NCBI GenBank assembly: GCA_032906765.1
Contig: JAJTZB010000003.1
Coordinates: 1 to 64,000 of the forward strand
Reading direction: 5' to 3'
DNA length: 64,000 bases
Source of the DNA: Nitrososphaerales archaeon
Lineage (GTDB): Archaea > Thermoproteota > Nitrososphaeria > Nitrososphaerales > Gagatemarchaeaceae
Both the position numbers and the translations under genes were made by a program. Below are positions 1 to 64,000 of the stretch, in pieces. How positions within the stretch are numbered: the first letter of the stretch is position 1; the number at the start of each line of letters is the position of its first letter. The notes beneath the pieces are model-generated. The model was given only the letters and a program-made list of their open reading frames with translations, did not search any database and was not told the DNA's origin.

Positions 1-23
1 TACCGAGCTAGGCGACCCCGGCA
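1..23. repeat. 23-base exact repeat, copy 1
   Basis: The first 23 bases are identical to 55152-55174. In copy 2 the sequence lies inside a possible small gene (55062-55202) and is read as T-Y-R-A-R-R-P-R. The same frame is open here up to a TGA near base 110, so this may be the tail of a second copy of that small gene cut by the window edge. The function is unknown. Confidence 0.6.
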
Positions 24-52
24 CGGGGCGCCCTACGCTGACCTTGCCTTAA

Positions 53-193
53 GAATTGAGCAGGGTAACCGTGCCACACGGCAATTCGACCTACAGCAAC
101 TACAATGAGAGGGGCAACTCGCCCATGCCTGTGGTCGGGAAAGAGGAGATCGAGGCGAAGTTCAGGTTGGGGTTGGCTGTCCTTCTGAAATAG
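53..193 (+). pseudogene. Decayed C-terminal coding fragment, copy A
   Basis: This frame opens after a TAA at 50-52 and ends at TAG 191-193. Its last part reads YSNYNERGNSPMPVVG followed by KEEIEAKFRLGLAVLLK. A related stretch occurs in the same orientation at about 1057-1190 (YSSCSEYSKRVNSSTPIIG, then SEGIKAKFRLGLDDLLK). The two copies flank the VapBC pair. I do not recognise the parent protein. Protein-level similarity with DNA divergence suggests two old copies of one gene's 3' end, at least one no longer functional. Confidence 0.4.
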
Positions 194-269
194 TTCACCG
201 CGTGCGCACACAACCGGCTCCCGCTGGAGTTACCCCACGACAGAACCAGAGTCTCGTTTCGCGTCTAGC

Positions 270-680
270 TCATCGCTTCCGTTCCATAATCGAGAGTGCC
301 TTCTTAACCGTGACAATCTTAGTCCGCCCGAACTCTTTCAGTTCGAGCATATGTTTGTCTCCCGTGACGATGAAATCCGCATCCCCTTCTTTCGCCGTGT
401 TCAGCACGTCGTCATCGGGATTGTCGAAGACCTGCACTCTTGATCTGAGCCTCACGAAGACGGCCCTGGAGAGAAGGACTTCCAGAAACATTGTGACTGC
501 TTCGTCATCTGCGTACCTTTCAATCTTCTCGTCCGCTGTCACTCTTGAAAACTCCTCTATGATTGGTTCCGAGAGTATCAATGCGTGGTCGGGACCAAGC
601 AGCAGTTTGAGGAGGTGTTGCGGCTTTCCACTCTTGATTAAAGCGGAGATCAAGACGTTCGTGTCCAGTACGACTCTCAT
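270..680 (-). CDS. vapC: PIN-domain ribonuclease toxin (VapC-like)
   Basis: This 136-residue protein has the PIN nuclease pattern: Asp6 in DTNVLISAL, Glu42/43 in the PIIEEF helix, Asp89-91 in NPDDD, and Asp108 in VTGDKHML. Together these acidic residues would hold the metal ions that cut RNA. The gene starts 9 bases after the stop of an AbrB-type gene on the same strand, the usual antitoxin-toxin order, so it is read as the toxin of a type II pair. The RNA target cannot be told from sequence. The length is normal for the family. It sits between two decayed copies of an unrelated coding sequence, so it may have arrived with mobile DNA. Confidence 0.85.
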   Translation of the reverse strand: MRVVLDTNVLISALIKSGKPQHLLKLLLGPDHALILSEPIIEEFSRVTADEKIERYADDEAVTMFLEVLLSRAVFVRLRSRVQVFDNPDDDVLNTAKEGDADFIVTGDKHMLELKEFGRTKIVTVKKALSIMERKR

Positions 681-689
681 CCGGAGACC

Positions 690-962
690 TTAGCTCTTGT
701 AGTGCCTGTGCTTCTGAACTAACTCGTCTATCTCTGCGTCGCTGAGCTCGCCGTACTTGGCCCTTCTGGCCCCGACTCGCCTGTAGAGCGATTCAAGTCT
801 TTTCTCCACGTTCTTGACTTCTATCTTCTTCATGATTAACGCATCCTCGTAGGGGTAGACGAGGAGCTTGCTCTTCGCCCCGATTCGAAGTCTTTGCCTC
901 ATATGCTGAGGTATTACGACCTGGCCCTTGCTGCTCACGACGACGACGTCGGCCTTCTCCAT
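690..962 (-). CDS. vapB: AbrB/SpoVT-fold antitoxin (VapB-like)
   Basis: This 90-residue protein starts with a swapped-hairpin AbrB DNA-binding domain: residues about 5-48 include VVVSSKGQVVIPQHMRQRL and a following beta-rich stretch. A charged helical tail (about 55-90) would bind and block the PIN toxin encoded next. Antitoxins of this kind repress their own promoter. A TATA-like sequence (complement of 993-1000) lies about 34 bases upstream of the ATG, and two tandem CTTACTTT copies (980-995) lie between it and the start, a plausible operator. Confidence 0.85.
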   Translation of the reverse strand: MEKADVVVVSSKGQVVIPQHMRQRLRIGAKSKLLVYPYEDALIMKKIEVKNVEKRLESLYRRVGARRAKYGELSDAEIDELVQKHRHYKS

Positions 963-979
963 TTATCCCGACGGGAATT

Positions 980-1000
980 CTTACTTTCTTACTTTAAATA
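980..1000 (-). promoter_or_regulatory. vapBC promoter with tandem 8-base repeats
   Basis: CTTACTTT occurs twice head to tail at 980-987 and 988-995. It directly adjoins the TATA-like complement of 993-1000 and precedes the vapB ATG at 962. Repeats between the TATA box and the start suit autorepression by VapB/VapBC. The operator role is inferred. Confidence 0.4.
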
Positions 1001-1056
1001 GTTTGCCGTTGGGCACTGCCGACTCTCCTGTGGACAGACGTTCGGGAACCCGCCGA

Positions 1057-1190
1057 GTGAGACCTGCGTCTCGCTCTATTCGAGCTGCAGCGAATACAGT
1101 AAGAGAGTAAACTCGTCCACTCCCATAATTGGGTCGGAGGGAATCAAGGCGAAATTCAGGTTTGGGCTGGACGACCTCCTGAAGCAAATC
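1057..1190 (+). pseudogene. Decayed C-terminal coding fragment, copy B
   Basis: This is the second copy of the sequence at 53-193. The matching frame reads YSSCSEYSKRVNSSTPIIG, then SEGIKAKFRLGLDDLLKQIA, and runs on without the stop codon seen in copy A. No start or complete domain is visible. The parent protein is not recognised. The 3' side runs into a tRNA 3'-end fragment at 1244-1268. Confidence 0.4.
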
Positions 1191-1243
1191 GCGACTGGCA
1201 TTGGTCTTTTCATTCCGCGCTCAAATGTAGGAGATACATGCCC

Positions 1244-1268
1244 AAGGGTTCGAATCCCTTCCGGCCCA
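1244..1268 (+). repeat. Solitary tRNA 3' end (T-arm and acceptor strand)
   Basis: The stretch contains a perfect 5-bp T stem AAGGG/CCCTT around the TTCGAAT loop, then CCGGCCC and a discriminator A. No 5' half, D arm or anticodon arm precedes it. CCGGCCC would pair perfectly with the 5' acceptor strand GGGCCGG of the tRNA-Ile at 38718. Such solitary ends are typical attachment-site remnants of tRNA-targeting integrases. Confidence 0.7.
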
Positions 1269-1395
1269 CGCCCTTGGCCTAGTTACCCATGGATGCGTCG
1301 TCCATGGATCTTGGAGAACCGTCAAGAGTGGCGTATTAATACTCAGATGGATAGTTGTCTAATGACATTGCCCAAGAAAACTGCGAATACAAAAG

Positions 1396-1433
1396 GGGCC
1401 CGACACAAAGATGTGCCGGAACCCTCCGGGCCC
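1396..1433. other. GC-rich hairpin upstream of the transport operon
   Basis: GGGCCCG (1396-1402) pairs with CGGGCCC (1427-1433). Inside are a CACA/TGTG helix and a CCGG/CCGG pair. The stretch 1269-1511 has no supported gene. The hairpin could be a structured RNA element, an old terminator or a remnant. It lies upstream of the predicted transcription start of the Liv operon, so it is not part of that mRNA. Confidence 0.4.
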
Positions 1434-1511
1434 GTCCAGAATCAATGGCACAAACTAATATTGCGTCGACGAGACTGACTGTTTCTCCATTCTGACATGG
1501 CTAGGCCTGAA

Positions 1512-1543
1512 AATGCACATATGTGTGCATTAATGCATATAAC
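1512..1543. promoter_or_regulatory. Liv operon 1 promoter with nested palindromes
   Basis: AATGCACA (1512-1519) and TGTGCATT (1524-1531) form a perfect inverted repeat with a 4-base spacer. It overlaps a second perfect palindrome, TGCATTAATGCA (1526-1537), which runs into the TATA-like GCATATAA (1535-1542). Transcription should start near 1563-1566, where a 14-codon ATG reading frame (1563-1607) begins and ends overlapping the TTG at 1604. The palindromes cover the TFB/TBP site, so a repressor would block initiation there. The regulator is unknown. Confidence 0.55.
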
Positions 1544-1603
1544 CGTCTCGGCATAGGGTCGTATGAGAATGCCAAGAACGACTGGAGAGTCGACCGGAGA
1601 GAA

Positions 1604-2992
1604 TTGAACTTTCTGCGTCGCAGGAGCGGGATTTCTACGTCGGTCCTCGCCTTGATCGTTGTCGTTGTGATTTTGGTGGCTGCCATAGCCGGGTACGTTT
1701 TCCTGACCGGGGGCACAAGGCCGGGATCAAGCTCGGTCTCTGGCGCCAAGACAGTCAATGTGGTGTTCGGCGCTACGCTTTCAATGACCGGGCCGCTTCA
1801 GGCATTTGGTCAGGAGCAGAACTGGACACTCAGCTTGGCCGTGAGCGCCATCAACGGCTATGGGGGCATTCCCCTCGCTAACGGTTCCCGCGCCCTCGTC
1901 AAGTTGGTAGTCCTCGACGACAAGACGGACCCGACCGTAGCCCAGACCAACCTACAGACCCTGGTGTCGCAGTACAATTCGTTGATTGCACTGGGGGAGC
2001 TCGGGGGCGTCCAAGATTCGGTCGCCCAGGAGTTTGCGACAAGGAACCAGGTCCCTTACATCGGGCCTGTTTACATTTCGTCCTTCAAGTCGTGCACCGG
2101 CTCGTGTTCGAACTCTTGGGTCTTCTCTCCATTCCAGAACGAAACTAACGAAGCTCGCATCTTCTTCGATTGGTTCCGTACAATAGATCCGTCCACAGTT
2201 TCGCACAAAGTGACAGTCGCCTTCTTTGGAGAAGGGGACCCTGCAGCCGAAGCGAACAACCTCGCCGGGGAGGCTTATGCGAGGTCGCTAGGCTACACCG
2301 TGTGCACATGCTCTGACCTCACCTTCACTCCTGGGAGCTCTTCAGAGATGTCCAGCTTCATAACGGCCGCAAAGAGCGCGGGCGCAGAGGCTGTGTACGG
2401 CCTTCCGTTGCCCCCCGACGCGGTCCTGATGGTGCAGACTGCGCATCAGCTGGACTACTCCCCGAACGCTTGGCTGCTCACGAGAGGGACCGCGGTCGCG
2501 CCTTTCGCAATTCCTGCTCTGGGAGGAGGGGGGAATCTCTCGGTTGGCGTCATGTCCGCGTTCCCCTGGCAACCCGCGGTCCCATACACCGGAATTCTTC
2601 TGGGGCACCAGGTAAACAATTCTGACATTGTTGGGAAGTACGAGGCGTTTTGGCATCATCCACCGACGCTGGAAGGTGTCTACTATACGGAGGTTCTGGT
2701 CGCGGCGAACGCAATCCAAGCCGCTGGGACGCTTGACCGAACCTCGATAAGGAACGCGCTCCGTTCGACCACCTTCCAGACACCACAGGGTCAGGTGAGC
2801 TTCACGCCAGGAGGCCAGTGGGTGCAATCGGGCAAGTACATGCTACTGATGCAGTGGCAGAACGTTGTCGTCAGCGGGACGACCATCCAGGCGCTGCAAA
2901 TCCTCGAGCCCACCGGTATCGCTACGACCAGCTACGTCATCTACCCTTACACCACGATCAACCAGCAACGGGTTCCGTGGCCGCCTGCATGA
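1604..2992 (+). CDS. ABC transporter substrate-binding protein, branched-chain amino acid type (LivK-like)
   Basis: The protein has an N-terminal membrane anchor or signal segment (LALIVVVVILVAAIAGYVFL) followed by a periplasmic-binding-protein fold with the family opening VNVVFGATLSMTGPLQAFGQE. It should catch an amino acid or similar compound outside the cell and pass it to the LivHM permease encoded downstream. The frame is open from 1523. I prefer the TTG at 1604, because the TATA-like sequence at 1535-1542 places transcription start near 1565 and a GGAGAG motif precedes this TTG. The mature part is about 420 residues, normal for the family. Cysteine pairs (CTGSC, CTC) may form disulfides. 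The stop overlaps the start of the next gene (ATGA). The substrate cannot be deduced. Confidence 0.9.
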   Translation: MNFLRRRSGISTSVLALIVVVVILVAAIAGYVFLTGGTRPGSSSVSGAKTVNVVFGATLSMTGPLQAFGQEQNWTLSLAVSAINGYGGIPLANGSRALVKLVVLDDKTDPTVAQTNLQTLVSQYNSLIALGELGGVQDSVAQEFATRNQVPYIGPVYISSFKSCTGSCSNSWVFSPFQNETNEARIFFDWFRTIDPSTVSHKVTVAFFGEGDPAAEANNLAGEAYARSLGYTVCTCSDLTFTPGSSSEMSSFITAAKSAGAEAVYGLPLPPDAVLMVQTAHQLDYSPNAWLLTRGTAVAPFAIPALGGGGNLSVGVMSAFPWQPAVPYTGILLGHQVNNSDIVGKYEAFWHHPPTLEGVYYTEVLVAANAIQAAGTLDRTSIRNALRSTTFQTPQGQVSFTPGGQWVQSGKYMLLMQWQNVVVSGTTIQALQILEPTGIATTSYVIYPYTTINQQRVPWPPA

Positions 2993-4371
2993 AAGCCGAA
3001 TCTACTGTCCCGAGGGGTTACGCAGAGCGGGCATACGGCGCCTTCCTGAACCCAGAGGAACTGCCCCGAAGATGGTACAACATCGTCCCTGATTTGCCGA
3101 CTCCGCTCGCGCCCATGCTGGACCCTCAAACGTTGGAGCCGGTCGGCCCTGCGCGGTTCGAACAACTCTTTCCGAAGGAGCTGGTTAGGCAGCAGTTCTC
3201 GCAGGAAAGGTGGTTCGATATTCCGGAAGAGGTCTTGGATGCTTACAGGATGCTTCCCAGGCCAACGCCGCTGCTGAGGGCGAGGAGGTTCGAGGCGCAG
3301 CTGCGGACCCCCGCGATGATCTTCTACAAGTCGGAGCATCTGTCCCCCGTTGGAAGCATGAAGCCCAATACCGCCCTTCCACAGGCATTCTATGCTAAGA
3401 GGCAGGGCCTTGCCCTGGCCATATCCGAGACAGGTGCAGGGCAGTGGGGCTCGGCTCTCGCCATGTCCTGCTCGATCTTCCACCTGGCTGCCCGCATATA
3501 CATGGTCAGGGTTAGCGCCCGACAGAAGCCAGGAAGGAAGATACTCATGGAGACCTACGGCGCCGAGGTCAGGGAGTCCCCGAGCGCCGATACGCCCACG
3601 GGGAGGAACCTTCTCGCGCAGAATCCGAATCATCCTGGGTCGCTCGGGATAGCCATCAGCGAAGCAATCGAGGACACCCTAGCTACTGATGGCTCAAAGT
3701 ACCTCCTCGCCTCTGCCTTCAACTACGCGCTCGCACATCAGACGATAATCGGCCTAGAGACGCAGAAGCAATTCGAAATGCTTGACATCACACCAGACGT
3801 GATGTGCGGCTGCATAGGCGGCGGCTCGAATTTTTCCGGGTTTATTTATCCGTTCGTCAGAGAAAAGCTCAGGAAAAAAATCGATACTGAATTTGTAGCC
3901 TGCGAGCCTTCGGCTGTCCCGTCGACCACGAGGGGAAGGTTCGACTACGACTACGCAGACGCTGCGGAGCACACGCCCCTGGTGAAGATGTATTCTGTGG
4001 GGCACAGGTTCGAGACCCCGCCGATTCACGCGGGAGGGTTGCGCTTCCACGGTAAGGCCCCCAGCCTTTCGTTGTTGATTCACGCCGGGGTCGTAAGGTC
4101 GACTGCATTTTCGCAGACCAGCGTCTTCGAGGCCGCCAAAATGTTCGCACAGACCGAAGGTGTTGTCACCGCGCCCGAATCCGCTCACGGGTTGAAGTAC
4201 GTCATCGACGAGGCTCTCCGGTGCCGGAGAAGCGGCGAGAAGAAGGTGATCGTGTTCAACAATTGTGGGCACGGACTTCTCGACCTCTCGGCTTACGACG
4301 AGTACAACAAGGGGAGCATGCAGGATTGGGAGCCGTCTGAAATCGGGTTGGGGGAGTATGCCAAGAGATAG
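2989..4371 (+). CDS. trpB2: TrpB2-like PLP-dependent tryptophan synthase beta homologue
   Basis: This 460-residue fold-type II PLP enzyme belongs to the TrpB2 branch, with the long N-terminal region (LPRRWYNIVPDLPTPLAPML) typical of it. Other family marks are ETGAGQWGSALA, the phosphate-binding GCIGGGSNFSGF, APESAHGLKYVID and NNCGHGLLDLSAY. Lys125 in GSMKPNTAL is the expected Schiff-base lysine. The residue before it is Met, where TrpB enzymes normally have His (GxHKxN), which may alter the chemistry. TrpB2 normally joins indole with serine or phosphoserine to make tryptophan. No trpA is nearby. The ATG overlaps the LivK stop, so the enzyme is translationally coupled to an amino-acid importer, suggesting it acts on an imported compound. 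Confidence 0.85.
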   Translation: MKAESTVPRGYAERAYGAFLNPEELPRRWYNIVPDLPTPLAPMLDPQTLEPVGPARFEQLFPKELVRQQFSQERWFDIPEEVLDAYRMLPRPTPLLRARRFEAQLRTPAMIFYKSEHLSPVGSMKPNTALPQAFYAKRQGLALAISETGAGQWGSALAMSCSIFHLAARIYMVRVSARQKPGRKILMETYGAEVRESPSADTPTGRNLLAQNPNHPGSLGIAISEAIEDTLATDGSKYLLASAFNYALAHQTIIGLETQKQFEMLDITPDVMCGCIGGGSNFSGFIYPFVREKLRKKIDTEFVACEPSAVPSTTRGRFDYDYADAAEHTPLVKMYSVGHRFETPPIHAGGLRFHGKAPSLSLLIHAGVVRSTAFSQTSVFEAAKMFAQTEGVVTAPESAHGLKYVIDEALRCRRSGEKKVIVFNNCGHGLLDLSAYDEYNKGSMQDWEPSEIGLGEYAKR

Positions 4372-4446
4372 GGTCTGCGAAGGACTCTTGGTCACTGCGG
4401 CACCCGCGACAGCTCTTCCTCAACGATCGAAGAGGTAGGCGACGCG

Positions 4447-5199
4447 TTGAATCAGGCGCTCGAAATTGACAGCGTGAGCAAGTCCTTTGGTGGGCTAAGA
4501 GCTGTCGACGAGGTGTCTCTTACGGTGGACGCCGGGGACGCCATGGGAGTGATCGGTCCCAACGGGGCGGGAAAGACGACTCTGTTCAACCTGATCTCTG
4601 GAATCCTCAGGCCTGATTCAGGCTCGATAAGGCTCGAAGGGAGGACGATCTCTGGGTTGAAACCCCAAGAGATTTCTCGATTGGGTGTCGCCAGGACGTT
4701 TCAGACGCCTCGGCCGTTCGGACGAATGAGTGTGTTGGAGAACGTAATGGTGGGCCTCCTCTTCGGGAGGAGAAGGAGTATGTCCGTTGGGGTCGCCCGA
4801 AGGAGGTCTTCCGAAGTCTTGGATTTGGTCTCTCTCGAGCACAAGTCAGGAACCTTGGCGGTTGCGTTGACTCTTTCAGAACAGAGAAGGCTGGAGCTCG
4901 CAAGGGCGCTCGCGACGGATCCAAAGGTGTTGATCCTTGACGAGGTGATGGCTGGTCTGACTCGGCCCGAATCAATTGAAATGGTTTCCATAATCAAACT
5001 GGCAAAGCAGGAAGGGAGACTGACGCTTCTGGTGACAGAGCATCTGACAAGAGCGATCGTAGAGCTCTGCAACAGGCTAACAGTGATGAATAGGGGTGTG
5101 ATACTCGCGGAGGGGGCTCCGCCTGAGGTATTGCGTAAAGAGGGCGTGGTCTATGCTTACATGGGAGTCCGCACCCGAGGAAACTCGCTCCCAAGCTGA
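4447..5199 (+). CDS. livG: ABC transporter ATP-binding protein, LivG-like
   Basis: This 250-residue ATPase subunit has Walker A GPNGAGKTT (residues 37-45) and Walker B VLILDE (161-166). RTFQTPRPFGRMSVLENVMVG is diagnostic of the LivG subfamily. The signature region reads LTLSEQRRLELARAL, lacking the glycines of LSGGQ, as LivG proteins often do. It pairs with LivF to power uptake of the LivK ligand. The TTG start is the only reasonable one. It lies 75 bases after trpB2 in the same operon. Confidence 0.93.
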   Translation: MNQALEIDSVSKSFGGLRAVDEVSLTVDAGDAMGVIGPNGAGKTTLFNLISGILRPDSGSIRLEGRTISGLKPQEISRLGVARTFQTPRPFGRMSVLENVMVGLLFGRRRSMSVGVARRRSSEVLDLVSLEHKSGTLAVALTLSEQRRLELARALATDPKVLILDEVMAGLTRPESIEMVSIIKLAKQEGRLTLLVTEHLTRAIVELCNRLTVMNRGVILAEGAPPEVLRKEGVVYAYMGVRTRGNSLPS

Positions 5200-5214
5200 G
5201 TCGACCTGGGGCTA

Positions 5215-5940
5215 GTGGTGAGCGTTGTGAGCTCAGGGCTGGTGGTTGATTCCGTTTCTGTGTCTTATGGAAACATAGCGGCGGTCTGGGACGCATCCCT
5301 GAACGTTGGGGATGGAGAAATCGTCGCGGTCCTAGGCGCCAACGGAGCCGGGAAGTCGACTTTGCTCAAGGCAATAATGGGCCTCGTCGCAGCTAGCAAG
5401 GGAAGGATAAGTTTCAGGGGACAGCAGATGTCTGGACTGAGGCCCCACGTCTTGGTCGCCAGAGGAATAGCCTACGTTCCAGAAGGTAGGCGGCTCTTTC
5501 CCAAGTTGTCCGTGGAGGAAAACCTCAGGGTGGGGGCACCCGGGAAATGCTCCGACCTTGCCCAGAGATTCAATGCGACATATGATGCTTTCCCGTTGCT
5601 TGCAGAGAGGAAGCACCAGCTTGCGGGCACACTTTCCGGAGGGGAGCAACAGATGCTGGCCATTGGACGGGGAATGATGGCGAAACCCGCGATGCTCCTC
5701 ATAGATGAGCCGTCCCTCGGCCTCTCCCCCTCTGCGGTCGATGCAGTGGTAGCGAGCATGACAAAAGTGAATCAAGGCGGGGTCGGAATCCTCTTCGCGG
5801 AGCAAAATGCGGGGCTCGCACTGGAGGTGGCTCAACGCGCATATGTAATGGAGAACGGGTGCATTTCGACCTCTGGGATGAGTTCTGACCTTCTGACAGA
5901 CCCGGCAGTTAGGACGGCGTATCTGGGGAACGGAGGCTGA
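5215..5940 (+). CDS. livF: ABC transporter ATP-binding protein, LivF-like
   Basis: This 241-residue ATPase has Walker A GANGAGKST (41-49), Q-loop region AYVPEGRRLFPKLSVEENL, signature LSGGEQQ (140-146) and Walker B MLLIDEPSLGL (160-170). The VPEGR...F..L.V.ENL pattern marks LivF. It is the second nucleotide-binding subunit of the importer and the better-preserved one in its signature motif. The GTG start at 5215 follows livG by 15 bases. Confidence 0.94.
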   Translation: MVSVVSSGLVVDSVSVSYGNIAAVWDASLNVGDGEIVAVLGANGAGKSTLLKAIMGLVAASKGRISFRGQQMSGLRPHVLVARGIAYVPEGRRLFPKLSVEENLRVGAPGKCSDLAQRFNATYDAFPLLAERKHQLAGTLSGGEQQMLAIGRGMMAKPAMLLIDEPSLGLSPSAVDAVVASMTKVNQGGVGILFAEQNAGLALEVAQRAYVMENGCISTSGMSSDLLTDPAVRTAYLGNGG

Positions 5941-5947
5941 GACGCTG

Positions 5948-6907
5948 GTGTTGGGCGTGGCAGAGCTGGTCCAGTCCGTAATGAACGGCGTGGTTCAGGG
6001 TGGATTCTTCGCCCTGGCATCTGTGGGTCTTTCTCTGATATTCGGCGTTCAGAAGGTCCTGAATCTCGCCTATGGAGCTTTCATCGTGTTGGCAGCCTTC
6101 GTTACCATCCAATTCTCTATACTGATTACCCCTGCCCTGCATATCGACCCTCTGTTTTCTGTCCCCCTCGACGCGATTGTCATAGGGTTGCTAGGTTGCG
6201 CAGTGTACTTCGCGATCATCATCAGGGCAGCCAAGACAGGGTTCGAGACGATTTTGCTAGCAACCTTCGGGCTTTCGATTTTGTTGGAGTACGTTATGCA
6301 GAACGGCTTTGGGCCCATCCCGCCAATCGACCCCTCGAGCGGGATTGGTGCACTGGCCCAATACCAGACCTATTCTAGCACCTCTTGGAAAATTGGGCCG
6401 ATATTCCTTGCAAAGGCGGGCTTCTTGGCTCTGCTCGCAGCACTCGTCTTGATTCCTTCTCTCCATTTCTTCCTGTCCAGAACCTACTTCGGGCGCACCC
6501 TTCGTGCGACTTCGCAGGACCCCGAGGCGGCAGAGTTCTCTGGAATCGACACGCGGAGGGTGAACCTGATTTCGTTTGTGATTGGTTCGTCTACGGCGGG
6601 TGTGGCAGGAGGCTTCCTGGCCTTCCTCACTCCCGTAACCCCAATTTCTGGAGGGGCCGCAATCCTGCCGATTATCCTAGCAATCATAATCATCGGAGGA
6701 ATGGGGAGCATGATCGGTACGCTGGCAGCTGGCTTCATCGTTGGCTTGGTGATGAATGTGTCTTCATTGGTAGCATTCAACCTTCCCGCGCAGTCCGGTC
6801 TCCACTCTGACCTAGGAAGTCTGTTCACCTTCATCATTTTCTTAACGGTCCTGACGCTCAAGCCCGCGGGCCTCTTCGGCCAGGCGGAGCCCGGCCAGTT
6901 GAGTTGA
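5948..6907 (+). CDS. livH: ABC transporter permease, LivH-like
   Basis: This 319-residue membrane protein has about eight hydrophobic helices. It opens with the LivH hallmark GGFFALASVGLSLIFGVQKVLNLAYG and carries the permease-ATPase coupling stretch RTYFGRTLRATSQDPEAAEFSGID. It forms half of the transmembrane channel with LivM. The GTG start at 5948 is 7 bases after livF, so the two genes share a transcript. Confidence 0.93.
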   Translation: MLGVAELVQSVMNGVVQGGFFALASVGLSLIFGVQKVLNLAYGAFIVLAAFVTIQFSILITPALHIDPLFSVPLDAIVIGLLGCAVYFAIIIRAAKTGFETILLATFGLSILLEYVMQNGFGPIPPIDPSSGIGALAQYQTYSSTSWKIGPIFLAKAGFLALLAALVLIPSLHFFLSRTYFGRTLRATSQDPEAAEFSGIDTRRVNLISFVIGSSTAGVAGGFLAFLTPVTPISGGAAILPIILAIIIIGGMGSMIGTLAAGFIVGLVMNVSSLVAFNLPAQSGLHSDLGSLFTFIIFLTVLTLKPAGLFGQAEPGQLS

Positions 6908-6941
6908 GTGCGGACTGTCAGAATCAAGAGGCAGATGGTCG

Positions 6942-7916
6942 TTGAAGAACTCGGTCCGCGCTTTGCCTTCGGGGTTGGTAGTGCTCGTCGGATTGGTCAT
7001 GCTTGGGCTCTATCCCCTTCTACTGCCGGCTGTGGGCCTCAACTCGCTGAATTCATATTCCGTTTACTTCGTCTGGGTAACCCTGGCGGTAAGCTGGAAC
7101 TTGGCGGGAGGATACGCCAAGCTTCTGAACCTTGGCTTGGTCGCCTTCTTTGCCCTCGGGAGCGTTGTTGGGGCGGTCGCGCTGACTTCTGGCCTTTCGT
7201 ACGGCGAGTCGATCGCGCTATCTGGCCTAGCGGGATCCCTCGTCGCATTCGCCATGATTCCCACTTTCAGGTTCCGGACCTTTTACTTCGCGATTGCCAC
7301 GTTGTTCGTCCCGCTTGTGATCAAGCCCCTGGTCGAACTTGTGGCGGGCGTAGCTGATTTCAGAGTCCCGCAGGAAGCGATTCTTGGACCGGTTGCTCTG
7401 TACTACCTGGGAATCAGCATGAGCGGGCTAACGATTCTTGGGTCTTACCTCTTGATCAGGTCGAGGGTGGGCTACGCGCTCAAGGCGCTGGGTGAAGACG
7501 AGCTCGTTTCTTCCTCTGTCGGCATCGACGTGCTGTCCTTCAAGGCGATTGCCCTCATTGTAAGCGGTATTGTAGCTTCGGTCGCTGGTTCCTACTATCT
7601 TCAGATAATCGGTACGGTGAACACAACCCTCTTCACTGATTTGAACTTCTCTCTCTTTCCGATCTTCATGGTCATCATCGGAGGCGCAGGTACGGTCGAA
7701 GGCCCCATCGGAGGAGCACTGATCTTCAGCGTTCTCAACTACGAAGTCACCAGCTTCCTGCCCAACAGCACCCTAGACACTTTGGTTCTTTCAGCCATGA
7801 TAATCGGTGTGGCCGTCTTCCTTCCGAAGGGGATAGTACCCGCCGTTCGGGCGAACGTATCGAGAGGAGGGCGGTTTCGATTGGGACGCCCTTCGCAAAA
7901 GAAAGGAGGCGAATAG
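6942..7916 (+). CDS. livM: ABC transporter permease, LivM-like
   Basis: This 324-residue protein with about nine membrane helices has the LivM features SYGESIALSGLAGSLVAFAM, RSRVGYALKALGEDELVSSSVGID (coupling helix) and MVIIGGAGTVEGPIGGALIF. It completes the importer. It begins with TTG 35 bases after livH. The longer open frame starting at 6908 in another phase is a shadow. The operon K-trpB2-G-F-H-M ends here, and a tRNA 3'-end fragment lies 36 bases beyond the stop. Confidence 0.93.
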   Translation: MKNSVRALPSGLVVLVGLVMLGLYPLLLPAVGLNSLNSYSVYFVWVTLAVSWNLAGGYAKLLNLGLVAFFALGSVVGAVALTSGLSYGESIALSGLAGSLVAFAMIPTFRFRTFYFAIATLFVPLVIKPLVELVAGVADFRVPQEAILGPVALYYLGISMSGLTILGSYLLIRSRVGYALKALGEDELVSSSVGIDVLSFKAIALIVSGIVASVAGSYYLQIIGTVNTTLFTDLNFSLFPIFMVIIGGAGTVEGPIGGALIFSVLNYEVTSFLPNSTLDTLVLSAMIIGVAVFLPKGIVPAVRANVSRGGRFRLGRPSQKKGGE

Positions 7917-7952
7917 GCGAGTATTCGGCCATTTTCCGAGTCGAATCCTGTC

Positions 7953-7975
7953 AGAGTTCGAATCCCACTGGGCCC
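7953..7975 (+). repeat. Solitary tRNA 3' end fragment
   Basis: AGAGTTCGAATCCCACTGGG plus CCC resembles a T arm with TTCGAAT loop followed by an acceptor 3' strand. No D or anticodon arm precedes it. A partial echo, GTCGAATCC, lies just upstream (7940-7948). It sits in the gap between livM and the radical SAM gene. Confidence 0.5.
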
Positions 7976-8095
7976 GTTATGTTTCTACGACCCTTAACAG
8001 AGGGAAAACATCGAGCTGAAGTGCCTTGATGTCGAAGGATTAACACGAATTCCACAAAATGACCACGGATTGCCGCAACCATTAAACAGTAAAGA

Positions 8096-9121
8096 ATGGG
8101 TTACGAGGACGCCAAACGGACGATGGATTTCTCTAGCAGACCGATACTTGTCTTCTGGGAGACTACGAGGGCATGCCCTCTGGCCTGCGTGCACTGCAGG
8201 GCCTCAGCAATAACGGAGCCGCTTCCAGGCGAACTCACGAAGGAGGATGGCTTCGACCTCATAGAGCAGGTCGCGTCCTTTGGGAGGCCGAGCCCTACGG
8301 TAGTCCTCACGGGAGGGGACCCCCTCATGAGGAGCGACCTGTTTGACTTGGCGTCGTACGCAAGCAAGGCGGGGGTGCAGTTTGCAGTCTCCTCTGCGGT
8401 GACAGGGCTCTTGACCGACGCGACTCTGGATAGAATCAGAAGTGTCGGCGCCTCCTCAATCTCCGTCAGCCTTGACGGGGCGTGCCAGGAGACCCACGAT
8501 TCCATAAGGGGTGTAGAGGGGACCTTCGACAGGACAATGGAGAGAATCAAGGCTGCGACCGAACTGGGAATAAGCGTTCAGGTCAACACGGCCATCATGA
8601 AGAGCAATTTCCGCGAGCTTCCACAGATCTTCCACCTGATAAGAAACATGGGTGTCAATATATGGGAACTGTTCTTCCTGGTAAAGGTGGGAAGGGGCTC
8701 CGCAGTCGACGACTTGGCGCCCGAGGAATACGAAAGCGTGTGCAACCTCCTATACGATGCATCTCACTACGGTATGACAATCAGGTGCGTCGAAGCGCCA
8801 TTCATCCGAAGGGTTGTGAGTGAAAGAAACGAAAAGGGGGACTATTGGCAGCACGAGACTTATCACGCGCTGAAGAGAGATTTCGTGAGAATGAACGGAG
8901 GGCCGTCCGGAGGGTCGAGCCTGCGGCCCAAGGGAACTCTGGATGGAGACGGGATTGTTTTCGTTGGTTATGACGGCGCAATCTATCCCGGCGGATTCCT
9001 GCCAGTCAGGGTGGGAAACGTGAAGGAGGACGGGTTAGTAAGGACCTACAGGGAAAGCGACCTCATGAGGAGAATCAGAGGAAGAGTGCTGAAAGGCCCC
9101 TGCGGCACGTGTGGGTTCTAA
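8096..9121 (+). CDS. Radical SAM/SPASM protein (TIGR04053-like), truncated by an in-frame stop
   Basis: The N-terminal part is an intact radical SAM domain: CPLACVHC supplies Cys27, Cys31 and Cys34 for the 4Fe-4S cluster, followed by VVLTGGDPL and ISVSLDGA. The C-terminal segment has IVFVGYDGAIYPGGFLPVRVGNV and the start of a SPASM motif, CGTCGF (Cys336, Cys339). TAA at 9119-9121 then ends the frame, though the bases after it still encode the rest of the motif (DVCGGSRARSFA). The family resembles enzymes related to heme or peptide modification; the reaction is unknown. The promoter ATTAAACAG at about 8077-8085 would also suit ATG 8123. A missing SPASM cysteine makes a fully active protein doubtful. 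Confidence 0.8.
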   Translation: MGYEDAKRTMDFSSRPILVFWETTRACPLACVHCRASAITEPLPGELTKEDGFDLIEQVASFGRPSPTVVLTGGDPLMRSDLFDLASYASKAGVQFAVSSAVTGLLTDATLDRIRSVGASSISVSLDGACQETHDSIRGVEGTFDRTMERIKAATELGISVQVNTAIMKSNFRELPQIFHLIRNMGVNIWELFFLVKVGRGSAVDDLAPEEYESVCNLLYDASHYGMTIRCVEAPFIRRVVSERNEKGDYWQHETYHALKRDFVRMNGGPSGGSSLRPKGTLDGDGIVFVGYDGAIYPGGFLPVRVGNVKEDGLVRTYRESDLMRRIRGRVLKGPCGTCGF

Positions 9122-9218
9122 GACGTCTGCGGAGGAAGTAGGGCCAGATCCTTCGCCCATTATGGAGATCCTCTCGACTCACCCAGCATGCGTGCTTGTG
9201 GCGGGAAGGCTAGGATAG
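9122..9218 (+). pseudogene. Orphaned C-terminal end of the radical SAM gene
   Basis: Directly after the TAA at 9119 the same frame encodes DVCGGSRARSFAHYGDPLDS, the conserved family end. Near 9176-9182 the reading moves to the next frame, which gives HPACVLVAGRLG and a TAG at 9216-9218, only 7 bases from the converging next gene. So the ancestral gene ran to 9218 and now carries one nonsense change and one frameshift. Sequencing error is possible but would need two independent errors. Confidence 0.75.
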
Positions 9219-9224
9219 GGCGTC

Positions 9225-9725
9225 TCAGGGGGACATCTGCATCACGGCGACAAGGGCGAGGATTACGACCATCAATCCCAGATTGGCGAAAGAAACAATT
9301 CTGCTCTTCTTCCTGAGCGCTTTTAGCTCATCGAGCTTCCCTTCGCGGGCCAGCCTTACGATCTTCCTGCCGAAGTATACGTTATGTGCGTAAATCAAAG
9401 CCACAAGGACAGCTACGAGTACACTCTTCGAAAGAAGCAACAACCCTGCTCCGGTGCCGAGAAGGGCGCTCGCCGAAGGAAGATACCATGTTGCGTTGTA
9501 CAGACCGGTAAGAATCAACACCACGAGTATTGGGTTCGTAAGCCTTCCGAAGGACTTCGCAATCTTGCCCACGATAAGCGTCCTTTCCGACTCGTCCTCC
9601 GTGATGAGGTAGGAGGCTGGCATCACGACCAGCCACATGAAGAAGGACCCACCCACGAAGAGGACTGCGCTGAACAAGTGCGCCCAGAGGATCACGGTGT
9701 CAAATAGTGGAACCATTGCGTTCAC
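9225..9725 (-). CDS. CopD-like four-helix membrane protein
   Basis: This 166-residue protein has four hydrophobic segments (about 10-32, 60-80, 85-112, 145-163). The first helix holds a histidine and VGGSFFMWLVVMP, and the second follows GRLTNPILVVLILTGLYNA. The layout resembles the archaeal CopD/copper-resistance-D-related or DUF-type integral membrane proteins that may bind heme or copper, but no function is proven. The start is GTG 9725 or ATG 9716. An inverted repeat with three TTCAAAC half sites lies 16-70 bases upstream. Confidence 0.6.
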   Translation of the reverse strand: MNAMVPLFDTVILWAHLFSAVLFVGGSFFMWLVVMPASYLITEDESERTLIVGKIAKSFGRLTNPILVVLILTGLYNATWYLPSASALLGTGAGLLLLSKSVLVAVLVALIYAHNVYFGRKIVRLAREGKLDELKALRKKSRIVSFANLGLMVVILALVAVMQMSP

Positions 9726-9740
9726 CTCTTCTGCCCGGTA

Positions 9741-9795
9741 TTCAAACTTCCACCTTCAGCCCAAGAAGGTGTTTGAACCCTATTAGCGTTCAAAC
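9741..9795. promoter_or_regulatory. Inverted repeat GTTTGAAC/GTTCAAAC with extra half site
   Basis: GTTTGAAC (9771-9778) and GTTCAAAC (9788-9795) form a perfect 8-bp inverted repeat with a 9-base spacer. A third TTCAAAC is at 9741-9747. All lie just upstream of the CopD-like gene (start 9725, minus), so they may be its operator. The regulator is unknown. Confidence 0.45.
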
Positions 9796-9852
9796 CCCAC
9801 CGGACTCGAGCCGTTCCATCACCCTCCTTCGTCAAACCGCGTGGCGAACTCA

Positions 9853-9984
9853 GAGTTGTGAGGGTCGAAGTAGCGATGTAGAAGGAGAGGGACGGCCGTC
9901 GCCTTCGACTACAACGTTGGAAAGATGGTCGGCGAGGAGACGCTAACCGGCGTTGTCAGCACGCTTCTTGGCGTTAGCCCCTGA
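9853..9984 (+). pseudogene. Remnant of an unidentified gene's 3' end
   Basis: One frame reads VVRVEVAM and then a stop. A neighbouring frame continues TAVAFDYNVGKMVGEETLTG and VVSTLLGVSP, ending at TGA 9982-9984. The strongly protein-like second part without any start suggests the C-terminus of a decayed gene. I cannot name the family. It converges on asnA, whose stop is 9 bases away. Confidence 0.35.
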
Positions 9985-9993
9985 CAATCTCTC

Positions 9994-10971
9994 TTAGAGT
10001 TCGTAGACAACTCCCGGAACCTTCGGAAAGGCCTGGACTTCTCCTATGTGCTTGGCTCCAGTGACCCAGGTCACGAGTCTTTCCACGCCTATTCCAGCGC
10101 CCGCCGATGGCTTGAGTTTACCTTCTTTCGCCATCTTAAGGAGCAGGGTGTAGTTCTCCCTCTTCACGCCATCGCGCTCCATCTTCGCCGCGATTTTACT
10201 GTGCTCCCACTCGCGTCTAGCGCCTGAGAGGACCTCCCCATACCGCGGAAGGAAAAGGTCGTAGTTGTCCCACCTGCCCGTGGCCGCGTCTTCAAAATCG
10301 TAGAACTCTCTCGGGATGTTGGTCACCCAGACCGGCTCCCGGGTCTCTTGGGGCAGTCTCGTCTCCCACTCGTCTCCGTACTTCGCCACAAGGTCTTCCC
10401 TGTCATAGACCCTGAACGGCGTCTCGGGCGCCTTGAGACTGCCGTATCTGCCAAGGTATGTCAGGTCCCGTTTTGCCTGCTTCTTGACATGGCGTACCAG
10501 TCCAGCTATAACGGCTTCAACAAGGCGTTTAATGTCCTTGGAACCGGCATCTCTCATCTCGAAATCGAGTTGTGTGAATTCGTATGCGTGCCATCCAGTC
10601 GCCTTTCTCTCCCTCTTCTCTATCCTCACATTCGGAGAGAGAACGAAGAACTTCGGGTATGCCGTCGAGCTCGCAACAAGCTTGTGGATTATCATGCTCA
10701 GAGTTGTCCTGACCGTCTCGCCGTAGATCTCTGTCTCGACCCTCTTCTCGATCGACGCCCCGGGGTCAGGCCACAAGGGATCTGTCGACTTGGAGAAGAT
10801 CACAGGAAGCAGCCAGGCGAATCCCCTGCCTGCGAAAGCATCGGTAAGGTACCTGAGAACCTCGGTGCTCACCCTGCCGATATGTGCTTTCCTTACCATT
10901 TCACCCTCAGACAATTCGTCCAGAGGCTTCGGAATCTCGAGGACCTCTGTCGCCTCGACCGTCCTAGCCAT
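9994..10971 (-). CDS. asnA: Archaeal asparagine synthetase (AsnRS-related AsnA)
   Basis: This 325-residue class II synthetase-like protein lacks the tRNA-binding OB domain of asparaginyl-tRNA synthetase, as in the archaeal AsnA that makes asparagine from aspartate and ammonia with ATP. Class II motifs are visible: motif 2 region GWHAYEFTQLDFEMRDA and motif 3 SAGAGIGVERLVTWVTGA. The long frame begins at 11004, but the TATA box (complement of 10993-11001) is centred 26 bases from the ATG at 10971, so I take 10971 as a leaderless start. It is divergent from an Lrp/AsnC-type regulator gene, which may control it. Confidence 0.85.
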   Translation of the reverse strand: MARTVEATEVLEIPKPLDELSEGEMVRKAHIGRVSTEVLRYLTDAFAGRGFAWLLPVIFSKSTDPLWPDPGASIEKRVETEIYGETVRTTLSMIIHKLVASSTAYPKFFVLSPNVRIEKRERKATGWHAYEFTQLDFEMRDAGSKDIKRLVEAVIAGLVRHVKKQAKRDLTYLGRYGSLKAPETPFRVYDREDLVAKYGDEWETRLPQETREPVWVTNIPREFYDFEDAATGRWDNYDLFLPRYGEVLSGARREWEHSKIAAKMERDGVKRENYTLLLKMAKEGKLKPSAGAGIGVERLVTWVTGAKHIGEVQAFPKVPGVVYEL

Positions 10972-10992
10972 GTCGAGACAACTTCTGCCGAT

Positions 10993-11049
10993 ATCTATAA
11001 ACACTCTGACATAATTTGTGGTGTTTTGCCGGAATGTAAATCATATAAG
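10993..11049. promoter_or_regulatory. Divergent asnA/lrp promoters
   Basis: The asnA TATA box is the complement of 10993-11001 and that of the lrp gene is CATATAAG at 11042-11049. Between them AAACAC (10999-11004) and GTGTTT (11021-11026) form an inverted repeat that overlaps the asnA TATA box. This suits a feedback site for the Lrp-type protein encoded at 11076. TATA positions are seen; the operator role is inferred. Confidence 0.5.
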
Positions 11050-11075
11050 TGCCTCGCTTCCAGCATCTTGCTGGC

Positions 11076-11519
11076 ATGCTAAGCACGAAGGACCAGAAGA
11101 TACTGGCAGAGCTGCTCGAAGACGGCAGGAAGTCGGTTGTAGAAATCTCAAAGGAACTGCGGATTCCCAGAGCGACGGTTCAGGAGAGGCTGAAGAAGCT
11201 CGTTGACTCTGGCGTCATAAGGAAATTCGTGGCGATTCCCGACTATTCGAAGATAGGAAAGCAGGTCACTGCCCTCGTCCTTGTCTCCTTCAGGAACGCT
11301 GAGAACGTCTCTCAACGAAGCCTCGCGGAACAGATGTCCAAGATCCCTGGGGTCTACGAGGTGATTGTGATTTCCGGCGAGTGGGACATAGCGCTCAAGG
11401 TGAGGGCCGGCTCGGTGGAGGATATCGGTACCCTGGTCGTCGACAGGCTGAGAATGATGAAGGGCATCGAGAAGACACAGACCTGCGTCGCGTTCCAGAC
11501 GATAAAGGAGAGCTTCTAA
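11076..11519 (+). CDS. Lrp/AsnC-family transcription regulator
   Basis: This 147-residue protein has an N-terminal winged helix (residues 1-50; KILAELLEDGRKSVVEISKE, then LRIPRATVQERLKKLVDSGVI) and a C-terminal RAM ligand-binding domain (about 65-145; VIVISGEWDIALKVRAGSVED). Lrp proteins sense amino acids and assemble as dimers and octamers. The frame opens at 11049, but the ATG at 11076 gives the canonical N-terminus and lies about 30 bases from the TATA box, so the message is nearly leaderless. Its divergent position to asnA suggests control of asparagine synthesis. Confidence 0.9.
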   Translation: MLSTKDQKILAELLEDGRKSVVEISKELRIPRATVQERLKKLVDSGVIRKFVAIPDYSKIGKQVTALVLVSFRNAENVSQRSLAEQMSKIPGVYEVIVISGEWDIALKVRAGSVEDIGTLVVDRLRMMKGIEKTQTCVAFQTIKESF

Positions 11520-11652
11520 ACGTCGTCAAGATATGTGGGGTTGGAGGTTGGCCCAGATATTCCTGACCGCGAATCTTACCCCAGATGAACCCTTCATGAC
11601 TCGGGATCCACCTCACCTGATTCGAGTCTGCTAGGTCAGACCAAGGATACTT

Positions 11653-11673
11653 CCAGTCAGCGCGATTGACTGG
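11653..11673. other. Inverted repeat downstream of lrp
   Basis: CCAGTCA (11653-11659) and TGACTGG (11667-11673) form a 7-bp stem with a 7-base loop. It is 130 bases beyond the lrp stop and just before a gene remnant. No T-run follows, so it is not a clear terminator. Confidence 0.3.
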
Positions 11674-11706
11674 TGGATGCTGTGGTGGGTGGGAGTGAAG
11701 GAAGCA

Positions 11707-11781
11707 ATAGATTTCTTAGGCAGGCGGCTATTTCTCTTCTGGGAGACGACGAGGGCATATCCGCTAGCTTGGATGCCCTAA
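11707..11781 (+). pseudogene. N-terminal fragment of a second radical SAM gene, cysteines lost
   Basis: The frame reads IDFLGRRLFLFWETTRAYP then LAWMP and stops at TAA 11779-11781. It matches the start of the gene at 8123 (MDFSSRPILVFWETTRACP, LACVHC) but the cluster cysteines have become Tyr and Trp. Nothing further downstream matches, because folK's 3' end begins at 11764. This is a dead 5' remnant of a paralogue. Confidence 0.7.
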
Positions 11782-12252
11782 CTTTCGTACAAATCCATTT
11801 GGGTTCAGGTTGGCAAGGAGCGTGGAAGCGCTCCTTCGATAGATTGGATGAACATGGTCGGGCTCTATTTCAACGAGGGGAACCAGGACAAATCCTCTCT
11901 CGTGAATTCTGGGATGAGGAATCTTCAGGTCGCTTTCCTCTACGACTTCGTCTCCGTAAAATAGTATATCCAGGTCAATACTCCTAGGACCGTACCTAAC
12001 ACTTTCTTGTCTGCCCAGCCTTCGTTCAATGTCCTTGAGACAAACCAACAGTTCTTTCGGTGTCAGATTCGTCTCGAGTTTCGCCACGCAATTCACGAAC
12101 CAAGCCTGGTCTTTGAGGTACATCGGCTCGGTTTCGTACATGGAGGAGACCTTCACGAGTTTCATCTTCTCCTTCAGTAACTCTATGGCCTTCCTCAGGT
12201 TACCTTCCCTGTCTCCAACATTGGAGCCCAGGCCAATGAAGACGTCAACCAT
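11764..12252 (-). CDS. folK: 7,8-dihydro-6-hydroxymethylpterin pyrophosphokinase (HPPK)
   Basis: This 162-residue protein has the HPPK signature: FIGLGSNVGDREGNL at the N-terminus, YETEPMYLKDQAWFVNCV, and GPRSIDLDILFYGDE, which holds the two magnesium-binding aspartates. It transfers pyrophosphate from ATP to hydroxymethyl-dihydropterin, the step before dihydropteroate synthase. It overlaps the end of folB by 8 bases, so the two are translated together. Length and motifs are typical. Confidence 0.93.
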   Translation of the reverse strand: MVDVFIGLGSNVGDREGNLRKAIELLKEKMKLVKVSSMYETEPMYLKDQAWFVNCVAKLETNLTPKELLVCLKDIERRLGRQESVRYGPRSIDLDILFYGDEVVEESDLKIPHPRIHERGFVLVPLVEIEPDHVHPIYRRSASTLLANLNPNGFVRKLGHPS

Positions 12253-12604
12253 GCTGGATCCTTGTAATCTCTATCCCTATGTTCGGACTCTTCGAGTATT
12301 TTTTCTTGCTCACCCTGACCCTCACCTTCGTCACCGCTGAACTCCCCACCAAGAGGGATGCTATTCCCTCAGCGATGCTTTCCAAGAGCCTAAACTCGCC
12401 CTTGGAGACGAAGTCGAATATCTTCTGCCTGACTTCTGAGTAACTCACCGTCTTGCCCAGATCATCGGTGATTCCAGCCTCCCTCAGGTCATGGAAGATG
12501 TAAACGTCGACAATCACATCCTGCCTCCTACTTCTCTCCCTATCCGGAACGCCCACCCTGCATGGCACGACCAGATTCTTGATGAAAATCTTATCCGCCA
12601 TCAA
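12245..12604 (-). CDS. folB: Dihydroneopterin aldolase
   Basis: This 119-residue protein shows the FolB pattern: IFIKNLVVPCRVGVPDRER, QDVIVDVYI, YSEVRQKIFDFV and LLESIAEGIASLL, where Glu supports pterin binding, and the C-terminal VRVRVSKKKY. It cleaves dihydroneopterin to hydroxymethyl-dihydropterin and glycolaldehyde, the substrate of FolK encoded next. FolB of this bacterial type is uncommon in archaea, many of which use other aldolases. It lies in the folP-folB-folK cluster, 85 bases after folP. Confidence 0.9.
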   Translation of the reverse strand: MMADKIFIKNLVVPCRVGVPDRERSRRQDVIVDVYIFHDLREAGITDDLGKTVSYSEVRQKIFDFVSKGEFRLLESIAEGIASLLVGSSAVTKVRVRVSKKKYSKSPNIGIEITRIQHG

Positions 12605-12689
12605 TCATCGGCTCTGCAGTGTCTTCTTTTCTCTTTGCTCAATTCTGCTCATCTGCCCCCGGCATGAAGAATCCAAAGCAACAAGATAT

Positions 12690-13607
12690 TCAAGGATGCG
12701 CCCTGACTCGTGCGAGACTTCCGTACGTTCCCAATTTCTTGATGCTCTCAGCCATCCTAACGGCTTGAGTCGTCGCACCGACGTCATGAGTTCTAACGAG
12801 GTGGACTCCGTTGAAGACGGCTACCGCCGTGGCAGCTAGAGAGCCGATGAGTCGTTCATTTGGTTCTTGGAGGCCCAGTATCTTACCAATGAATGACTTC
12901 CTTGAGATTGAGATGCAAGAGGGCCTGCCCAAGCTTCGAAATTGACCGAGTTCCCTGATAACCATGCAATCCCATGCGTACCAGGGAAGTTCCTCCGCAG
13001 GAGAGAACCCGAATCCCCTTCCCTCCCTGCGAAAGAACCCCAACCCCGGGTCGATCACGATTCTCCCCTCTGGTATACCCGCTTTAGCGCCCAAGTCGAG
13101 TGTCTCTTTCAGTGCTGCCAAGATTCTCTTTATTGGCTCGCCAGAGCGATGCCGGGTCTCGTGAGCCATCAAGATTGCAGAGGCCCCGTGTTTCACGATG
13201 AGCTTTGCCATCCGCTCATCGTGCTTCAGGCCGCTGACATCGTTGACGATGCCCGCCCCCGCTTCCAATGCCGCTCTCGCAGCAATGGACCTCGGCGTAT
13301 CTACTGAGATGGGCACCTTGACGGCATCTCTAATCGCACCGATGGCCATGGTCAACCTCCCGACCTCCACTTCCAGAGGGACCTCGGTGGTAAGGTATGG
13401 TGCAGTCGACATGCCGCCTACGTCGATTATATCTGCACCTTCCTTCACCATGACAGCTGCCAGTTCGGATATGCCTTCTGACGTGGTTTTCACCGAGCCC
13501 TTGTAGAAGGACTCCGGGCTGACGTTTATGGTTCCCATGACCCTGACGGGGTAGCCATCTCCAAGCTTAACTCCGGCAAGCTCGCCGTTGACCAACCTCT
13601 TCGTCAA
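12690..13607 (-). CDS. folP: Dihydropteroate synthase
   Basis: This 305-residue TIM-barrel protein has pterin-binding motifs MGTINVSPESFYKG, ADIIDVGGMSTAP, VPISVDTPRSIAA, GIVNDVSGL, and RIVIDPGLGFFRR. It condenses hydroxymethyl-dihydropterin pyrophosphate with p-aminobenzoate (or an archaeal equivalent). A stretch after FFRREGRGFG and a C-terminal HDVGATTQAVRMAESI complete the fold. The start is TTG at 13607. With folB and folK it gives three consecutive folate-building steps on one strand. Confidence 0.88.
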   Translation of the reverse strand: MTKRLVNGELAGVKLGDGYPVRVMGTINVSPESFYKGSVKTTSEGISELAAVMVKEGADIIDVGGMSTAPYLTTEVPLEVEVGRLTMAIGAIRDAVKVPISVDTPRSIAARAALEAGAGIVNDVSGLKHDERMAKLIVKHGASAILMAHETRHRSGEPIKRILAALKETLDLGAKAGIPEGRIVIDPGLGFFRREGRGFGFSPAEELPWYAWDCMVIRELGQFRSLGRPSCISISRKSFIGKILGLQEPNERLIGSLAATAVAVFNGVHLVRTHDVGATTQAVRMAESIKKLGTYGSLARVRAHP

Positions 13608-13673
13608 ACGATTGCGCAGCTCGGAAGTTAAGAGTTATCCGAGGCCTGCAGAGACGGCCATCAAGCTATTGCT

Positions 13674-13692
13674 TGTCGCCCGCGGCGCGACA
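13674..13692. other. Hairpin between thiDN and folP
   Basis: TGTCGC (13674-13679) pairs with GCGACA (13687-13692) around a 7-base GC-rich loop. It lies in the 142-base gap after the thiDN stop and before folP, both on the minus strand. It may end or attenuate the thiamine transcript; there is no T-run. Confidence 0.3.
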
Positions 13693-13749
13693 GCATCGTG
13701 ACTACGCGCTTGTATCGTGGAACTGTTGTTACGAAACAATGACTCGATA

Positions 13750-15174
13750 TCAAGCATTCTCTTGCCCTTTTCTGTCGCCTTGCGAAATGTCACCTCGACG
13801 GAGCTGCTTGGCAATATTCATTACCTTGCCAGCGACATCAGCGGCGTCTATTCCGAACATCCTTATCATTGGTTCCTTACCGATATCGCCTTTATCGTAG
13901 ACTAGGTCAGGCACCCTTCCCGTCTTCTCTATCGCCCGTTCTATCACCCAGGGTAGGGTGGCACCTTCCCTTGCCCTCACATCTGCGGGCTCGTTCTTCC
14001 TGTCGTAGAACGTGGCCGTGTATCCGAGTCTCCTGGCTGCGTTCAAGATTCCCTTCGAGTACTTGATGTTGGCTACGGCCCTGATTCTTTCGTCGTGCTT
14101 CATTGCCGTCAGGACCGCCCTTGCCAAGTGCGATGAAGAACCGAAGGCAGGTTGCGAGCCTGCCTTTATCCTCCCATCAATCTTCACCAACCTCCCCGGC
14201 ACGGCGGCTACATCCATTTCACTCCTGGCGTAGAACAGGGGGAGTGCCATCGCAAGGTTCATCTGAACCTCGGGCACAACTTCAGCAACCTCCGGGGATG
14301 ACTCAAGTATCCTTATGCCCTCCTTGATCGATTCGAAAACATGCAGTTTCTCCGCAGGTATGAGGACCCAGGAGGGTGGATTGACCGGGCCGTTCCCCTT
14401 TCCTAGCGGAAGAGCATACTCTATCGCACGGGTTACGAATGCCTTTGCCCTTCCGACCGCTTCGGCGATATCGCTTCCCCTGGCCAGTTCTGCCGCGATG
14501 GCCGCCGAAAATGCGCAGCCTGTTCCGTGTGTATTTTTCGTTTTGATTCTGCGCGCTTTGAACTCCTTGAACTTCCCCTCGTGATACAAGACGTCTATGC
14601 TTTCCGCGCCTCCAAGGTGCCCGCCTTTCACCACAGCTGCCCCTGCGCGGTATTCCTTCACTATCTTCCTTGAAGCCTCCCTTGCGTCGTCCAGGCTCGA
14701 TATCTTCGAACCTGTGATTCTCTCCGCCTCGGGTATGTTCGGCGTAACCACTGCTGCCAGAGGAAGCAGATCCTTGATGAGCGTCTCGACCGCATCGTCT
14801 CGAAGCAGCCGAGCGCCGCTCTTCGATATCATGACGGGGTCTACCACCAAAGGAAATCTGTAAAGCCTTATCGACCTTGCGACCGCCGAGACGATTCCTG
14901 AACTACTGAGCATACCGGTCTTGGCAGCATCTACTCCCAGGTCTGAGGCTACCGCGTCGATTTGCTTCCTGATAATCTCCGTACTAACCTCCTGAACTCC
15001 CGTAACCGACCTCGTGTTCTGGGCCGTAATCACAACCACCGCTGAGGTTCCGTGAACCCCGAGCGCTGCGAAGGTCTTCAGGTCGGCCTGTATCCCCGCC
15101 CCTCCGCCGGAATCGCTTCCAGCTATGGTCAGTGCAACCCGAACCTTTCTTTCCAAGTCAGGCATGGCTTTCAC
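13750..15174 (-). CDS. thiDN: HMP-P kinase fused to ThiN thiamine-phosphate synthase (ThiD-ThiN)
   Basis: This 474-residue fusion has a ThiD ribokinase-fold domain (about 10-265) with ALTIAGSDSGGGAGIQADLKT and the anion hole motif KNTHGTGCAFSAAIAAELARG. A ThiN domain (about 285-474) follows, with MNLAMALPLFYARSEMDVAAVPGR and RAVANIKYSKGILNAARRLGY. ThiD phosphorylates HMP to HMP-PP; ThiN joins it with thiazole phosphate to give thiamine phosphate in archaea lacking ThiE. It overlaps the upstream MFS gene by 17 bases. Start is ATG 15174 or 15165. It lacks the helix-turn-helix of ThiR regulators. Confidence 0.93.
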   Translation of the reverse strand: MKAMPDLERKVRVALTIAGSDSGGGAGIQADLKTFAALGVHGTSAVVVITAQNTRSVTGVQEVSTEIIRKQIDAVASDLGVDAAKTGMLSSSGIVSAVARSIRLYRFPLVVDPVMISKSGARLLRDDAVETLIKDLLPLAAVVTPNIPEAERITGSKISSLDDAREASRKIVKEYRAGAAVVKGGHLGGAESIDVLYHEGKFKEFKARRIKTKNTHGTGCAFSAAIAAELARGSDIAEAVGRAKAFVTRAIEYALPLGKGNGPVNPPSWVLIPAEKLHVFESIKEGIRILESSPEVAEVVPEVQMNLAMALPLFYARSEMDVAAVPGRLVKIDGRIKAGSQPAFGSSSHLARAVLTAMKHDERIRAVANIKYSKGILNAARRLGYTATFYDRKNEPADVRAREGATLPWVIERAIEKTGRVPDLVYDKGDIGKEPMIRMFGIDAADVAGKVMNIAKQLRRGDISQGDRKGQENA

Positions 15175-16456
15175 CGGTGATCGACTCCAAACTCTCGTGC
15201 TTCGTCTCCACCCCTCTCATAAACCAGGCAAACGCCGCCATGGCTCCAAGACCCCAAAGGAGCACATTCAACTCTACGAAGCCGAACGTGCTCAGGCTCG
15301 AGGTAAGGTAGATGGAGGTTATGTAGAAGCCCCAAGCCACAACCCTGACGAGTGCTATGAACGTGGAGCGCAGGTTCGTGCCCATTGCGAGCTCAGGTTC
15401 AAGCACGACCCTGGCCGCCCATCCCAGCTCGCTGAAGATCATGTTAAGAAAGAGGAAGACGAAGAACACGAGAATGTTGCTTGAGACAACGCCAACTGCT
15501 GCGAGTACGAACGTTACTGTTACCAAACCGCCCAGGTACGAGAAGAGGGAGAAGAACCGCCTGCTTAGCCTGTCAACAACGTAAGCACCAAGAAAGCCGG
15601 CGACTGAAGCGCCCGCATTCGCAACCATGACTATCTGAGGGGCTATCGAAGAGAAGCTGTATGGCCCTATGATGAAGGCCAGGAGGCCGTACGTGGTCAG
15701 CTGGGATACGCCAAGCAGGGCAAGGACCGTAAAAGCGAAGCGTGCCGAATACCTCGGCCCTGTGGGGACAGCCACGTTTTGTAGGCCAGCCGCCTCCTTA
15801 ACCTGACCCTTGACGGAGCCCAACAGCAGCTCGGCCTCCTTCACCCTGCCTCTTTTCACCAACCATCTGACAGACTCGGGTAGCCTTCTCCTTGTGAAGA
15901 GTATTGTGCCTATCAGCAACAGCGTGGCCATGCTGAGGACTGTCTTCTGAAACGCGACGGATGAGAGGCCGTAGAGGATCAAAGACGCCGCGACAAAGGC
16001 ACCGATGTTATAGAAGTTGGACGAGAGCACTATTGCCTTCCCCCTGTGTCTCACAGGGGTAAACTCTGCCAGCGCAGCTAGCGCTGGTGGTTCTTCACCT
16101 CCCACGCCCAGCTGAGCTATCGCGACGAAGAGAAGCAAGGCGTAGAAGTTGGGAGAGAGGATTATCCCCGCTATCCCTATAGCGTAGACGGCTACCGTAA
16201 CCATGAAAGCAGGCTTCCTTCCCACTTTGTCTGCGAGCGAGCCGAGAAGGAAATTTCCGATTACTAGAAAGATTGGCGAGATCGTTAGAAGAATGGGGAT
16301 ATCCCCACTTGGAACTATTGGCCAGGAGGTAACGAGGATAGATAACGAGTAGACAAAGCCCCAAGCGAAGAAACCCAAGGCCGTTGAAGAGAAGACGGTC
16401 CAGTGGATGCCTGTCCAGGAAGCTCGGTCGAGGACAGACCTGTAATCCTGCCCCAT
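15158..16456 (-). CDS. MFS transporter in the thiamine operon
   Basis: This 432-residue protein with about 12 membrane helices has the MFS loop motif GSLADKVGRKPAFMVTVAVYA between helices 2 and 3 and a sugar-porter-like PESVRWLVKRGRVKEAELLL before the central loop. It is encoded between a P-loop gene (1 base gap) and thiDN (17-base overlap) in an operon that begins with thiW, so its cargo is probably thiamine, a thiamine precursor or a phosphate-linked by-product. The assignment of cargo rests on context only. Confidence 0.8.
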   Translation of the reverse strand: MGQDYRSVLDRASWTGIHWTVFSSTALGFFAWGFVYSLSILVTSWPIVPSGDIPILLTISPIFLVIGNFLLGSLADKVGRKPAFMVTVAVYAIGIAGIILSPNFYALLLFVAIAQLGVGGEEPPALAALAEFTPVRHRGKAIVLSSNFYNIGAFVAASLILYGLSSVAFQKTVLSMATLLLIGTILFTRRRLPESVRWLVKRGRVKEAELLLGSVKGQVKEAAGLQNVAVPTGPRYSARFAFTVLALLGVSQLTTYGLLAFIIGPYSFSSIAPQIVMVANAGASVAGFLGAYVVDRLSRRFFSLFSYLGGLVTVTFVLAAVGVVSSNILVFFVFLFLNMIFSELGWAARVVLEPELAMGTNLRSTFIALVRVVAWGFYITSIYLTSSLSTFGFVELNVLLWGLGAMAAFAWFMRGVETKHESLESITGESHA

Positions 16457-16457
16457 T

Positions 16458-17054
16458 CTACGAAGCTTCCCTTCCTGTTCGCAGCGATGGAAGCTCGATT
16501 ACCACGTCAACAACGCTGACGACTCTTTGAAGAAGCTCCCTTTCACGTCCTGACAGGCCGGAGCCGTGGTCAGGCGCCAGTGAAGAGCCGGAGTAGGCAT
16601 TCCCTATGAAGGTCTCGCTCCTTCTGACCGCCTCCAAAAGCAGGTTCGGATCCCCGGCGTGCAGGTGAATTGTCAAATCGTTGATGAACAGACATGATGT
16701 CGGGATAGCAAGATACTGCCTAAGAAGAGCTGATGTCAATACCGCGTTATCTTCAGCGAGTTTCACCACTTCGCCAGCATGATGGCCTTCCAACCTTGGA
16801 GCCCTAATTGGGGCAGAGGGGTCATACACTCGGCATTCTGGGCTGGGTAGGAAGTCCGTGATCCGACCCCCAATTCTCAGGCCATCAATCGTTCTCTGTG
16901 CTGGGGCGAAATCGAGTACCGTTGTCTCAACAGGCTCGATTCTCGAGATTGCTTGGCGCAGCAGTGAAGCGGTAACCTTCGTCTTGCCAGAACTCGTCTC
17001 CCCTGTTATCAAGGTCCTCTTGTTTTCAAACCTCTCAAAGCGGAATTCTTGCAA
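16458..17054 (-). CDS. P-loop NTPase of unknown function in thiamine operon
   Basis: This 198-residue protein has Walker A GETSSGKT (18-25) and a likely Walker B, SCLFINDLTIHL. It lacks the ABC signature LSGGQ, so it is not the usual ATPase (EcfA) of an energy-coupling-factor transporter. TTG start at 17054 lies inside the 3' end of thiW (20-base overlap), which indicates tight coupling. A role in driving or regulating ThiW-linked uptake is a guess. I do not recognise the family. Confidence 0.65.
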   Translation of the reverse strand: MQEFRFERFENKRTLITGETSSGKTKVTASLLRQAISRIEPVETTVLDFAPAQRTIDGLRIGGRITDFLPSPECRVYDPSAPIRAPRLEGHHAGEVVKLAEDNAVLTSALLRQYLAIPTSCLFINDLTIHLHAGDPNLLLEAVRRSETFIGNAYSGSSLAPDHGSGLSGRERELLQRVVSVVDVVIELPSLRTGREAS

Positions 17055-17550
17055 TTATCCCCCTCTTCCTTAGAGCAATCATGATAATGTATCCGACGAC
17101 GCTGCCCAATACTGCAGGCGGAGTGAATGCTAGAATGAAGAATCCAAGCGTAGCGCTCCTTCCGATTATCGGGGCCACAAGGAACGAGCTCAGAAAGGCC
17201 CCAACAAGTGCTGTGCCGGGTATCTCGGCGAAGGCCGAAAAGTAGCTCTTCGTCGCTTTGTATGTCAGTCCCACGAGTATTGCACCGGGTATGCCACCTG
17301 GTAGCGAGAAGACGGTGCCGGTATGAACGGACATGCGAATTATGCCGACCGCCAACGCCACAGCGGCGGCGTACCAAGGCCCAAGTAGAATCCCAGCGAT
17401 CACGTTTATCATTGACTGAAAGGGAAAGACAAGCGTCGGGCCAACAGGTATGGGACCCGGATAGAAGGAAAAGACGACGCCCAAAGCCGTCAGTATGCTC
17501 AGTACGGCTAACTTTGATGTCTTCAACTTTTGCTGGCTGAGTTGCGCCAC
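17035..17550 (-). CDS. thiW: ThiW-like ECF S component (thiamine precursor uptake)
   Basis: This 171-residue protein with about five to six membrane helices shows the ThiW pattern VGPTLVFPFQSMINVIAGILLGPWYAAAVALAVGIIR and HTGTVFSLPGGIPGAILVGL. ThiW proteins are predicted substrate-capture subunits for the thiazole moiety of thiamine and normally borrow a shared EcfAT module. None is encoded here; instead a different P-loop protein and an MFS carrier follow. It begins with GTG 17550 behind a promoter with an inverted repeat. Confidence 0.82.
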   Translation of the reverse strand: MAQLSQQKLKTSKLAVLSILTALGVVFSFYPGPIPVGPTLVFPFQSMINVIAGILLGPWYAAAVALAVGIIRMSVHTGTVFSLPGGIPGAILVGLTYKATKSYFSAFAEIPGTALVGAFLSSFLVAPIIGRSATLGFFILAFTPPAVLGSVVGYIIMIALRKRGIIARIPL

Positions 17551-17561
17551 GGATCCGCTGT

Positions 17562-17591
17562 CTTATAAATCGCTAAATAAGTGACTTATAG
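17562..17591. promoter_or_regulatory. thiW promoter with inverted repeat
   Basis: CTTATAAATC (17562-17571) and GACTTATAG (17583-17591) form an imperfect inverted repeat whose arms are themselves TATA-like on the minus strand. The distal arm would place transcription start near 17560, 10 bases before the GTG. A thiamine-responsive repressor could bind here; this is inference from position. Confidence 0.4.
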
Positions 17592-17653
17592 CACGCTCAT
17601 GTTTTAGTCGCAAAGGAGTTTCGCATCAAAGGAACTATTTTCTCCTTCCTCAT

Positions 17654-18313
17654 TCAGGTTCCCCTCCTGTTGCCGAAGAGCAGAATATGCAGACGTGGAG
17701 TGAATCGAAAGCCACGCTGCTTGCAGACCTCCACGAGCCATTTGCCGCGTTCGGAAAGGGTCTCTACATCCGTCCCTTCGGGCATAAGAAGGACCCTTTC
17801 GCGTGGAAGGTTGTAAGCGGAGATCAATTCCTCGACCTCGACAACATCGTTCGGTTCGCACACGACGAACTTGAACCAGGCCTTGCCCGACCTTACGAAA
17901 GCTTTCAGTGCAGTCTGACGAACCCTGACAGTTTTCTCCACGAGGCTATTGCTTATCTTGGGTGAGACGTTGAAGCAGTCGACAAGTCCAACCATTTCGA
18001 CTGATGGAACAACCATGCCGTTGGTTTCGACCTCGATGAAGAAGTCCAATTGCTTCAGTTCCGAGAGCAGAGAGGAAAGGACTCTCTGATGGAGAAGAGG
18101 TTCACCACCAGTGACGACAAGGTGGTGGCAACCGTAATCTGTGAGCTTCTCCAACACCTCGCTCGCGCTCATCTGTTGATAGTGGATTCCTGCCTGCGCC
18201 TTGCTCTGGTTCAGCCACGTATACTTGGTGTCACACCAAGCGCAGGTGAGATTGCAATAGTACGTGCGGAGGAAGACGCTCGGCGTTCCCGCGTATACCC
18301 CCTCACCCTGCAC
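17654..18313 (-). CDS. queE: 7-carboxy-7-deazaguanine synthase (QueE), start uncertain
   Basis: This radical SAM enzyme has C-x3-C-x2-C in YYCNLTCAWCDTKY (Cys20, 24, 27 from the GTG) and VVTGGEPLLH, and it ends in RLHILLFGNRRGT. It ring-contracts carboxy-tetrahydropterin into the deazaguanine core used for archaeosine or queuosine. From GTG 18313 the protein begins MQGEGVYAG, but the conserved family start SEIFFSVQGEG is encoded in frame directly upstream. Between there and an in-frame TAG at about 18373 there is no ATG, GTG or TTG; a CTG at 18340 is the best candidate start. A TATA-like CATAAACC (near 18386-18393, complement) fits that. Confidence 0.88.
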   Translation of the reverse strand: MQGEGVYAGTPSVFLRTYYCNLTCAWCDTKYTWLNQSKAQAGIHYQQMSASEVLEKLTDYGCHHLVVTGGEPLLHQRVLSSLLSELKQLDFFIEVETNGMVVPSVEMVGLVDCFNVSPKISNSLVEKTVRVRQTALKAFVRSGKAWFKFVVCEPNDVVEVEELISAYNLPRERVLLMPEGTDVETLSERGKWLVEVCKQRGFRFTPRLHILLFGNRRGT

Positions 18314-18340
18314 GCTGAAGAAAATCTCTGATACAGGCAG

Positions 18341-18612
18341 AAGTCTTTCTTCTTCTCTTCGCGCTTCCCACTACCTCCTACTCCGGGGTTTATGAGGCGG
18401 AACGGACGGAGGCCCGCTCACCCGCCTGTGGGTTAGGCTTCTTGGGTCGCTTATGAAGCTTTACAATTCCGATTCGCTACATTGTGAATTGCGCGCCACT
18501 CGAGCCCCGCACCGTGCATCATGGAGTTTGGAAGGCGGGTACAGCACGAGAGACTGCCTCGGCCTTCTCGGATGAGCCGAAGGCAAGCTGGATGTTGTAT
18601 TGCGAGTCTTTT
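18341..18612. other. Intergenic stretch between pdxT and queE
   Basis: The stretch of about 270 bases holds the putative queE promoter near 18390 (minus strand). No gene, tRNA or clear repeat is seen in the remainder. Confidence 0.4.
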
Positions 18613-19239
18613 CTACGCTTGGACAGTATCAGCTTTGGCGAGTCTGATCAAGTACTCATGCAAGATGGTGCTTCCGCTCAGCTCTGGATGAAATGCAGTT
18701 GCAATCATATTACCTTGCTGAACCGCCACCACAGCATCACCCAGCCTTGCGAGCTCATTCACTCCTTGACCAAGGGACTTGACTGATGGGGCCCTGATGA
18801 ACACCGCGTGGAATCCACCACCTCCTGGCATGTCCAGCTTCAGGTCAGCTTCAAAGGACTCCCTCTGTCTTCCGAACGAATTCCTCTCAACAGTGATGTC
18901 CAGGGTTCCTATCAGCGTCTGGCTTGTCTCTCCCACGACCCTGTCGTAAACCCTCTTCGCGAGCGTTATCATCCCAGCACAAGTTCCGAGGGTTGGGAGA
19001 CCGTTGGTGATTCTTTCGCGTAGGGTAGGCAGAATCCCCTTGATTGACGATAGGCCCCCCATCACAGTACTCTCCCCACCCGGGATTATCAACGCGCTGA
19101 TTCTCTTCGCATCATCGGTGCTCTTTACAAGCGAAGGTTCTCCTTCGACACCTAACCTCGACAGGGCGAGGCTTGTAGCCGAGAGGTGCTCCTCGATATC
19201 GCCTTGGAGCCCCAGTATGCCAACCGTCAACCCGCTCAA
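18613..19239 (-). CDS. pdxT: PLP synthase glutaminase subunit
   Basis: This 208-residue class I glutamine amidotransferase has [13 protein letters not shown], nucleophile Cys87 in GTCAGMI, and the His184/Glu186 dyad in FHPEL. It releases ammonia from glutamine and channels it to PdxS for pyridoxal 5'-phosphate synthesis. It overlaps pdxS by 4 bases (ATGA type). The PLP made could serve enzymes such as the TrpB2 protein in this window. Confidence 0.95.
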
Positions 19240-20195
19240 ACGTTCACACCTCTCTCTTGCATCCTCAGCGGAAGCTCTTTCGTCCCCGTCCCCATCATCG
19301 ACTTCCTTTCGTCGACCATCTTCTGGGCCTCTGCGACCACCTTGGGGTCGTCGTAGTAGGTGACCGCCACCACCACAGACCTCGCCCTTTCTCTCGGGTC
19401 ATCCGCCTTGAATATCCCGGAGCCTACGAAGACGCCGTCGCACCCCAGAGTCATCATGAGGGCTGCGTCAGCCGGTGTCGCGATGCCTCCCGCGGCGAAG
19501 TTGACGACCGGCAGCCTCCCGAGTCGGGCTGTTTCTTCAGCGAGCTCGAGCGACACCTTGAGTTCCCTTGAAATCCTGAGGAGTTCCTGCTTGTCTCCCG
19601 ACTCGTAAATTCCTCTGAGTCTCCTGACCTCGTTATTCAGGACCCTTACGTGCTTTACCGCCTCTGCGACGTTGCCCGTCCCGGGCTCTCCCTTGGTCCT
19701 GATCATGGATGCCCCTTCGGTGATCCTGCGGAGCGCTTCGCCGAGGTCCCTGCAGCCGTTTACGAACGGTGTGGTGAAGTCCCACTTCCAGATGAACCTC
19801 TCCTCGTCAGCAGGAGTGAGCACTTCCGATTCGTCGACCATGTCGACTCCGGCCTCTTGGAGCACCTTCGCTTCGTAGGTGTGCCCTATCCTGCACTTCG
19901 CCATCACCGGTATTGTAACATGATTCAGAATCTCCTCAATCACTTTCAGGCTCGCTGTTCTTGCAACTCCCCCCTGCTGCCTGATATCGTATGGAAGCTT
20001 GTCGAGGACCATCACGGCGACGGCTCCTGCATCCTCCGCTATCTGTGCTTGTTCTACGTTGGTGATGTCCATGACAACTCCGTGCTTCAGCATGTGCGCA
20101 AAGCCCCGTTTTACTAGGGTACTGCCCACGATTCGCAGCCTTTCCCGTTCCTTCTGGGCAGCAATTACTTCTGGCTCCCCTGCCAGCGAAATCAT
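19236..20195 (-). CDS. pdxS: PLP synthase subunit PdxS
   Basis: This 319-residue TIM barrel contains [46 protein letters not shown] (with a conserved catalytic lysine), [15 protein letters not shown] and [18 protein letters not shown]. It condenses ribose 5-phosphate, glyceraldehyde 3-phosphate and ammonia into PLP. The TATA box (complement of 20218-20226) is centred 27 bases from the ATG at 20195, giving a leaderless message shared with pdxT. Confidence 0.96.
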
Positions 20196-20217
20196 GGAGT
20201 TCTCACTTCAGCCGACG

Positions 20218-20226
20218 ATATATAAA
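20218..20226 (-). promoter_or_regulatory. TATA box of pdxST
   Basis: TTTATATAT on the minus strand, centred 27 bases upstream of the pdxS ATG. Strong match to the archaeal TATA consensus; predicts a leaderless transcript. Confidence 0.7.
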
Positions 20227-20329
20227 TTGCAACCTATATATCGGCTCGAGACTTCAAATCTTCGGTTGACAGGCACGTTCCAGCTAGGACTTGCATAACC
20301 ATTCCCAAACCGGAGAAAAAATATCCTTC

Positions 20330-20353
20330 AGGGTGCGAGTCCCTTCCGGCCCA
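20330..20353 (+). repeat. Solitary tRNA 3' end fragment
   Basis: AGGGTGCGAGTCCCTTCCGG followed by CCCA looks like a T arm and acceptor 3' strand ending as the copy at 1244-1268 does. No other tRNA parts are near. It lies between the pdxS promoter and the end of the minus-strand radical SAM gene. Confidence 0.55.
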
Positions 20354-20394
20354 TTTTGCCCCACCCTGAACTGCTCCCCAAGGAAGGGGCGAGG

Positions 20395-21477
20395 TCACGG
20401 GATGATCTCACAGCCGTTATTGAGTTCAGGATAGTTGAAGTCTGACCTGCTCACGGACCCGTCCTCGATGAGCGCCTGGATCTGGGGCAGGGCGCCACGC
20501 AGCTCCTTCACCAAGTGCCTCACAGTCGAGCAGATGTAGCAATAGCCGTTCTCCCGGAGCATCCCCTGAGACCTGTTCACAAAGAGGCATCGGCCACCGC
20601 AGACATCGAATATGTCGCAGGATGTACACGGCTCGCCGAGCGTGGCTCTGCCGCAGAGCGAGCTCGGGGCGTCGTCGAATATCGAGCCTACCACCGAGAA
20701 GTCGAAGTCGACGGACACCGGGCACGCGGAGACCCTGCCGTCCGGCGTGACGGAGAAGAAGTCTATTCCGGAGCCACACCGCAGGCGCGACTTCTCGCCT
20801 GAGAGCAGCGAGTTCATCACGCCGATGAACGGCACTATGCCTGGGACGCGCTTTGAGCGTGACATCTCCTCCACCCAGAAGCGCACGAGCGAAGAAACGC
20901 CGGAATTGTACGCGGTAAGCCACTCCACAAGCCCAGGCTCTGTGTTCTCCCCGGCTTCCCAGAACATGCTGAAGCTGAGCTGCCAGTGGACGTGGTCGAA
21001 CAGCCCCGTTCCCAGGAGGTGCCGCACGTTCTCGTAGATGTTGGTCCCCTGGGCCACGGTCATCCTGGCTACGAGGTCGCCGCGGAAGCCCTGCTGCCTC
21101 ACGAGTTCCAGGTTGCGCGTCACTCGATCGTACACGCCCTTCCCCCGCTCCTTTTCGGTGACCTCCTTGGTCCCGTCGATGGAGACGAGGATGGAGTGGA
21201 ACTTCGCCAGGTACTCCGGCTCGATTCTGTCCAGGAAGATGCCGTTGGTCTGGACCACGAACCGCCCCGGGACCACGTCCATGATGCTCTTCATAGTCCT
21301 GATACGGAGCAGAGGCTCGCCCCCGTAGAACTCGACGACCGGGTCGCTGTCCCGGGACAGGAAGGATTGCAGGTCAGCGACCGAGTACTGGATCTCTCTC
21401 GGAGGGGTGTCGCTGCCTCCGCCACAGTAGGTGCAGAAGAGGTTGCACTCCTTTGTCAGGATTATGTAGTAATGCAT
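20395..21477 (-). CDS. Putative peptide-modifying radical SAM/SPASM enzyme, AF1577 type
   Basis: This 360-residue protein has CNLFCTYCG (Cys11, 15, 18), VEFYGGEPLL, and ILVSIDGT. A SPASM region carries RLRCGSGIDF, a GRVSACPVS segment and CTSCDIFDVCGGRC, for extra iron-sulfur clusters. The start MHYYIILTKECNL and end YPELNNGCEIIP match the archaeal AF1577 family (TIGR04084), predicted to modify a peptide. No obvious precursor peptide gene is seen beside it. The ATG at 21477 lies about 30 bases from a weak TATA-like CTTTTACC on the minus strand. Confidence 0.85.
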   Translation of the reverse strand: MHYYIILTKECNLFCTYCGGGSDTPPREIQYSVADLQSFLSRDSDPVVEFYGGEPLLRIRTMKSIMDVVPGRFVVQTNGIFLDRIEPEYLAKFHSILVSIDGTKEVTEKERGKGVYDRVTRNLELVRQQGFRGDLVARMTVAQGTNIYENVRHLLGTGLFDHVHWQLSFSMFWEAGENTEPGLVEWLTAYNSGVSSLVRFWVEEMSRSKRVPGIVPFIGVMNSLLSGEKSRLRCGSGIDFFSVTPDGRVSACPVSVDFDFSVVGSIFDDAPSSLCGRATLGEPCTSCDIFDVCGGRCLFVNRSQGMLRENGYCYICSTVRHLVKELRGALPQIQALIEDGSVSRSDFNYPELNNGCEIIP

Positions 21478-21685
21478 GCCCTGGTTTGCATCCCTTCGCC
21501 GTTTTCTGGTAAAAGCGTTCGCAAGGACGACCCCTTGCGACCTGCGCGCCTCCTGTGATTCAGATGCAACAGCAGCGGAGCGATGATGGGTCGGTAGGGG
21601 CCCAAGTCGATGGACGAAAGGGGACGCAGACTTGTCCTTGACAAGGACCCGAATCGCCAGAGTTTCCAGGCGCCAGCGATGGATT

Positions 21686-21709
21686 GGGAATCGAATCCCT
21701 TCCGGCCCG
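21686..21709 (+). repeat. Solitary tRNA 3' end fragment
   Basis: GGGAATCGAATCCCTTCCGG followed by CCCG resembles a T arm plus acceptor strand. It is followed 4 bases later by a second, different fragment. Confidence 0.5.
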
Positions 21710-21712
21710 CAT

Positions 21713-21735
21713 CTCGGTTCGAATCCAGCGAGGCC
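21713..21735 (+). repeat. Second tandem tRNA 3' end-like fragment
   Basis: CTCGGTTCGAATCCAGCGAGG and CC keep the TTCGAAT loop but have a different acceptor strand, so it would come from another tRNA species. Two tandem fragments suggest repeated use of this spot by integrating elements. The rest of 21736-22131 holds only broken reading frames. Confidence 0.45.
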
Positions 21736-22131
21736 TGAACCCGTTGAACGGACCCATTTTTAGTTGCTTTCTTGCCACGTATCTCGTCGGTCTTGGACTG
21801 CTGTACTTTCGTGCGAAGGCACCTGCCTGAAGATTTGTTTGGCAAAGGGCACCCATATGGTTGTCCCAATCCCCACCGGGGCACCTTCGACCTCATCAAC
21901 AGAGCCAGCGTGGGTTCGTTCATGTCTGAAGGCTCGGAACGTTGACAAATCAGCCGGCTCGGGAACACTCTCTCGTGCGATTCCCGCCGCTGCTAGGCAT
22001 TCCATTTTCCTAGGGGTTCGACATTTGGATAACTCCTCATTGCGCGCGAGAACGGTTTCAAGGGGATGAAGACTGGCTCGGCCAAAGTAACCCAGTGGCG
22101 ACAATGCAGATCAACAACTGCGTCACTCATT

Positions 22132-23228
22132 AGACCTCTTGCGTAATACGAATACCAGCCGTCATCCGTTCTCCATGTCTGTCTCTGCTCTCCCTTCCTT
22201 CCCCTAGGCCGCCTTGGTTCCCATTATCCTCATGTTGACCAACCCGGAGACTATGTCCGTCATCGCATCGTAGTGCCTGAGCCTGTTCCTGAACTCCTGG
22301 CCGAAGATGTTGAATTTCTTCACCCTAGATATCGTGTGCTCGACCACGACCCGCGCTTTCGAGAGTTCCTTGTTGAACCTCTTCTGCTCCGGTGTGAGCT
22401 CCACACCCTTCTTGTTCCTCCCTCCCCTCCTCTTGAACGGTATGATCGCCTTGAGCTCCAGGAAGTCTCTTTGGATGCCATCATACCCGAGGTCCACCCC
22501 AGGCCTCACGCCATCGGGAAGCTTCGGGCGATTGCCCTTGAAGATGTCGTAGTCGTGTCTCCTCCCTCTGGCGTGGTTGGTCCTGTGGACGATCAGCCCC
22601 TTCGAGTTGACGGTGAGCTGTGTCTTGACGGTGTGCCTTTTCTTCTTCCCCGAGTAGTGCGTCTTTCTCTTCTTGGGGTTCTTCGGCCTGGGAATCTCCT
22701 GCTCGGTCGAGTCGATGAACGCCTTGAAGCTTGGGAAGAACTCCTCGACCTCGTCTATCGTCCTCAGCCTCCTGGTCAGCCTGTGAATCTTCTTCGGGAT
22801 CGGGACGCACCCCCTCACCAGTGGCTCCAGGTAGCGTATATCCCTGTACACGTTGCTCTGGTCGAGGTCGAACAGGTACCCGACCAAGGTCAACGTGACG
22901 TACAGCCTGTAGTATACGAGCAGCATCAGCAACCTGTCGCTCAAGGGGAGACTGAACGGGCCTCCCTCCCCATCCGAATCTCCTCTCTCTGTCGCCCCTG
23001 GAGAGCCTCTTCCGCTCGGATTCGATGTATCCGGGCTCGGCCTTCCCGTAAAGCGCGTCGAACTCCGGCACGTCAAGACCCGTGAACGACCTGAAGGTCT
23101 CTGGCTTCCTCGCAAGCTTACCGTACGAGAGCAAACGTACCGGCGTATCATGCGGCAGACCAAGCGGATAACAGCCGATGGAAGATGTGCTTGACTAGGC
23201 GCTACAATTGATATTACGCAAGAGGTCT
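22132..23228 (-). mobile_element. Complete IS element, IS5-like
   Basis: The ends are inverted repeats: the left end starts AGACCTCTTGCGTAATA at 22132 and the right end is its exact reverse complement ending at 23228. A 3-base duplication ATT flanks it (22129-22131 and 23229-23231). The 1097-bp element carries one DDE transposase on the minus strand that nearly fills it. Ends, target duplication and gene are all present, so the insertion seems recent, although the transposase needs a frameshift. Confidence 0.88.
22204..23134 (-). CDS. DDE transposase (IS5/DDE_Tnp_4-like), two frames
   Basis: The N-terminal part (from about 23134) reads LARKPETFRSFTGLDVPEFD and ends in RFGWGGRP. The protein then continues in the other frame as FSLPLSDRLLMLLVYYRLYV, through DDE regions FIDSTEQ (first Asp) and VDLGYDG (second), to ARVVVEHTISRVK (Glu), stop 22204. 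The frames cross near 22957-22975 at a GGGAGGGAGGCCCG stretch. A +1 slip at CCC-G would give the family sequence GRPFSLPL. This may be programmed frameshifting, as in several IS5 groups, or a mutation. Confidence 0.8.
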
Positions 23229-23365
23229 ATTCGATGATAGTCGGAAACGTGTCCGCCGCCCTCTTCAACATAGGGATAACTGGGGCGCTCGCCCTGGCCT
23301 TCATCCTGATTGGGGCGCGCGTCACCCGCTGGAAAGAAGCCTAGGGGCAGCGCCCCTGGCATCGG

Positions 23366-23373
23366 TTTATACC
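23366..23373 (+). promoter_or_regulatory. TATA box of purD
   Basis: TTTATACC is centred 26 bases before the purD ATG at 23396, predicting a leaderless purD transcript. Confidence 0.65.
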
Positions 23374-23395
23374 ATCGCCTTATCGCCGATTCCAC

Positions 23396-24790
23396 ATGGA
23401 CAGGGTCGGGATCCTCGTCGTCTCCAAGTGTCTCAGCTCTGCAGCAATCATTGACACCTTCATGCGGAGCCAGAAGTACCGTCCAGAGTTCTATGTGGTA
23501 GAGAAACAGGCGAACCCCTTCAACCTGGAGAGGGCGAAGTTCCACGCGGTCGTCCCCGACCTGAACCTCAGGGAGGTGACTCGCATAGCCCGAAGATTCC
23601 GAGACCGGGTCTCCTTCGGCCTCACCGACACCGAGGACTTCGTTACTGCCGGAGGCAGAGATGCCATGGAGAAGGACGCAGGGATTCAGATGCTGTGCGT
23701 GACCAGGAAGTACGCGGTGGAGCGAAGCAAGGCCGAGCAGCGGCAGCTTTTCGACAGGGTATTCAGTGGCGCCAACCCACGGTACAGAATCTTCGACCCA
23801 GCGAAATACCGGGACCACTCAGATGCCCTGGCCCAGTTCCGTAGGACGGCCTCAGAGCTGAGTGAAGTGGTGGTCAAGCCGGACGCCCCTGCCCGAGGTG
23901 CAGGAGTTGGAGTCTGGGGGAAGGACTTCCGATCCGACAAGGCGATGTCCGCATTCTTCCTGAACGCTCTCTCCAAGGGAAGGGTCGTGGTCGAGGAAAA
24001 GGTCGAAGGGGAGGAATCTAGCTTCCACTCCTTCAGCGACGGGCGGCACTTCGTCCCGGCCCCCCTCACACGCGACTACAAGAGGAGCCTCGACGGAAAC
24101 AAGGGAAAGCTGACAGGAGGGATGGGGAGCTACAGGAATGCTTCCCGGGGTCTTCCCTTCCTCCCTCCTGCGGAGTGGGACAGGCTAGTCGATGCAGAAG
24201 AGGCTGCGTTCAGAAGGTGGAAGGGGCGTGGCTCTGACCCCGGGCTGCGTGGCATCGTTCTCTACGACGCCATCATGCACACCGGGAATGGGTTCAAGGT
24301 CCTCGAGAGGAACAGCAGGGGAGGTAACACGGAGGTCATCAACATACTCGCGACCATGGCAGACGACTTCGTAGACGTATGCCATCGGATCCTCGACGGC
24401 TCCTTGAAGGGAATCCGTTTCACGAGAGAGGCCTCGGTCGTGACCTGCGCGGTCCCATCGTCCTACGGGGTTGAGCCCGCCGTCCCCGCTGAAAACCAGT
24501 ACGTCGACCTTGCCCCCGCCTATGAATTCAGCAGGCGGCACCCGGACAGGCTCAGGGTCTTCCCGATGGACATCCGAGTCGAAGCGGGGGTCTCCAAAAT
24601 GGGGACGTCTCGGACCGTCGCCGTCGTCGGCCTCGGGGGTTCGGTTGAAGCAGCTCGCAGGCGGTCCCTAGCTGGGACGAATGCTCTATCGGGCCCGCTC
24701 AGGTGGCGCACCGACATCGCGAGCCGCCGCGACATCACGGATTCTTCTGCCCACCTCCGCACGCTCCGCCGGGTCGTAGCTACCGCCTAG
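23396..24790 (+). CDS. purD: Phosphoribosylamine-glycine ligase (GAR synthetase)
   Basis: This 464-residue ATP-grasp enzyme has EVVVKPDAPARGAGVGVW (ATP binding), VVEEKVEGEESSFHSFSDG, the PurD mark GKLTGGMGSY, and FKVLERNSRGGNTEV (metal ligands). It joins phosphoribosylamine with glycine, step 2 of purine synthesis. The N-terminal domain is divergent from bacterial PurD and the C-terminus is somewhat long, but the order of motifs is normal. Its stop overlaps that of the converging purH gene by 4 bases. Confidence 0.88.
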   Translation: MDRVGILVVSKCLSSAAIIDTFMRSQKYRPEFYVVEKQANPFNLERAKFHAVVPDLNLREVTRIARRFRDRVSFGLTDTEDFVTAGGRDAMEKDAGIQMLCVTRKYAVERSKAEQRQLFDRVFSGANPRYRIFDPAKYRDHSDALAQFRRTASELSEVVVKPDAPARGAGVGVWGKDFRSDKAMSAFFLNALSKGRVVVEEKVEGEESSFHSFSDGRHFVPAPLTRDYKRSLDGNKGKLTGGMGSYRNASRGLPFLPPAEWDRLVDAEEAAFRRWKGRGSDPGLRGIVLYDAIMHTGNGFKVLERNSRGGNTEVINILATMADDFVDVCHRILDGSLKGIRFTREASVVTCAVPSSYGVEPAVPAENQYVDLAPAYEFSRRHPDRLRVFPMDIRVEAGVSKMGTSRTVAVVGLGGSVEAARRRSLAGTNALSGPLRWRTDIASRRDITDSSAHLRTLRRVVATA

Positions 24791-26394
24791 TGCTTGAAAG
24801 CCCGCACGTGTGTAATCGCCATGGCCATCCCGTGCTCGTCAGCGGCCCGGACCGAGTCCCCGTCCTTCACTGACCCACCGGGTTGGATCACCGACGAAAC
24901 CCCGGCCTCTCCCAGGAGGTCGACGCAGTCGCGGAACGGGAAGAACCCGTCAGACGCGCAGACTGCACCCCTCGCCCGCTCTCCGGCATTCTCCAGCGCA
25001 ATCCTGACTGCCCCGTTTCGTTTACGGAAACTGGCGACCCCGAGCGTCCAGAACCTCCTGAGCTCCCTTCCCTCGAAGCCCCCTTCGGCAATCACGATTC
25101 CGTTCGACTGCACTTTCCTCACTACCTCCCAGGCAGCCAGAAGCTTCGCCATCTCTGCAGCGTCCAGTTTCCTCTTCGTGGGCACAGTCACTCCAGCCGG
25201 GTCGAGCCTCTGCCTGTAGTCGACCGCGTCCTGAAGAAGAATCGCGCCCTCCACGACCTTCAGGTCGTAGGGGATGTCCGGGCGGCCAGTCGTCTGAATC
25301 AACCTAATCGGCTTCTTCTGTTTCGATTTCAGGATCTCGAGCGCCTCGGGCGAGTACCCTGGAGCTATGACTATCTCCGTGTAGACCGAGCCGTCATCTG
25401 TCCCGTCGTTCCTCCCTATGAGCTTGGCCGCAGCGGCATCGACCTCCCTGTTGGTGACCACCGACCCTCCGAAGTCCGCTTCGGGGTCGCAACCATGTGC
25501 GAGCGCGTATGCCTCTGAGACGCTCGGGGCGAAGGCGAACCCGCTTATCTGGCCGTGCTTCACCGTTGCGACTCCGGCGGCCCCCTCCAGCCCTTCGACG
25601 ATCTTGTAGGCGCTTCCCACATCCAGGAAATTGTTGAAAGAGAGGGCATCCCCCGCGAGCTGCTTCCACTCCCCCATCGTCTTCCAACCGTCCACGGCGT
25701 AGATGACCGCCTTCCTGTCGGGATTCTCGCCGTACTTCGCGTCCTGCAACTTCGTCGCCGAGAGAAGGAACCTGCTCGGGAAGGACTCCTCTCCGCGCCT
25801 GAGCCCGTTGAAGATCGACGCGTCGTAGGCTGAGGTCATTGAGAACGCCTCGAGGGCGAGCCTCCTCCTGAATCCGAGCGTCGTCTTCCCCGACATCCTT
25901 CTGAGCTCTTCCACCACCGCCGGGTACAGCCTCGGAGAAGGCACCACCGCGACCCGCTCGAAATTCTTCGACGCCGCCCTTACCATCGTGGGCCCTCCAA
26001 TGTCTATGTTCTCGACCAGCTCCGCGTCCTCGCCAGTCCCTTTCTTGAGCGCCTCCTGGAACGCGTAGAAGTTGCAGACCACCATGTCGATTGGCCTGAC
26101 GCCCATGGCCTTCAGCTCCTGCAGGTGCTCCTCGCTACTCTTGGCGAGTATCGCCGCCTGCAGAGGCGCGTGCAGCGTCTTCACCCTCCCCGAAATCGCA
26201 GTGGGGAGCTTCATGTCCTCCTGCAGGCTCTTGACCCGGACTCCTCCCCGACTCAATTCCGAATACGTCCCCCCAGTTGCCAGCATCTCGACCCCAAACC
26301 TCTCCAGCTCCTTCGCGAACTCGACGAGCCCCTGCTTGTCAGAGACGCTCAGCACCGCTGTCTCCACCTTGACAGGACTGTCTGGCTTTTCCAT
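24787..26394 (-). CDS. purH: Bifunctional AICAR transformylase/IMP cyclohydrolase
   Basis: This 535-residue protein has the N-terminal cyclohydrolase domain (about 1-195; LATGGTYSEL, SGRVKTLHAP, NFYAFQEAL, NIDIGGPTMVRAASKNF) and a C-terminal transformylase with ATVKHGQISGFA (catalytic Lys-His) and CASDGFFPFRDCVDLLGEAGV. It uses 10-formyl-tetrahydrofolate to finish IMP. Many archaea use PurP and PurO instead, so a bifunctional PurH goes with the folate genes here. It is transcribed opposite to purSQLF from a shared intergenic region. Confidence 0.95.
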   Translation of the reverse strand: MEKPDSPVKVETAVLSVSDKQGLVEFAKELERFGVEMLATGGTYSELSRGGVRVKSLQEDMKLPTAISGRVKTLHAPLQAAILAKSSEEHLQELKAMGVRPIDMVVCNFYAFQEALKKGTGEDAELVENIDIGGPTMVRAASKNFERVAVVPSPRLYPAVVEELRRMSGKTTLGFRRRLALEAFSMTSAYDASIFNGLRRGEESFPSRFLLSATKLQDAKYGENPDRKAVIYAVDGWKTMGEWKQLAGDALSFNNFLDVGSAYKIVEGLEGAAGVATVKHGQISGFAFAPSVSEAYALAHGCDPEADFGGSVVTNREVDAAAAKLIGRNDGTDDGSVYTEIVIAPGYSPEALEILKSKQKKPIRLIQTTGRPDIPYDLKVVEGAILLQDAVDYRQRLDPAGVTVPTKRKLDAAEMAKLLAAWEVVRKVQSNGIVIAEGGFEGRELRRFWTLGVASFRKRNGAVRIALENAGERARGAVCASDGFFPFRDCVDLLGEAGVSSVIQPGGSVKDGDSVRAADEHGMAMAITHVRAFKH

Positions 26395-26415
26395 TCGAGT
26401 CCCAGCGCCTTCCCT

Positions 26416-26484
26416 CCGCTAATTAACGGGGCTTTTCATCATCGCAGGTTTTTAGCATGAACGACTCAGTCTCATCTTATATAT
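26416..26484. promoter_or_regulatory. Divergent purH/purS promoters
   Basis: A near-palindrome CCGCTAATTAACGG (26416-26429) holds the purH TATA-like element, about 28 bases from the purH ATG at 26394. TTATATAT (26477-26484) is centred 27 bases before the GTG at 26508 chosen for purS. Both transcripts would be leaderless. No purine-repressor site is recognised. Confidence 0.5.
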
Positions 26485-26507
26485 CCAACGTAGATGCATC
26501 ATTTTTT

Positions 26508-26768
26508 GTGCCAAGGGCGCGCGAATTCTCCGTGAAGGTCGTGATTTCCAACCGCGAGGGGGCCAGCGATCCCGAGGGCGAGACGATCTACCGCGACCTA
26601 GTCTCGAAGTCCGGTTTCGACGAAGTCAAGGGCATAAGGAGCGGGAAGTTTCTTCGTTTCGAAGTCCTTGCTACAGACGCACGGAGCGCCAGGGACCTCG
26701 TCGCGAAGATCTGCGACGAGCTTAGAATCTACAACCCTGCCGCACATTCGATAACGGTCGAAGCCTGA
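26508..26768 (+). CDS. purS: FGAM synthase subunit PurS
   Basis: The 86-residue protein (from GTG 26508) has the PurS fold: KVVISNREGASDPEGETIYRDL, VKGIRSGKFLRFEV and a C-terminal helix with AKICDELRIYNP. It joins PurQ and PurL in formylglycinamidine ribonucleotide synthase. The frame is open from an ATG at 26457, but the strong TATA box at 26477-26484 lies inside that extension, so the shorter start is right. The stop overlaps the purQ ATG (TGATG). Confidence 0.88.
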   Translation: MPRAREFSVKVVISNREGASDPEGETIYRDLVSKSGFDEVKGIRSGKFLRFEVLATDARSARDLVAKICDELRIYNPAAHSITVEA

Positions 26769-27475
26769 TGGTCGCGAGTCTGCGGGTCGCGGTCGTCCGG
26801 TTCCCCGGCAGCAACTGCGACCTCGACGCTGTGCGCGCACTGAAGGCAGTCCGAGGGGTCAAGCCAGACCTTGTCTGGCACGAGGACGGGGCCGTCGCAG
26901 GGTACGACGCCGTCGTCCTCCCCGGCGGCTTTTCTTTCGGCGATTACCTCCGCGCAGGGTCCATAGCCGCGAGGAGCCCGGCCCTCGGGAGGATAGCTAG
27001 GCTCGCAGAGAAGGGGGTACCGATACTTGGCATCTGCAACGGTTTTCAGATTCTCATTGAAGCCGGCCTTCTCCCCGGCGCACTGCTGAGGAACACAACC
27101 CTGAGGTTCGTCTGCAGGTGGGTCACGGTGCGCGTCGACAACAACCGCACGCCCTTCACAAGGAACATGAGGAAGGGCCAGGTCCTTCGCATGCCCATCG
27201 CGCACAACGAGGGCAGATACGCCGCGACCGCGGCAGACCTTAGCAGCCTCTCCTCGCGGGGAGGCGTGGTCTTCAGATACTGCGACCTGGGCGGCGACGT
27301 CACCGCAGCTTCCAACCCGACCGGGACCCTCCGCAACATCGCAGGAATCTGCAACAGGGACGGGAACGTCGTCGGTCTGATGCCCCACCCTGAGAGGGCT
27401 GCCGACAGGATACTCAGCCCCTTCGACACCGAGGACGGCGCCCTGCTCTTCGCATCGTTGCTCAGGAGGGAGTGA
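26768..27475 (+). CDS. purQ: FGAM synthase glutaminase subunit PurQ
   Basis: This 235-residue class I glutaminase has VVRFPGSNCDLDAVRAL, VLPGGFSFGDYLRAGSIAA, nucleophile Cys in GICNGFQILIEAGLLPG, and the His/Glu pair in GLMPHPERA. It supplies ammonia to PurL. The start overlaps the purS stop and the next gene follows after one base, so S-Q-L are co-translated. Confidence 0.95.
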   Translation: MVASLRVAVVRFPGSNCDLDAVRALKAVRGVKPDLVWHEDGAVAGYDAVVLPGGFSFGDYLRAGSIAARSPALGRIARLAEKGVPILGICNGFQILIEAGLLPGALLRNTTLRFVCRWVTVRVDNNRTPFTRNMRKGQVLRMPIAHNEGRYAATAADLSSLSSRGGVVFRYCDLGGDVTAASNPTGTLRNIAGICNRDGNVVGLMPHPERAADRILSPFDTEDGALLFASLLRRE

Positions 27476-27476
27476 A

Positions 27477-29672
27477 TTGATAACATCAAACATCATGCTG
27501 GGGCTTTCACGGGAGGAGGTAGCGACAGTAAGACGGACCCTCGGCCGCGAACCCAACGAGACGGAGTGGGCCATCATCGACGCAGAGTGGTCAGAGCACA
27601 GCTCCTACAAATCCTCGAAGGCTCTCCTCAGGCTCTTCCCGACCAGCGGCGACCGAGTCCTCCTCGGCCCGGGGTACGACGCCGGGGTCGTGGACGTCGG
27701 GAAGGGGTACGCGGTGACCCTCCACATCGAAAGTCACAACCACCCTTCCGCGGTCGACCCCTACGGCGGCGCCTCGACCGGCATCGGGGGCGTCATCAGG
27801 GACATCCTCTCCATGGGCTCCCGCCCCCTCGCACTCGTCGACATCCTCCGCTTCGGGGACCCCAGGTCGAGCCCGCACTCGAAGTGGCTGCTTAGGAACG
27901 TCGTCAGGGGCATAGCCGACTACGGAAACTGCGTGGGCGTCCCGACCGTGGCCGGAGACATAGAATTCGACGAATCCTTCGAAAGGAACTGCCTCGTCGA
28001 CGTCGCCTGCGTCGGGGTGGCCCGCAAAGACTCGCTGATTCTGGGCGAGGCCCGGAACCCGGGAGACATGATAATTCTCGCTGGTGGTTCAACCGGGAGA
28101 GATGGCGTCGGAGGCGCGGCGTTCGCCTCCAAGAACCTGGCGAAACTGCCGGGGTCGGACAGGTCTTCGGTCCAAGTCCCCGACCCGTTCATGAAGAAAC
28201 TATTGATCGATTCTCTCCTTGAGGCCGCCGGCACAGGCCTGATTCGGGGAATGAAGGACCTCGGAGGCGGAGGCCTCTCTACCGGCCTGTCAGAAATCGC
28301 GGCCAAGGGCGGCACCGGCGTCGAAGTGGAGCTGACAAGGGTGAGGGTCAGGGAGCCCGACATGGCCCCGACAGAGATCATGACCTCCGAATCTCAGGAA
28401 AGGATGCTGCTCATCCTGGACCCCAAGCGTTCGGCCCCAGTGCTCAATGTTCTGGACAAGTACGAAGTTCCCTACGCGGTCATCGGCTCGGTGACGGGGG
28501 ACTGTGCCCTGAGGCTCAGGTGGAACGGGAAGAAGGTCGTGGAACTTCCCGCCGACCTCGTAGCGAACGCCCCGCTCGTCCCGAGGCCTGTGAAAAGGCC
28601 GCTCCCCCCAAATAGTGCCTCAGTCCTGACGGGAAAGACCCCGGACGTTGGAGCATCCCTCATGGCTCTCCTGGGGTCCCCCAACATCTCAAGCAAGAGA
28701 TGGGTCTACGAGCAGTACGACCACGAGGTGGGCACGAGCACAGTTCTGAAGCCCGGCATGGCGGACGCCGCCCTGATGAGGTTGCCAAACGGTTCAATGC
28801 TCGCGGTAAAGGCCGACGGCAACAGCAAGCACAGCTCCCTCGACCCCAGGCGGGGGGCCGCAGGCTGCGTCGCAGAGGCGTGCAGAAACATAGTCGCGGT
28901 GGGCGCGGAACCCATAGCCATGGTCGACCACCTTCAATTCGGCGACCCCTCCGACCCGGAAGTGTACTGGACCTTCAAAGAATCGGTGGAAGGCATGGCC
29001 GAGTATTGCAGGCGGCTCTCTCTGCCCGTGGTCGGTGGGAAGGTCAGCTTCTACAACCAAGACGAAGCCTCCAAGCGGCCGATCAAACCCTCCCCTGTCG
29101 CGATGGTCGTCGGCCTCGCACCTCCCGCAACCCGACGTGTTTCCTCTTCATTCATTTCGGGTGGCGACCAGGTCTTCCTCGTCGGAGTGACGAAGCCCGA
29201 ACTAGGAGGCTCCGAGTACCACGAGAGCATACTTCGCGTTTCGGGGGGCGCCGTCCCCAAGCCTCACGCAGCGGTCGATTCCCGGGTGTACAGGGCGGTG
29301 CTGCGCCTCGCCAGGAAGGGCCTTGCGGGTTCGATTCACGACTGTTCGAAGGGCGGCCTTGGGGTCGCGTTGGCAGAGATGTGCATTGGTTCCGGAATCG
29401 GAGTGGCGGTCGACCTTTCCGGGATGGCCAAGCGGGCTCTGACCCCAGCCCACGCGCTCTTCTCAGAGTCTCACGGGAGATTCGTCTTCTCAACCCGACA
29501 GGCGAAGCAAGCCGAATCGCTCCTTAACGCCTCGCGACTGCCCTACTCCCGCATCGGCACGACTGGGGGAGAGCACCTGGTCGTGTCTCACGCTGGGAAG
29601 AAAGTCATGCGCCTCAACGTCCGCGCCATGAAGGAGGCTTGGGAGGGCGCCCTCCCGGAGCTGATGAACTGA
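27477..29672 (+). CDS. purL: FGAM synthase large subunit PurL (small-type)
   Basis: This 731-residue subunit matches the small PurL form that needs PurQ and PurS. It has EWAIIDAEWSEHSSYKSSK, HIESHNHPSAVDPYGGASTGIGGVIRDI, and two AIRS-like halves; the second includes GMKDLGGGGLSTGLSE-type and SIHDCSKGGLGVALAEM glycine-rich loops. It converts FGAR to FGAM with ATP. TTG at 27477 or ATG at 27492 can start it; 27492 gives MLGLSREEVATV. Confidence 0.95.
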   Translation: MITSNIMLGLSREEVATVRRTLGREPNETEWAIIDAEWSEHSSYKSSKALLRLFPTSGDRVLLGPGYDAGVVDVGKGYAVTLHIESHNHPSAVDPYGGASTGIGGVIRDILSMGSRPLALVDILRFGDPRSSPHSKWLLRNVVRGIADYGNCVGVPTVAGDIEFDESFERNCLVDVACVGVARKDSLILGEARNPGDMIILAGGSTGRDGVGGAAFASKNLAKLPGSDRSSVQVPDPFMKKLLIDSLLEAAGTGLIRGMKDLGGGGLSTGLSEIAAKGGTGVEVELTRVRVREPDMAPTEIMTSESQERMLLILDPKRSAPVLNVLDKYEVPYAVIGSVTGDCALRLRWNGKKVVELPADLVANAPLVPRPVKRPLPPNSASVLTGKTPDVGASLMALLGSPNISSKRWVYEQYDHEVGTSTVLKPGMADAALMRLPNGSMLAVKADGNSKHSSLDPRRGAAGCVAEACRNIVAVGAEPIAMVDHLQFGDPSDPEVYWTFKESVEGMAEYCRRLSLPVVGGKVSFYNQDEASKRPIKPSPVAMVVGLAPPATRRVSSSFISGGDQVFLVGVTKPELGGSEYHESILRVSGGAVPKPHAAVDSRVYRAVLRLARKGLAGSIHDCSKGGLGVALAEMCIGSGIGVAVDLSGMAKRALTPAHALFSESHGRFVFSTRQAKQAESLLNASRLPYSRIGTTGGEHLVVSHAGKKVMRLNVRAMKEAWEGALPELMN

Positions 29673-31114
29673 TGGACCTCAGGGAGAAGTGCGGCCTCTT
29701 CGCCGCACGCTCAGCGACCGGCCAGGACGTCGTGAGGAAAACCCTCCAAGGCCTCGAGGCGCTCCAGCACAGAGGCCAGGAATCCTGGGGGATTGCCGTG
29801 GCAGGGAAGCCGGTCTTCAGGAAGATGGGCCTGGTAGCGAACTGGCACCTCGAAGCCGGACAGCTTTCTTCTTACAGGGACAGCTCAGCAATCGGACACG
29901 TCAGGTACTCGACCAAGGGCAGGTCAATCCTTGACAACGCCCAGCCGCTTCAGATAGACTCAGCCTTCGCCATCGCCCACAACGGGACCCTCATCAAGGT
30001 CGAGCAGCTCTCCGCTCCCGTCGAAGCAGAGTTCGGCCTCTCCTGCGAGTCAGATACCCGGGCAGCAGGCTATCGGCTCCTTCACTTCCTGAAGGACGAC
30101 AAGGAGATGTTCACTTCCTTCCAGAAACTGTCGGCGGAGCTGGTGGGCGCCTACTGTTTCGCAATCATCGACTCGTTCAGAAACGTTTTCGCAGTGAGGG
30201 ACCCGAGAGGGTACCGGCCCCTCTGCCTTGGATGGCACGAGGCCACCCGGACCTATGTCGCGGCGTCCGAGAGCTGTGCGCTGTCGGCTGTCGGGGCAGA
30301 CTTCGTCCGCGACGTCGAACCCGGCGAGATGGTGAAGTTCGGAACCAGGGACGGCGAACTGGAGTCTTTCAGGTTCGCACCCAAAGTGCCCACGGCCTAC
30401 TGCTCGTTCGAGTACACCTACTTCGCGCACCCATCATCTCGCCTCAATGGCGTGTCGGTCTACGAGGCCAGGAAAAAGGTCGGCAGGGTCCTGGCGAAGA
30501 AATCCCAGACGAAAGGGGACGTGGTCATCCCCGTCCCGGACTCTGCGAGGCCTTCTGCCTTGGGTTTCTCAGTCGAAAGCGGGGTCCCCATGGACGAGGG
30601 GCTGATGAAGGACAGGTACAGCAGGAAAGGGAGCATCAGAAGCTTCATCGAGCCCGGGCAGACTGGAAGGGAGGACGTCGTGAAGAGGATAATCCCGATA
30701 CGAGAGACGATTCAGGGCAGGGATGTGATTGTAGTGGACGACAGCGTAGTGCGCGGCACAAGCTCGAAGGCGATCGTAAAGTCCCTGAGGAAGGCCGGAG
30801 CGAAATCTGTGAAGATGGCAGTCACCTTCCCTCCGATACGCCATCCATGCCACATGGGAATCGACTTCCCGAGCAAAGAAGAGCTCCTCGTGCACAACGT
30901 TGCAGAGGAGCAGGACTCGGTTGCCGAGACAGCTTCGAAGGTTGCAGAGGCGATAGGGGCGGACGAGTTCTTCTACAACGACATCGAAGGTCTGAGCGAG
31001 GCCATCGGCCTACCAAAGGACAGCCTATGCTTCGCCTGCATCAACGGAGACTACTCGAAACTCAACGCACCAAAGCCCATGAACGAAGCCGAGGAAGTGA
31101 AGACGAACTCTTGA
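29672..31114 (+). CDS. purF: Amidophosphoribosyltransferase, iron-sulfur type
   Basis: The protein starts MDLREKCGLFA, so a short propeptide would be cut to expose the catalytic Cys. The glutaminase domain (about 1-240) has HRGQESWGI and SAIGHVRYSTKGRS. The transferase part has VIPVPDSARPSALGF and VIVVDDSVVRGTSSKAIV (PRPP loop). Cysteines in RHPCHMGID and LCFACINGDY match the 4Fe-4S ligands of Bacillus-type PurF. It commits PRPP to purine synthesis. ATG 29672 overlaps the purL stop; an open stretch upstream from 29639 is shadow. Confidence 0.95.
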   Translation: MDLREKCGLFAARSATGQDVVRKTLQGLEALQHRGQESWGIAVAGKPVFRKMGLVANWHLEAGQLSSYRDSSAIGHVRYSTKGRSILDNAQPLQIDSAFAIAHNGTLIKVEQLSAPVEAEFGLSCESDTRAAGYRLLHFLKDDKEMFTSFQKLSAELVGAYCFAIIDSFRNVFAVRDPRGYRPLCLGWHEATRTYVAASESCALSAVGADFVRDVEPGEMVKFGTRDGELESFRFAPKVPTAYCSFEYTYFAHPSSRLNGVSVYEARKKVGRVLAKKSQTKGDVVIPVPDSARPSALGFSVESGVPMDEGLMKDRYSRKGSIRSFIEPGQTGREDVVKRIIPIRETIQGRDVIVVDDSVVRGTSSKAIVKSLRKAGAKSVKMAVTFPPIRHPCHMGIDFPSKEELLVHNVAEEQDSVAETASKVAEAIGADEFFYNDIEGLSEAIGLPKDSLCFACINGDYSKLNAPKPMNEAEEVKTNS

Positions 31115-31728
31115 TGCGCATCGGTGTCCTCGTCTCCGGCAGGGGCTCAAACCTAGAATCGATCCTGAAGTCGATACAGAAGGGCGCAATCAAAGGCGCG
31201 CAGGTCTCGGTGGTGATAAGCAACAGAGCGGAGGCGAGGGCACTCCGGATCGCTAGGGAATATGGAGCCAAAGCGGTCACCGTATCCCAGGGTTCTGCCT
31301 CGTCGGAGGAATTCGGTTCGGCGCTTTCCGTTGCCCTGAGGAAGCATGGCGTCAGCCCACGCGAGGGACTCGTCCTCCTCGCCGGGTTCATGAAAGTCCT
31401 GCCTAGAAGTTTCGTCGAGCTCTACCGAGGTAGAATCATGAACATACACCCGTCCCTCCTCCCCGCCTTCCCAGGGCTGAACGCCCAGCGCCAGGCCCTG
31501 GAGCATGGAGTCAAGGTCTCGGGGTGTACCGTCCACTTCGTGGTCCCGGAAGTCGACGCTGGCCCGATCATAATTCAGAAAGCCGTCGCCGTGAAGGAAG
31601 GAGACGACGAGGGGTCGCTCTCATCCAGGATCCTCAGGCAAGAGCACAGGATCTACCCAGAAGCCGTCAGGCTCTTCGTCCAGGGCCGTTTGAGGATCGT
31701 CGGTCGGGGGGTCCTGGTCAAAAGATGA
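31114..31728 (+). CDS. purN: GAR transformylase
   Basis: This 204-residue enzyme has RIGVLVSGRGSNLESIL, the formyl-transfer signature region IMNIHPSLLPAFPGLNAQRQA (Asn, His) and the CTVHFVVPEVDAGPIIIQ segment with the catalytic Asp. It transfers formyl from 10-formyl-THF to GAR, step 3. The true start is the ATG overlapping the purF stop; the long open frame starting at 30232 is a shadow before that. Use of PurN rather than formate-dependent PurT again points to folate chemistry. Confidence 0.94.
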   Translation: MRIGVLVSGRGSNLESILKSIQKGAIKGAQVSVVISNRAEARALRIAREYGAKAVTVSQGSASSEEFGSALSVALRKHGVSPREGLVLLAGFMKVLPRSFVELYRGRIMNIHPSLLPAFPGLNAQRQALEHGVKVSGCTVHFVVPEVDAGPIIIQKAVAVKEGDDEGSLSSRILRQEHRIYPEAVRLFVQGRLRIVGRGVLVKR

Positions 31729-32606
31729 CCGCGACGATCATGGACGGCAGGGCACTCGCCGCAAGCATAGCGGAGAGGCTCGCCGCCGAGGTCTCTAGGA
31801 TGAAATCGGATGGCAAGGAACCAACCTTGGCGACTATCCTCGTCGGGGACGACCCTCCCTCAAAGGTTTACCTGGGCAGCAAGCACAAGGCGGCCCAGAG
31901 GACCGGGATTACATCCGAGAGTCACACCCTCCCGGCCGATGCGAGCGAGGGGGAACTGACCTCCCTGATCGAGGGCCTCAACATGGACAGGAGGGTCAAC
32001 GGGATACTCCTTCAGCTCCCCCTCCCCGGCCACTTCAACGAGCGGAAGATGATAGAGCGCATCAGTCCGGAGAAGGACGTTGACGGCCTCACATCCACGA
32101 ACACCGGCCGGCTCTTCTACGGCCAGTCGGACCTGATTCCATGCACACCGAGAGGCGTGATGGAACTCCTTCACCATTACAACATCAAGATAATCTCTTC
32201 CACCGCTGTCATAATCAACAGGAGCACCCTCGTCGGAAAGCCGCTCTACCATCTCCTGCTCAACGAGGATGCCACGGTGACGGTCTGTCACTCGAAGTCT
32301 GCAGAAGTCGCCGAGGCGACCAAGCGCGCCGACATTGTAATCACGGCCGTCGGGGTGCGCCCCCGGTTCATACTCACCGCAGACATGGTGAAGGAAGGCG
32401 CGGTCGTCATCGACGTTGCAATGAACCGCGTCGATGGAAAGCTTGTTGGCGACGCCGACTTTGAGGCCGTCTCAAGAAAGGCCTCCTTCATCACCCCAGT
32501 GCCCGGCGGAGTCGGCCCCATGACTGTCATAATGTTGATGCAGAACACCCTGATCGCGGCCTCGAAGCAGGCCGGACTTCTCGTTTCCTCGGTGGTCCAG
32601 AGTTGA
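31725..32606 (+). CDS. folD: Methylene-THF dehydrogenase/methenyl-THF cyclohydrolase
   Basis: This 293-residue protein has VGDDPPSKVYLGSKHKAAQRTG (catalytic Lys and Tyr), NGILLQLPLPGHF, SPEKDVDGLTSTNTG, CTPRGVMELL, and the nucleotide-binding IINRSTLVGKPLYHLLL; it ends PVPGGVGPMTVIMLMQNT. It interconverts methylene-, methenyl- and formyl-THF and so feeds PurN and PurH. ATG 31725 overlaps the purN stop (ATGA). The S of the usual GRS is here NRS, a small variation. Confidence 0.95.
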   Translation: MTATIMDGRALAASIAERLAAEVSRMKSDGKEPTLATILVGDDPPSKVYLGSKHKAAQRTGITSESHTLPADASEGELTSLIEGLNMDRRVNGILLQLPLPGHFNERKMIERISPEKDVDGLTSTNTGRLFYGQSDLIPCTPRGVMELLHHYNIKIISSTAVIINRSTLVGKPLYHLLLNEDATVTVCHSKSAEVAEATKRADIVITAVGVRPRFILTADMVKEGAVVIDVAMNRVDGKLVGDADFEAVSRKASFITPVPGGVGPMTVIMLMQNTLIAASKQAGLLVSSVVQS

Positions 32607-33178
32607 GCAAGACAGACCTCAGGCAGGCGGCTCTGAAATCCAGGCGCTCCCTCACCAGCCAGAGCATCGAAACCCTCAGTGCCGAGGTCGAGCGCGTGCT
32701 CTTGCAGCTCCCAGAGTTCATGGAGGCGAGGACAGTGGCGACCTACGTCGCGAAGAGTGACGAAGTGCAGACTGCGGGCATAATCGACGCTGCGCTCGCT
32801 CGGAAGAAGCGGGTCCTTGTGCCTAGGGCCGGCCCTGCCTCCCTCGAACTCAGCTTCTTCGAAATCCATTCCCTTTCCGAACTCTCCCCCGGCTCCTTCG
32901 GCGTCCTGGAACCCGGCAAAGGCGCCCAGGGGTTCCCTCTCAGCGACTCCGAAATCGTCTTGGTGCCCATCGTCGCCTGGGACGAGAAGGGCCACAGGCT
33001 CGGCTACGGCAAGGGCTACTTCGACAAGGCTTTGAGGTCCAGAGGCACCGCCCTCGCTGCAGGTTTGGCTCTCGAGTCACAGAGATTTCCCGCAGTGCCG
33101 CAGGGACCTAGTGACTCGCCGCTCGACGTGATAGTTACAGAGAGACGAATCGTCAGAGTTGAGGCTAGGGACAGATGA
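32603..33178 (+). CDS. 5-formyltetrahydrofolate cyclo-ligase (MTHFS)
   Basis: This 191-residue protein matches the MTHFS family: KTDLRQAALKSRRSLT at the start, VLVPRA, a middle LSPGSFGVLEPGKG, and the ATP/folate loop IVLVPIVAWDEKGHRLGYGKGYFDKAL. It returns 5-formyl-THF to methenyl-THF, salvaging folate trapped by side reactions. The TTG start overlaps the folD stop. Its place between folD and purE supports a one-carbon role. Confidence 0.92.
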   Translation: MSKTDLRQAALKSRRSLTSQSIETLSAEVERVLLQLPEFMEARTVATYVAKSDEVQTAGIIDAALARKKRVLVPRAGPASLELSFFEIHSLSELSPGSFGVLEPGKGAQGFPLSDSEIVLVPIVAWDEKGHRLGYGKGYFDKALRSRGTALAAGLALESQRFPAVPQGPSDSPLDVIVTERRIVRVEARDR

Positions 33179-33615
33179 CTACCCCTTCGGTTGCGATAAT
33201 AGCGGGGAGCAAGAGCGACAGGGCCATCACTGACGACGTCTCTAAGGCGCTCACGGAGTTAGACATCAATCATGAAGTAAGGTTCATCTCGGCCCACAGG
33301 AACCCCAAAAGGCTCAGAGAGTACATGGAGCAATCTGCCGCAGACGTCTTCATCGCGGTCGCCGGTCTCTCGGCCCATCTCCCAGGAGTGATGGCCTCGA
33401 TGACCACGAAGCCCGTGATCGGCGTCCCGGTCAATGTCAAGATCAACGGTCTGGACTCCCTTCTTTCCATCGTCCAGATGCCCCCCGGCGTGCCTGTGGG
33501 GTGCGTAGGCATTGACAACGGGAGGAACGCTGGGATACTCGCAGCCGAAATCCTGGCCCTCGGGGATCCGGCACTCGGAGAAAGACTTTCGAAGATGAGG
33601 GCCTCCTGGGAATGA
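33175..33615 (+). CDS. purE: Phosphoribosylaminoimidazole carboxylase PurE
   Basis: This 146-residue protein has IIAGSKSDRAITDDV, the catalytic SAHRNPKRL, VAGLSAHLPGVMAS and GLDSLLSIVQMPPGVPVGCVGIDNGRNA. It makes CAIR. No purK is seen in this complete cluster, so it may carboxylate AIR directly (class II style) rather than isomerise N5-CAIR; the ending IDNGRNA suits that view, but this is inference. Overlaps on both sides tie it into the operon. Confidence 0.93.
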   Translation: MTTPSVAIIAGSKSDRAITDDVSKALTELDINHEVRFISAHRNPKRLREYMEQSAADVFIAVAGLSAHLPGVMASMTTKPVIGVPVNVKINGLDSLLSIVQMPPGVPVGCVGIDNGRNAGILAAEILALGDPALGERLSKMRASWE

Positions 33616-34451
33616 TGCCTCAGGGCACCTTCCTCCGGTCGGGCAAGGTGAAGGACATCTACGAACTCGACGGCGAGCACCTGCTTTTCCATTTCACTGA
33701 CAGGGTCTCCGCTTTCGACGTCGTTCTCCCGACGAAGATACCCCGCAAGGGCGAGGTCCTCTGCAGGCTTGGGGCCCACTTCTTCGAGACGCTAGGGGTG
33801 CCCAATCACATGGTAAGGGTTGAAGGATCGGACAGGATGGTCGTCAGGAAGATGAAAATGATAATGGTCGAATGCGTAGTCAGAGGGTACCTCTACGGGA
33901 GCCTCATGGAGCGCGCCTCCAGCGGCCAGGTCCAACTGCTCGGCGAGAAGGTCCTGGCCTCGAAGCTTCCTCAGCCTTGCTTCGACCCCACCACCAAGTC
34001 AGAGGTCAAGGACGAGCCGATAACCGAAGGTGAAATCGTCAAAGAAGGAAGGGCGAGCCTTGCTGAACTCGAACAGCTCAAGCGCACCTCCTTCGAGATC
34101 TACGACAAGATGGGAAGGAGTGCGGCTGCCGCTGGCTTCATCCTCGCAGACATCAAGTTGGAGTTCGGAAGAGACGAAAAAGGCAAGATCATACTAGGCG
34201 ACTCGATCGGGCCCGACGAGTTCAGGATGTGGCCCGCCAAGTCCTATTCGCCAGGGAAGACCCAGGAGAGCTACGACAAGCAGCCGGTAAGGGACTGGCT
34301 CATCTCCGAGGGATACAAGGCGAAGCTCGACCAAGCGAGGAAGTCCGGTCAGAGCGCACCACAGCCTCCAGCGCTCCCAGACTGGCTGGTCGAGGAGACT
34401 GGCCGGAGGTATGCTGCCGTGTACGAAAGCCTGTCAGGAAAAAGGCTGTAG
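33612..34451 (+). CDS. purC: SAICAR synthetase
   Basis: This 279-residue enzyme has GKVKDIYELDGEHLLFHFTDRVSAFD (ATP site), MIMVECVVRGYLYGSL, DPTTKSEVKDEPI, and LADIKLEFGRDEKGKIILGDSIGPDEFRMWP. It joins CAIR with aspartate. The ATG at 33612 overlaps the purE stop. The C-terminus is about 30 residues longer than short bacterial forms, close to other archaeal ones. Confidence 0.95.
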   Translation: MMPQGTFLRSGKVKDIYELDGEHLLFHFTDRVSAFDVVLPTKIPRKGEVLCRLGAHFFETLGVPNHMVRVEGSDRMVVRKMKMIMVECVVRGYLYGSLMERASSGQVQLLGEKVLASKLPQPCFDPTTKSEVKDEPITEGEIVKEGRASLAELEQLKRTSFEIYDKMGRSAAAAGFILADIKLEFGRDEKGKIILGDSIGPDEFRMWPAKSYSPGKTQESYDKQPVRDWLISEGYKAKLDQARKSGQSAPQPPALPDWLVEETGRRYAAVYESLSGKRL

Positions 34452-34466
34452 CCAGGAGCCTCTGCC

Positions 34467-35510
34467 TTGGCACGCTCATCCTATTCAAGGGCCGGTGCGA
34501 ACCGCCGAAAGGTGAGAGAGATCCACTCCTCGCTCGCCCGGCAGCTCGGCCGAACCTTCGCCTTTCGTGCCGGGAAGACGGGTGCTCCGCTGATGGCCAT
34601 CGGACACTACGCAGGCCTGATAGACCTCGGCGGCGACTCTGCGCTCGCGCTCCACACCGACGGCGTCGGGTCCAAAGTCCTGGTCGCACAAAGGATGGGA
34701 CGGTTCGACACCGTCGGAATCGACTGCGTAGCGATGAGTGTCAACGACCTGGTCTGCCTCGGGTCCGAGCCGGTGGCTCTGCTGGACTACGTAGCGCTCG
34801 AGAAGGAGAACGACAGACTGGTGTCCGAACTCGCGAAGGGGCTCGCGGAGGGGGCGAGGCTCTCGGCCACGGCCATTGTGGGGGGCGAGACGGCCATCCT
34901 GGGAGACATGGTCAAGGGCCTGCGTGGGAACGGCTTCGACCTCGTCTCAATGGGAGTTGGCCTTGTGAAGAAGAGCGCGGTCATCGACGGGTCGCGCATT
35001 AGGGAAGGTGACGCCGTCATCGGTGTCGAGAGTTCGGGCCTCCACTCAAACGGCTACACGCTGGCAAGGAGGATACTCGGTCGCCTGCCCTTGAATAGTC
35101 GACTGGAAGGGCTGGGGACCACCCTCGGGGACGCCCTTCTTGCCCCCACTCGAATCTATGTCGGGCCTACTCTTGCCGCAATGAGGTCGGCCCAAGTTCA
35201 CGGGATAGCCCACATAACCGGAGGTGCCTTCACGAAGCTCACCAGGCTCGTGGGCGGTCGCGGCCTGAAGTTCGACATTCGGCTGCCTGCGCCCCAGCCA
35301 ATCTTCAAACTGCTGCAAGGGAGAGGAGGGGTCACAGACCGCGAAATGTACAGTACGTTCAACATGGGGATAGGCCTGTGCTTAGTTCTCCCTTCGAGCG
35401 AGATTGGAAAGGTCGCCCGCCCCTTCAGGAGGGAGGGGTTCCCAGTCCACCACCTCGGACAAGTGAGAAGGGGGAAAGGGGTAGTTGTCAACGGCGTCAG
35501 GCTTCTCTAA
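34467..35510 (+). CDS. purM: AIR synthetase
   Basis: This 347-residue protein has LALHTDGVGSKVLVAQ, GIDCVAMSVNDLVCLGSEPVALLDY, GETAIL, GLHSNGYTLARRIL, HITGGAFTKLTRL and MGIGLCLVL, the AIRS family order. It closes the imidazole ring (FGAM to AIR). TTG is the start at 34467, 15 bases after purC. It is the last plus-strand gene of the purine operon. Confidence 0.95.
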   Translation: MARSSYSRAGANRRKVREIHSSLARQLGRTFAFRAGKTGAPLMAIGHYAGLIDLGGDSALALHTDGVGSKVLVAQRMGRFDTVGIDCVAMSVNDLVCLGSEPVALLDYVALEKENDRLVSELAKGLAEGARLSATAIVGGETAILGDMVKGLRGNGFDLVSMGVGLVKKSAVIDGSRIREGDAVIGVESSGLHSNGYTLARRILGRLPLNSRLEGLGTTLGDALLAPTRIYVGPTLAAMRSAQVHGIAHITGGAFTKLTRLVGGRGLKFDIRLPAPQPIFKLLQGRGGVTDREMYSTFNMGIGLCLVLPSSEIGKVARPFRREGFPVHHLGQVRRGKGVVVNGVRLL

Positions 35511-35523
35511 TCCGCTTGTTGGC

Positions 35524-36999
35524 CTAGAATCCTGACTTCGTCGCAGGCCGCCTTCTGCGGGACTCGGAGAGGAGCGGGTCGACCGTGCCCTTCACGAATG
35601 CATCGCATTTCTCCTTAGCGTTGCCTATGTGCTGGGTCGGCTCCATCAACCTCTTCAGCTCTTTTCGCGTCAACTTCGAAGATACTCCTCTGTCGCCTGC
35701 CAAGCTCCGTTCGATAGGATTCGGTTTCCCCTTCATCACCTCTTCCCACGCCGCCGACGACCTGACCCTGATCATTTCGTGAATCTTCTGTCTGTCGCCT
35801 CCAGCCCCTGCCAGCTTCATCATCACCGCCTCGGTCCCAGCGAAAGGCCCGAACCTCTCCAGGTTCTTCCTAACCATCACGGGATACACTCTCAACCCGC
35901 TGACGAGCCGTTCGTAGAGGATCAGACATTCCTCCACCGCGAGGAACGCCTCTGGCACGGCGACCCGCCTCGCAGCAGAATCGTCCAGCGTCCGTTCGAG
36001 GATGCTGTTTGCCGCGTTCGAGAACGCGACCGCGGGCATGGCGGAGACGAGCCTGGACAGCGAGCACATCCTCTCAGCTGTGACGGGATTGCGCTTGAAC
36101 GGCATCGCGCTGGACCCGACCTGCAGGTTCTCTATCGGCTCCGACCATTCTCCGAAGGCTGGCGATTGCATCACCCTGAGGTCGAGCCCGAACTTATGAC
36201 AGCTCTGAGCTATCGAGGCAAGGCAGACCAGCACAGCGTAGTCTACCTTCCTTGGATAGGTCTGGCCCGAGACCTCGAACGACTCGAGCCCCAGCCGTCC
36301 CATCACTGACTTCTCAAGTCTCCTGACCCTAGAGTCGTTCCCCAGGAGAGCCTTGAAGCTAGCAGCGGTTCCGACTGCACCCTTTACCCCCTTCCCGAGT
36401 AGGAATATCTTCCTCACGGCCTCCACGAACCTGATGTCCAGAACCAGGTCCTGGGCGTAGTTCGCGAACCTGTAACCCAGCGTCGTCGGCTCGGCCGGCT
36501 GCAGGTGAGTCCACGCCATGCAGACGGTGTCCCTATGCTTCACAATCTTCTCGCGGAGCGCAGTGAGACAGCCGAGGAGGCGCGAGGTCAGGATGTCCAT
36601 CGCCTGCCTGTATAGGAGGATGTCCGCGTTGTCTTCGATGTCCATCGAAGTCGCGCCCAGGTGGAGCTTCCCCCCGCCGACTTTCGCCTGGTCCGCGAAG
36701 GTCCTGAGCTCAGCCATCAGGTCGTGCCTAATCTTCTTCTCCAGCGCGTGGGCCTTGCGGATGTCGACGTGCTCCCTGCCTGACTTCGAGCGAATGTCTC
36801 TGACCTCCTCCTCAGTAAGGAGTCCCAGTCCCTGCTGCGCCTCTGCCAGTGCCAGCCAGACCTTCCTCCAGGTCGCACGCTTCTCCTCCTCGGAGAAGAG
36901 CTTCCTCATTTCTTCGCTGCCGTAGCGCCAGGTGAAGGGCGAGAGGTACGTGTCGTATCCGAACCGCCCCTCTCCATTCTTCGGACGCGTTGGCTTCAT
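35524..36999 (-). CDS. purB: Adenylosuccinate lyase
   Basis: This 491-residue fumarase-superfamily enzyme has LGATSMDIEDNADI, TVCMAWTHLQPAEPTTLGYR (catalytic His), and the signature loop VGSSAMPFKRNPVTAE. It catalyses both fumarate-releasing steps (SAICAR to AICAR, and adenylosuccinate to AMP). The frame is open from 37065, but ATG 36999 overlaps the folC stop (TGATG) and gives the canonical MKPTRPKNG N-terminus. It converges on purM with 13 bases between stops. Confidence 0.95.
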   Translation of the reverse strand: MKPTRPKNGEGRFGYDTYLSPFTWRYGSEEMRKLFSEEEKRATWRKVWLALAEAQQGLGLLTEEEVRDIRSKSGREHVDIRKAHALEKKIRHDLMAELRTFADQAKVGGGKLHLGATSMDIEDNADILLYRQAMDILTSRLLGCLTALREKIVKHRDTVCMAWTHLQPAEPTTLGYRFANYAQDLVLDIRFVEAVRKIFLLGKGVKGAVGTAASFKALLGNDSRVRRLEKSVMGRLGLESFEVSGQTYPRKVDYAVLVCLASIAQSCHKFGLDLRVMQSPAFGEWSEPIENLQVGSSAMPFKRNPVTAERMCSLSRLVSAMPAVAFSNAANSILERTLDDSAARRVAVPEAFLAVEECLILYERLVSGLRVYPVMVRKNLERFGPFAGTEAVMMKLAGAGGDRQKIHEMIRVRSSAAWEEVMKGKPNPIERSLAGDRGVSSKLTRKELKRLMEPTQHIGNAKEKCDAFVKGTVDPLLSESRRRRPATKSGF

Positions 37000-38369
37000 C
37001 ACGATTTCTCCGGGATGGCGAAGTTCACAGTCCCTGCGATCTGCTTCTGTTTCACGTCCCTCCACCCCACACTTCCGTTCAGGTGTCGAAGGTTCTCGTC
37101 GCTGTTCAGTGCCTGGTCAATCATGTAAGTTGACCCCGTGTAGAGGATCTTCTCTCCTGAGGCTCTGAGGTTCTTCGCCACAGAAAGTGTCGTCGCCGGG
37201 TTGGGAGCAGGATGGATTGGAACCTCTGGATACGCATCTCTTAGGCGCGAATACACTTTCTCCGGGTCCTGCCCCTTGAACCCCGCGGCCGTGACGATTA
37301 TCGCCTTCGCATGCCGGACAAGTGGGGCAATGACTGCGACAGGGTCCCTCGTCCCTGTAATGCCTACGACGAGAACCATCCTGGCATTCGGAAACCTGAC
37401 CTTCAAATCGTCCGAGAGCGCCCTCGTCTTGCTCGGGTTGTGGGCTACGTCGGCGAAGACGTCCTTCTCGACCTTCCAGAACCTTCCCACGTAACGAGCC
37501 GCGAGGAAACTCCGGGCCAACCTGTCCAACCTGGCCGAGGGGACCAGGTACTTGATTACCTTCGCTGCGAGGGCGGCGTTCACGAGCTGATACTGCGACC
37601 CTAGTAGCAGGTCAGATTCGCCTTGCACAGGAAGGCGTCCCACGTCTTTCCTTATGGCCTCCACCTCCCTTGCGGCAAGAGAGTAGAAGGGCGCGCCCAC
37701 GTCTTTGCAGATGCCGCTCATGACTGCGGTCGACCTTGCATCCCTGTCACCTGAGAACATGGCCACGCCAGGTCTGCAGATTCCAGCCTTCTCCAGGGCC
37801 CTCTGCCAGTGCTCCTCCCCCAGGACGTTTTCGTGGTCCTGGCCCACGTTGGTGACGACTGTCGCTTCCACATCGAGCGCAGTCACGGGGTCGTATCTCC
37901 CGCCCAAACCGGTCTCGACCACCCCCCAGTCGAGTTTGTGCTTCTCGAAGACCTTCAGCGCTAAGAGGAGGCTGACCTCGAAGTAGTCGAGGAGCCACGC
38001 CTCTCCCCGCTTCGCGCTCTCTATGCAATACGGCCTGACCTCCTCGTCCCAGGTCCTGACTATCTCATCGTGCCCGACCAGCTTGTTTCCCAGGACGAAC
38101 CTCTCCGCGTAGTCGAACACGTGCGGCTTCACATAGCATCCTGCCTTTCCATAGGCGGAGAGCCCTGATTGCAGGAACTGGCAGGTCGAGCCCTTCCCAC
38201 TCGTCCCGGCCACCTGGATGAGCTTCACTGGATACCCATCCGGCTCGGGCCAGAAGTGCCTGATCGCCTCTCTGACTAACTCGAACTTCGCCAGCTGCTT
38301 CGCTGCCCACTTGGCGTGGTAGATTTCGTCCACTGCGACGTAGTAGGACCACCGCGAGGAACCCTTCAC
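36999..38369 (-). CDS. folC: FolC-like Mur ligase (folylpolyglutamate synthase family)
   Basis: This 456-residue ATP-dependent ligase has IQVAGTSGKGSTCQFLQSGL (P-loop), VVETGLGGRYDPVTAL, VVTNVGQDHENVLGEEHW, and FADVAHNPSKTRAL. These match FolC rather than cell-wall Mur ligases. It would add glutamates to folate, or dihydrofolate synthase activity on dihydropteroate, completing the folK-folB-folP route seen earlier. The start is uncertain within the first 30 residues. It is coupled to purB. Confidence 0.85.
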   Translation of the reverse strand: MKGSSRWSYYVAVDEIYHAKWAAKQLAKFELVREAIRHFWPEPDGYPVKLIQVAGTSGKGSTCQFLQSGLSAYGKAGCYVKPHVFDYAERFVLGNKLVGHDEIVRTWDEEVRPYCIESAKRGEAWLLDYFEVSLLLALKVFEKHKLDWGVVETGLGGRYDPVTALDVEATVVTNVGQDHENVLGEEHWQRALEKAGICRPGVAMFSGDRDARSTAVMSGICKDVGAPFYSLAAREVEAIRKDVGRLPVQGESDLLLGSQYQLVNAALAAKVIKYLVPSARLDRLARSFLAARYVGRFWKVEKDVFADVAHNPSKTRALSDDLKVRFPNARMVLVVGITGTRDPVAVIAPLVRHAKAIIVTAAGFKGQDPEKVYSRLRDAYPEVPIHPAPNPATTLSVAKNLRASGEKILYTGSTYMIDQALNSDENLRHLNGSVGWRDVKQKQIAGTVNFAIPEKS

Positions 38370-38538
38370 CTTGGAACCGGCACTCCGTCGTACTCTGCTA
38401 ATTGCCGTTCAACTCCTGGCTCTTACGCGGCTGGCAAGATGAGACATAAAGCCATTCGCCGTTCAGTTTCGCCCGCGATTTGGTTCCGCGCCCTTCTTTG
38501 CCGAACATCGTGGGGAAATGCATCGCGAACGCTGGGAG

Positions 38539-38631
38539 TGGACCGGGGGGGGAATTGAACCCCCGACCTTGGGACCTCTTGAGGTTCTCCCGCGTGCAAG
38601 GCGGGCGTTCGTACCGCTGAACTACCGGCCC
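38539..38631 (-). tRNA. tRNA-Ala(TGC) with a 19-base intron
   Basis: Acceptor GGGCCGG pairs with CCGGTCC and includes the G3-U70 wobble that identifies alanine tRNA. The anticodon stem CCCGC/GCGGG closes a CTTGCAC loop with anticodon TGC at 38596-38598. The T arm is GGGGG TTCAATT CCCCC. After the anticodon stem there is an extra stretch of 19 bases (38570-38588; ambiguous by 2 bases) containing an ACCT/AGGT mini-helix. Removing it restores a standard AGGTC variable loop. This fits a non-canonical archaeal tRNA intron cut by the splicing endonuclease. There is one C more than expected in the T stem/acceptor C-run. Confidence 0.9.
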
Positions 38632-38717
38632 ACAATCGAGGCCAGCACTGCCTTCCTTCTTATCCTCTTCTCAGTTGGAAAGGAATTATAGCTGATTCTG
38701 GGGCGCCAGCAGACGAT

Positions 38718-38792
38718 GGGCCGGTAGCTCAGCTTGGCTAGAGCACCCGACTGATAATCGGGAGGCCAAGGGTTCGAATCCCTCCGGGCCCG
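38718..38792 (+). tRNA. tRNA-Ile(GAT), 3' end altered
   Basis: GGGCCGG acceptor, D arm GCTC/GAGC, anticodon stem CCCGA/TCGGG with CTGATAA loop (anticodon GAT) and T loop TTCGAAT are clear. The 3' side reads CCCTC CGGGCCC G: this leaves an A-C mismatch at 49-65 and a G-G mismatch at 6-67, and a discriminator G. Solitary fragments elsewhere (1244-1268) have CCCTT CCGGCCC A, which would pair perfectly. The integrase gene begins 53 bases downstream, so the 3' end may have been replaced by the attachment sequence of the island. Confidence 0.85.
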
Positions 38793-38814
38793 CTTAATAT
38801 TATCAGCGAATCCC

Positions 38815-38821
38815 TTATATG
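38815..38821 (+). promoter_or_regulatory. TATA box of the integrase gene
   Basis: TTATATG is centred 27 bases before the ATG at 38845, giving a leaderless integrase message that starts just outside the tRNA. Confidence 0.6.
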
Positions 38822-38844
38822 AATGCCCTTCCTTTGGCTGGTCC

Positions 38845-40137
38845 ATGCCAAACACGGCGAAGTATCGCGACCTGCTGGACGGCGACGAGGACGTGAAGAG
38901 ATGGCACGACAATCTGGCTGCCAACTCTCCCATCACGGCGGAGGTCTACCTCAGGACGCTCGGCCTCTACTGCGGCCTGGCACACACCGCACCGAAGCAG
39001 ATTCTCAAAGACGCTCCAAAGAAGAAGTTCAGGGACGACTTCACCGACTTCGTGAGGGAGATGGAGAGGAAGGGGAAGGCAGGCTCCTACATAATCAGGT
39101 TCAAGAAGGTGATCCTCTCGTGGCTGTCATACAACAACCTCGACGTGAAGCTGAAGGTGAACATCAAGGGCAAGTCGGAGACCCCGACCATAGCGAACGA
39201 GAGGGTGCCGAGCAAGGAGGAGCTGGCGAAGATCCTGAGGATGGGGTCGCGCAGGTGCAGGGTGTCCGTCGCTCTGATGGCCCTGAGCGGATTGAGACCG
39301 GAGAGCCTGGGCAACTTCACCGGCACGGATGGAATGAGGCTGGGTGATTTCAAGGAGGCGAAGATCATCTCTGACGGAATCGCCTTCGTCAAAGTCCCCT
39401 CGATGCTGACCGTCAGGAACCCGTTGAGCAAGGCGAGGCACCAGTATTTTACATTCGTCGGAAACGAAACCATCACGTACATTCAGGAGTACCTTCACGA
39501 GAGGACGAAGCAGGGAGAGAAACTGATGGCGGACAGCCCCTTGCTGGCCTTCGACCCGAGAGGAGTCAAGAAGAACGCGTTCCTGAGGACGTCGCTGGTG
39601 ACCAGAGACATCAAGGAGGCAATCGTCAAGAGTGGCTTCTCGTGGCGCCCTTATGTGCTGAGAGCATACTGCGATACGGGCATGATCATAGCAGAGTCAA
39701 AAGGACTGATCTCTCACCCGTATCTCCAGTTCCTGATGGGGCACAAGGGAGACATAGAGGCCAGGTATTCGACCAACAAAGGCAGATTGTCGCCAACCAT
39801 GATAGAGGAGATGAGGGAGGCATACAAGAAGTGCGAGCCCGTACTCTCCACCAGAGCGGAGTCGGCGACCGAGGAGCAGGTCAAACGGGCGTTCAAGGAG
39901 CAGTTCCTCCTCATGTCAGGGTACAGCAAGGAGGACATGGAGAAGATGGATTTGGACGACCTGTCGAACGAGGAGCTTCAGAACATCGTGAGGCAGAAGC
40001 TTCTAGGCATGATGACGAACAACGGGTCAAGGCAGAAGGTGATTCCGTTAGGAGAGGTCAAGTCGTACATCGGCCAGGGGTACGAGTATGTCGCGCCGCT
40101 TCCTGACGGCGAGGCGATAGTCAGGGTGCCTTTCTAA
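38845..40137 (+). CDS. int: Tyrosine recombinase (archaeal tRNA-targeting integrase)
   Basis: The 430-residue protein has an N-terminal SAM-like core-binding region (about 15-105) and a catalytic domain with ALSGLRPESL (Arg151), RPYVLRAYCDTGM (Arg273), FLMGHKGDIEARYST (His300, nucleophile Tyr308). RPYVLR and MGHKGDIE are typical of archaeal provirus and IME integrases. It would recombine the island with the 3' end of the adjacent tRNA-Ile. A C-terminal extension of about 110 residues follows the tyrosine. The gene is intact, not split by the insertion site, so it is not of the SSV type that breaks on integration. The next gene begins directly after its stop. Confidence 0.93.
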   Translation: MPNTAKYRDLLDGDEDVKRWHDNLAANSPITAEVYLRTLGLYCGLAHTAPKQILKDAPKKKFRDDFTDFVREMERKGKAGSYIIRFKKVILSWLSYNNLDVKLKVNIKGKSETPTIANERVPSKEELAKILRMGSRRCRVSVALMALSGLRPESLGNFTGTDGMRLGDFKEAKIISDGIAFVKVPSMLTVRNPLSKARHQYFTFVGNETITYIQEYLHERTKQGEKLMADSPLLAFDPRGVKKNAFLRTSLVTRDIKEAIVKSGFSWRPYVLRAYCDTGMIIAESKGLISHPYLQFLMGHKGDIEARYSTNKGRLSPTMIEEMREAYKKCEPVLSTRAESATEEQVKRAFKEQFLLMSGYSKEDMEKMDLDDLSNEELQNIVRQKLLGMMTNNGSRQKVIPLGEVKSYIGQGYEYVAPLPDGEAIVRVPF

Positions 40138-40599
40138 ATGAGCGACTTCTACGCTGTGCTCGGAGTTACAAAGGCTGCGTCCGGCGATGCGGTCAAGGAA
40201 TCTTACAGGAAGCTGGCCCTCAGATACCATCCGGACAGAAACAGGTCACCCGAGGCAGAGGAGAGGTTCAAGGAGGTCTCCGAAGCTCATGCTGTCCTGT
40301 CGGACGATGAGAAGAGAGCCCTGTACGATGCATTGGGTCCAAAGAGGTACAACGACCCGCGGGAGGTCTACCGCTACCATCTGGAGCGCGAGGCCACCAT
40401 GCGCGAAATGAGGAGCGATTACGAGGCGTACAAGTCAGCCCGACGCGACGACATCGCCAAGACGACAGGCACCCTCCTCTTCTTCCTCTTCTTGCTGAAC
40501 CTCGTTCCTTCCTGGGTGCTGGGCCCCTGGTACTTCATATTCAACGGCTTTCTCCTCCTCTCCCTTGGCATCTCGGTCTACGAATGGTTCGAAGTCTGA
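40138..40599 (+). CDS. J-domain protein with C-terminal membrane helices
   Basis: This 153-residue protein has a complete DnaJ J-domain (residues 2-67) with [20 protein letters not shown] and the HPD tripeptide in [15 protein letters not shown]. Two hydrophobic segments near the C-terminus (about 104-145) anchor it in the membrane. J-domains call an Hsp70 (DnaK) to a place; here the place is the membrane. It starts right after the integrase stop codon, so both are translated from one message. Its presence on a mobile island next to other membrane proteins is unusual. Partner unknown. Confidence 0.85.
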
Positions 40600-40672
40600 T
40601 TTGGCAGGAAGTCGCTTGGCATGACCTTCGAATCTCTGAAGAAGCGGTTTCGCGTGGCGATGGTGATGGGCG

Positions 40673-41224
40673 ATGTTTGAATTCCTCAGGAGGTACTTCG
40701 GTACCGAGAACATTTCAGAGTGGGAGTTCAGCGACATAAAGGTGCTACTCTACCTCGGGACCCACAGGAAGGAAGACAGGCTGCCGTCTGCGGAGAAGCT
40801 CGGAAAGGAGCTCGGAATAGCCGAGGGGGTGGTTCCAGCGGCGTTTAGCAGGCTGAGGAGGCGCGGCTGCCTCTTTCCGCCACCGGAAGCGGGAACGATA
40901 CGAGACCCGAGAGAAGTCGAAGTCACCTGGAGGGGAAGGAGGGCGCTCAGACCGTTCCTGAACGCGTTCGGCTATGGCGACGTTGTGATACTGACTCTCT
41001 TCGCCTTTGGCCTGGGGGGAGTGGTCGGATTACTCTATTCAGCTTACCAGCTCTACCCGTCATACTTTGTGACCGTGCTCTTGGTCGCGGCAATCATCAC
41101 TGCCGTATTACTAGGATTCGCCGCACATACCGCAAGGATGGCTATGAAGAGTCGAAGAGATGAGCTCGACGTCATGCTGAGAAAGCCTGCCGCTGCGGTC
41201 GAAGAACGCCCGCCTCCTGAATGA
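40673..41224 (+). CDS. Winged-helix protein with two membrane helices
   Basis: This 183-residue protein starts with a winged-helix-like region (about 15-95; IKVLLYLGTHRKEDRLPSAE, KLGKELGIAEGVVPAAFSRLRRRGCL) and then two membrane helices (about 103-125 and 130-152) and a charged tail. It could be a membrane-tethered regulator. It is 73 bases after the J-domain gene. No named family is recognised. Confidence 0.6.
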   Translation: MFEFLRRYFGTENISEWEFSDIKVLLYLGTHRKEDRLPSAEKLGKELGIAEGVVPAAFSRLRRRGCLFPPPEAGTIRDPREVEVTWRGRRALRPFLNAFGYGDVVILTLFAFGLGGVVGLLYSAYQLYPSYFVTVLLVAAIITAVLLGFAAHTARMAMKSRRDELDVMLRKPAAAVEERPPPE

Positions 41225-41333
41225 AACGAGCCACAGCCTCAACGGTTGAGGCTTGAGCTTCAGACACTGAGCCCCGAACCTCGGCGCTTACTCCTATCTC
41301 CCATCCGTCCCCATACTACAGCGGCGATGGAAG

Positions 41334-41504
41334 ATGCAGAAATTCGTTGACGCCAAGCCTTTGAAGAGGCTCGCTTCAGAGCTTCTCGGCAGCAACTCGA
41401 TGCTGAGGCGCGTCCTACTCAGCGAAAATGATGTGATGCCCGCGACAGAGTTCGTGGCGGCGCTTCGAATCTATCTGTTCCTGCTGAGGGAGGAGTTCAA
41501 ATGA
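41334..41504 (+). CDS. Small basic helical protein, unknown
   Basis: This 56-residue frame reads MQKFVDAKPLKRLASELL and ends AALRIYLFLLREEFK. It is rich in leucine, arginine and lysine, probably two helices. The stop overlaps the ATG of the next gene (ATGA), which supports it as real although it is short. Confidence 0.55.
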   Translation: MQKFVDAKPLKRLASELLGSNSMLRRVLLSENDVMPATEFVAALRIYLFLLREEFK

Positions 41505-41788
41505 ACGTATCTACTTTCACGAAGTGGCAGAGGTACAAGCTCATCGCCATTCTGGCCTCTTTCACATTCCTCCTTCTCTATACTCGACGCTTCCCACTCG
41601 ACCTGTTCGCAGTGTTCCCCGCGATTGGTGCCGCTATCCTGATCATGAGGACAAGGATACTGAGACACTTCGCCAAGACACCGATAAGGCAGGTCGCTTA
41701 CGTCTCCCTGATAGAGCCCGTCTATCACTACTACACCGTCAATGTCGGCGAGGACGAGAACGGTCGTCCGATAATTGGAGGAGCATAA
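41501..41788 (+). CDS. Small membrane protein, unknown
   Basis: This 95-residue protein has two hydrophobic helices (about 12-27 and 34-49, LIAILASFTFLLLY and LFAVFPAIGAAILIM) and a C-terminal soluble part with VAYVSLIEPVYHYYTVNVGED. It is coupled to both neighbours by overlap or near-contact, so it belongs to the island operon. No family is recognised. Confidence 0.6.
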   Translation: MNVSTFTKWQRYKLIAILASFTFLLLYTRRFPLDLFAVFPAIGAAILIMRTRILRHFAKTPIRQVAYVSLIEPVYHYYTVNVGEDENGRPIIGGA

Positions 41789-41791
41789 TTG

Positions 41792-42937
41792 ATGCCGGTG
41801 GACTTTTCCTCCGAGCTTTCGCTTGGAATCGTGACCCTTCTGTCGATAGCTATAGAGCGGACGAGCCGCATCTGGTTATCCTCGCTCGGGAATGCAAGGA
41901 CCGAAGCAGTCGTGGCCTCCATAGCCAAGTGGTTCCCGCCTATCCTGACTTTCGCTTTTCTGACCTCATTCATGTCCAGTGCTTTCGCGATAGATGCTGT
42001 TCCCTGGTTGCTGATAGTCCCGCTCGCAGCTGCGCTGGTCCTCATCTACGTCGAAACTAGGAGCGATGGTAGACCGGCACCCGCAAGTCGGAATTTCAAT
42101 GCCCCCGAAGGCGTGGTCAATGATCACGGGAAGCCAGATCCCGGACGAAACGACTCCGAGCCAGTCAATACGCTCGACGGCAGGGCACAGACCCCAAGAG
42201 GTGAACTCAGCACGTCTGCGCAACCTGTGAAGGACATGGCAACAGGAACTTCAAAGAGCGCCGACGCCCACCCACAGCAGGCAGCAGATTTCACGCCGAG
42301 AACTGCCAAACCAGACCCTTCACACGGAGCTCGAGACCAATTGGTCAACTCAGCTACGCACGAACAGTCTGCCACATCTCCCTCCCCCGGTCAGGCAGAC
42401 GCTCCATCACGCGATGTCGTCTACGGCCTCACAGAGAATGCAAAGAGACTGCTGGAGTTCAAACCACCTAGCGGCAGGAGGGGCGGTGGGCCTCTGCACG
42501 TCAAGATGATGAAGGTGATGTACTACTTCTACTTGGAGAAGGGCTGGTATGTCAACGTCGACGAAGGGGACGAGAAGGAGCAGAGGCCTGACTTCGAGGT
42601 CTGGGAGCCACTTGTCCACCTGAAGAGGCTTGAGGACGGAACCGTCAGGGAGGAATGGGATACTAAGGAGTGGGACCCGAAGCCCTTCCACGTCGAGTTC
42701 GAGACGACTCCCCGCAAGTCCAAGTCCTCCGTCATCGAGAACTACGAGAAGGCGTGGAGGCTCCAGAGGTACGTAGTCTTCGTAGTGCCGAGCAAACAGG
42801 ATGCCAACGACCTGAGGAAGATACTCGAGGAGATCGGGGCGTCCAAGGACACGTACGAGGTGGACGACATCTCGGACCTGCTCAGCGAGTACTCAGAACA
42901 AAGGGCGGGAGTGATAGGATATAATCAGCTTGGCTGA
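41792..42937 (+). CDS. Membrane-anchored protein with nuclease-like C-terminal domain
   Basis: The 381-residue protein has two or three membrane helices in its first 88 residues, a long disordered linker rich in Pro, Ser, Thr and Asp (about 90-205), and a compact C-terminal domain (about 210-345). That domain has MKVMYYFYLEKGWYVNVDEG, RPDFEVWEP and HVEFETTPRKSKSSVIENYEK, then a VVFVVPS strand. The D...E-x-E..K arrangement resembles restriction-endonuclease-fold domains often attached to archaeal conjugation or HerA-type ATPases. It may cut DNA at the membrane. Either TTG 41789 or ATG 41792 can start it. The stop overlaps the next gene. Confidence 0.6.
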   Translation: MPVDFSSELSLGIVTLLSIAIERTSRIWLSSLGNARTEAVVASIAKWFPPILTFAFLTSFMSSAFAIDAVPWLLIVPLAAALVLIYVETRSDGRPAPASRNFNAPEGVVNDHGKPDPGRNDSEPVNTLDGRAQTPRGELSTSAQPVKDMATGTSKSADAHPQQAADFTPRTAKPDPSHGARDQLVNSATHEQSATSPSPGQADAPSRDVVYGLTENAKRLLEFKPPSGRRGGGPLHVKMMKVMYYFYLEKGWYVNVDEGDEKEQRPDFEVWEPLVHLKRLEDGTVREEWDTKEWDPKPFHVEFETTPRKSKSSVIENYEKAWRLQRYVVFVVPSKQDANDLRKILEEIGASKDTYEVDDISDLLSEYSEQRAGVIGYNQLG

Positions 42938-43397
42938 GTTCCACAATCAGAACGTCGAACTCTGTGAGGAGCTCCTGCGTGACGATTGCGCCTCCCCTCA
43001 GGTGACGATTATCACGAATGAGAATCAATCCGTGATCTTTCTGTGGGAGTACTTCAAGGAGCAGGTGAAGCGCCCCCTCCTCCTGCTCGACTACGCCATC
43101 TCGAACGTGGAGAATTGGGAGCTTGCAGGCTTCATATGCGTTTTTGCCATCGGGCGAATGCTGAAGGACTACAGGCCAGGTGCCATCCAAGGGTTGCCGG
43201 ACAAGCGCAGGGAGATGTGGGTCCTAACGGTCTCTAAAGAGGGCAAGGAGTTGTGCACACTGAAACGAATCATTGGGGAAGGGAAGGAGATGGTCCTAGA
43301 AGAGGTGAAAGCTGGGGACGACCCGTTCCTTGCGGATGCTCGCCCCTCCCCCAAGACGCCAATGACAAGAGCAAGTAGGTGGGTGGCAGGATGGTAA
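42930..43397 (+). CDS. Unknown protein of the integrase island
   Basis: This 155-residue protein begins with TTG inside the end of the preceding gene. It is soluble, with EFHNQNVELCEELLRDDCA, VIFLWEYFKEQVKRPLLLLDY and a beta-rich region EMWVLTVSKEGKELCTLKRI. I do not recognise the family. Coupling to the nuclease-like gene suggests a shared role. Confidence 0.55.
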   Translation: MAEFHNQNVELCEELLRDDCASPQVTIITNENQSVIFLWEYFKEQVKRPLLLLDYAISNVENWELAGFICVFAIGRMLKDYRPGAIQGLPDKRREMWVLTVSKEGKELCTLKRIIGEGKEMVLEEVKAGDDPFLADARPSPKTPMTRASRWVAGW

Positions 43398-43759
43398 GAC
43401 TGACCTTCAGGGAATGGTCCCTCAGGTCAGCGATAAGGGCGTGCGTTTACGTAGGGCCAAGGTCAATACCATTGGTGAGAAAGCTCCTTCTCTTGCACAA
43501 CAGAGTATCGAAGAAGCAGCAGAGGACGGGAAGGGCGTACGTCCCATTAAGAACCTACGTAATGAGCCTCGACGACCTGAGGATCCTGAAGGAAGGACTA
43601 GACTCAATTCCAGACGAGGAGAGGCTACCATCGGACAGGAGGCTGCTCTACAACGTCGGTTTGAGGTTGAGCGCCATCGAGGCGGGAGAAGACTTGCGGA
43701 TTGCGGTCCTGAGAGACAGGAGAAAGAGAGGATTGAGGAGGCAGACATACCGTCGGTAG
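43391..43759 (+). CDS. Basic unknown protein of the integrase island
   Basis: This 122-residue protein starts MVRLTFREWSLRSAIRA, overlapping the previous stop by 7 bases. It is rich in Arg, Leu and Lys (VRKLLLLHNRVSKKQQRTGR and a very basic end DRRKRGLRRQTYRR), which suggests nucleic-acid binding. A second open frame (43414-43842) overlaps it; its low-complexity Arg/Glu composition makes it the shadow. Confidence 0.5.
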   Translation: MVRLTFREWSLRSAIRACVYVGPRSIPLVRKLLLLHNRVSKKQQRTGRAYVPLRTYVMSLDDLRILKEGLDSIPDEERLPSDRRLLYNVGLRLSAIEAGEDLRIAVLRDRRKRGLRRQTYRR

Positions 43760-43889
43760 ACCGGCAATTCAACTACGACACCTATGTGATTCGAACTCCA
43801 GGTCGAACTGCAATTGACAGGCTGGCCGGAGCAATCGCGTAACGGCAGGTTGGGCTGTTGTTGTTTGGCTTCAAGTCGAAGAAGGGAAT

Positions 43890-44138
43890 TTGAGACAAAC
43901 GAACATCACCCGACGGCAGGATAGGGTGGCTACATGCCTGAATGTGGTTGCAGTTGTCAATGTTGGGCGCAGACAGGAGATATACTATCCGCAAGACATT
44001 GGAGCGCCGCAGAACGGCCTGTGGCTCGGCTCGCGCATCTGGTCCACCCTCACCTGTCGTGCTGTCAGTCAATTTGAATGGATAGTTGCCAGAGGCAACG
44101 AAGGCAAGGCCCCAGCTGTAGTTTGGGCTTCATGTTAA
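43890..44138 (+). CDS. Possible small protein, unknown
   Basis: This 82-residue TTG-started frame contains LNVVAVVNVGRRQEIYYPQD and SQFEWIVARGNEGKAPAVV, which look more like protein than random sequence. There is no clear promoter and no family match. The frame lies between the basic-protein gene and the ATPase gene. It may be a remnant. The rest of 43760-44150 shows nothing else. Confidence 0.35.
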   Translation: MRQTNITRRQDRVATCLNVVAVVNVGRRQEIYYPQDIGAPQNGLWLGSRIWSTLTCRAVSQFEWIVARGNEGKAPAVVWASC

Positions 44139-44182
44139 CTATCGCATCTTCCTTATATGTCATTAACATGGTGTCACGTTAA
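44134..44182. promoter_or_regulatory. ATPase gene promoter with TTAAC/GTTAA inverted repeat
   Basis: TATA box TTATATG (44153-44159) is followed by TTAAC (44163-44167) and GTTAA (44178-44182), an inverted repeat with a 10-base spacer that covers the expected start of transcription. A GTTAAC palindrome lies upstream at 44134-44139. The same TTAAC motif occurs at the end of the gene. Confidence 0.55.
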
Positions 44183-44190
44183 TCATCACC

Positions 44191-45492
44191 ATGGACACGC
44201 AAACAGCCGCCCAGCAGCAGCTCACAAGGTGGCTTCTCAGCTATGAAGATGAGTTCTTCTCTCTTCTCTATTACGATGTGGATGGATTTGCCGAGAAGGC
44301 AGCTCCCAGAGTCTTTCAACACGGGCGAAGCATCTCTCTTTACGGCGTCAGGGGGATAGGCAAGACGACGGTGGCCCAAGGGATACTCGCGGCAGGGTTG
44401 CGCCTGTCAGGCAATTCCAGCTACCTGCCAGTCATGGTCTCCGTCAAGGGTTCCAGAAGCGTCAGCTCCCTTCAGGAGCTTGAGGAGAGGTTCTACCAGT
44501 CAACACTCCAAGCTCTCCTCAGTGTCGCTACGCTGAGAGAAAGGTTTGAGCGGATGAAGAAGACGGCGAGGACCTACGTGCCTTGGGTGGCCGAGAAAGC
44601 AGTTGACGCCGCAGGCCTGGTCTTCCCTCCCGCCTTTCTCGCCTCGGATGCTGTCAAGGAAGGAATCGAAAAGCTCCTCGACAGAGCAGGTTTGAGGCAG
44701 CCTGAAAAGCTAGTTCTCACGAAAGAGGTCGATAGGAGGCTCTCGATCGACCTCCTGCTCAACGGGCTGTCTGAGAAGGGCGTGGAGCCTGTATTCACGA
44801 TAGACGAGCTAGACAAGGTTCCGAGGGATGACTTGCTATCCGAGTTCTTCGACGGCAACCAGGAGTGGTTCCAGGGCAAGAGGAGTATGATCTCACTTTC
44901 ACACTCATTCGGTGAAGCGATTAAGGATTCGCTCGTAACCTCGGTGGCGAGGTTCTCTTCGGTTGAACATTACAAAGGCATCACGTCTCTCAACGAGTTG
45001 AAGGAGATATTGCGTCCCAGGCTGGTGCTCGGGCTGTCACAGGTTGCAAAGGATGAGTCAGAAGCAGAGACCATTGCTTCTGAACTCTTCTCCGAGGAAG
45101 CGCTGAAGACGATTCTGGATCTCTACGTGCCCAACACCCACCTAATGCTCGAATCCGCGTATGCAGGGCTGGAAAGAGCCAAGAAAGAGCGTGCAGAGAA
45201 AGTACTCCCGAGGCACATAGAGCCAGAAACGACCGAAGAGAGACATCGAGTTCCAACCGGCCTGGAAAGATTGATTCTGGATGAACTCAGTCGGGAAGGT
45301 AGACTTACCCCATCTGATCTATCCGAGAGGCTTGACAAGAAAGCGCCCTCGATAGTTAGGGCACTTTCCTCGATGCTCAACAGAGGTTGGGTGGGAAGGG
45401 TCGGTGAGAGAAAAAGGGCGTATTACCACATCACCCAGAAGGGCGAGGCCGCGAGAAGATCGTTAACTCGGGAGAGAGTTAATTATATATAA
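44191..45492 (+). CDS. AAA/STAND-type ATPase with C-terminal winged helix
   Basis: The 433-residue protein has Walker A in LYGVRGIGKTTVAQGIL (about 50-65) and Walker B VFTIDELDKVP (about 203-212), where DELDK recalls Orc1/Cdc6-like and STAND ATPases. A sensor-like RSMISLSHS follows. The C-terminal 75 residues form a MarR-like winged helix (LERLILDELSREGRLTPSDL, IVRALSSMLNRGWV, then a wing ending YYHITQKGE). It may start replication of the island, regulate its genes or sense invaders; I cannot choose between these. Inverted repeats with matching TTAAC ends lie at both its 5' and 3' ends, suggesting autoregulation. Confidence 0.7.
   Translation: MDTQTAAQQQLTRWLLSYEDEFFSLLYYDVDGFAEKAAPRVFQHGRSISLYGVRGIGKTTVAQGILAAGLRLSGNSSYLPVMVSVKGSRSVSSLQELEERFYQSTLQALLSVATLRERFERMKKTARTYVPWVAEKAVDAAGLVFPPAFLASDAVKEGIEKLLDRAGLRQPEKLVLTKEVDRRLSIDLLLNGLSEKGVEPVFTIDELDKVPRDDLLSEFFDGNQEWFQGKRSMISLSHSFGEAIKDSLVTSVARFSSVEHYKGITSLNELKEILRPRLVLGLSQVAKDESEAETIASELFSEEALKTILDLYVPNTHLMLESAYAGLERAKKERAEKVLPRHIEPETTEERHRVPTGLERLILDELSREGRLTPSDLSERLDKKAPSIVRALSSMLNRGWVGRVGERKRAYYHITQKGEAARRSLTRERVNYI
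45463..45492. promoter_or_regulatory. Inverted repeat and TATA box at the end of the ATPase gene
   Basis: TTAACTC (45463-45469) and GAGTTAA (45476-45482) form a perfect 7-bp inverted repeat, directly followed by TTATATATAA (45483-45492), a strong TATA box that overlaps the ATPase stop. Transcription would begin near 45515 on the plus strand, but no reading frame follows before the converging gene ends at 45722. It may drive a non-coding RNA. Confidence 0.45.
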
Positions 45493-45721
45493 GCTGAGAA
45501 GAACGCTTAACCTTGGGGCGTAGGTAGCACTCTACTCCTTACTGCGTTCCTTCAGACAACGGCGGGCTGCGGTAATCTCCCTCCTTCCAGAGCGTGTAGT
45601 AATTTCTCGCACGTTGCTGTTCTTCAGACTGACCTCAAGGGCCGTATCTCACGCGGCGCCGAGCCTAGGTACCTTGAGAGATGGAAAGCGCATCCAGCGA
45701 CATAAGGAGCATTCTCTTTCA

Positions 45722-47419
45722 TCATGGCAAAGTGGTGTTCAATGAAATACTGTAATCGGGCTCTGTCCTATTCTGGAACAAATAGTACGCAGAGTTTTGA
45801 TAAATCAATTGATAGTGCTCCGAGAGAATGGTAGAATTAGCCTGCCAGTAATTATAGAGCGCCTCGATTTCCCAGTTCGGTTGGCGAGCCCAAACAAGAT
45901 ATGTTCCGTAAACCCACGGAGACCTTTGCGACGTATTCCAGTACTGGCCAGAACCCAACACTATGAAGGATTTCAAGTCCAGGTTGCTGAGCAACATTAT
46001 TTCCGAGGCGGACCCAGAAAGGGTATAGAGTACGATGTGGCCGCCATGCACTGTGCTCCCCAGCTCGTTAGCAAGCTGAAGATCAGCTTGATTAACCGAA
46101 CTGCCGCCGAGGGGATCATTCATCGCAGTGGTCTTGCCAAAGACCAGAGGCTGCTGGACGAATGTGTAACCGAATGATGCGACTATCAATGCAGCCACAA
46201 AGCCCGATAGGATCTTGAATCCCAATTCTCTTCGTCTCGCGAAGAACATGACCAGAGCGACGGAGCAGAAGACTACGAATGGATACAGAAAAACGAGAAA
46301 TTCCCCGTTAAAAAATCCTCCTTGATACGGATATATCTCGCCGGAGCCTTCAACCATGGCGGCAAAAGTCGCGAGAACAGGCGCCAGAAGAGCAAACAAT
46401 GTCAGAACGCTGAACGTCAGCTTTCCTGTTCGCCAGCGCATTATCAGATAGACGGCGAGACCGACGAGAGCTACGGCAAGTGCTTCCATACCATACATCG
46501 AGTTCGCCACTTCGCCCATTACGCGCAGAGAGTTCAGCGGCTGCAAGAATAGGTGCGCCCTGAACGGCCTCCCCAAAGCCTGATTCTGTGCCGAATACGG
46601 TGAATCCACAAAAGCCAAGGGATCACGGAAAATCGCATAGTTCCAAAGTGCCCACGCTATCGGCCCCAGCGAGCTGTAGGCTACCGCAACGACCAAGAAG
46701 GCTCTTGTCCTGGCCTTCCAGCCCTCTTTCCTTACCACCACTAGTACGAGGAAGAGGACGAAAATCAATGCGAAAGGAAGAATCCACCCCTCGTACCGGG
46801 TGAGCGTTGCGAGTGAGATTGCGAGCGAGCACTTCAGGATGCTCCTGTACTGCTTCCACGTGTCCGTCGAGTGATACCACATCTGGAGATAATAGACCGC
46901 GAGAATGAAGAACATCACGAATGGGGCCTCGGCCATGGGTATGATGCCCATGTAGAGCACGGACGGGTTCAGAAGATAGAGTATCGACGCAAGAACGCCT
47001 GCCCTCGTGGAGTTGAACTGGAACTTCGCTATTCTAAAGAGCATGGCGTCGGTAACCGCCATCGAGAATCCGCTCACTATCGTCCCGGCCAGACCAGTGT
47101 GGAAGAGGTAGTTGTTCCAGATGAATGGCAGCATCATGATGTGATTCAATGGAAGCCACACAGTCCCGAGCTGGGCATAGCCAGGGGTGATCGAGTCGAT
47201 CACCTTGCGCGATATGACCAGGTGCGATATCGAATCACCGTAATACAGAAGGGAGTATGGATTTCTCGACAACAAGTAGAGCGCGGACACTAGAGCGATG
47301 GCGAAGCTGGCGAGGAAGATGACGAAGTCGGGTTTCCTCGCAAGCCTGGTCGAGAGATGCCTGAACTTGCTAACCGGACTTGGCTCCACCCTCTTCCTCC
47401 TCTTCGACGGAGAAGCCAT
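45722..47419 (-). CDS. GT39/PMT-like membrane glycosyltransferase
   Basis: This 565-residue protein has about 11-12 membrane helices. The first outer loop carries YYGDSISHLVISRKV, where Asp is the usual catalytic acid of polyprenol-phosphate-dependent GT-C enzymes, and a TLTRYEGWILP segment follows. A soluble C-terminal domain (about 440-565) lies outside. It would move a sugar from a lipid carrier to protein or lipid outside the cell. The frame opens at 47440; ATG 47419 is preferred. It overlaps the GT2 gene upstream and is probably in its operon. Confidence 0.75.
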   Translation of the reverse strand: MASPSKRRKRVEPSPVSKFRHLSTRLARKPDFVIFLASFAIALVSALYLLSRNPYSLLYYGDSISHLVISRKVIDSITPGYAQLGTVWLPLNHIMMLPFIWNNYLFHTGLAGTIVSGFSMAVTDAMLFRIAKFQFNSTRAGVLASILYLLNPSVLYMGIIPMAEAPFVMFFILAVYYLQMWYHSTDTWKQYRSILKCSLAISLATLTRYEGWILPFALIFVLFLVLVVVRKEGWKARTRAFLVVAVAYSSLGPIAWALWNYAIFRDPLAFVDSPYSAQNQALGRPFRAHLFLQPLNSLRVMGEVANSMYGMEALAVALVGLAVYLIMRWRTGKLTFSVLTLFALLAPVLATFAAMVEGSGEIYPYQGGFFNGEFLVFLYPFVVFCSVALVMFFARRRELGFKILSGFVAALIVASFGYTFVQQPLVFGKTTAMNDPLGGSSVNQADLQLANELGSTVHGGHIVLYTLSGSASEIMLLSNLDLKSFIVLGSGQYWNTSQRSPWVYGTYLVWARQPNWEIEALYNYWQANSTILSEHYQLIYQNSAYYLFQNRTEPDYSISLNTTLP

Positions 47420-48770
47420 GCGGAGTCTTGTGCCAGACATTCGGTTTCACGATGAGTTCGGCGATCGCGATTATCGAAGCCAGAGCGTGCAGCATCTGGT
47501 AGAGAGGCGTGAAGATCGCATACTTCACCTTCCTCAGCGAATTCTCGCTTCCTTCTCTGAAGAGAGCCTCTACCGAGATGGTCGAGGAATACAGGATTCC
47601 GAATATGAAGCCGCCTGTCAGTATGTAGAGAGCGTAGGGGTTGTACTCGAACGCCGCCTGAACCCAGCCCGCCACAGGTTGCAGCGGAAGGCCAAACCAG
47701 TTGGCCCAGTAAACAACGAAGAACACCCAGCCCACCACGGAGACCGCCGAGATGACGGGGTAGAACAGGAGCAAGAAGCCATAGAACGTGGATTTCAGCC
47801 CGACGCTCCTCACCAAGCTTACGGGGTGCCTGAAGTGCTTCACGAGCGTGTAGAGGAAGCCCTTGTTCCACCTGACCCTCTGCCGTATCCAGTAGTAGAG
47901 CTTCGGCGGCGCCTCTTCCCAGGTGACCGTGTTGATTGGGACGGTCAGGTAGCCTTTTTTGGCGAGGCGTATTCCCAGATCGGCGTCCTCGGTGACGTTG
48001 TAAGCGTCCCACCCCTGAAGTTCCCTCAGAACCTCTGTCCTGAAGAAGTTGCTCGTGCCTCCCAGCGGTATCATTACTTTCATCGCCTTGAATTCGGGGA
48101 GCATTGCAAGGAAGTGCTGCGTGTACTCGACGGAGAAGAACTTCGTCAACAGAGACTGGTCCGGGTTGTAGTATGAGAGGCGCGCCTGAACGCACGCGAC
48201 ATCTGGATGTTCAATCATGTACGCAGCAACCTTTCTCAGTTGGTTTGGGTCAGGTCTGTCCTCGGCATCGTAGATTGTTATTATCTCGCCCTTCGCGTTC
48301 GCGAGCCCCATGTTCAGGGCGTTTGGCTTCGTCCTCACGCCCCTGTAGACGTAATCTATCTCAACGGTCGGGCCATTCTGGACCTTTATCCTTCTCGGTA
48401 TCCCGTACTTGTCGTAATCGATACCGCCGACTCTCGCGGCTGGGAGGTCAAGTATTACGTTGATGGTCTCCCTGTCGTCATGCTCGACCAAGAACCGGAC
48501 GTCCAGCTTTTCCTTCGGGTACTTGCTGCCCAGAATGCTCCCTATCAGGAAGGGCAGTGTCTTCTTCTCCCTGTATAGGGGAAGGAGTATCGATATGACA
48601 GGCAATTTCGAGTCGGGTACTGCCTGTGCTTTGACGTCGGAAACCTCCGCAATCTGCGAGTCTTTGCGGAGGACCCTCATTGCGACGTACAGCAAGCCGG
48701 CATCGTTGAACGAGAAGAGGCCTGTTGCGAGGGCGACATAGACCAGGATCGCGGCTGCTGGGTCGCTCAT
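47370..48770 (-). CDS. GT2 processive membrane glycosyltransferase (cellulose synthase-like)
   Basis: The 466-residue protein has an N-terminal membrane helix, a GT2 domain with ISILLPLYREKKTLPFLIGS, TIYDAEDRPDPNQL (DxD-type), VTEDADLGIRLAKKG and IRQRVRWNKGFLYT (QxxRW), then four C-terminal membrane helices. These are the marks of BcsA/hyaluronan-synthase-like enzymes that extend and export a polysaccharide or make a lipid-linked sugar. It follows the zinc-ribbon gene with an ATGA overlap. Product unknown. Confidence 0.85.
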   Translation of the reverse strand: MSDPAAAILVYVALATGLFSFNDAGLLYVAMRVLRKDSQIAEVSDVKAQAVPDSKLPVISILLPLYREKKTLPFLIGSILGSKYPKEKLDVRFLVEHDDRETINVILDLPAARVGGIDYDKYGIPRRIKVQNGPTVEIDYVYRGVRTKPNALNMGLANAKGEIITIYDAEDRPDPNQLRKVAAYMIEHPDVACVQARLSYYNPDQSLLTKFFSVEYTQHFLAMLPEFKAMKVMIPLGGTSNFFRTEVLRELQGWDAYNVTEDADLGIRLAKKGYLTVPINTVTWEEAPPKLYYWIRQRVRWNKGFLYTLVKHFRHPVSLVRSVGLKSTFYGFLLLFYPVISAVSVVGWVFFVVYWANWFGLPLQPVAGWVQAAFEYNPYALYILTGGFIFGILYSSTISVEALFREGSENSLRKVKYAIFTPLYQMLHALASIIAIAELIVKPNVWHKTPHGFSVEEEEEGGAKSG

Positions 48771-49813
48771 TGTGCCGTAGACTGCGCTGTAATCTCCTCA
48801 AATGACTTTTCCAGTCTGCGGAACAGCACATCCAACTTCTCGGTCACCTCGTCGTTCGCCGACGCCTCTATCACGTGGACGTTGAACTGTTTGGCCATCC
48901 CCTTGGCCTGGCTAGTCAAGCCAGGCATCGCGGTCAGGATCGCCGCATCGGGCTTCGAGTCGTAAGCCTTCGCGAAAATCTTGACGACGGGCGCCTCGCT
49001 GACTATGACGTTTGAAAAAGCGGTATCCATCGCTATTGTCTTGTTGCCTTTCTTGAAAATCATCGTGTACTTGTGCTGCACGCCGCTTCGCCCCTGCAAG
49101 ACTCCAGAGCGTTCTGCCTCCCACCCAAGGGTCCTCAGTTGGTTAATGATGGGCTTCACGAGCACAAGCGAGCTTTCTCTTGCCTGCTCGCCGAGCGTGT
49201 ATGAGAACACCCTGACGAGCGAGACATCAGCTCCATCGAACGTCCTATTGCAATCCCTGCACTTCAGTGCTATCACCGGATCGCGGGCCCTCTTCTCGCA
49301 GCTGTTGCAGTAGAACCAGCTGCCCTTCATCCTGATGTCAGGTCTGTCGGTTCTTGACGTCCTGCCGCATCTCGGACATACAATCGCAGCCCCCTCCCAC
49401 CTGAAACTGGTCTCGACGTCAACGTAGCCGCAGACGGTGTGCTCGATAACCATGCGTTTTTCAACATTGTTGGACCTGCACGATGGGCACAGGAAATTCA
49501 ATGCGAGGTTTGGGGAGCCGCATTTCTCACATGCGGGCACATAGGTGCCTTCATGCGTGCTGAGGATTCCCATGGAGGCCAGCTTCTCGAGCAGAAGAGG
49601 TATCTCGGCGGGCTGGAGGTCCGTGACCTTCTCGACCTCTGGGTAACTGCAAACGTGTGTTGCGTCGAAGACGGGCTTGAGCTCGCTGACCTCGCCTTCT
49701 ATCAGAAGGCTGAGGATGTCCTGCACGGCAGGGATGTTGTAGAGGTCAAGCTCCTCTTGGCTTGTTTCAGCAGCTTCTCGTGTTGCTGGTGGGGTTCTTC
49801 CTTTCGCGTTCAT
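48767..49813 (-). CDS. Multi-zinc-ribbon winged-helix protein (TackOD1-like) with nuclease-like C-terminus
   Basis: The 348-residue protein has a winged-helix-like start (about 25-95), then four CxxC pairs arranged as zinc ribbons (CEKCGSPNLALNFLCPSCRS; CPRCGRTS; YCNSCEK; LKCRDC), and a C-terminal domain (about 225-330) resembling a restriction-endonuclease fold (HKYTMIFKKGNKTIAMDTAF, KPDAAILTAMPGLT). The ribbon set resembles the TackOD1 output domain of TACK archaea. It precedes and overlaps the GT2 gene, so it probably controls polysaccharide synthesis. Confidence 0.7.
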   Translation of the reverse strand: MNAKGRTPPATREAAETSQEELDLYNIPAVQDILSLLIEGEVSELKPVFDATHVCSYPEVEKVTDLQPAEIPLLLEKLASMGILSTHEGTYVPACEKCGSPNLALNFLCPSCRSNNVEKRMVIEHTVCGYVDVETSFRWEGAAIVCPRCGRTSRTDRPDIRMKGSWFYCNSCEKRARDPVIALKCRDCNRTFDGADVSLVRVFSYTLGEQARESSLVLVKPIINQLRTLGWEAERSGVLQGRSGVQHKYTMIFKKGNKTIAMDTAFSNVIVSEAPVVKIFAKAYDSKPDAAILTAMPGLTSQAKGMAKQFNVHVIEASANDEVTEKLDVLFRRLEKSFEEITAQSTAQ

Positions 49814-49910
49814 GTGGAATGCACCAGGATTCTGCCAATGCCGAGCCGGGGACCTGCCTGAAACATCTCAATGGAGACCGGACGTGCCGCCTCGAAGCCT
49901 GTACTCGCTC

Positions 49911-50666
49911 TCAATCTTCCGCCACCAACAGGAAGAGCAACCTGTTCTCGTCGGACCATCTGGGATCTCGGACAGCGTACTTGCGAGAGTTGATCTTCCC
50001 AAGCGCCCCCGCGACGACCCCTATCAGGAAGTCGTCGAGGACGGCTCCGTCTTTTCTAGTTACGGCCGGCTTGTCGATGGTAATCTCGATGGCGCCGCCT
50101 TCTCCTATTTCCCCGAGCAAGCCAAGGCCCGAAGCGCTGAAGAACGCCCTGAAGTTTTCGACAAAAGTACTCTTATCCATTCCTTGGAATCTCTTTCCTA
50201 TGTTCTCGACCACAGATCCGCCCGCAGCCGACCCCTCCTGGAAAAGTATGGAGCCTGCGGCCGTTCCGAGCGACGCCTTCAAGGAGTCGATCAGCTTCAA
50301 CCATTCGTTGGCGCCCACGGCGAATATCCTGTAGTGCCCGCCGCTGGTCAGCGGAAACATCATCGTTTCGAAGAAGATGGAGTTTCTTGATTCGGCTTTG
50401 ACCTCCGTTACAAACCCCTTCTTTCTCAGTTCGTCGAGCAACTCGTTCACCGTTGTCTTCGAGTCCGCCATCTCCACATACAAGATGATGTACCCTAGAC
50501 CCCCATCCTTCGAAACTTGGACATGAGCTTGCAGGATATCGACGGACCTCTGCCCGAGAAGGCCGGAGATTTCGCCAAGTACCCCCGGCCTTGATTTCGC
50601 AACGACGTATATTTCGTATACATCACGACCTGACGGCGCGGCGATTCCTGCAGACCTCGCAATCAT
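49911..50666 (-). CDS. ACT-domain protein with V4R-like C-terminal domain
   Basis: This 251-residue protein has an N-terminal ACT domain (about 15-95; IYVVAKSRPGVLGEISGLLG and DILQAHVQVSK), which binds amino acids or similar. The second part (about 105-250) resembles V4R/4-vinyl-reductase ligand-binding domains (FFETMMFPLTSGGHYRIF, and DGAVLDDFLIGVVAGALGKI). It may be a ligand sensor, but has no DNA-binding part. It follows a small membrane-protein gene by 15 bases. Confidence 0.65.
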   Translation of the reverse strand: MIARSAGIAAPSGRDVYEIYVVAKSRPGVLGEISGLLGQRSVDILQAHVQVSKDGGLGYIILYVEMADSKTTVNELLDELRKKGFVTEVKAESRNSIFFETMMFPLTSGGHYRIFAVGANEWLKLIDSLKASLGTAAGSILFQEGSAAGGSVVENIGKRFQGMDKSTFVENFRAFFSASGLGLLGEIGEGGAIEITIDKPAVTRKDGAVLDDFLIGVVAGALGKINSRKYAVRDPRWSDENRLLFLLVAED

Positions 50667-50681
50667 CTATCGATCGAAACC

Positions 50682-50810
50682 TCAATGGTACGCGTCATGT
50701 GTGCAGCATCGAGGAACGAACAAGACTCCCAACAGAAAACCCACCATAAAACCAATAAGCGAACCAGCGACCACGGCAAGCCATATGTCGCCCAAGTCAT
50801 CCTTTTCCAT
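50682..50810 (-). CDS. Small one-helix membrane protein
   Basis: This 42-residue frame begins MEKDDLGDIWLAVVAGS and holds one Gly-rich helix (VVAGSLIGFMVGFLLGVLF), ending PRCCTHDAYH. It is upstream of the ACT/V4R gene on the same strand, 15 bases away. The helix resembles glycine-zipper small membrane proteins. It is too short for a confident family call. Confidence 0.5.
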   Translation of the reverse strand: MEKDDLGDIWLAVVAGSLIGFMVGFLLGVLFVPRCCTHDAYH

Positions 50811-51385
50811 CTTCTCACCTCATGGCGATCTGGAAAATCTGACGGGTGTGACCTTCACAGGTTCCGTTCACGACTACTCCGGAACACTTTGAAAGCGCTT
50901 CGAATTCGCAGTTAGCCGAGCCTGAATCGTCGTTGTCTCGTAATTTGCTGGGCTTCACCGCGTTCGGGGGGGGGGGCGCACATTTATGCTCTCGTGTGAA
51001 ATCACCCAAAGAGCATCGAGATTTAGCCATGCGTTTTCTAATCGGAGGGAATATCGAGTCACCGGTTTCGGATTCGCTTAATGATTTAAGCAAATCCCTC
51101 CGGACCTGAACCCATAACACGTGAAGAGGCCGCGATTCAGCACTAACCCACGCTTCGAAATAGTGGCGTTTATATCGCTTGGCTGGGAATGTCTGTTCAT
51201 GCCTTCCTCCCGTAGGAAACTGGAGGGAGAGAACCGTACTGCGGATGCAGGTTCCCGGCCGGGGCAAACCTTTCGATTCTCGCCCTTTTCCGTAGGTTCG
51301 AATCCCTTCCAGCCCATCCTGATATCCCGATGGGTCCCAAAGTGAAGTTTTCTTATGGCAGTTCGCATCAAAAAAGCGTTCTTCT
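50811..51385. other. Gene-poor stretch with hairpin and tRNA fragment
   Basis: No supported gene lies here. It contains a 10-base G run (50967-50976), a perfect hairpin GCTTAA/TTAAGC (51076-51091) followed by AATCCCTCCGG, which matches 11 bases of the tRNA-Ile 3' end, and a tRNA 3' fragment at 51294-51316. Confidence 0.5.
51294..51316 (+). repeat. Solitary tRNA 3' end fragment
   Basis: AGGTTCGAATCCCTTCCAGC followed by CCA has the T loop TTCGAAT and an acceptor strand CCAGCCC with discriminator A. The 5' tRNA parts are missing. It would match a tRNA beginning GGGCTGG, different from the tRNA-Ile in this window. Confidence 0.55.
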
Positions 51386-51662
51386 TTATCTGGGCTTCTT
51401 CACAATCTCGTCAGCAATTTGATCCTTCGTCTTCCCTTTGGTGTCTATTCCTAGCTTATCGGCAATTCCAGTAAGCAACTCAGCATCCGTCTTCTGGCCC
51501 GGCTGAGATGAAGGACACGCCTTCCCTGTAGGCCTGTTGGAGATCTGCAGACATCTTCCCTAGCGTCCTTGCAAGATTTGGAGCATCCTTCGTGCCACGC
51601 GTCAGGACGTAGACGCCTACTACGCCCAACGCAGCTATTCCCAGCAGCTCATCTAGACCCAA
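51386..51662 (-). pseudogene. TatA-like protein gene with frameshift
   Basis: The N-terminal part reads GLDELLGIAALGVVGVYVLT (membrane helix) then an amphipathic helix APNLARTLGKMSADLQQAYREG, the TatA/B pattern of a short helix plus amphipathic tail. The frame then ends at a TGA (51480), but the next frame continues KTDAELLTGIADKLGIDTKG and KTKDQIADEIVKK to TAA 51386. One or two bases seem lost or gained near 51505-51520. TATA box TTTATATAT (complement of about 51690-51698) favours the TTG start at 51662 over 51686. A truncated protein ending after the amphipathic helix may still work. Confidence 0.6.
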
Positions 51663-51711
51663 CTTTGCTCGAGTGTTGGTGGTCAAACATATATAAAAAG
51701 TAGAAGGCGAT

Positions 51712-54390
51712 TCATTCCAAAGTTCTGGAACCCGAACCTTCTGAGGATCTGCCTCGTAATGACGAGATTATCTTGCCTGTTTCTATCCATCCAGTAGCAA
51801 GGACCGAGAGCGAAACCGCAACCAGCCAGTCCCGAAGATTGAGTGTGGTAGTATTGAAAACCAGCTGCAGAGGCTCCAGAACCGTGACCAAGTAAATGGC
51901 TAGGACGGAGAGGAGCAAGATGTAGAGCATGTAGCTGTTTGATCTAACTCCTAGACGATGAAGAGGGGACTTCTCTGAACGTGAGAAGAGTGCGAGAAGA
52001 GTGAGTGAAATCATAATGTTCACAAATACCATCGTCCGAGCTTTATCAAGGACACCGCCTCCGTTCACGTAGAGCAGGAAGACAGCCAAGGCACCCAGGA
52101 AAATCGCGATGGCTCGAGAAAAGATTTGCAAACTCATTGATGCCGTTATGATGCGTTCTCTGCTGCTTCGCGGTGGCCGACGCATGATGTCGGCTTCTGA
52201 AGGTTCCGTAGCGAAGGTTGTAGATGCTTGTATGTCATTCACAACTTCCATCAGAATTATCTGAAGTGGGGTCAGAGGCGTGCCCACTCCTAGAAGTAAG
52301 GAGAAGAAGACTGTCATCAGAATGCCGATTTTGCTCGGCAGATAGTATCGAATTGCTTTCCGCAGGTTGTCAAATAGCCGCCTTCCTTCTCGAACCGCAG
52401 TCACAATCGTCGTGAAGTTGTCGTCGGCAAGCGTCATCGAGGCTGCTTCTTTGGCCACGTCTGTCCCCGACCCCATCGCTGCGCCGATGTCTGCCTCCCT
52501 GAGAGCCGGGGCGTCGTTCACCCCATCTCCTGTGACGGCGACTACCTCGCCCCGGGCTTTCAATGCCCTAACAATACGCAGTTTGTGTTCTGGGGTCACC
52601 CTGGCGAAGACACTAACATCCGCCAATTTGCTCGAAAGCTGGTCATCGCTCATCCCATCGAGCTCTTCGCCCGTAATAACCTGGTCGTCTCCAGTGAGCT
52701 CAACGGCCTTGGCGATGGAGAGTGCAGTGTTCGCGTGATCACCTGTAACCATTATCGTCCTTATGCCCGCTTTCTTGCACTCCGCGATTGCCGCCTTCGC
52801 TTCTGGCCTGGGTGGGTCCTCTAGTCCTACCAGACCTATGAAACCCCAGCCTGAAGAATATTCGTCTTGCGAAGTCAATGCTTGGGGCGGCAAAGCCTTG
52901 TACGCGAAGGCCAAGACACGCAGTCCGCTACTGGTCATCTTCTGCACGACGCGTAGCAATTCTCGACGATCCTCTTCAGTCATAGGCAGCTCCCTTGTTG
53001 GACCAGGAAGGGAAGAGCATCGACCGATTATTACCTCGGGCGCTCCTTTTGTTGAAACGAACACGGACTGATCCTTCATTCGATGAACACTAAGCATCAT
53101 CTTGCGTTTGTTATCGAATGGTTCTTCGTGCAGTAGCTGTCCTGTTTCCCTTATCGACCTAGGCTGAAAACCGATTTCTTCCACGAGAGAAATCAACGCG
53201 ACGTCAACGGGATTGCCCACCACCGACAATTTCGCATCGTCTTGGGGCACCGCATCATTACAGAATGTGGCCACCCTGGCTAACAGGGAAAGGGTTTCCT
53301 GCGGCACGCCCGTGTGGACATCTGAAGAGTCGAATGATGTTCCGTTGGCGTAAATCACGGAGACCTTCATTTTGTTCTCGGTGATGGTGCCTGTTTTATC
53401 GCTGCAAATTGTGGTGGTCGATCCCAGCGTCTCGGCAGAGTACAATTTCCTGATGAGTGCTTTCTTCTTGGCCATTTGAATTACTGACGTGACCAGGATG
53501 ACGAACGTTAGGATTGGAAGATCCTCTGGTATGGTGACAACCAACAAGCTCAATCCGATGAGGGCGCTGTCAACGAGCGATTGACCTCTCAAAAGCCCCA
53601 CCGCTGCAGTGGCAGCAGTCAGGACGATGACGGTAACCGCTATTAGCCTCGTGAGTTCTGAAATTCTCACCTGTAGTGGCGTCGGTTTCTCATGGATCGA
53701 CTCGGTTAAACTGGCTATCCTTCCGAGTTCGGTTCCAGAACCAGTACCCACTACAACTGCTTTTCCTCTGCCAGTGGTGACAAGCGTGCCTGAGAATACC
53801 ATGTTCCTTCTGTCTCCAAGGGCGCAATGTTCTGGAAGCAGGACAGCGGCATCCTTGTAGGACGGCATCGATTCGCCGGTCAAAGACGATTCGTCCAAGC
53901 TTAGGTCGAAGGATTCGATTAGGCGCGCGTCAGCTGGGATTCTGTGTCCAGCGGAGAGGATTACTACATCTCCTGGCACAACTCCGCTGGATAACACATC
54001 AAGATACTGTCCTGAGCGTATGACGATGGTACTCGGAAGGGCTAGCAGCCTTAGAGACCTAATTGAGCTCTCGGTTCTCCGCTCTTGGTAGATTTCAACG
54101 GCAACCATGATCGAGATTATTATGACGAGTGCAACCGCATCGACTAACTCCCCCAACGTCGCGAATAGGGTAGCGGTGACAAGGAGCAGGATCATCATCG
54201 GTTCTCGGAATGGTTCTAGGATTCTCTCTAGGAGAGATTCCTCTTTCTGCTTCGACATGTTAAGTCCAGAAGTCTTGAGACGTCTAGTTGATTCTTCTAA
54301 CGTGAGGCCCGTTCGAGGATCCGTCTTCAGCTGATCGAAAACACGTTCGGCTCGCAAGGCCCATGGTACAGCTGACCTCTCGTCACTCAT
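51712..54390 (-). CDS. P-type ATPase, P2 (calcium-type) cation pump
   Basis: The protein of about 892 residues has an N-terminal cation-ATPase domain (WALRAERVFDQLKTDPRTGL), ten membrane helices, actuator SLTGES, phosphorylation site CSDKTGTITENK, nucleotide-binding KGAPE, and hinge VTGDGVNDAPAL. The C-terminal six-helix unit is of the calcium/sodium type. Helix 4 has PEDLP where SERCA/PMR1 pumps have PEGLP, so the transported ion is uncertain. The frame opens at 54462, but ATG 54390 (MSDERSAVPW) is preferred. Separate transcript. Confidence 0.88.
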   Translation of the reverse strand: MSDERSAVPWALRAERVFDQLKTDPRTGLTLEESTRRLKTSGLNMSKQKEESLLERILEPFREPMMILLLVTATLFATLGELVDAVALVIIISIMVAVEIYQERRTESSIRSLRLLALPSTIVIRSGQYLDVLSSGVVPGDVVILSAGHRIPADARLIESFDLSLDESSLTGESMPSYKDAAVLLPEHCALGDRRNMVFSGTLVTTGRGKAVVVGTGSGTELGRIASLTESIHEKPTPLQVRISELTRLIAVTVIVLTAATAAVGLLRGQSLVDSALIGLSLLVVTIPEDLPILTFVILVTSVIQMAKKKALIRKLYSAETLGSTTTICSDKTGTITENKMKVSVIYANGTSFDSSDVHTGVPQETLSLLARVATFCNDAVPQDDAKLSVVGNPVDVALISLVEEIGFQPRSIRETGQLLHEEPFDNKRKMMLSVHRMKDQSVFVSTKGAPEVIIGRCSSLPGPTRELPMTEEDRRELLRVVQKMTSSGLRVLAFAYKALPPQALTSQDEYSSGWGFIGLVGLEDPPRPEAKAAIAECKKAGIRTIMVTGDHANTALSIAKAVELTGDDQVITGEELDGMSDDQLSSKLADVSVFARVTPEHKLRIVRALKARGEVVAVTGDGVNDAPALREADIGAAMGSGTDVAKEAASMTLADDNFTTIVTAVREGRRLFDNLRKAIRYYLPSKIGILMTVFFSLLLGVGTPLTPLQIILMEVVNDIQASTTFATEPSEADIMRRPPRSSRERIITASMSLQIFSRAIAIFLGALAVFLLYVNGGGVLDKARTMVFVNIMISLTLLALFSRSEKSPLHRLGVRSNSYMLYILLLSVLAIYLVTVLEPLQLVFNTTTLNLRDWLVAVSLSVLATGWIETGKIISSLRGRSSEGSGSRTLE

Positions 54391-54686
54391 TTCCTCATCT
54401 TCTTCGGTCGGAACGCAGGAGGCATTAACCATTCGCGACGTGACCTCGGACTCGGGCATCATTCGTATGTCAGAGTTTGCCTTCTATCAGGCCAATGACC
54501 TCAGCAGAAAGACCAGAGTAGCTAAATCATCCAAAAGGTGTGTGAGGAAGGAGTTTAGTCTTCTAAGCGAAGGTTTCATTGGCTATCCGCTTGGGTCCGT
54601 TTTGACCGCCAGAAATCTATGCCTGTGTGTGTAGTAACACAAATTCGATCTGTTAAGTAATCTCCAATCACACTGGCTGACCTTAG

Positions 54687-54711
54687 ATGGGTTCGAATCC
54701 ACGCCAGTTCC
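54687..54711 (+). repeat. Solitary tRNA 3' end fragment
   Basis: ATGGGTTCGAATCCACGCCAG followed by TTCC keeps the T loop and 3' stem side, with no upstream tRNA parts. It is one of two fragments in the gap between the P-type ATPase and the CBS gene. Confidence 0.45.
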
Positions 54712-54759
54712 TATGCTAGGTCATGCCAAGCGTCGAGTCGGAAAACCAAGTGCACAACT

Positions 54760-54776
54760 GAGTCCCTTCCGGCCCC
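54760..54776 (+). repeat. Solitary tRNA 3' end fragment (short)
   Basis: GAGTCCCTTCCGGCCCC matches the last bases of the fragments at 1244 and 20330. It lacks a clear T loop. Alone it would be weak, but the series supports it. Confidence 0.35.
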
Positions 54777-54856
54777 TACCCGTGGTATTTGATTTCAATC
54801 AACTGGTGTCTTTCGCAATCTTCACGCCGTTAGGTGTCCACCCGCTCAATCACCGC

Positions 54857-54973
54857 ATGACCGACCGTGACCTGGAGAACCTCCGCCGCGTCATCCACCT
54901 CATCGAGGAGATGGACGCCTACTTCGCAAAGCTCGAAACTCCGACTCCCGCGGCTCGTCCCCAGCCCGAGTAG
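54857..54973 (+). CDS. Small acidic helical protein
   Basis: This 38-residue frame reads MTDRDLENLRRVIHLIEEMD, then AYFAKLETPTPAARPQPE. The helix with regular leucines looks coding. An open frame extends upstream to 54713 through a tRNA fragment, so the ATG at 54857 is likely the start. No family is recognised. Confidence 0.4.
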   Translation: MTDRDLENLRRVIHLIEEMDAYFAKLETPTPAARPQPE

Positions 54974-55061
54974 CTCCTTCATGAGCGTCGTCTCCCCAAT
55001 CGCGCCGCCTTGGTGGTAGGTTTATACTCGCGATACGTCCTCAGGTAAGGATGTCAGAATG

Positions 55062-55202
55062 GTAGAGCAGAACGTTCCGCCCGGAGACCGCATGGTCGAG
55101 GATTCTATTACCGCGGCTTCGACCGTTAGGTGGCCCCAAAATGGGGACACATACCGAGCTAGGCGACCCCGGCAGGCTTGGTCTCCAGAGTTCAGTCGTT
55201 AA
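55062..55202 (+). CDS. Possible small protein containing the 23-base repeat
   Basis: This 46-residue frame begins MVEQNVPPGDRMVEDSITAA and ends ARRPRQAWSPEFSR. TATA-like TTTATACT at 55020-55027 gives a short leader of about 10 bases. Bases 55152-55174 within it are identical to 1-23, read in the same frame there. It would be a dispersed small gene family; the function is unknown. Confidence 0.35.
   Translation, partial: VEQNVPPGDRMVEDSITAASTVRWPQNGDTYRARRPRQAWSPEFSR
55152..55174. repeat. 23-base exact repeat, copy 2
   Basis: Identical to bases 1-23 of the window. See the small frame at 55062-55202. Confidence 0.6.
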
Positions 55203-55234
55203 AAGCATAGGGATGGTTCGGCTTGGATGCTTCG

Positions 55235-55654
55235 CTAGAGCTGGCCAGAAATCGACGAGAGGCTCGTCATCACGTTCAGAGTGCTCTCGAAAAGGCCAGT
55301 CTGGGTCACCCGGCCGATTATCTTTCCGTTGTCGACGACGAAGAGCCTCCTGATGTCTTTCTCGACCATCAGGCCCATCGCATCTCTGATAGTGGCATCT
55401 GGGCTTATGATAATCAGCGGCGAGGACATGATCTTCTCTACAGGCATCCTGTCTGGGAGCAGGCCCTTGCCGAGGCATCTTCTTATGACGTCCCTTTCGG
55501 TCACGACCCCCTCCGGTAGTCCACGCTTCTCGACCACGAGCGACCATACGTTTGCTTCGACCATCTTCTTAATCACGTTCGAGACTGTCTCTTGCGCGTC
55601 GATCCGGACGACCTTTTTGTCCATTACGTCCTTGACCCGGAGTGTTATCGCCAT
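55235..55654 (-). CDS. CBS-domain pair protein
   Basis: This 139-residue protein is two tandem CBS domains: LRVKDVMDKKVVRIDAQETV...VVTERDVIRRCL and VEKIMSSPLIIISPDATIRD...GRVTQTGLFES. Such stand-alone pairs bind adenine nucleotides or S-adenosylmethionine and regulate a partner. The ATG at 55654 lies about 36 bases from a TATA-like GGTTAAAAG on the minus strand. The partner is unknown. It is divergent from the CoA transferase gene. Confidence 0.9.
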   Translation of the reverse strand: MAITLRVKDVMDKKVVRIDAQETVSNVIKKMVEANVWSLVVEKRGLPEGVVTERDVIRRCLGKGLLPDRMPVEKIMSSPLIIISPDATIRDAMGLMVEKDIRRLFVVDNGKIIGRVTQTGLFESTLNVMTSLSSISGQL

Positions 55655-55755
55655 GCGCGTTCGCAGTCCAGCGAAGATTGGGGACTTTTAACCATGTACT
55701 GCATTTCTCAATCCAGAAAGCAAGGTTTTAGCCGACCGCTGTGCCACGCGTGCGA

Positions 55756-56844
55756 ATGAAGGGCGCGCTCGACGGCATCAGAGTGGTCGAACTGGGCACC
55801 TACGTCGCCGCGCCCGCCCTGGGGAGTATGCTCGGGATGCTCGGGGCCGAGGTGGTGAAGGTGGAGCCTCCGGGTGGCGACCCCACGAGGAAGCTGACCC
55901 CTTGGAGCTGGGCCAACTACAACTGGAACAAGAAGAGTGTCGTCCTCGACCTGAAGTCCGAATCTGGCATGGCAGAGATGCGAAGGCTCCTCAAGCGTTC
56001 CGACGTGTTCGTCGAGAGCCTCTCGCCTCGGGCCATAAGGAATCTGGGTCTGGACTTTCGGAAAGTGAAGCGCATCAACGGTAGGATCGTGTACTGCTCC
56101 ATCAAGGGATTCGCAAGCGACAGCGCCTCCTCTCAACGCCTCGCTTTCGACACGATAGCTCAGGCGGAGGGAGGGCTGATGCATGTCGCCAGCACGGAGG
56201 GAGGCAGACCGTCCAGGGTGGGGAACCCCTGCGTCGACCTTACGGCAGCGGCGTTTGGGGCCGTGGGGACGCTGGCATCACTGCTCAAGAGGCCAAGACG
56301 CGCGGCGTATGTCGAGGTGCCACTTTACGACGTCGTTGTATACTGGAATGGCTATTGGCTCCCCTACATAGACATACACGGCCGAGAGCCGTCCCACTTG
56401 GGTTCTTCGCACCCTGCGTTCTCCCCGTATGGAATATTCTCTGTTAAGGATGGGTTCGTCTTCATCGGAGTGCTAGCGGACTCGCAGTGGGCCAAACTCG
56501 TGACGAAGCTTGGAATCGAGAGTCCTCCGCACTACTCCTCGACGAACGAGAGGATTCTGGCGAGGGAGGATGTCAATTCGATCGTCCAGCATTCGGTCGG
56601 CGGGTTCACCGCAGAGAAGCTCTTGTCCATTCTAGGCGAGGACGTGCCGTGTGCGCGTGTGAGCTCGCTAATGGACATCTACAGCAGCGCAGAGCTCCGA
56701 AGGAGGGGTGTGGTGATGAGCGTGGCCCACGAGGGCAAACCGGTCAGCATAGCGCTTCCTCCTTTCCTGCGTTTCAGCGTGAGAAGAGGGTCCAGAAGCC
56801 TCCGGGCCCTCGACCCAAAGGAAACGCGAGGGGCGAAGCGATGA
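55756..56844 (+). CDS. Class III CoA transferase (CaiB/BaiF family)
   Basis: The 362-residue protein has GIRVVELGTYVAAPALGSMLGMLGAEVVKVE, DLKSESG, and FDTIAQAEGGLM, where Asp is the acyl-CoA-forming catalytic residue. Family members swap CoA between organic acids (formate/oxalate, citramalate, mesaconate and others). The TATA-like GGTTTTAG (55724-55731) is centred about 28 bases from ATG 55756, which gives the canonical start MKGALDGIRV over the GTG at 55741. Nearby MFS and MaoC-like genes also point to organic-acid CoA metabolism. Confidence 0.9.
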   Translation: MKGALDGIRVVELGTYVAAPALGSMLGMLGAEVVKVEPPGGDPTRKLTPWSWANYNWNKKSVVLDLKSESGMAEMRRLLKRSDVFVESLSPRAIRNLGLDFRKVKRINGRIVYCSIKGFASDSASSQRLAFDTIAQAEGGLMHVASTEGGRPSRVGNPCVDLTAAAFGAVGTLASLLKRPRRAAYVEVPLYDVVVYWNGYWLPYIDIHGREPSHLGSSHPAFSPYGIFSVKDGFVFIGVLADSQWAKLVTKLGIESPPHYSSTNERILAREDVNSIVQHSVGGFTAEKLLSILGEDVPCARVSSLMDIYSSAELRRRGVVMSVAHEGKPVSIALPPFLRFSVRRGSRSLRALDPKETRGAKR

Positions 56845-56857
56845 CAAGGCAATAGGC

Positions 56858-56865
56858 GTATAAGG
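56858..56865 (+). promoter_or_regulatory. TATA box of Liv operon 2
   Basis: GTATAAGG is centred about 22 bases before the ATG at 56883. A leaderless transcript is expected. Confidence 0.6.
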
Positions 56866-56882
56866 CAAGGTCTCGTTACCTA

Positions 56883-58172
56883 ATGAGTATGGCTTTCGCG
56901 CACTCGCGAGCCAGAGCTGCAATTGGCCGTAGTTTGGCGATTGGAATTGTTGTTCTTCTGGTAGTCATAGCGGTCGGCGGTGGCTACTATTACTACAGCA
57001 CGACCCAGGCCCCGACTCCAAGCGGTCCCTCCGTAATCAAGATCGGGATGACGATGCCTCTCTCGGGGTCGCTCGCTTCCGACGGGGTGATGAGCTTGGA
57101 CGGGCTCAAGATGTGGGCGATGAACGTCAACGCCTCGGGCGGAATCTACGTTAGCAGCCTTAACCACAAATTGCCGGTGCAGTTGACTTACTACGATGAC
57201 ACCTCGACCGCCTCGGTCGTGGCGACAGATTACCAGCAGCTTGTCACTCAAGGGGTCAACTTCCTCATTGCCCCGTACTCGAGTGGCTTGACACTGGCGG
57301 CCGCCCCGATTGCGGAGACTAATCACCTGTTGTTGATGAGCCACGGCGGTGCCTCGGACTCGATCTGGTCGAAGGGATACAAGTATGTCGTCGAGGTGCT
57401 CAGTCCTGGAAGCAAGTACGCGGTCCCTGTGCTCCAGATGCTGGAGAACCAGAACAGCTCCACACCCCTGAAGGTAGCCTTCTTCTTCGGCAACGATGCG
57501 TTCTCGATCTCGGTGAGGCAGGGGGCGGCAGCGTTCATCAACGCGACCAGCGGCAAGTTCAGCGTGGTCTACAACCAGTTGTATGACGAGTCCGCCACGA
57601 GTTACACCGCCCAGCTGAGTCAGGTGGCGGCGGCCAACCCTGACGTAGTGATAGGCGGGGCGCACTTCGCAGACGGCGAGACGATAATGAAGAACATCCA
57701 GTCTCTCGGGCTGCACTTCAGCATGGTCTCCCTCCTGGTGGCGCCTGACGACCCGCACTTCCTTTCGGACCTGGGGTCTTTGGCGAACAACGTGGTCGCG
57801 CCCTCGCAGTGGGAGTCCAACTTGGACTTCAGCCACTTCACACCTTACTACGGGAACATCTCGAGCGCACAGTTCCTGAGCCAGTTCAAGTCGACTTTCA
57901 ACATGCCTCCCAACTACGAGGCTGCAGAGGCCTACAATACGGGCCTGGTCCTGGAGAAGGCGATCAGCGATAGCGGCTCCCTGAACTCCACCGTAGTCAG
58001 GAACCAACTGAGCAGTGAGAACATCTGGACGTTCTACGGGAACTTCCAGATCGGACCGACAGGGATCCAAGCCGGACACACGATGGTTGTAATGCAGTGG
58101 CAGAACGGGGTCAAGCAGACCATCTGGCCCAGGCCTGTCGCCACTGCTCCCTTCGTCTACCCGATGCCGTGA
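56883..58172 (+). CDS. ABC transporter substrate-binding protein, LivK-like (system 2)
   Basis: This 429-residue protein has a signal/anchor helix (LAIGIVVLLVVIAVGGGYYYY), a Pro/Thr linker, and the binding fold starting IKIGMTMPLSGSLASDGVMS. The central FLIAPYSSGLTLAAAPIAE and FFGNDAFSISVRQGAA are typical of amide/amino-acid binding Liv proteins. It delivers its ligand to the H-M-G-F proteins encoded next. It differs clearly from the LivK at 1604. A full-length open frame on the opposite strand is an artefact of GC-rich codons. Confidence 0.92.
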   Translation: MSMAFAHSRARAAIGRSLAIGIVVLLVVIAVGGGYYYYSTTQAPTPSGPSVIKIGMTMPLSGSLASDGVMSLDGLKMWAMNVNASGGIYVSSLNHKLPVQLTYYDDTSTASVVATDYQQLVTQGVNFLIAPYSSGLTLAAAPIAETNHLLLMSHGGASDSIWSKGYKYVVEVLSPGSKYAVPVLQMLENQNSSTPLKVAFFFGNDAFSISVRQGAAAFINATSGKFSVVYNQLYDESATSYTAQLSQVAAANPDVVIGGAHFADGETIMKNIQSLGLHFSMVSLLVAPDDPHFLSDLGSLANNVVAPSQWESNLDFSHFTPYYGNISSAQFLSQFKSTFNMPPNYEAAEAYNTGLVLEKAISDSGSLNSTVVRNQLSSENIWTFYGNFQIGPTGIQAGHTMVVMQWQNGVKQTIWPRPVATAPFVYPMP

Positions 58173-58224
58173 CAACGGCGGACGAAGCCTTTAATCGCAA
58201 TCCAGAGTAGCTGATTCCGAGGAC

Positions 58225-59082
58225 TTGATACTCGCCGAACTGGTAGTGCTCGGCCTCGCGTACGGACTCCTATTCGGAGTCTTGGCACTTGGGCTCACGC
58301 TGATTTGGGGTGTGATGAAGGTCGTCAACATCGCCCACGGCGACTTTGTCATCGTTGGCGCCTATTCCAGCTACTGGCTCTTCGTCCTGGCTGGGGTCCA
58401 CCCGATCCTTTCGATACTGTTCACAATCCCCTTCGGCTTCGGGCTGGGGATTATTGTGTACCTGGGGCTGGTCAGGAGGGTCGCCCACGCTCCCGAGCTG
58501 ATGTCCCTCTTCCTCACCTTTGGCCTATCCACGCTAATCAGCAGCCTTCTTCTCTACATCTACTCGCCGAACCAACGCGCCATCTCGGTGACCTTCCCGA
58601 GCATCAACGGGCTCGGGGTCATCCTGCCCGGAAATGCAGCGATAGCCGCGGCGTACGCAGTGGTCGTTGCAGTCCTCCTTCGAGTCTTCCTGACGAGGAC
58701 GTACTGGGGCAAGGCGATCAGGGCAGTGACCGAAGATAGCCGCTCGGCCCTGCTGATGGGAATCAACCCGGAGACGGTCAGCATGCTATCCTTCGGGATT
58801 GGTGTCGCAATCGCCTCGTCGGTGGGCTCTGTGGTGATGCTGCTTCAGGCAGTGACTCCGACAGGGGGCGGCGAATTCACGCTCCTCTCGTTCGTGATCG
58901 TGGTTCTTGGAGGACTGGGGAGTCCATTCGGGGCCCTTATTGGTGGAGTCGTGATTGGAGTAGTGGACAACGTCGCATCGCTGTACCTTCCAGCCGCGGC
59001 GACACCTGCAATCGGATTCATCATACTCGTAATCGTCCTGATAGTAAGACCGTCCGGCATAATGGGTGCGAAGGGCAGTTGA
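58225..59082 (+). CDS. livH: ABC transporter permease, LivH-like (system 2)
   Basis: This 285-residue membrane protein has the LivH opening GLAYGLLFGVLALGLTLIWGVMKVVNIAHGDF, the coupling stretch RTYWGKAIRAVTEDSRSALLMGIN and VVLGGLGSPFGALIGGVVIG. It is half the channel of the second importer. TTG 58225 starts it, 52 bases after LivK; a TATA-like TTTAATCG (58188-58195) could provide an extra promoter. Confidence 0.93.
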   Translation: MILAELVVLGLAYGLLFGVLALGLTLIWGVMKVVNIAHGDFVIVGAYSSYWLFVLAGVHPILSILFTIPFGFGLGIIVYLGLVRRVAHAPELMSLFLTFGLSTLISSLLLYIYSPNQRAISVTFPSINGLGVILPGNAAIAAAYAVVVAVLLRVFLTRTYWGKAIRAVTEDSRSALLMGINPETVSMLSFGIGVAIASSVGSVVMLLQAVTPTGGGEFTLLSFVIVVLGGLGSPFGALIGGVVIGVVDNVASLYLPAAATPAIGFIILVIVLIVRPSGIMGAKGS

Positions 59083-60050
59083 CGACCGTGAAGTTGTCTG
59101 GATTCACGCTGACCCGCAGAAGGTCGGCCGAGCTGGCCGTTGCGGTGGTCTTGCTGGCATTGCTCCTCCTGGCGCCAACCTTCTTCGCGAGAATCTCGGT
59201 GCTCTTCTTCATCCTCAACTGGATCGTTCTGTCCGAGAGCTTCAACATGTTCACCGGACTGACAGGGTACGTCAACTTCGGCCACGTCGTCTTCTACGGC
59301 GTCGGAGGGTACGTCAGCGCCCTCCTGATGGCGAACGCCCACGCCTCACCATACCTAGCGGTCATCGCCGGAGGGCTGGCCTCCAGCGTTCTGGCCCTTG
59401 GAATCAGCCTACCGACCGCGAGGCTCAGGGGAGCCTACTTCGCCATCGCGACGCTGAGCATCAACGAAGCGTTCCTTGTGACGTTCGACAGCTGGGACGC
59501 GGTGGGGTCGGCACCAGGATTCACTCTCCCGATCTCGTACTATCAGCCAGTTGTCGAGTACTACGTCATGGTGGTGGTCGCCGTCGCTTGCGTCGCGGCA
59601 ATGTACGCCATCTCCAAGTCGAGGTTCGGCATCGCCCTCCAGGCTATCCGGCAGCAGGAAGGCACAGCCAGTTCTATCGGGGTAAACGCGGCCTACTACA
59701 AGTCGCTCACGCTGGTCTTCAGCGGCTTCTTCGCAGGACTTGCTGGCGCCCTCGCAATCTGGCAGATTACCTACATCGACCCTCCATCGGCCTTCGATAT
59801 CACAATCACAGTCAACTCGATCTCGATGGCCATGCTTGGGGGGCTTGGGACAGCAATCGGCCCGGTCGTCGGCGGAGCTCTGCTCTACGAGCTGACGGAC
59901 TTGCTCGGCCTCAGCTACCCGTTCATCCACCTCATAATTCTCGGAGTTATCATAATTGGAGTGGTCTTGGTCATCCCGGACGGAATCCTTGGCGGTTCGA
60001 GAAGGGTCCTGGCCAAGGTCAGAGGAAGGAGAAGAAGCGGGAATGGGTGA
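59079..60050 (+). CDS. livM: ABC transporter permease, LivM-like (system 2)
   Basis: This 323-residue protein with about nine helices has FNMFTGLTGYVNFGHVVFYGVGGYV, GAYFAIATLSINEAFLV and SMAMLGGLGTAIGPVVGGALLYE, all LivM marks. The TTG start overlaps the livH stop (TTGA). Its C-terminus overlaps the LivG start by 8 bases. Confidence 0.93.
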   Translation: MTTVKLSGFTLTRRRSAELAVAVVLLALLLLAPTFFARISVLFFILNWIVLSESFNMFTGLTGYVNFGHVVFYGVGGYVSALLMANAHASPYLAVIAGGLASSVLALGISLPTARLRGAYFAIATLSINEAFLVTFDSWDAVGSAPGFTLPISYYQPVVEYYVMVVVAVACVAAMYAISKSRFGIALQAIRQQEGTASSIGVNAAYYKSLTLVFSGFFAGLAGALAIWQITYIDPPSAFDITITVNSISMAMLGGLGTAIGPVVGGALLYELTDLLGLSYPFIHLIILGVIIIGVVLVIPDGILGGSRRVLAKVRGRRRSGNG

Positions 60051-60771
60051 GTTGTTGAGGCTGACGCAGTTGACGAAAAGGTTCTCGGGGCTGGAGGTCC
60101 TGAAGGGCGTATCGTTCGAGGTCGCAGAGGGCGAGGTGGTGGGGCTGATAGGTCCCAATGGGGCGGGCAAGACGACTATCTTCAACATAATCTCTGGGAG
60201 CCTGAAACCGAACTCTGGAAGGGTCATCTTCGCGTCGAAGGACATCACTGGGCTTCCCCCTTACAGAGTCTCGAGGCTCGGCATAGCTAGAACCTTCCAG
60301 ATTCCGCAGCCCTTCGCTGAGATGACCGTGCTCGAGAACGTGCGAGCAGCCTTGCTCTTCAGCAATCCCCGTTCTGATGGCAGGCTTCCGAAGGATGCGG
60401 AGAAGCTCTGCGAAATGGCTGGGCTGAGCGGCAGGCTGAAGCAACCGGCCGGGTCGCTCACCGCACCCGAGAAGAAGAGGTTGGAGGTGGCCCGCGCGCT
60501 TGCCTGCTCACCCCGCCTCCTGTTGCTCGACGAGTTCGTGGCCGGGCTCACCTTAACCGAGGCAAGCTGGGCCTCCGGGATGATCAAGACGCTCTCGAAA
60601 GACTACGGTGTGACAATCGTCTGGACCGAGCACGTCATGAGGATATTGATGAGGTCCGTTGAGAGAGTGCTTGTCCTTCAGGCCGGCGAAGTGATTGCAT
60701 CTGGCAGCCCCCCCGAGGTCGTGAAGAACGAGCGTGTGCTTAGCGCGTACTTTGGAGGTAAGCCAGCGTGA
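60043..60771 (+). CDS. livG: ABC transporter ATP-binding protein, LivG-like (system 2)
   Basis: This 242-residue ATPase has Walker A GPNGAGKTT (37-45), the LivG hallmark ARTFQIPQPFAEMTVLENVR, signature region LTAPEKKRLEVARAL (degenerate, as in system 1) and Walker B LLLLDEFVAGL. ATG 60043 lies inside the livM end; the open frame back to 59956 is not coding. The H-loop region is VWTEHVMR. Confidence 0.93.
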   Translation: MGELLRLTQLTKRFSGLEVLKGVSFEVAEGEVVGLIGPNGAGKTTIFNIISGSLKPNSGRVIFASKDITGLPPYRVSRLGIARTFQIPQPFAEMTVLENVRAALLFSNPRSDGRLPKDAEKLCEMAGLSGRLKQPAGSLTAPEKKRLEVARALACSPRLLLLDEFVAGLTLTEASWASGMIKTLSKDYGVTIVWTEHVMRILMRSVERVLVLQAGEVIASGSPPEVVKNERVLSAYFGGKPA

Positions 60772-61484
60772 CAGAGTCGTTACTTGAGGTTTCTGGCCTC
60801 ACCGTCAGCTACGGGGCCGCTCAGGCGCTCTGGGACGTCTCCTTCTCGGTAAAACGCGGGGAGCTGGTCGTCCTGGTGGGGTCGAACGGGGCCGGCAAGA
60901 CGACCTCCCTCCGAAGCGTCCAAGGCATGCTCAAGCCCAAGAGCGGGAAGGTGACCTTCTGCTCCAAGGACATCACGCGGCTTGCAGCAAACAAGGTCAC
61001 GGCGCTAGGTCTCTCGCTGGTCCCGGAAGGGAGGGGACTCTTCACCACGATGACAGTCGAGGAGAACCTCCAGTTGGGAGCCTTCAACAAGCGCGCCCGG
61101 AAGCGGTTAAAGGAGAACTTCTCGTCAGCCTACGAGCTCTTCCCGATACTGAAGGAGAGAAGGAAGCAGAGGGCGGGCTCTTTGAGCGGGGGAGAGCAGC
61201 AGATGTTGGCGATTGGGAGGGGATTGATGTCTGACCCAGAGATGCTGATGCTCGACGAACCTTCCCTAGGACTGGCACCAATCGTTGTTTCGAAGGTCTT
61301 CGAGGTACTGGAAGGACTGAAGGAGAGCGGGCTGACAATCCTGCTGGTGGAGCAGAACATGGAGGCCTCCCTGGCGATTGCGGACAGAGGCTATCTGCTT
61401 GACAACGGGAGGATTGCCTTCGAGGGCACCCCGGACCAGTTCCGGGCGAATGAATCTCTGAGGGAAGCATACTTGGGGTTGTAG
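60768..61484 (+). CDS. livF: ABC transporter ATP-binding protein, LivF-like (system 2)
   Basis: This 238-residue ATPase has Walker A GSNGAGKTT (38-46), LVPEGRGLFTTMTVEENLQLG, signature SLSGGEQQMLAIGRG and Walker B MLMLDEPSLGLAP. The GTG start overlaps the livG stop. It ends the K-H-M-G-F operon, arranged differently from system 1. Confidence 0.94.
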   Translation: MTESLLEVSGLTVSYGAAQALWDVSFSVKRGELVVLVGSNGAGKTTSLRSVQGMLKPKSGKVTFCSKDITRLAANKVTALGLSLVPEGRGLFTTMTVEENLQLGAFNKRARKRLKENFSSAYELFPILKERRKQRAGSLSGGEQQMLAIGRGLMSDPEMLMLDEPSLGLAPIVVSKVFEVLEGLKESGLTILLVEQNMEASLAIADRGYLLDNGRIAFEGTPDQFRANESLREAYLGL

Positions 61485-61541
61485 GTAGGGCACTTGAACT
61501 CAAAGGCGCGCCCCGAGCCAGCGTAGGAGGAACCACCGCGC

Positions 61542-62834
61542 ATGAACTTGAGGTACCGAGCCTTCACTCTCTTCCTTTACAATTCTTGCCTCGGCGTCTT
61601 CCTCTCCTACGGGGTCTTCTTCACAAAGGTCTCGAACGAGTACAAACTCCCTGCGTCCGCCACGTCGCTGGTCTTCGGCGTCTTCGCGGTGCTATTCTCC
61701 ATTTCGTCTCTTGTTCTGGGTCTCTACATGAACACCCGAGGCCCTGGAAAGACCATCCTGCTGGGAGGTGGACTGATGAGCGCTGGCCTCTTACTTTCGT
61801 CTGTGGCGAACTCATACCCACTCCTCGTCCTCACCTACGGCGTGATTGGCGGCATTGGTTCGGGCTCCATGTGGATGCCGACCTCCTATGTCGTCTTCGA
61901 TAGCTTCGACTCGGCAGCAGTGAAGCAAGTCACAGGGCTTGTCAGCGCGGGCACAGCAATCGGCCTCCTCTTCTTCCCGCCCCTCGAAACATATCTGATC
62001 TTCGAAGGGGGTCTCCCGGTCGCGTTCCTCACTGTGGGGTTGGTCGTCCTTCTGTTCACAGGCCTCGCGTACCAGACCTCGAGGAGCAGCAAGGTGACCT
62101 CAAGATTCGACCTGAGAGAGGCGTTCAAGAACCTGAAGACCAAGAAGTTTGGACTCCTTTACGCATACTACGCAGCTGGAAACGCATTTTCCAGGACGCT
62201 CGTCACGATCTTCTTGGTCCCTCTCTTCGAAAGCAGGGGCCTCGGAACTGTGGTCGGCACATTGGCCCTCTCCCTGATTGGGGTAGGAAGCATGGCGGGG
62301 AGGCTGACCACGGGAGTGAAGAGGGTCAGCGAGGAGACGATGGCCGCCCTGGGCTTTGTCCTGCAAGGGGCATGCGCCGCTGGACTGTTCATTGCAAACG
62401 ACGCAGTGACGATAGGCGTCCTCTCCGTCCTCTTCGGGATCGGGTACGGAACCTACATCCCCGAGTTTGCGCTCATGGTGAGAAAGTACTACGGGGTGGA
62501 ACACTACGGCACCGTCTTCGGGATGTTGCTTACCAGCTTCGGGTTGGGCGCATTCATCGGCCCTGTATTCGAAGGGACAGCCGTCTCGTCGACCGGAGGG
62601 TACCTCCCGGGCTTCCTCCTCGCCGCGGCCGCGAGCATTGCCGTCGGAGCCCACCTCCTGTTCGCTGGCAAGGGTAGCGGTCAACGGGTTCCTTACCCTG
62701 GCAACCGTGGCCGGAATACTGGCGGAACAGACGAGCGCCCACGGGTTCATGCTGGGTATCAACAACGTGAAGTTCCTGCGCCCAGTCTTTGCAGGGAACA
62801 CGATCTACGCCGAGTGCGAAGTGACGGGTGTTAG
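61542..62834 (+). CDS. MFS transporter (oxalate/formate antiporter-like), 3' end altered
   Basis: Residues 1-375 form a normal 12-helix MFS carrier resembling OFA-type organic-acid antiporters (GPGKTILLGGGLMSAGLLL, YGVIGGIGSGSMWMP, MAGRLTTGVKRVSEE, FGLGAFIGPVFEG). After HLLFAGKG (about residue 376) the sequence becomes low-complexity (YPGNRGRNTGGTDER) because it reads a MaoC-like gene in the wrong frame. So the natural end is lost by a deletion at about 62669-62672. The carrier part is essentially complete and may still work. Confidence 0.8.
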   Translation: MNLRYRAFTLFLYNSCLGVFLSYGVFFTKVSNEYKLPASATSLVFGVFAVLFSISSLVLGLYMNTRGPGKTILLGGGLMSAGLLLSSVANSYPLLVLTYGVIGGIGSGSMWMPTSYVVFDSFDSAAVKQVTGLVSAGTAIGLLFFPPLETYLIFEGGLPVAFLTVGLVVLLFTGLAYQTSRSSKVTSRFDLREAFKNLKTKKFGLLYAYYAAGNAFSRTLVTIFLVPLFESRGLGTVVGTLALSLIGVGSMAGRLTTGVKRVSEETMAALGFVLQGACAAGLFIANDAVTIGVLSVLFGIGYGTYIPEFALMVRKYYGVEHYGTVFGMLLTSFGLGAFIGPVFEGTAVSSTGGYLPGFLLAAAASIAVGAHLLFAGKGSGQRVPYPGNRGRNTGGTDERPRVHAGYQQREVPAPSLCREHDLRRVRSDGC

Positions 62835-63012
62835 GGAGTCGAAGAACATGCGTGGAAGCGGAATAGTCACCCTACGGAGTTGGGGCTACAACCAGAGAGG
62901 CGAAAAACTGGTCGAGTTCGAGAGTTATTTCATGATGAGGAAGGCGAGGACTGTTCGGCGTCCGGCCCGTAGGGGGACGAGACAGCACCGTCCCAACGGC
63001 GATGCCCATTGA
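62638..63012 (+). pseudogene. MaoC-like hydratase gene lacking its 5' half
   Basis: From about 62672 the frame reads VAVNGFLTLATVAGILAEQ, then GFMLGINNVKFLRPVFAGNT and YAECEVTGVRESKNMRGSGI, the second half of a MaoC/R-hydratase domain. The catalytic N-terminal hot-dog segment (Asp-His motif) is missing, and the codons before it are shadow of the MFS gene. So it is a 3' fragment joined to the MFS gene. It would have acted on an unsaturated or hydroxyacyl-CoA, in line with the CoA transferase gene upstream. Confidence 0.75.
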
Positions 63013-63075
63013 TTGGGGTCCTCGCTAGGCTACCGCTCGCTTATATCGCGGGATTCTTGGTTTGGGCCGCACGTA

Positions 63076-64000
63076 ATGCGACGTGAAATCTACGCCGTAA
63101 CAATCGTTGTTCTTCTGCTGCTGCCCCTTCTCCCCGCTCCTGCCCTAGCAGCTGACGTGAGCCACGTCGGCAGGCCTCTCCACTTCGGCACGGAGATGCC
63201 AAGGGCGTCTCCCCCTCCCCAGACGCAGTACACGCTTCCGCCGAACTACTACTATGACTTCCGGGTCATCACGCATGGGGGCGGCACGCAGCTGAAGTTC
63301 AGCGTCTCGGCGACGGCCACTCTGGACATTTACGTGATGACCTCGCTCCAATTCTCAGCCTTCACTACGTATGCTAGCACCTCTGCCCTGTACCACAGAA
63401 CCGCGAGCATCCTCAGCGACGTGGTCGGCCTTCCCTCGAAGGGCCAGTACTACCTGTTGATCAACAACGACATTTCTGGGGCCACGGTCAGCCTGGGCGT
63501 TTCATACTCAACTGTCCCGGTGGACATATACTACCTGCACTCCTCCCTTCCAGTTCCCACAGGCATCGCGGATTACGGCGTCGAGAACTTCTCCGGAAGC
63601 CTGATTCCGTACAAACAGGCGATCTCTTCCGTGACAGCGACCGCGGTTCTCAACAGTGTGACGGCATACAACGCCTCCTCGCCGGCAGGTGCCAGCCCGT
63701 ACGGGGCGAGCCTACAGCTGAACGTGATGCTGCGCGTCAACACGACTTCGGGCCAGCGCGTCTACTGGCTGCAGAATGTCCTCACCCTTTTCACAAACAA
63801 CCAGACGGTATACTTCGCGGACAACATTTGGAACTCCACTGTTCCGGATGGTACGCTCGACCCGACCCTCGTCTCCGGTTCGGGCTCGGTCTACCCGTAT
63901 GCGAACCGCAACTACTACGTGGTAGGGACCGACATCTTCCCCTACGTCGCCCCCCTGACCGCGAAGTTCCCAATCTCCGTATCCCATTCTGGGACCGGCG
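63076..64000 (+). CDS. Thermopsin-like secreted protease (peptidase A5), cut by window end
   Basis: The frame begins MRREIYAVTIVVLLLLPLL with a signal peptide ending near ALAAD, and stays open to the window end (308 codons). Thermopsin marks are present: VPTGIADYGVENFSGSLIPY, PYGASLQLNVMLRVNTTSG, RVYWLQNVLTLFTNNQTVYF and DNIWNST. Thermopsins are archaeal acid proteases acting outside the cell, so the host may live at low pH. Here about 100 residues precede the thermopsin core (a beta-rich domain). The end of the gene is not in the window. Confidence 0.85.
   Translation, partial: MRREIYAVTIVVLLLLPLLPAPALAADVSHVGRPLHFGTEMPRASPPPQTQYTLPPNYYYDFRVITHGGGTQLKFSVSATATLDIYVMTSLQFSAFTTYASTSALYHRTASILSDVVGLPSKGQYYLLINNDISGATVSLGVSYSTVPVDIYYLHSSLPVPTGIADYGVENFSGSLIPYKQAISSVTATAVLNSVTAYNASSPAGASPYGASLQLNVMLRVNTTSGQRVYWLQNVLTLFTNNQTVYFADNIWNSTVPDGTLDPTLVSGSGSVYPYANRNYYVVGTDIFPYVAPLTAKFPISVSHSGTG

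Follow-up and report, generated by a model that had tools for sequence, protein, structure and literature searches.

Introduction

Winged-helix repressors of the MarR family (MarR_2, PF12802) control their own genes from a palindromic operator located between the TATA box and the start of the gene. AspA, encoded by the archaeal plasmid pNOB8, is a small stand-alone protein that recognises a palindromic site at the operon encoding it, with the ParB and ParA genes adjoining. Archaeal AAA/STAND-like ATPases with winged helices (AAA_16, AAA_22 and ATPase_2; HVO_A0261_N for the winged helix) carry Walker A and B motifs and are found in mobile islands. In the antisense-RNA control of plasmid replication genes, a promoter reads back over the controlled gene.

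The gene described here shares features with these systems: a winged helix and an operator placed as in MarR autorepressors, a remote profile and fold match to AspA, which is likewise archaeal and encoded by a mobile element, the Walker motifs and island setting of the ATPases, and, as in plasmid antisense control, a putative promoter directed back over the gene. The original prediction had pointed to TTAAC/GTTAA inverted repeats at its two ends. To that picture we add a third half-site, a TATA box at fixed spacing and the inversion of the second copy.

Results

The ATPase-winged-helix protein

The window, a 64,000-nt stretch of DNA from a Nitrososphaerales archaeon, contains an ORF of 433 aa (44191..45492, plus strand) encoding an ATPase with a C-terminal winged helix, as seen from matches to Pfam AAA_16, AAA_22 and MarR_2 and from the full-length relatives at loci L056 and L058. 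The Walker A motif GVRGIGKT (residues 52-59; 44344..44367, plus) has core residues that are invariant in three full-length relatives. The Walker B region PVFTIDE (residues 200-206; 44788..44808, plus) reads PVFTIDELDK in its fuller form, and IDELDK is invariant in three relatives. All matches of the ATPase part to AAA_16, AAA_22 and ATPase_2 lie below the Pfam cut-offs.

The winged-helix domain (residues 356-426; 45256..45468, plus) scored 30.4 bits against MarR_2, above the Pfam cut-off of 27. Its AlphaFold model had a pLDDT of 86 and matched AspA and many MarR repressors in Foldseek; the model of the whole protein, built from a single sequence, was poor (pLDDT 34). The best match was AspA (4rs8, 5k5q), with a profile E-value of 3e-5 and a fold TM of 0.77-0.82. 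Profile and model together confirm a winged-helix fold of MarR type, and the ATPase with winged helix that had been proposed for this gene was thus recovered. The recognition helix in the model is APSIVRALSSMLNR (residues 385-398; 45343..45384, plus; helix H39-52 of the model).

An Orc1/Cdc6 initiator was considered and rejected. The AAA matches are weak, a Pfam-type domain search of the protein found neither Cdc6_C nor another initiator domain, and a profile search among solved structures returned no Orc1/Cdc6 chain. PADLOC anti-phage profiles gave partial, weak matches only (CARF winged-helix tails, E 3e-5; mad8, E 1.4e-3).

Two 49-bp modules at the ends of the gene

Two palindromes TTAAC-N10-GTTAA were located at 44163..44182 and 45463..45482, and GTTAAC at 44134, exactly where the original prediction had put them. 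Each palindrome belongs to a 49-bp module of fixed layout, GTTAA-N24-TTAAC-N10-GTTAA, whose N24 contains a TATA box, so that a module comprises three half-sites (GTTAA/TTAAC) at fixed spacing around the box. GTTAAC at 44134 is the third half-site of module A and not a separate site. The earlier statement that the two spacers differ around a shared core holds for their sequences, whereas their length is the same (10) in both palindromes.

Module A (44134..44182, plus; exact pattern match) is placed as an operator over the gene's own core promoter. Its TATA box, CTTATAT (44152..44158, plus), agrees with the promoters of this genome: in ~480 kb, CTTATAT/TTTATA boxes at −40 to −24 of genes were found 15 times in the sense direction and 5 times reversed. 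Because the distance from TATA box to ATG is ~35 bp, the palindrome lies between the box and the expected transcription start, predicted at ~44180-44182 inside the second palindrome arm. On sequence grounds, module A is the promoter of the ATPase gene.

Module B (45463..45511, minus) is inverted, overlaps the stop codon and faces back into the gene. Its TATA box CTTATATAT (minus-strand reading; 45485..45493) stands in the same register as that of module A.

Occurrence of the module

Exact modules occur twice in the 1.77 Mb genome, both at this gene, and no others were found elsewhere in the genome with up to 2 mismatches allowed. About 0.00015 (1.5e-4) modules per genome are expected from dinucleotide frequencies. 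Chance origin was therefore rejected, with two modules found against 1.5e-4 expected and TATA-bearing copies in the class only at genes with this winged helix. These genome-wide statistics come from pattern searches of the genome and of ~480 kb of its DNA. The scan for TTAAC-N(6-10)-GTTAA that had been suggested matched at 4 places and its reversed control at 2; the bare palindrome is mildly special, whereas the 49-bp module is far beyond chance. Within the window, TTAAC-N(4-14)-GTTAA matched only the two palindromes (0.07 expected by shuffling), and GTTAAC alone is not over-represented (2 found, 5.3 expected).

Across 400 genomes of the class there were 6 occurrences of the module, and the reversed control gave 5. 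Four of the six, namely A, B, one in genome G011 and one in G052, carry a TATA box in register, and all four adjoin genes with this winged helix; the other two lie in AT-rich DNA and have no TATA box. A close relative of this winged helix occurs in just two further genomes of the class, and these are G011 and G052.

Relatives and conservation of module B

Five relatives sharing the recognition helix of the window gene were identified, spread over two archaeal classes. L003 (G052) is a stand-alone winged-helix ORF of 104 aa. L005/L002 (G011) retains the last 70-odd codons, truncated upstream and lacking a start codon. L056 (G416) is a full-length gene whose 5' end is cut by the contig start, L057 (G538) is a decayed relic and L094 (G458) a smaller one of 28 residues. 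G416 and G538 fall in a second class within the phylum. Residues PSIVRAL of the recognition helix are identical in the window, L003, L005 and L056.

Module B is present at L003, L005, L056 (with a 9-base spacer) and L057, in each case over or just past the stop codon and oriented inward, and a TATA box in the register of promoter A is present in each module B. L094 has no module, having lost it. A winged-helix profile search gave two more loci in the other class, both with module B at the 3' end. No module was found at L058, a full-length relative from another lineage with 41% identity and a different recognition helix, nor at six weaker winged-helix relatives (L013, L063-L065, L093, L095). 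From genome to genome, the presence of the module goes with the identity of the recognition helix, as is expected of a cognate binding site. The idea that the winged helix binds these sites and controls its own gene gains support from this tracking; the binding itself we infer from sequence comparison. It is very improbable that another regulator binds the modules, since in two classes the modules go along with this recognition helix, and the genomes concerned hold no other TATA-bearing module.

All 15 half-site bases are identical among five compared modules, which were chosen by exact pattern (L056 deviating by one spacer base), and the remaining positions show 29% pairwise identity. Between the window and L005, 7, 7 and 48 of the 71 winged-helix codons differ at positions 1, 2 and 3, a pattern indicating that the winged-helix coding sequence is under protein-level selection with third positions saturated. 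Because neutral sites are saturated, the 15 preserved bp are under selection. Module A is checkable in only one locus, as L056 is cut at its 5' end and L003, L005 and L057 have lost the ATPase part.

The two inverted modules exactly bound one gene (44134-45511), and one-ended C-terminal fragments occur elsewhere (L005, L057), as might be seen if the modules were terminal inverted repeats of a small transposable unit. Real terminal repeats would be alike, whereas outside half-sites and TATA box modules A and B agree at only 4/25 positions. No target duplication was seen at the ends, no transposase domain was found in the gene product and the gene is single-copy in this genome, which makes such a unit extremely improbable.

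Three further observations concern the relatives. The perfect module at L057 (1423-1471), beside the winged-helix relic, faces an MNT/HEPN-like gene pair (by eye), and its spacers match window module A at 14/25 positions against 6/25 for module B. The stand-alone winged-helix gene of L003 (1-2702) lies among toxin-antitoxin-like genes (PIN/VapC, RelE-like; by eye). L004 in G010 (1501-2201, minus) is a broken relative of the ATPase part, with 31% identity, stops and a frameshift, and without winged helix or module.

Genomic island and spread

The ATPase gene lies ~5 kb from a distant tyrosine recombinase/integrase gene (38845..40137, plus; NCBIfam XerA_Arch, E 3e-6, below cut-off; PHROG integrase, E 5.7e-5) next to tRNA-Ile (38718..38793, plus). 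L058 likewise lies beside an integrase-like gene, identified by eye, and the gene is therefore assigned to integrative islands. A similar setting has been described for cryptic integrated elements of Thaumarchaeota (PMC6563490). A search for attR gave no convincing copy of the tRNA-Ile end. Beside the integrase, positions 40138-41224 encode an unusual pair, a DnaJ domain and a winged-helix protein, both with membrane segments. Sequences like tRNA 3' ends, at which no tRNA was called, were seen in the window at 51295-51315, 1247-1268 and 7955-7976; they may be tRNA genes with introns that escaped ARAGORN, or old att sites.

A profile of the full-length protein found only two full-length genes in the 400 class genomes, and the ATPase part turned up at only four loci, one of them a broken copy. 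Searches of viral contigs, phages and plasmids gave no relative of the full protein. The winged helix alone had no match in phages and viruses and only weak Rhizobium matches in plasmids.

These data bear on the possibility that the modules serve an integrated plasmid as sites resembling a centromere or an origin, the protein being an AspA-like partition or replication protein that also controls its promoter. The closest solved structure by both profile and fold is indeed AspA, the centromere-binding protein of pNOB8, and in two lineages the gene occupies an island with an integrase (the second integrase by eye). Against this, domain searches of the neighbours (38845-43842) found no ParA/ParB or replication gene, the protein has no initiator domain, and it was not found in plasmids or phages. 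The original prediction had offered iterons near an origin as an alternative, which found no support: each module has only three half-sites, and neither a direct-repeat array nor an origin signature is present. We regard a centromere or origin as doubtful.

The module pattern occurred in 34 stretches of viral contigs, and in one of these a TATA box stands in register ahead of a small ORF. This exact 49-bp module (L032, 726-774; IMGVR_UViG_3300028891_000081) carries TTTATATAT in register, 16 bp 5' of the ORF, on a tailed-virus-like contig. A virus may share the operator, or the match may be due to chance. Because no winged-helix relative was found on the record and the weak protein match there is a tape-measure-like protein, it remains a lead only. 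A literature search gave no paper matching an archaeal operator of such design, which is weak evidence of novelty.

Direction of module B

The TATA boxes of A, L005 and L056 have an unambiguous direction, all along the module; those of B, L003 and L057 are nearly symmetric. Because of this near-symmetry, we infer the direction of B partly from L005 and L056. Transcription from module B most likely runs antisense, into the part of the gene that encodes the winged helix, with a predicted start at ~45463. A second promoter had been proposed at this end of the gene. Its TATA box was found, but no consistent gene lies to the right, and by the TATA orientation seen in this genome the promoter would read back into the ATPase gene. 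For these two reasons it is more probably an antisense promoter than one serving a neighbour.

An A-rich BRE is absent upstream of the module TATA box, and GTTAAT on the reverse strand resembles a BRE; because of this likeness, a divergent or rightward start at B has to be allowed for. Module B could then be an outward promoter-operator for a neighbour gene or a small RNA to the right, with TATATATA near-symmetric and the plus-strand GTTAAT upstream of it as an archaeal BRE. We consider this improbable, as the five loci have no common gene to the right, no Rfam match was obtained, and both the TATA orientation in the genome and the boxes of L005 and L056 face inward.

Searches for a conserved fold in the antisense RNA found none (z −1.8 to +1.1), and no antisense ORF in the region stood out. 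Both results would fit a module B that serves as an operator for looping or as a roadblock, the protein bridging A and B (1.3 kb apart) and no antisense transcript being made; so would the identical three-half-site operators at both gene ends and nowhere else. Yet a TATA box in the register of A is kept in every module B, where looping would have no use for it, and module B persists at L003, L005 and L057, where A is lost. Looping is unlikely, if the least so of the alternatives considered.

Discussion

Autoregulation of the ATPase gene is well supported by the comparison of loci. The fuller proposal, to which we give somewhat better than an even chance, is that this island-borne winged-helix ATPase represses two promoters, A in front of its gene and B, a conserved antisense promoter lying over the 3' end of that gene. 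Its main competitors are looping, an outward promoter at B and a centromere-like role. The winged helix would recognise the GTTAA/TTAAC half-sites. A dimer on palindrome A would cover the stretch from TATA box to transcription start, with the third half-site upstream of the box, so that the transcription complex could not assemble and the gene would be repressed. From module B an antisense RNA would run into the sequence encoding the winged helix, and this protein would repress it too. The oligomer state across the three half-sites may be set by ATP binding or hydrolysis.

More tentatively, and with a probability we put a little short of even, the two modules may form a two-ended circuit in which loss of repressor turns on both strands and whose 3' module is kept across two archaeal classes. 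If this is true, a shortage of repressor would free mRNA and antisense RNA together, and overshoot would be damped.

Comparison with the known systems brings out what may be particular to this locus. Unlike the AAA/STAND-like ATPases, its ATPase part matches their Pfam families only below the cut-offs and was found at only four loci. Comparative evidence alone pairs an uncharacterised ATPase of archaeal mobile islands with a probable binding site. The AspA system differs in its adjacent parB and parA, which were not found here. In contrast to plasmid antisense-RNA control, the same operator lies on the sense and the putative antisense promoter, and a conserved RNA fold was not detected. The locus offers a testable repressor-controlled antisense promoter in archaea, where functional ones are difficult to distinguish from noise. 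Unlike in MarR autorepressors, the winged helix is here the tail of an ATPase, three half-sites surround the TATA box and an inverted module stands at the 3' end. The strict 49-bp geometry around the TATA box would be a clean substrate for studying competition between an ATPase-linked winged helix and the archaeal transcription machinery.
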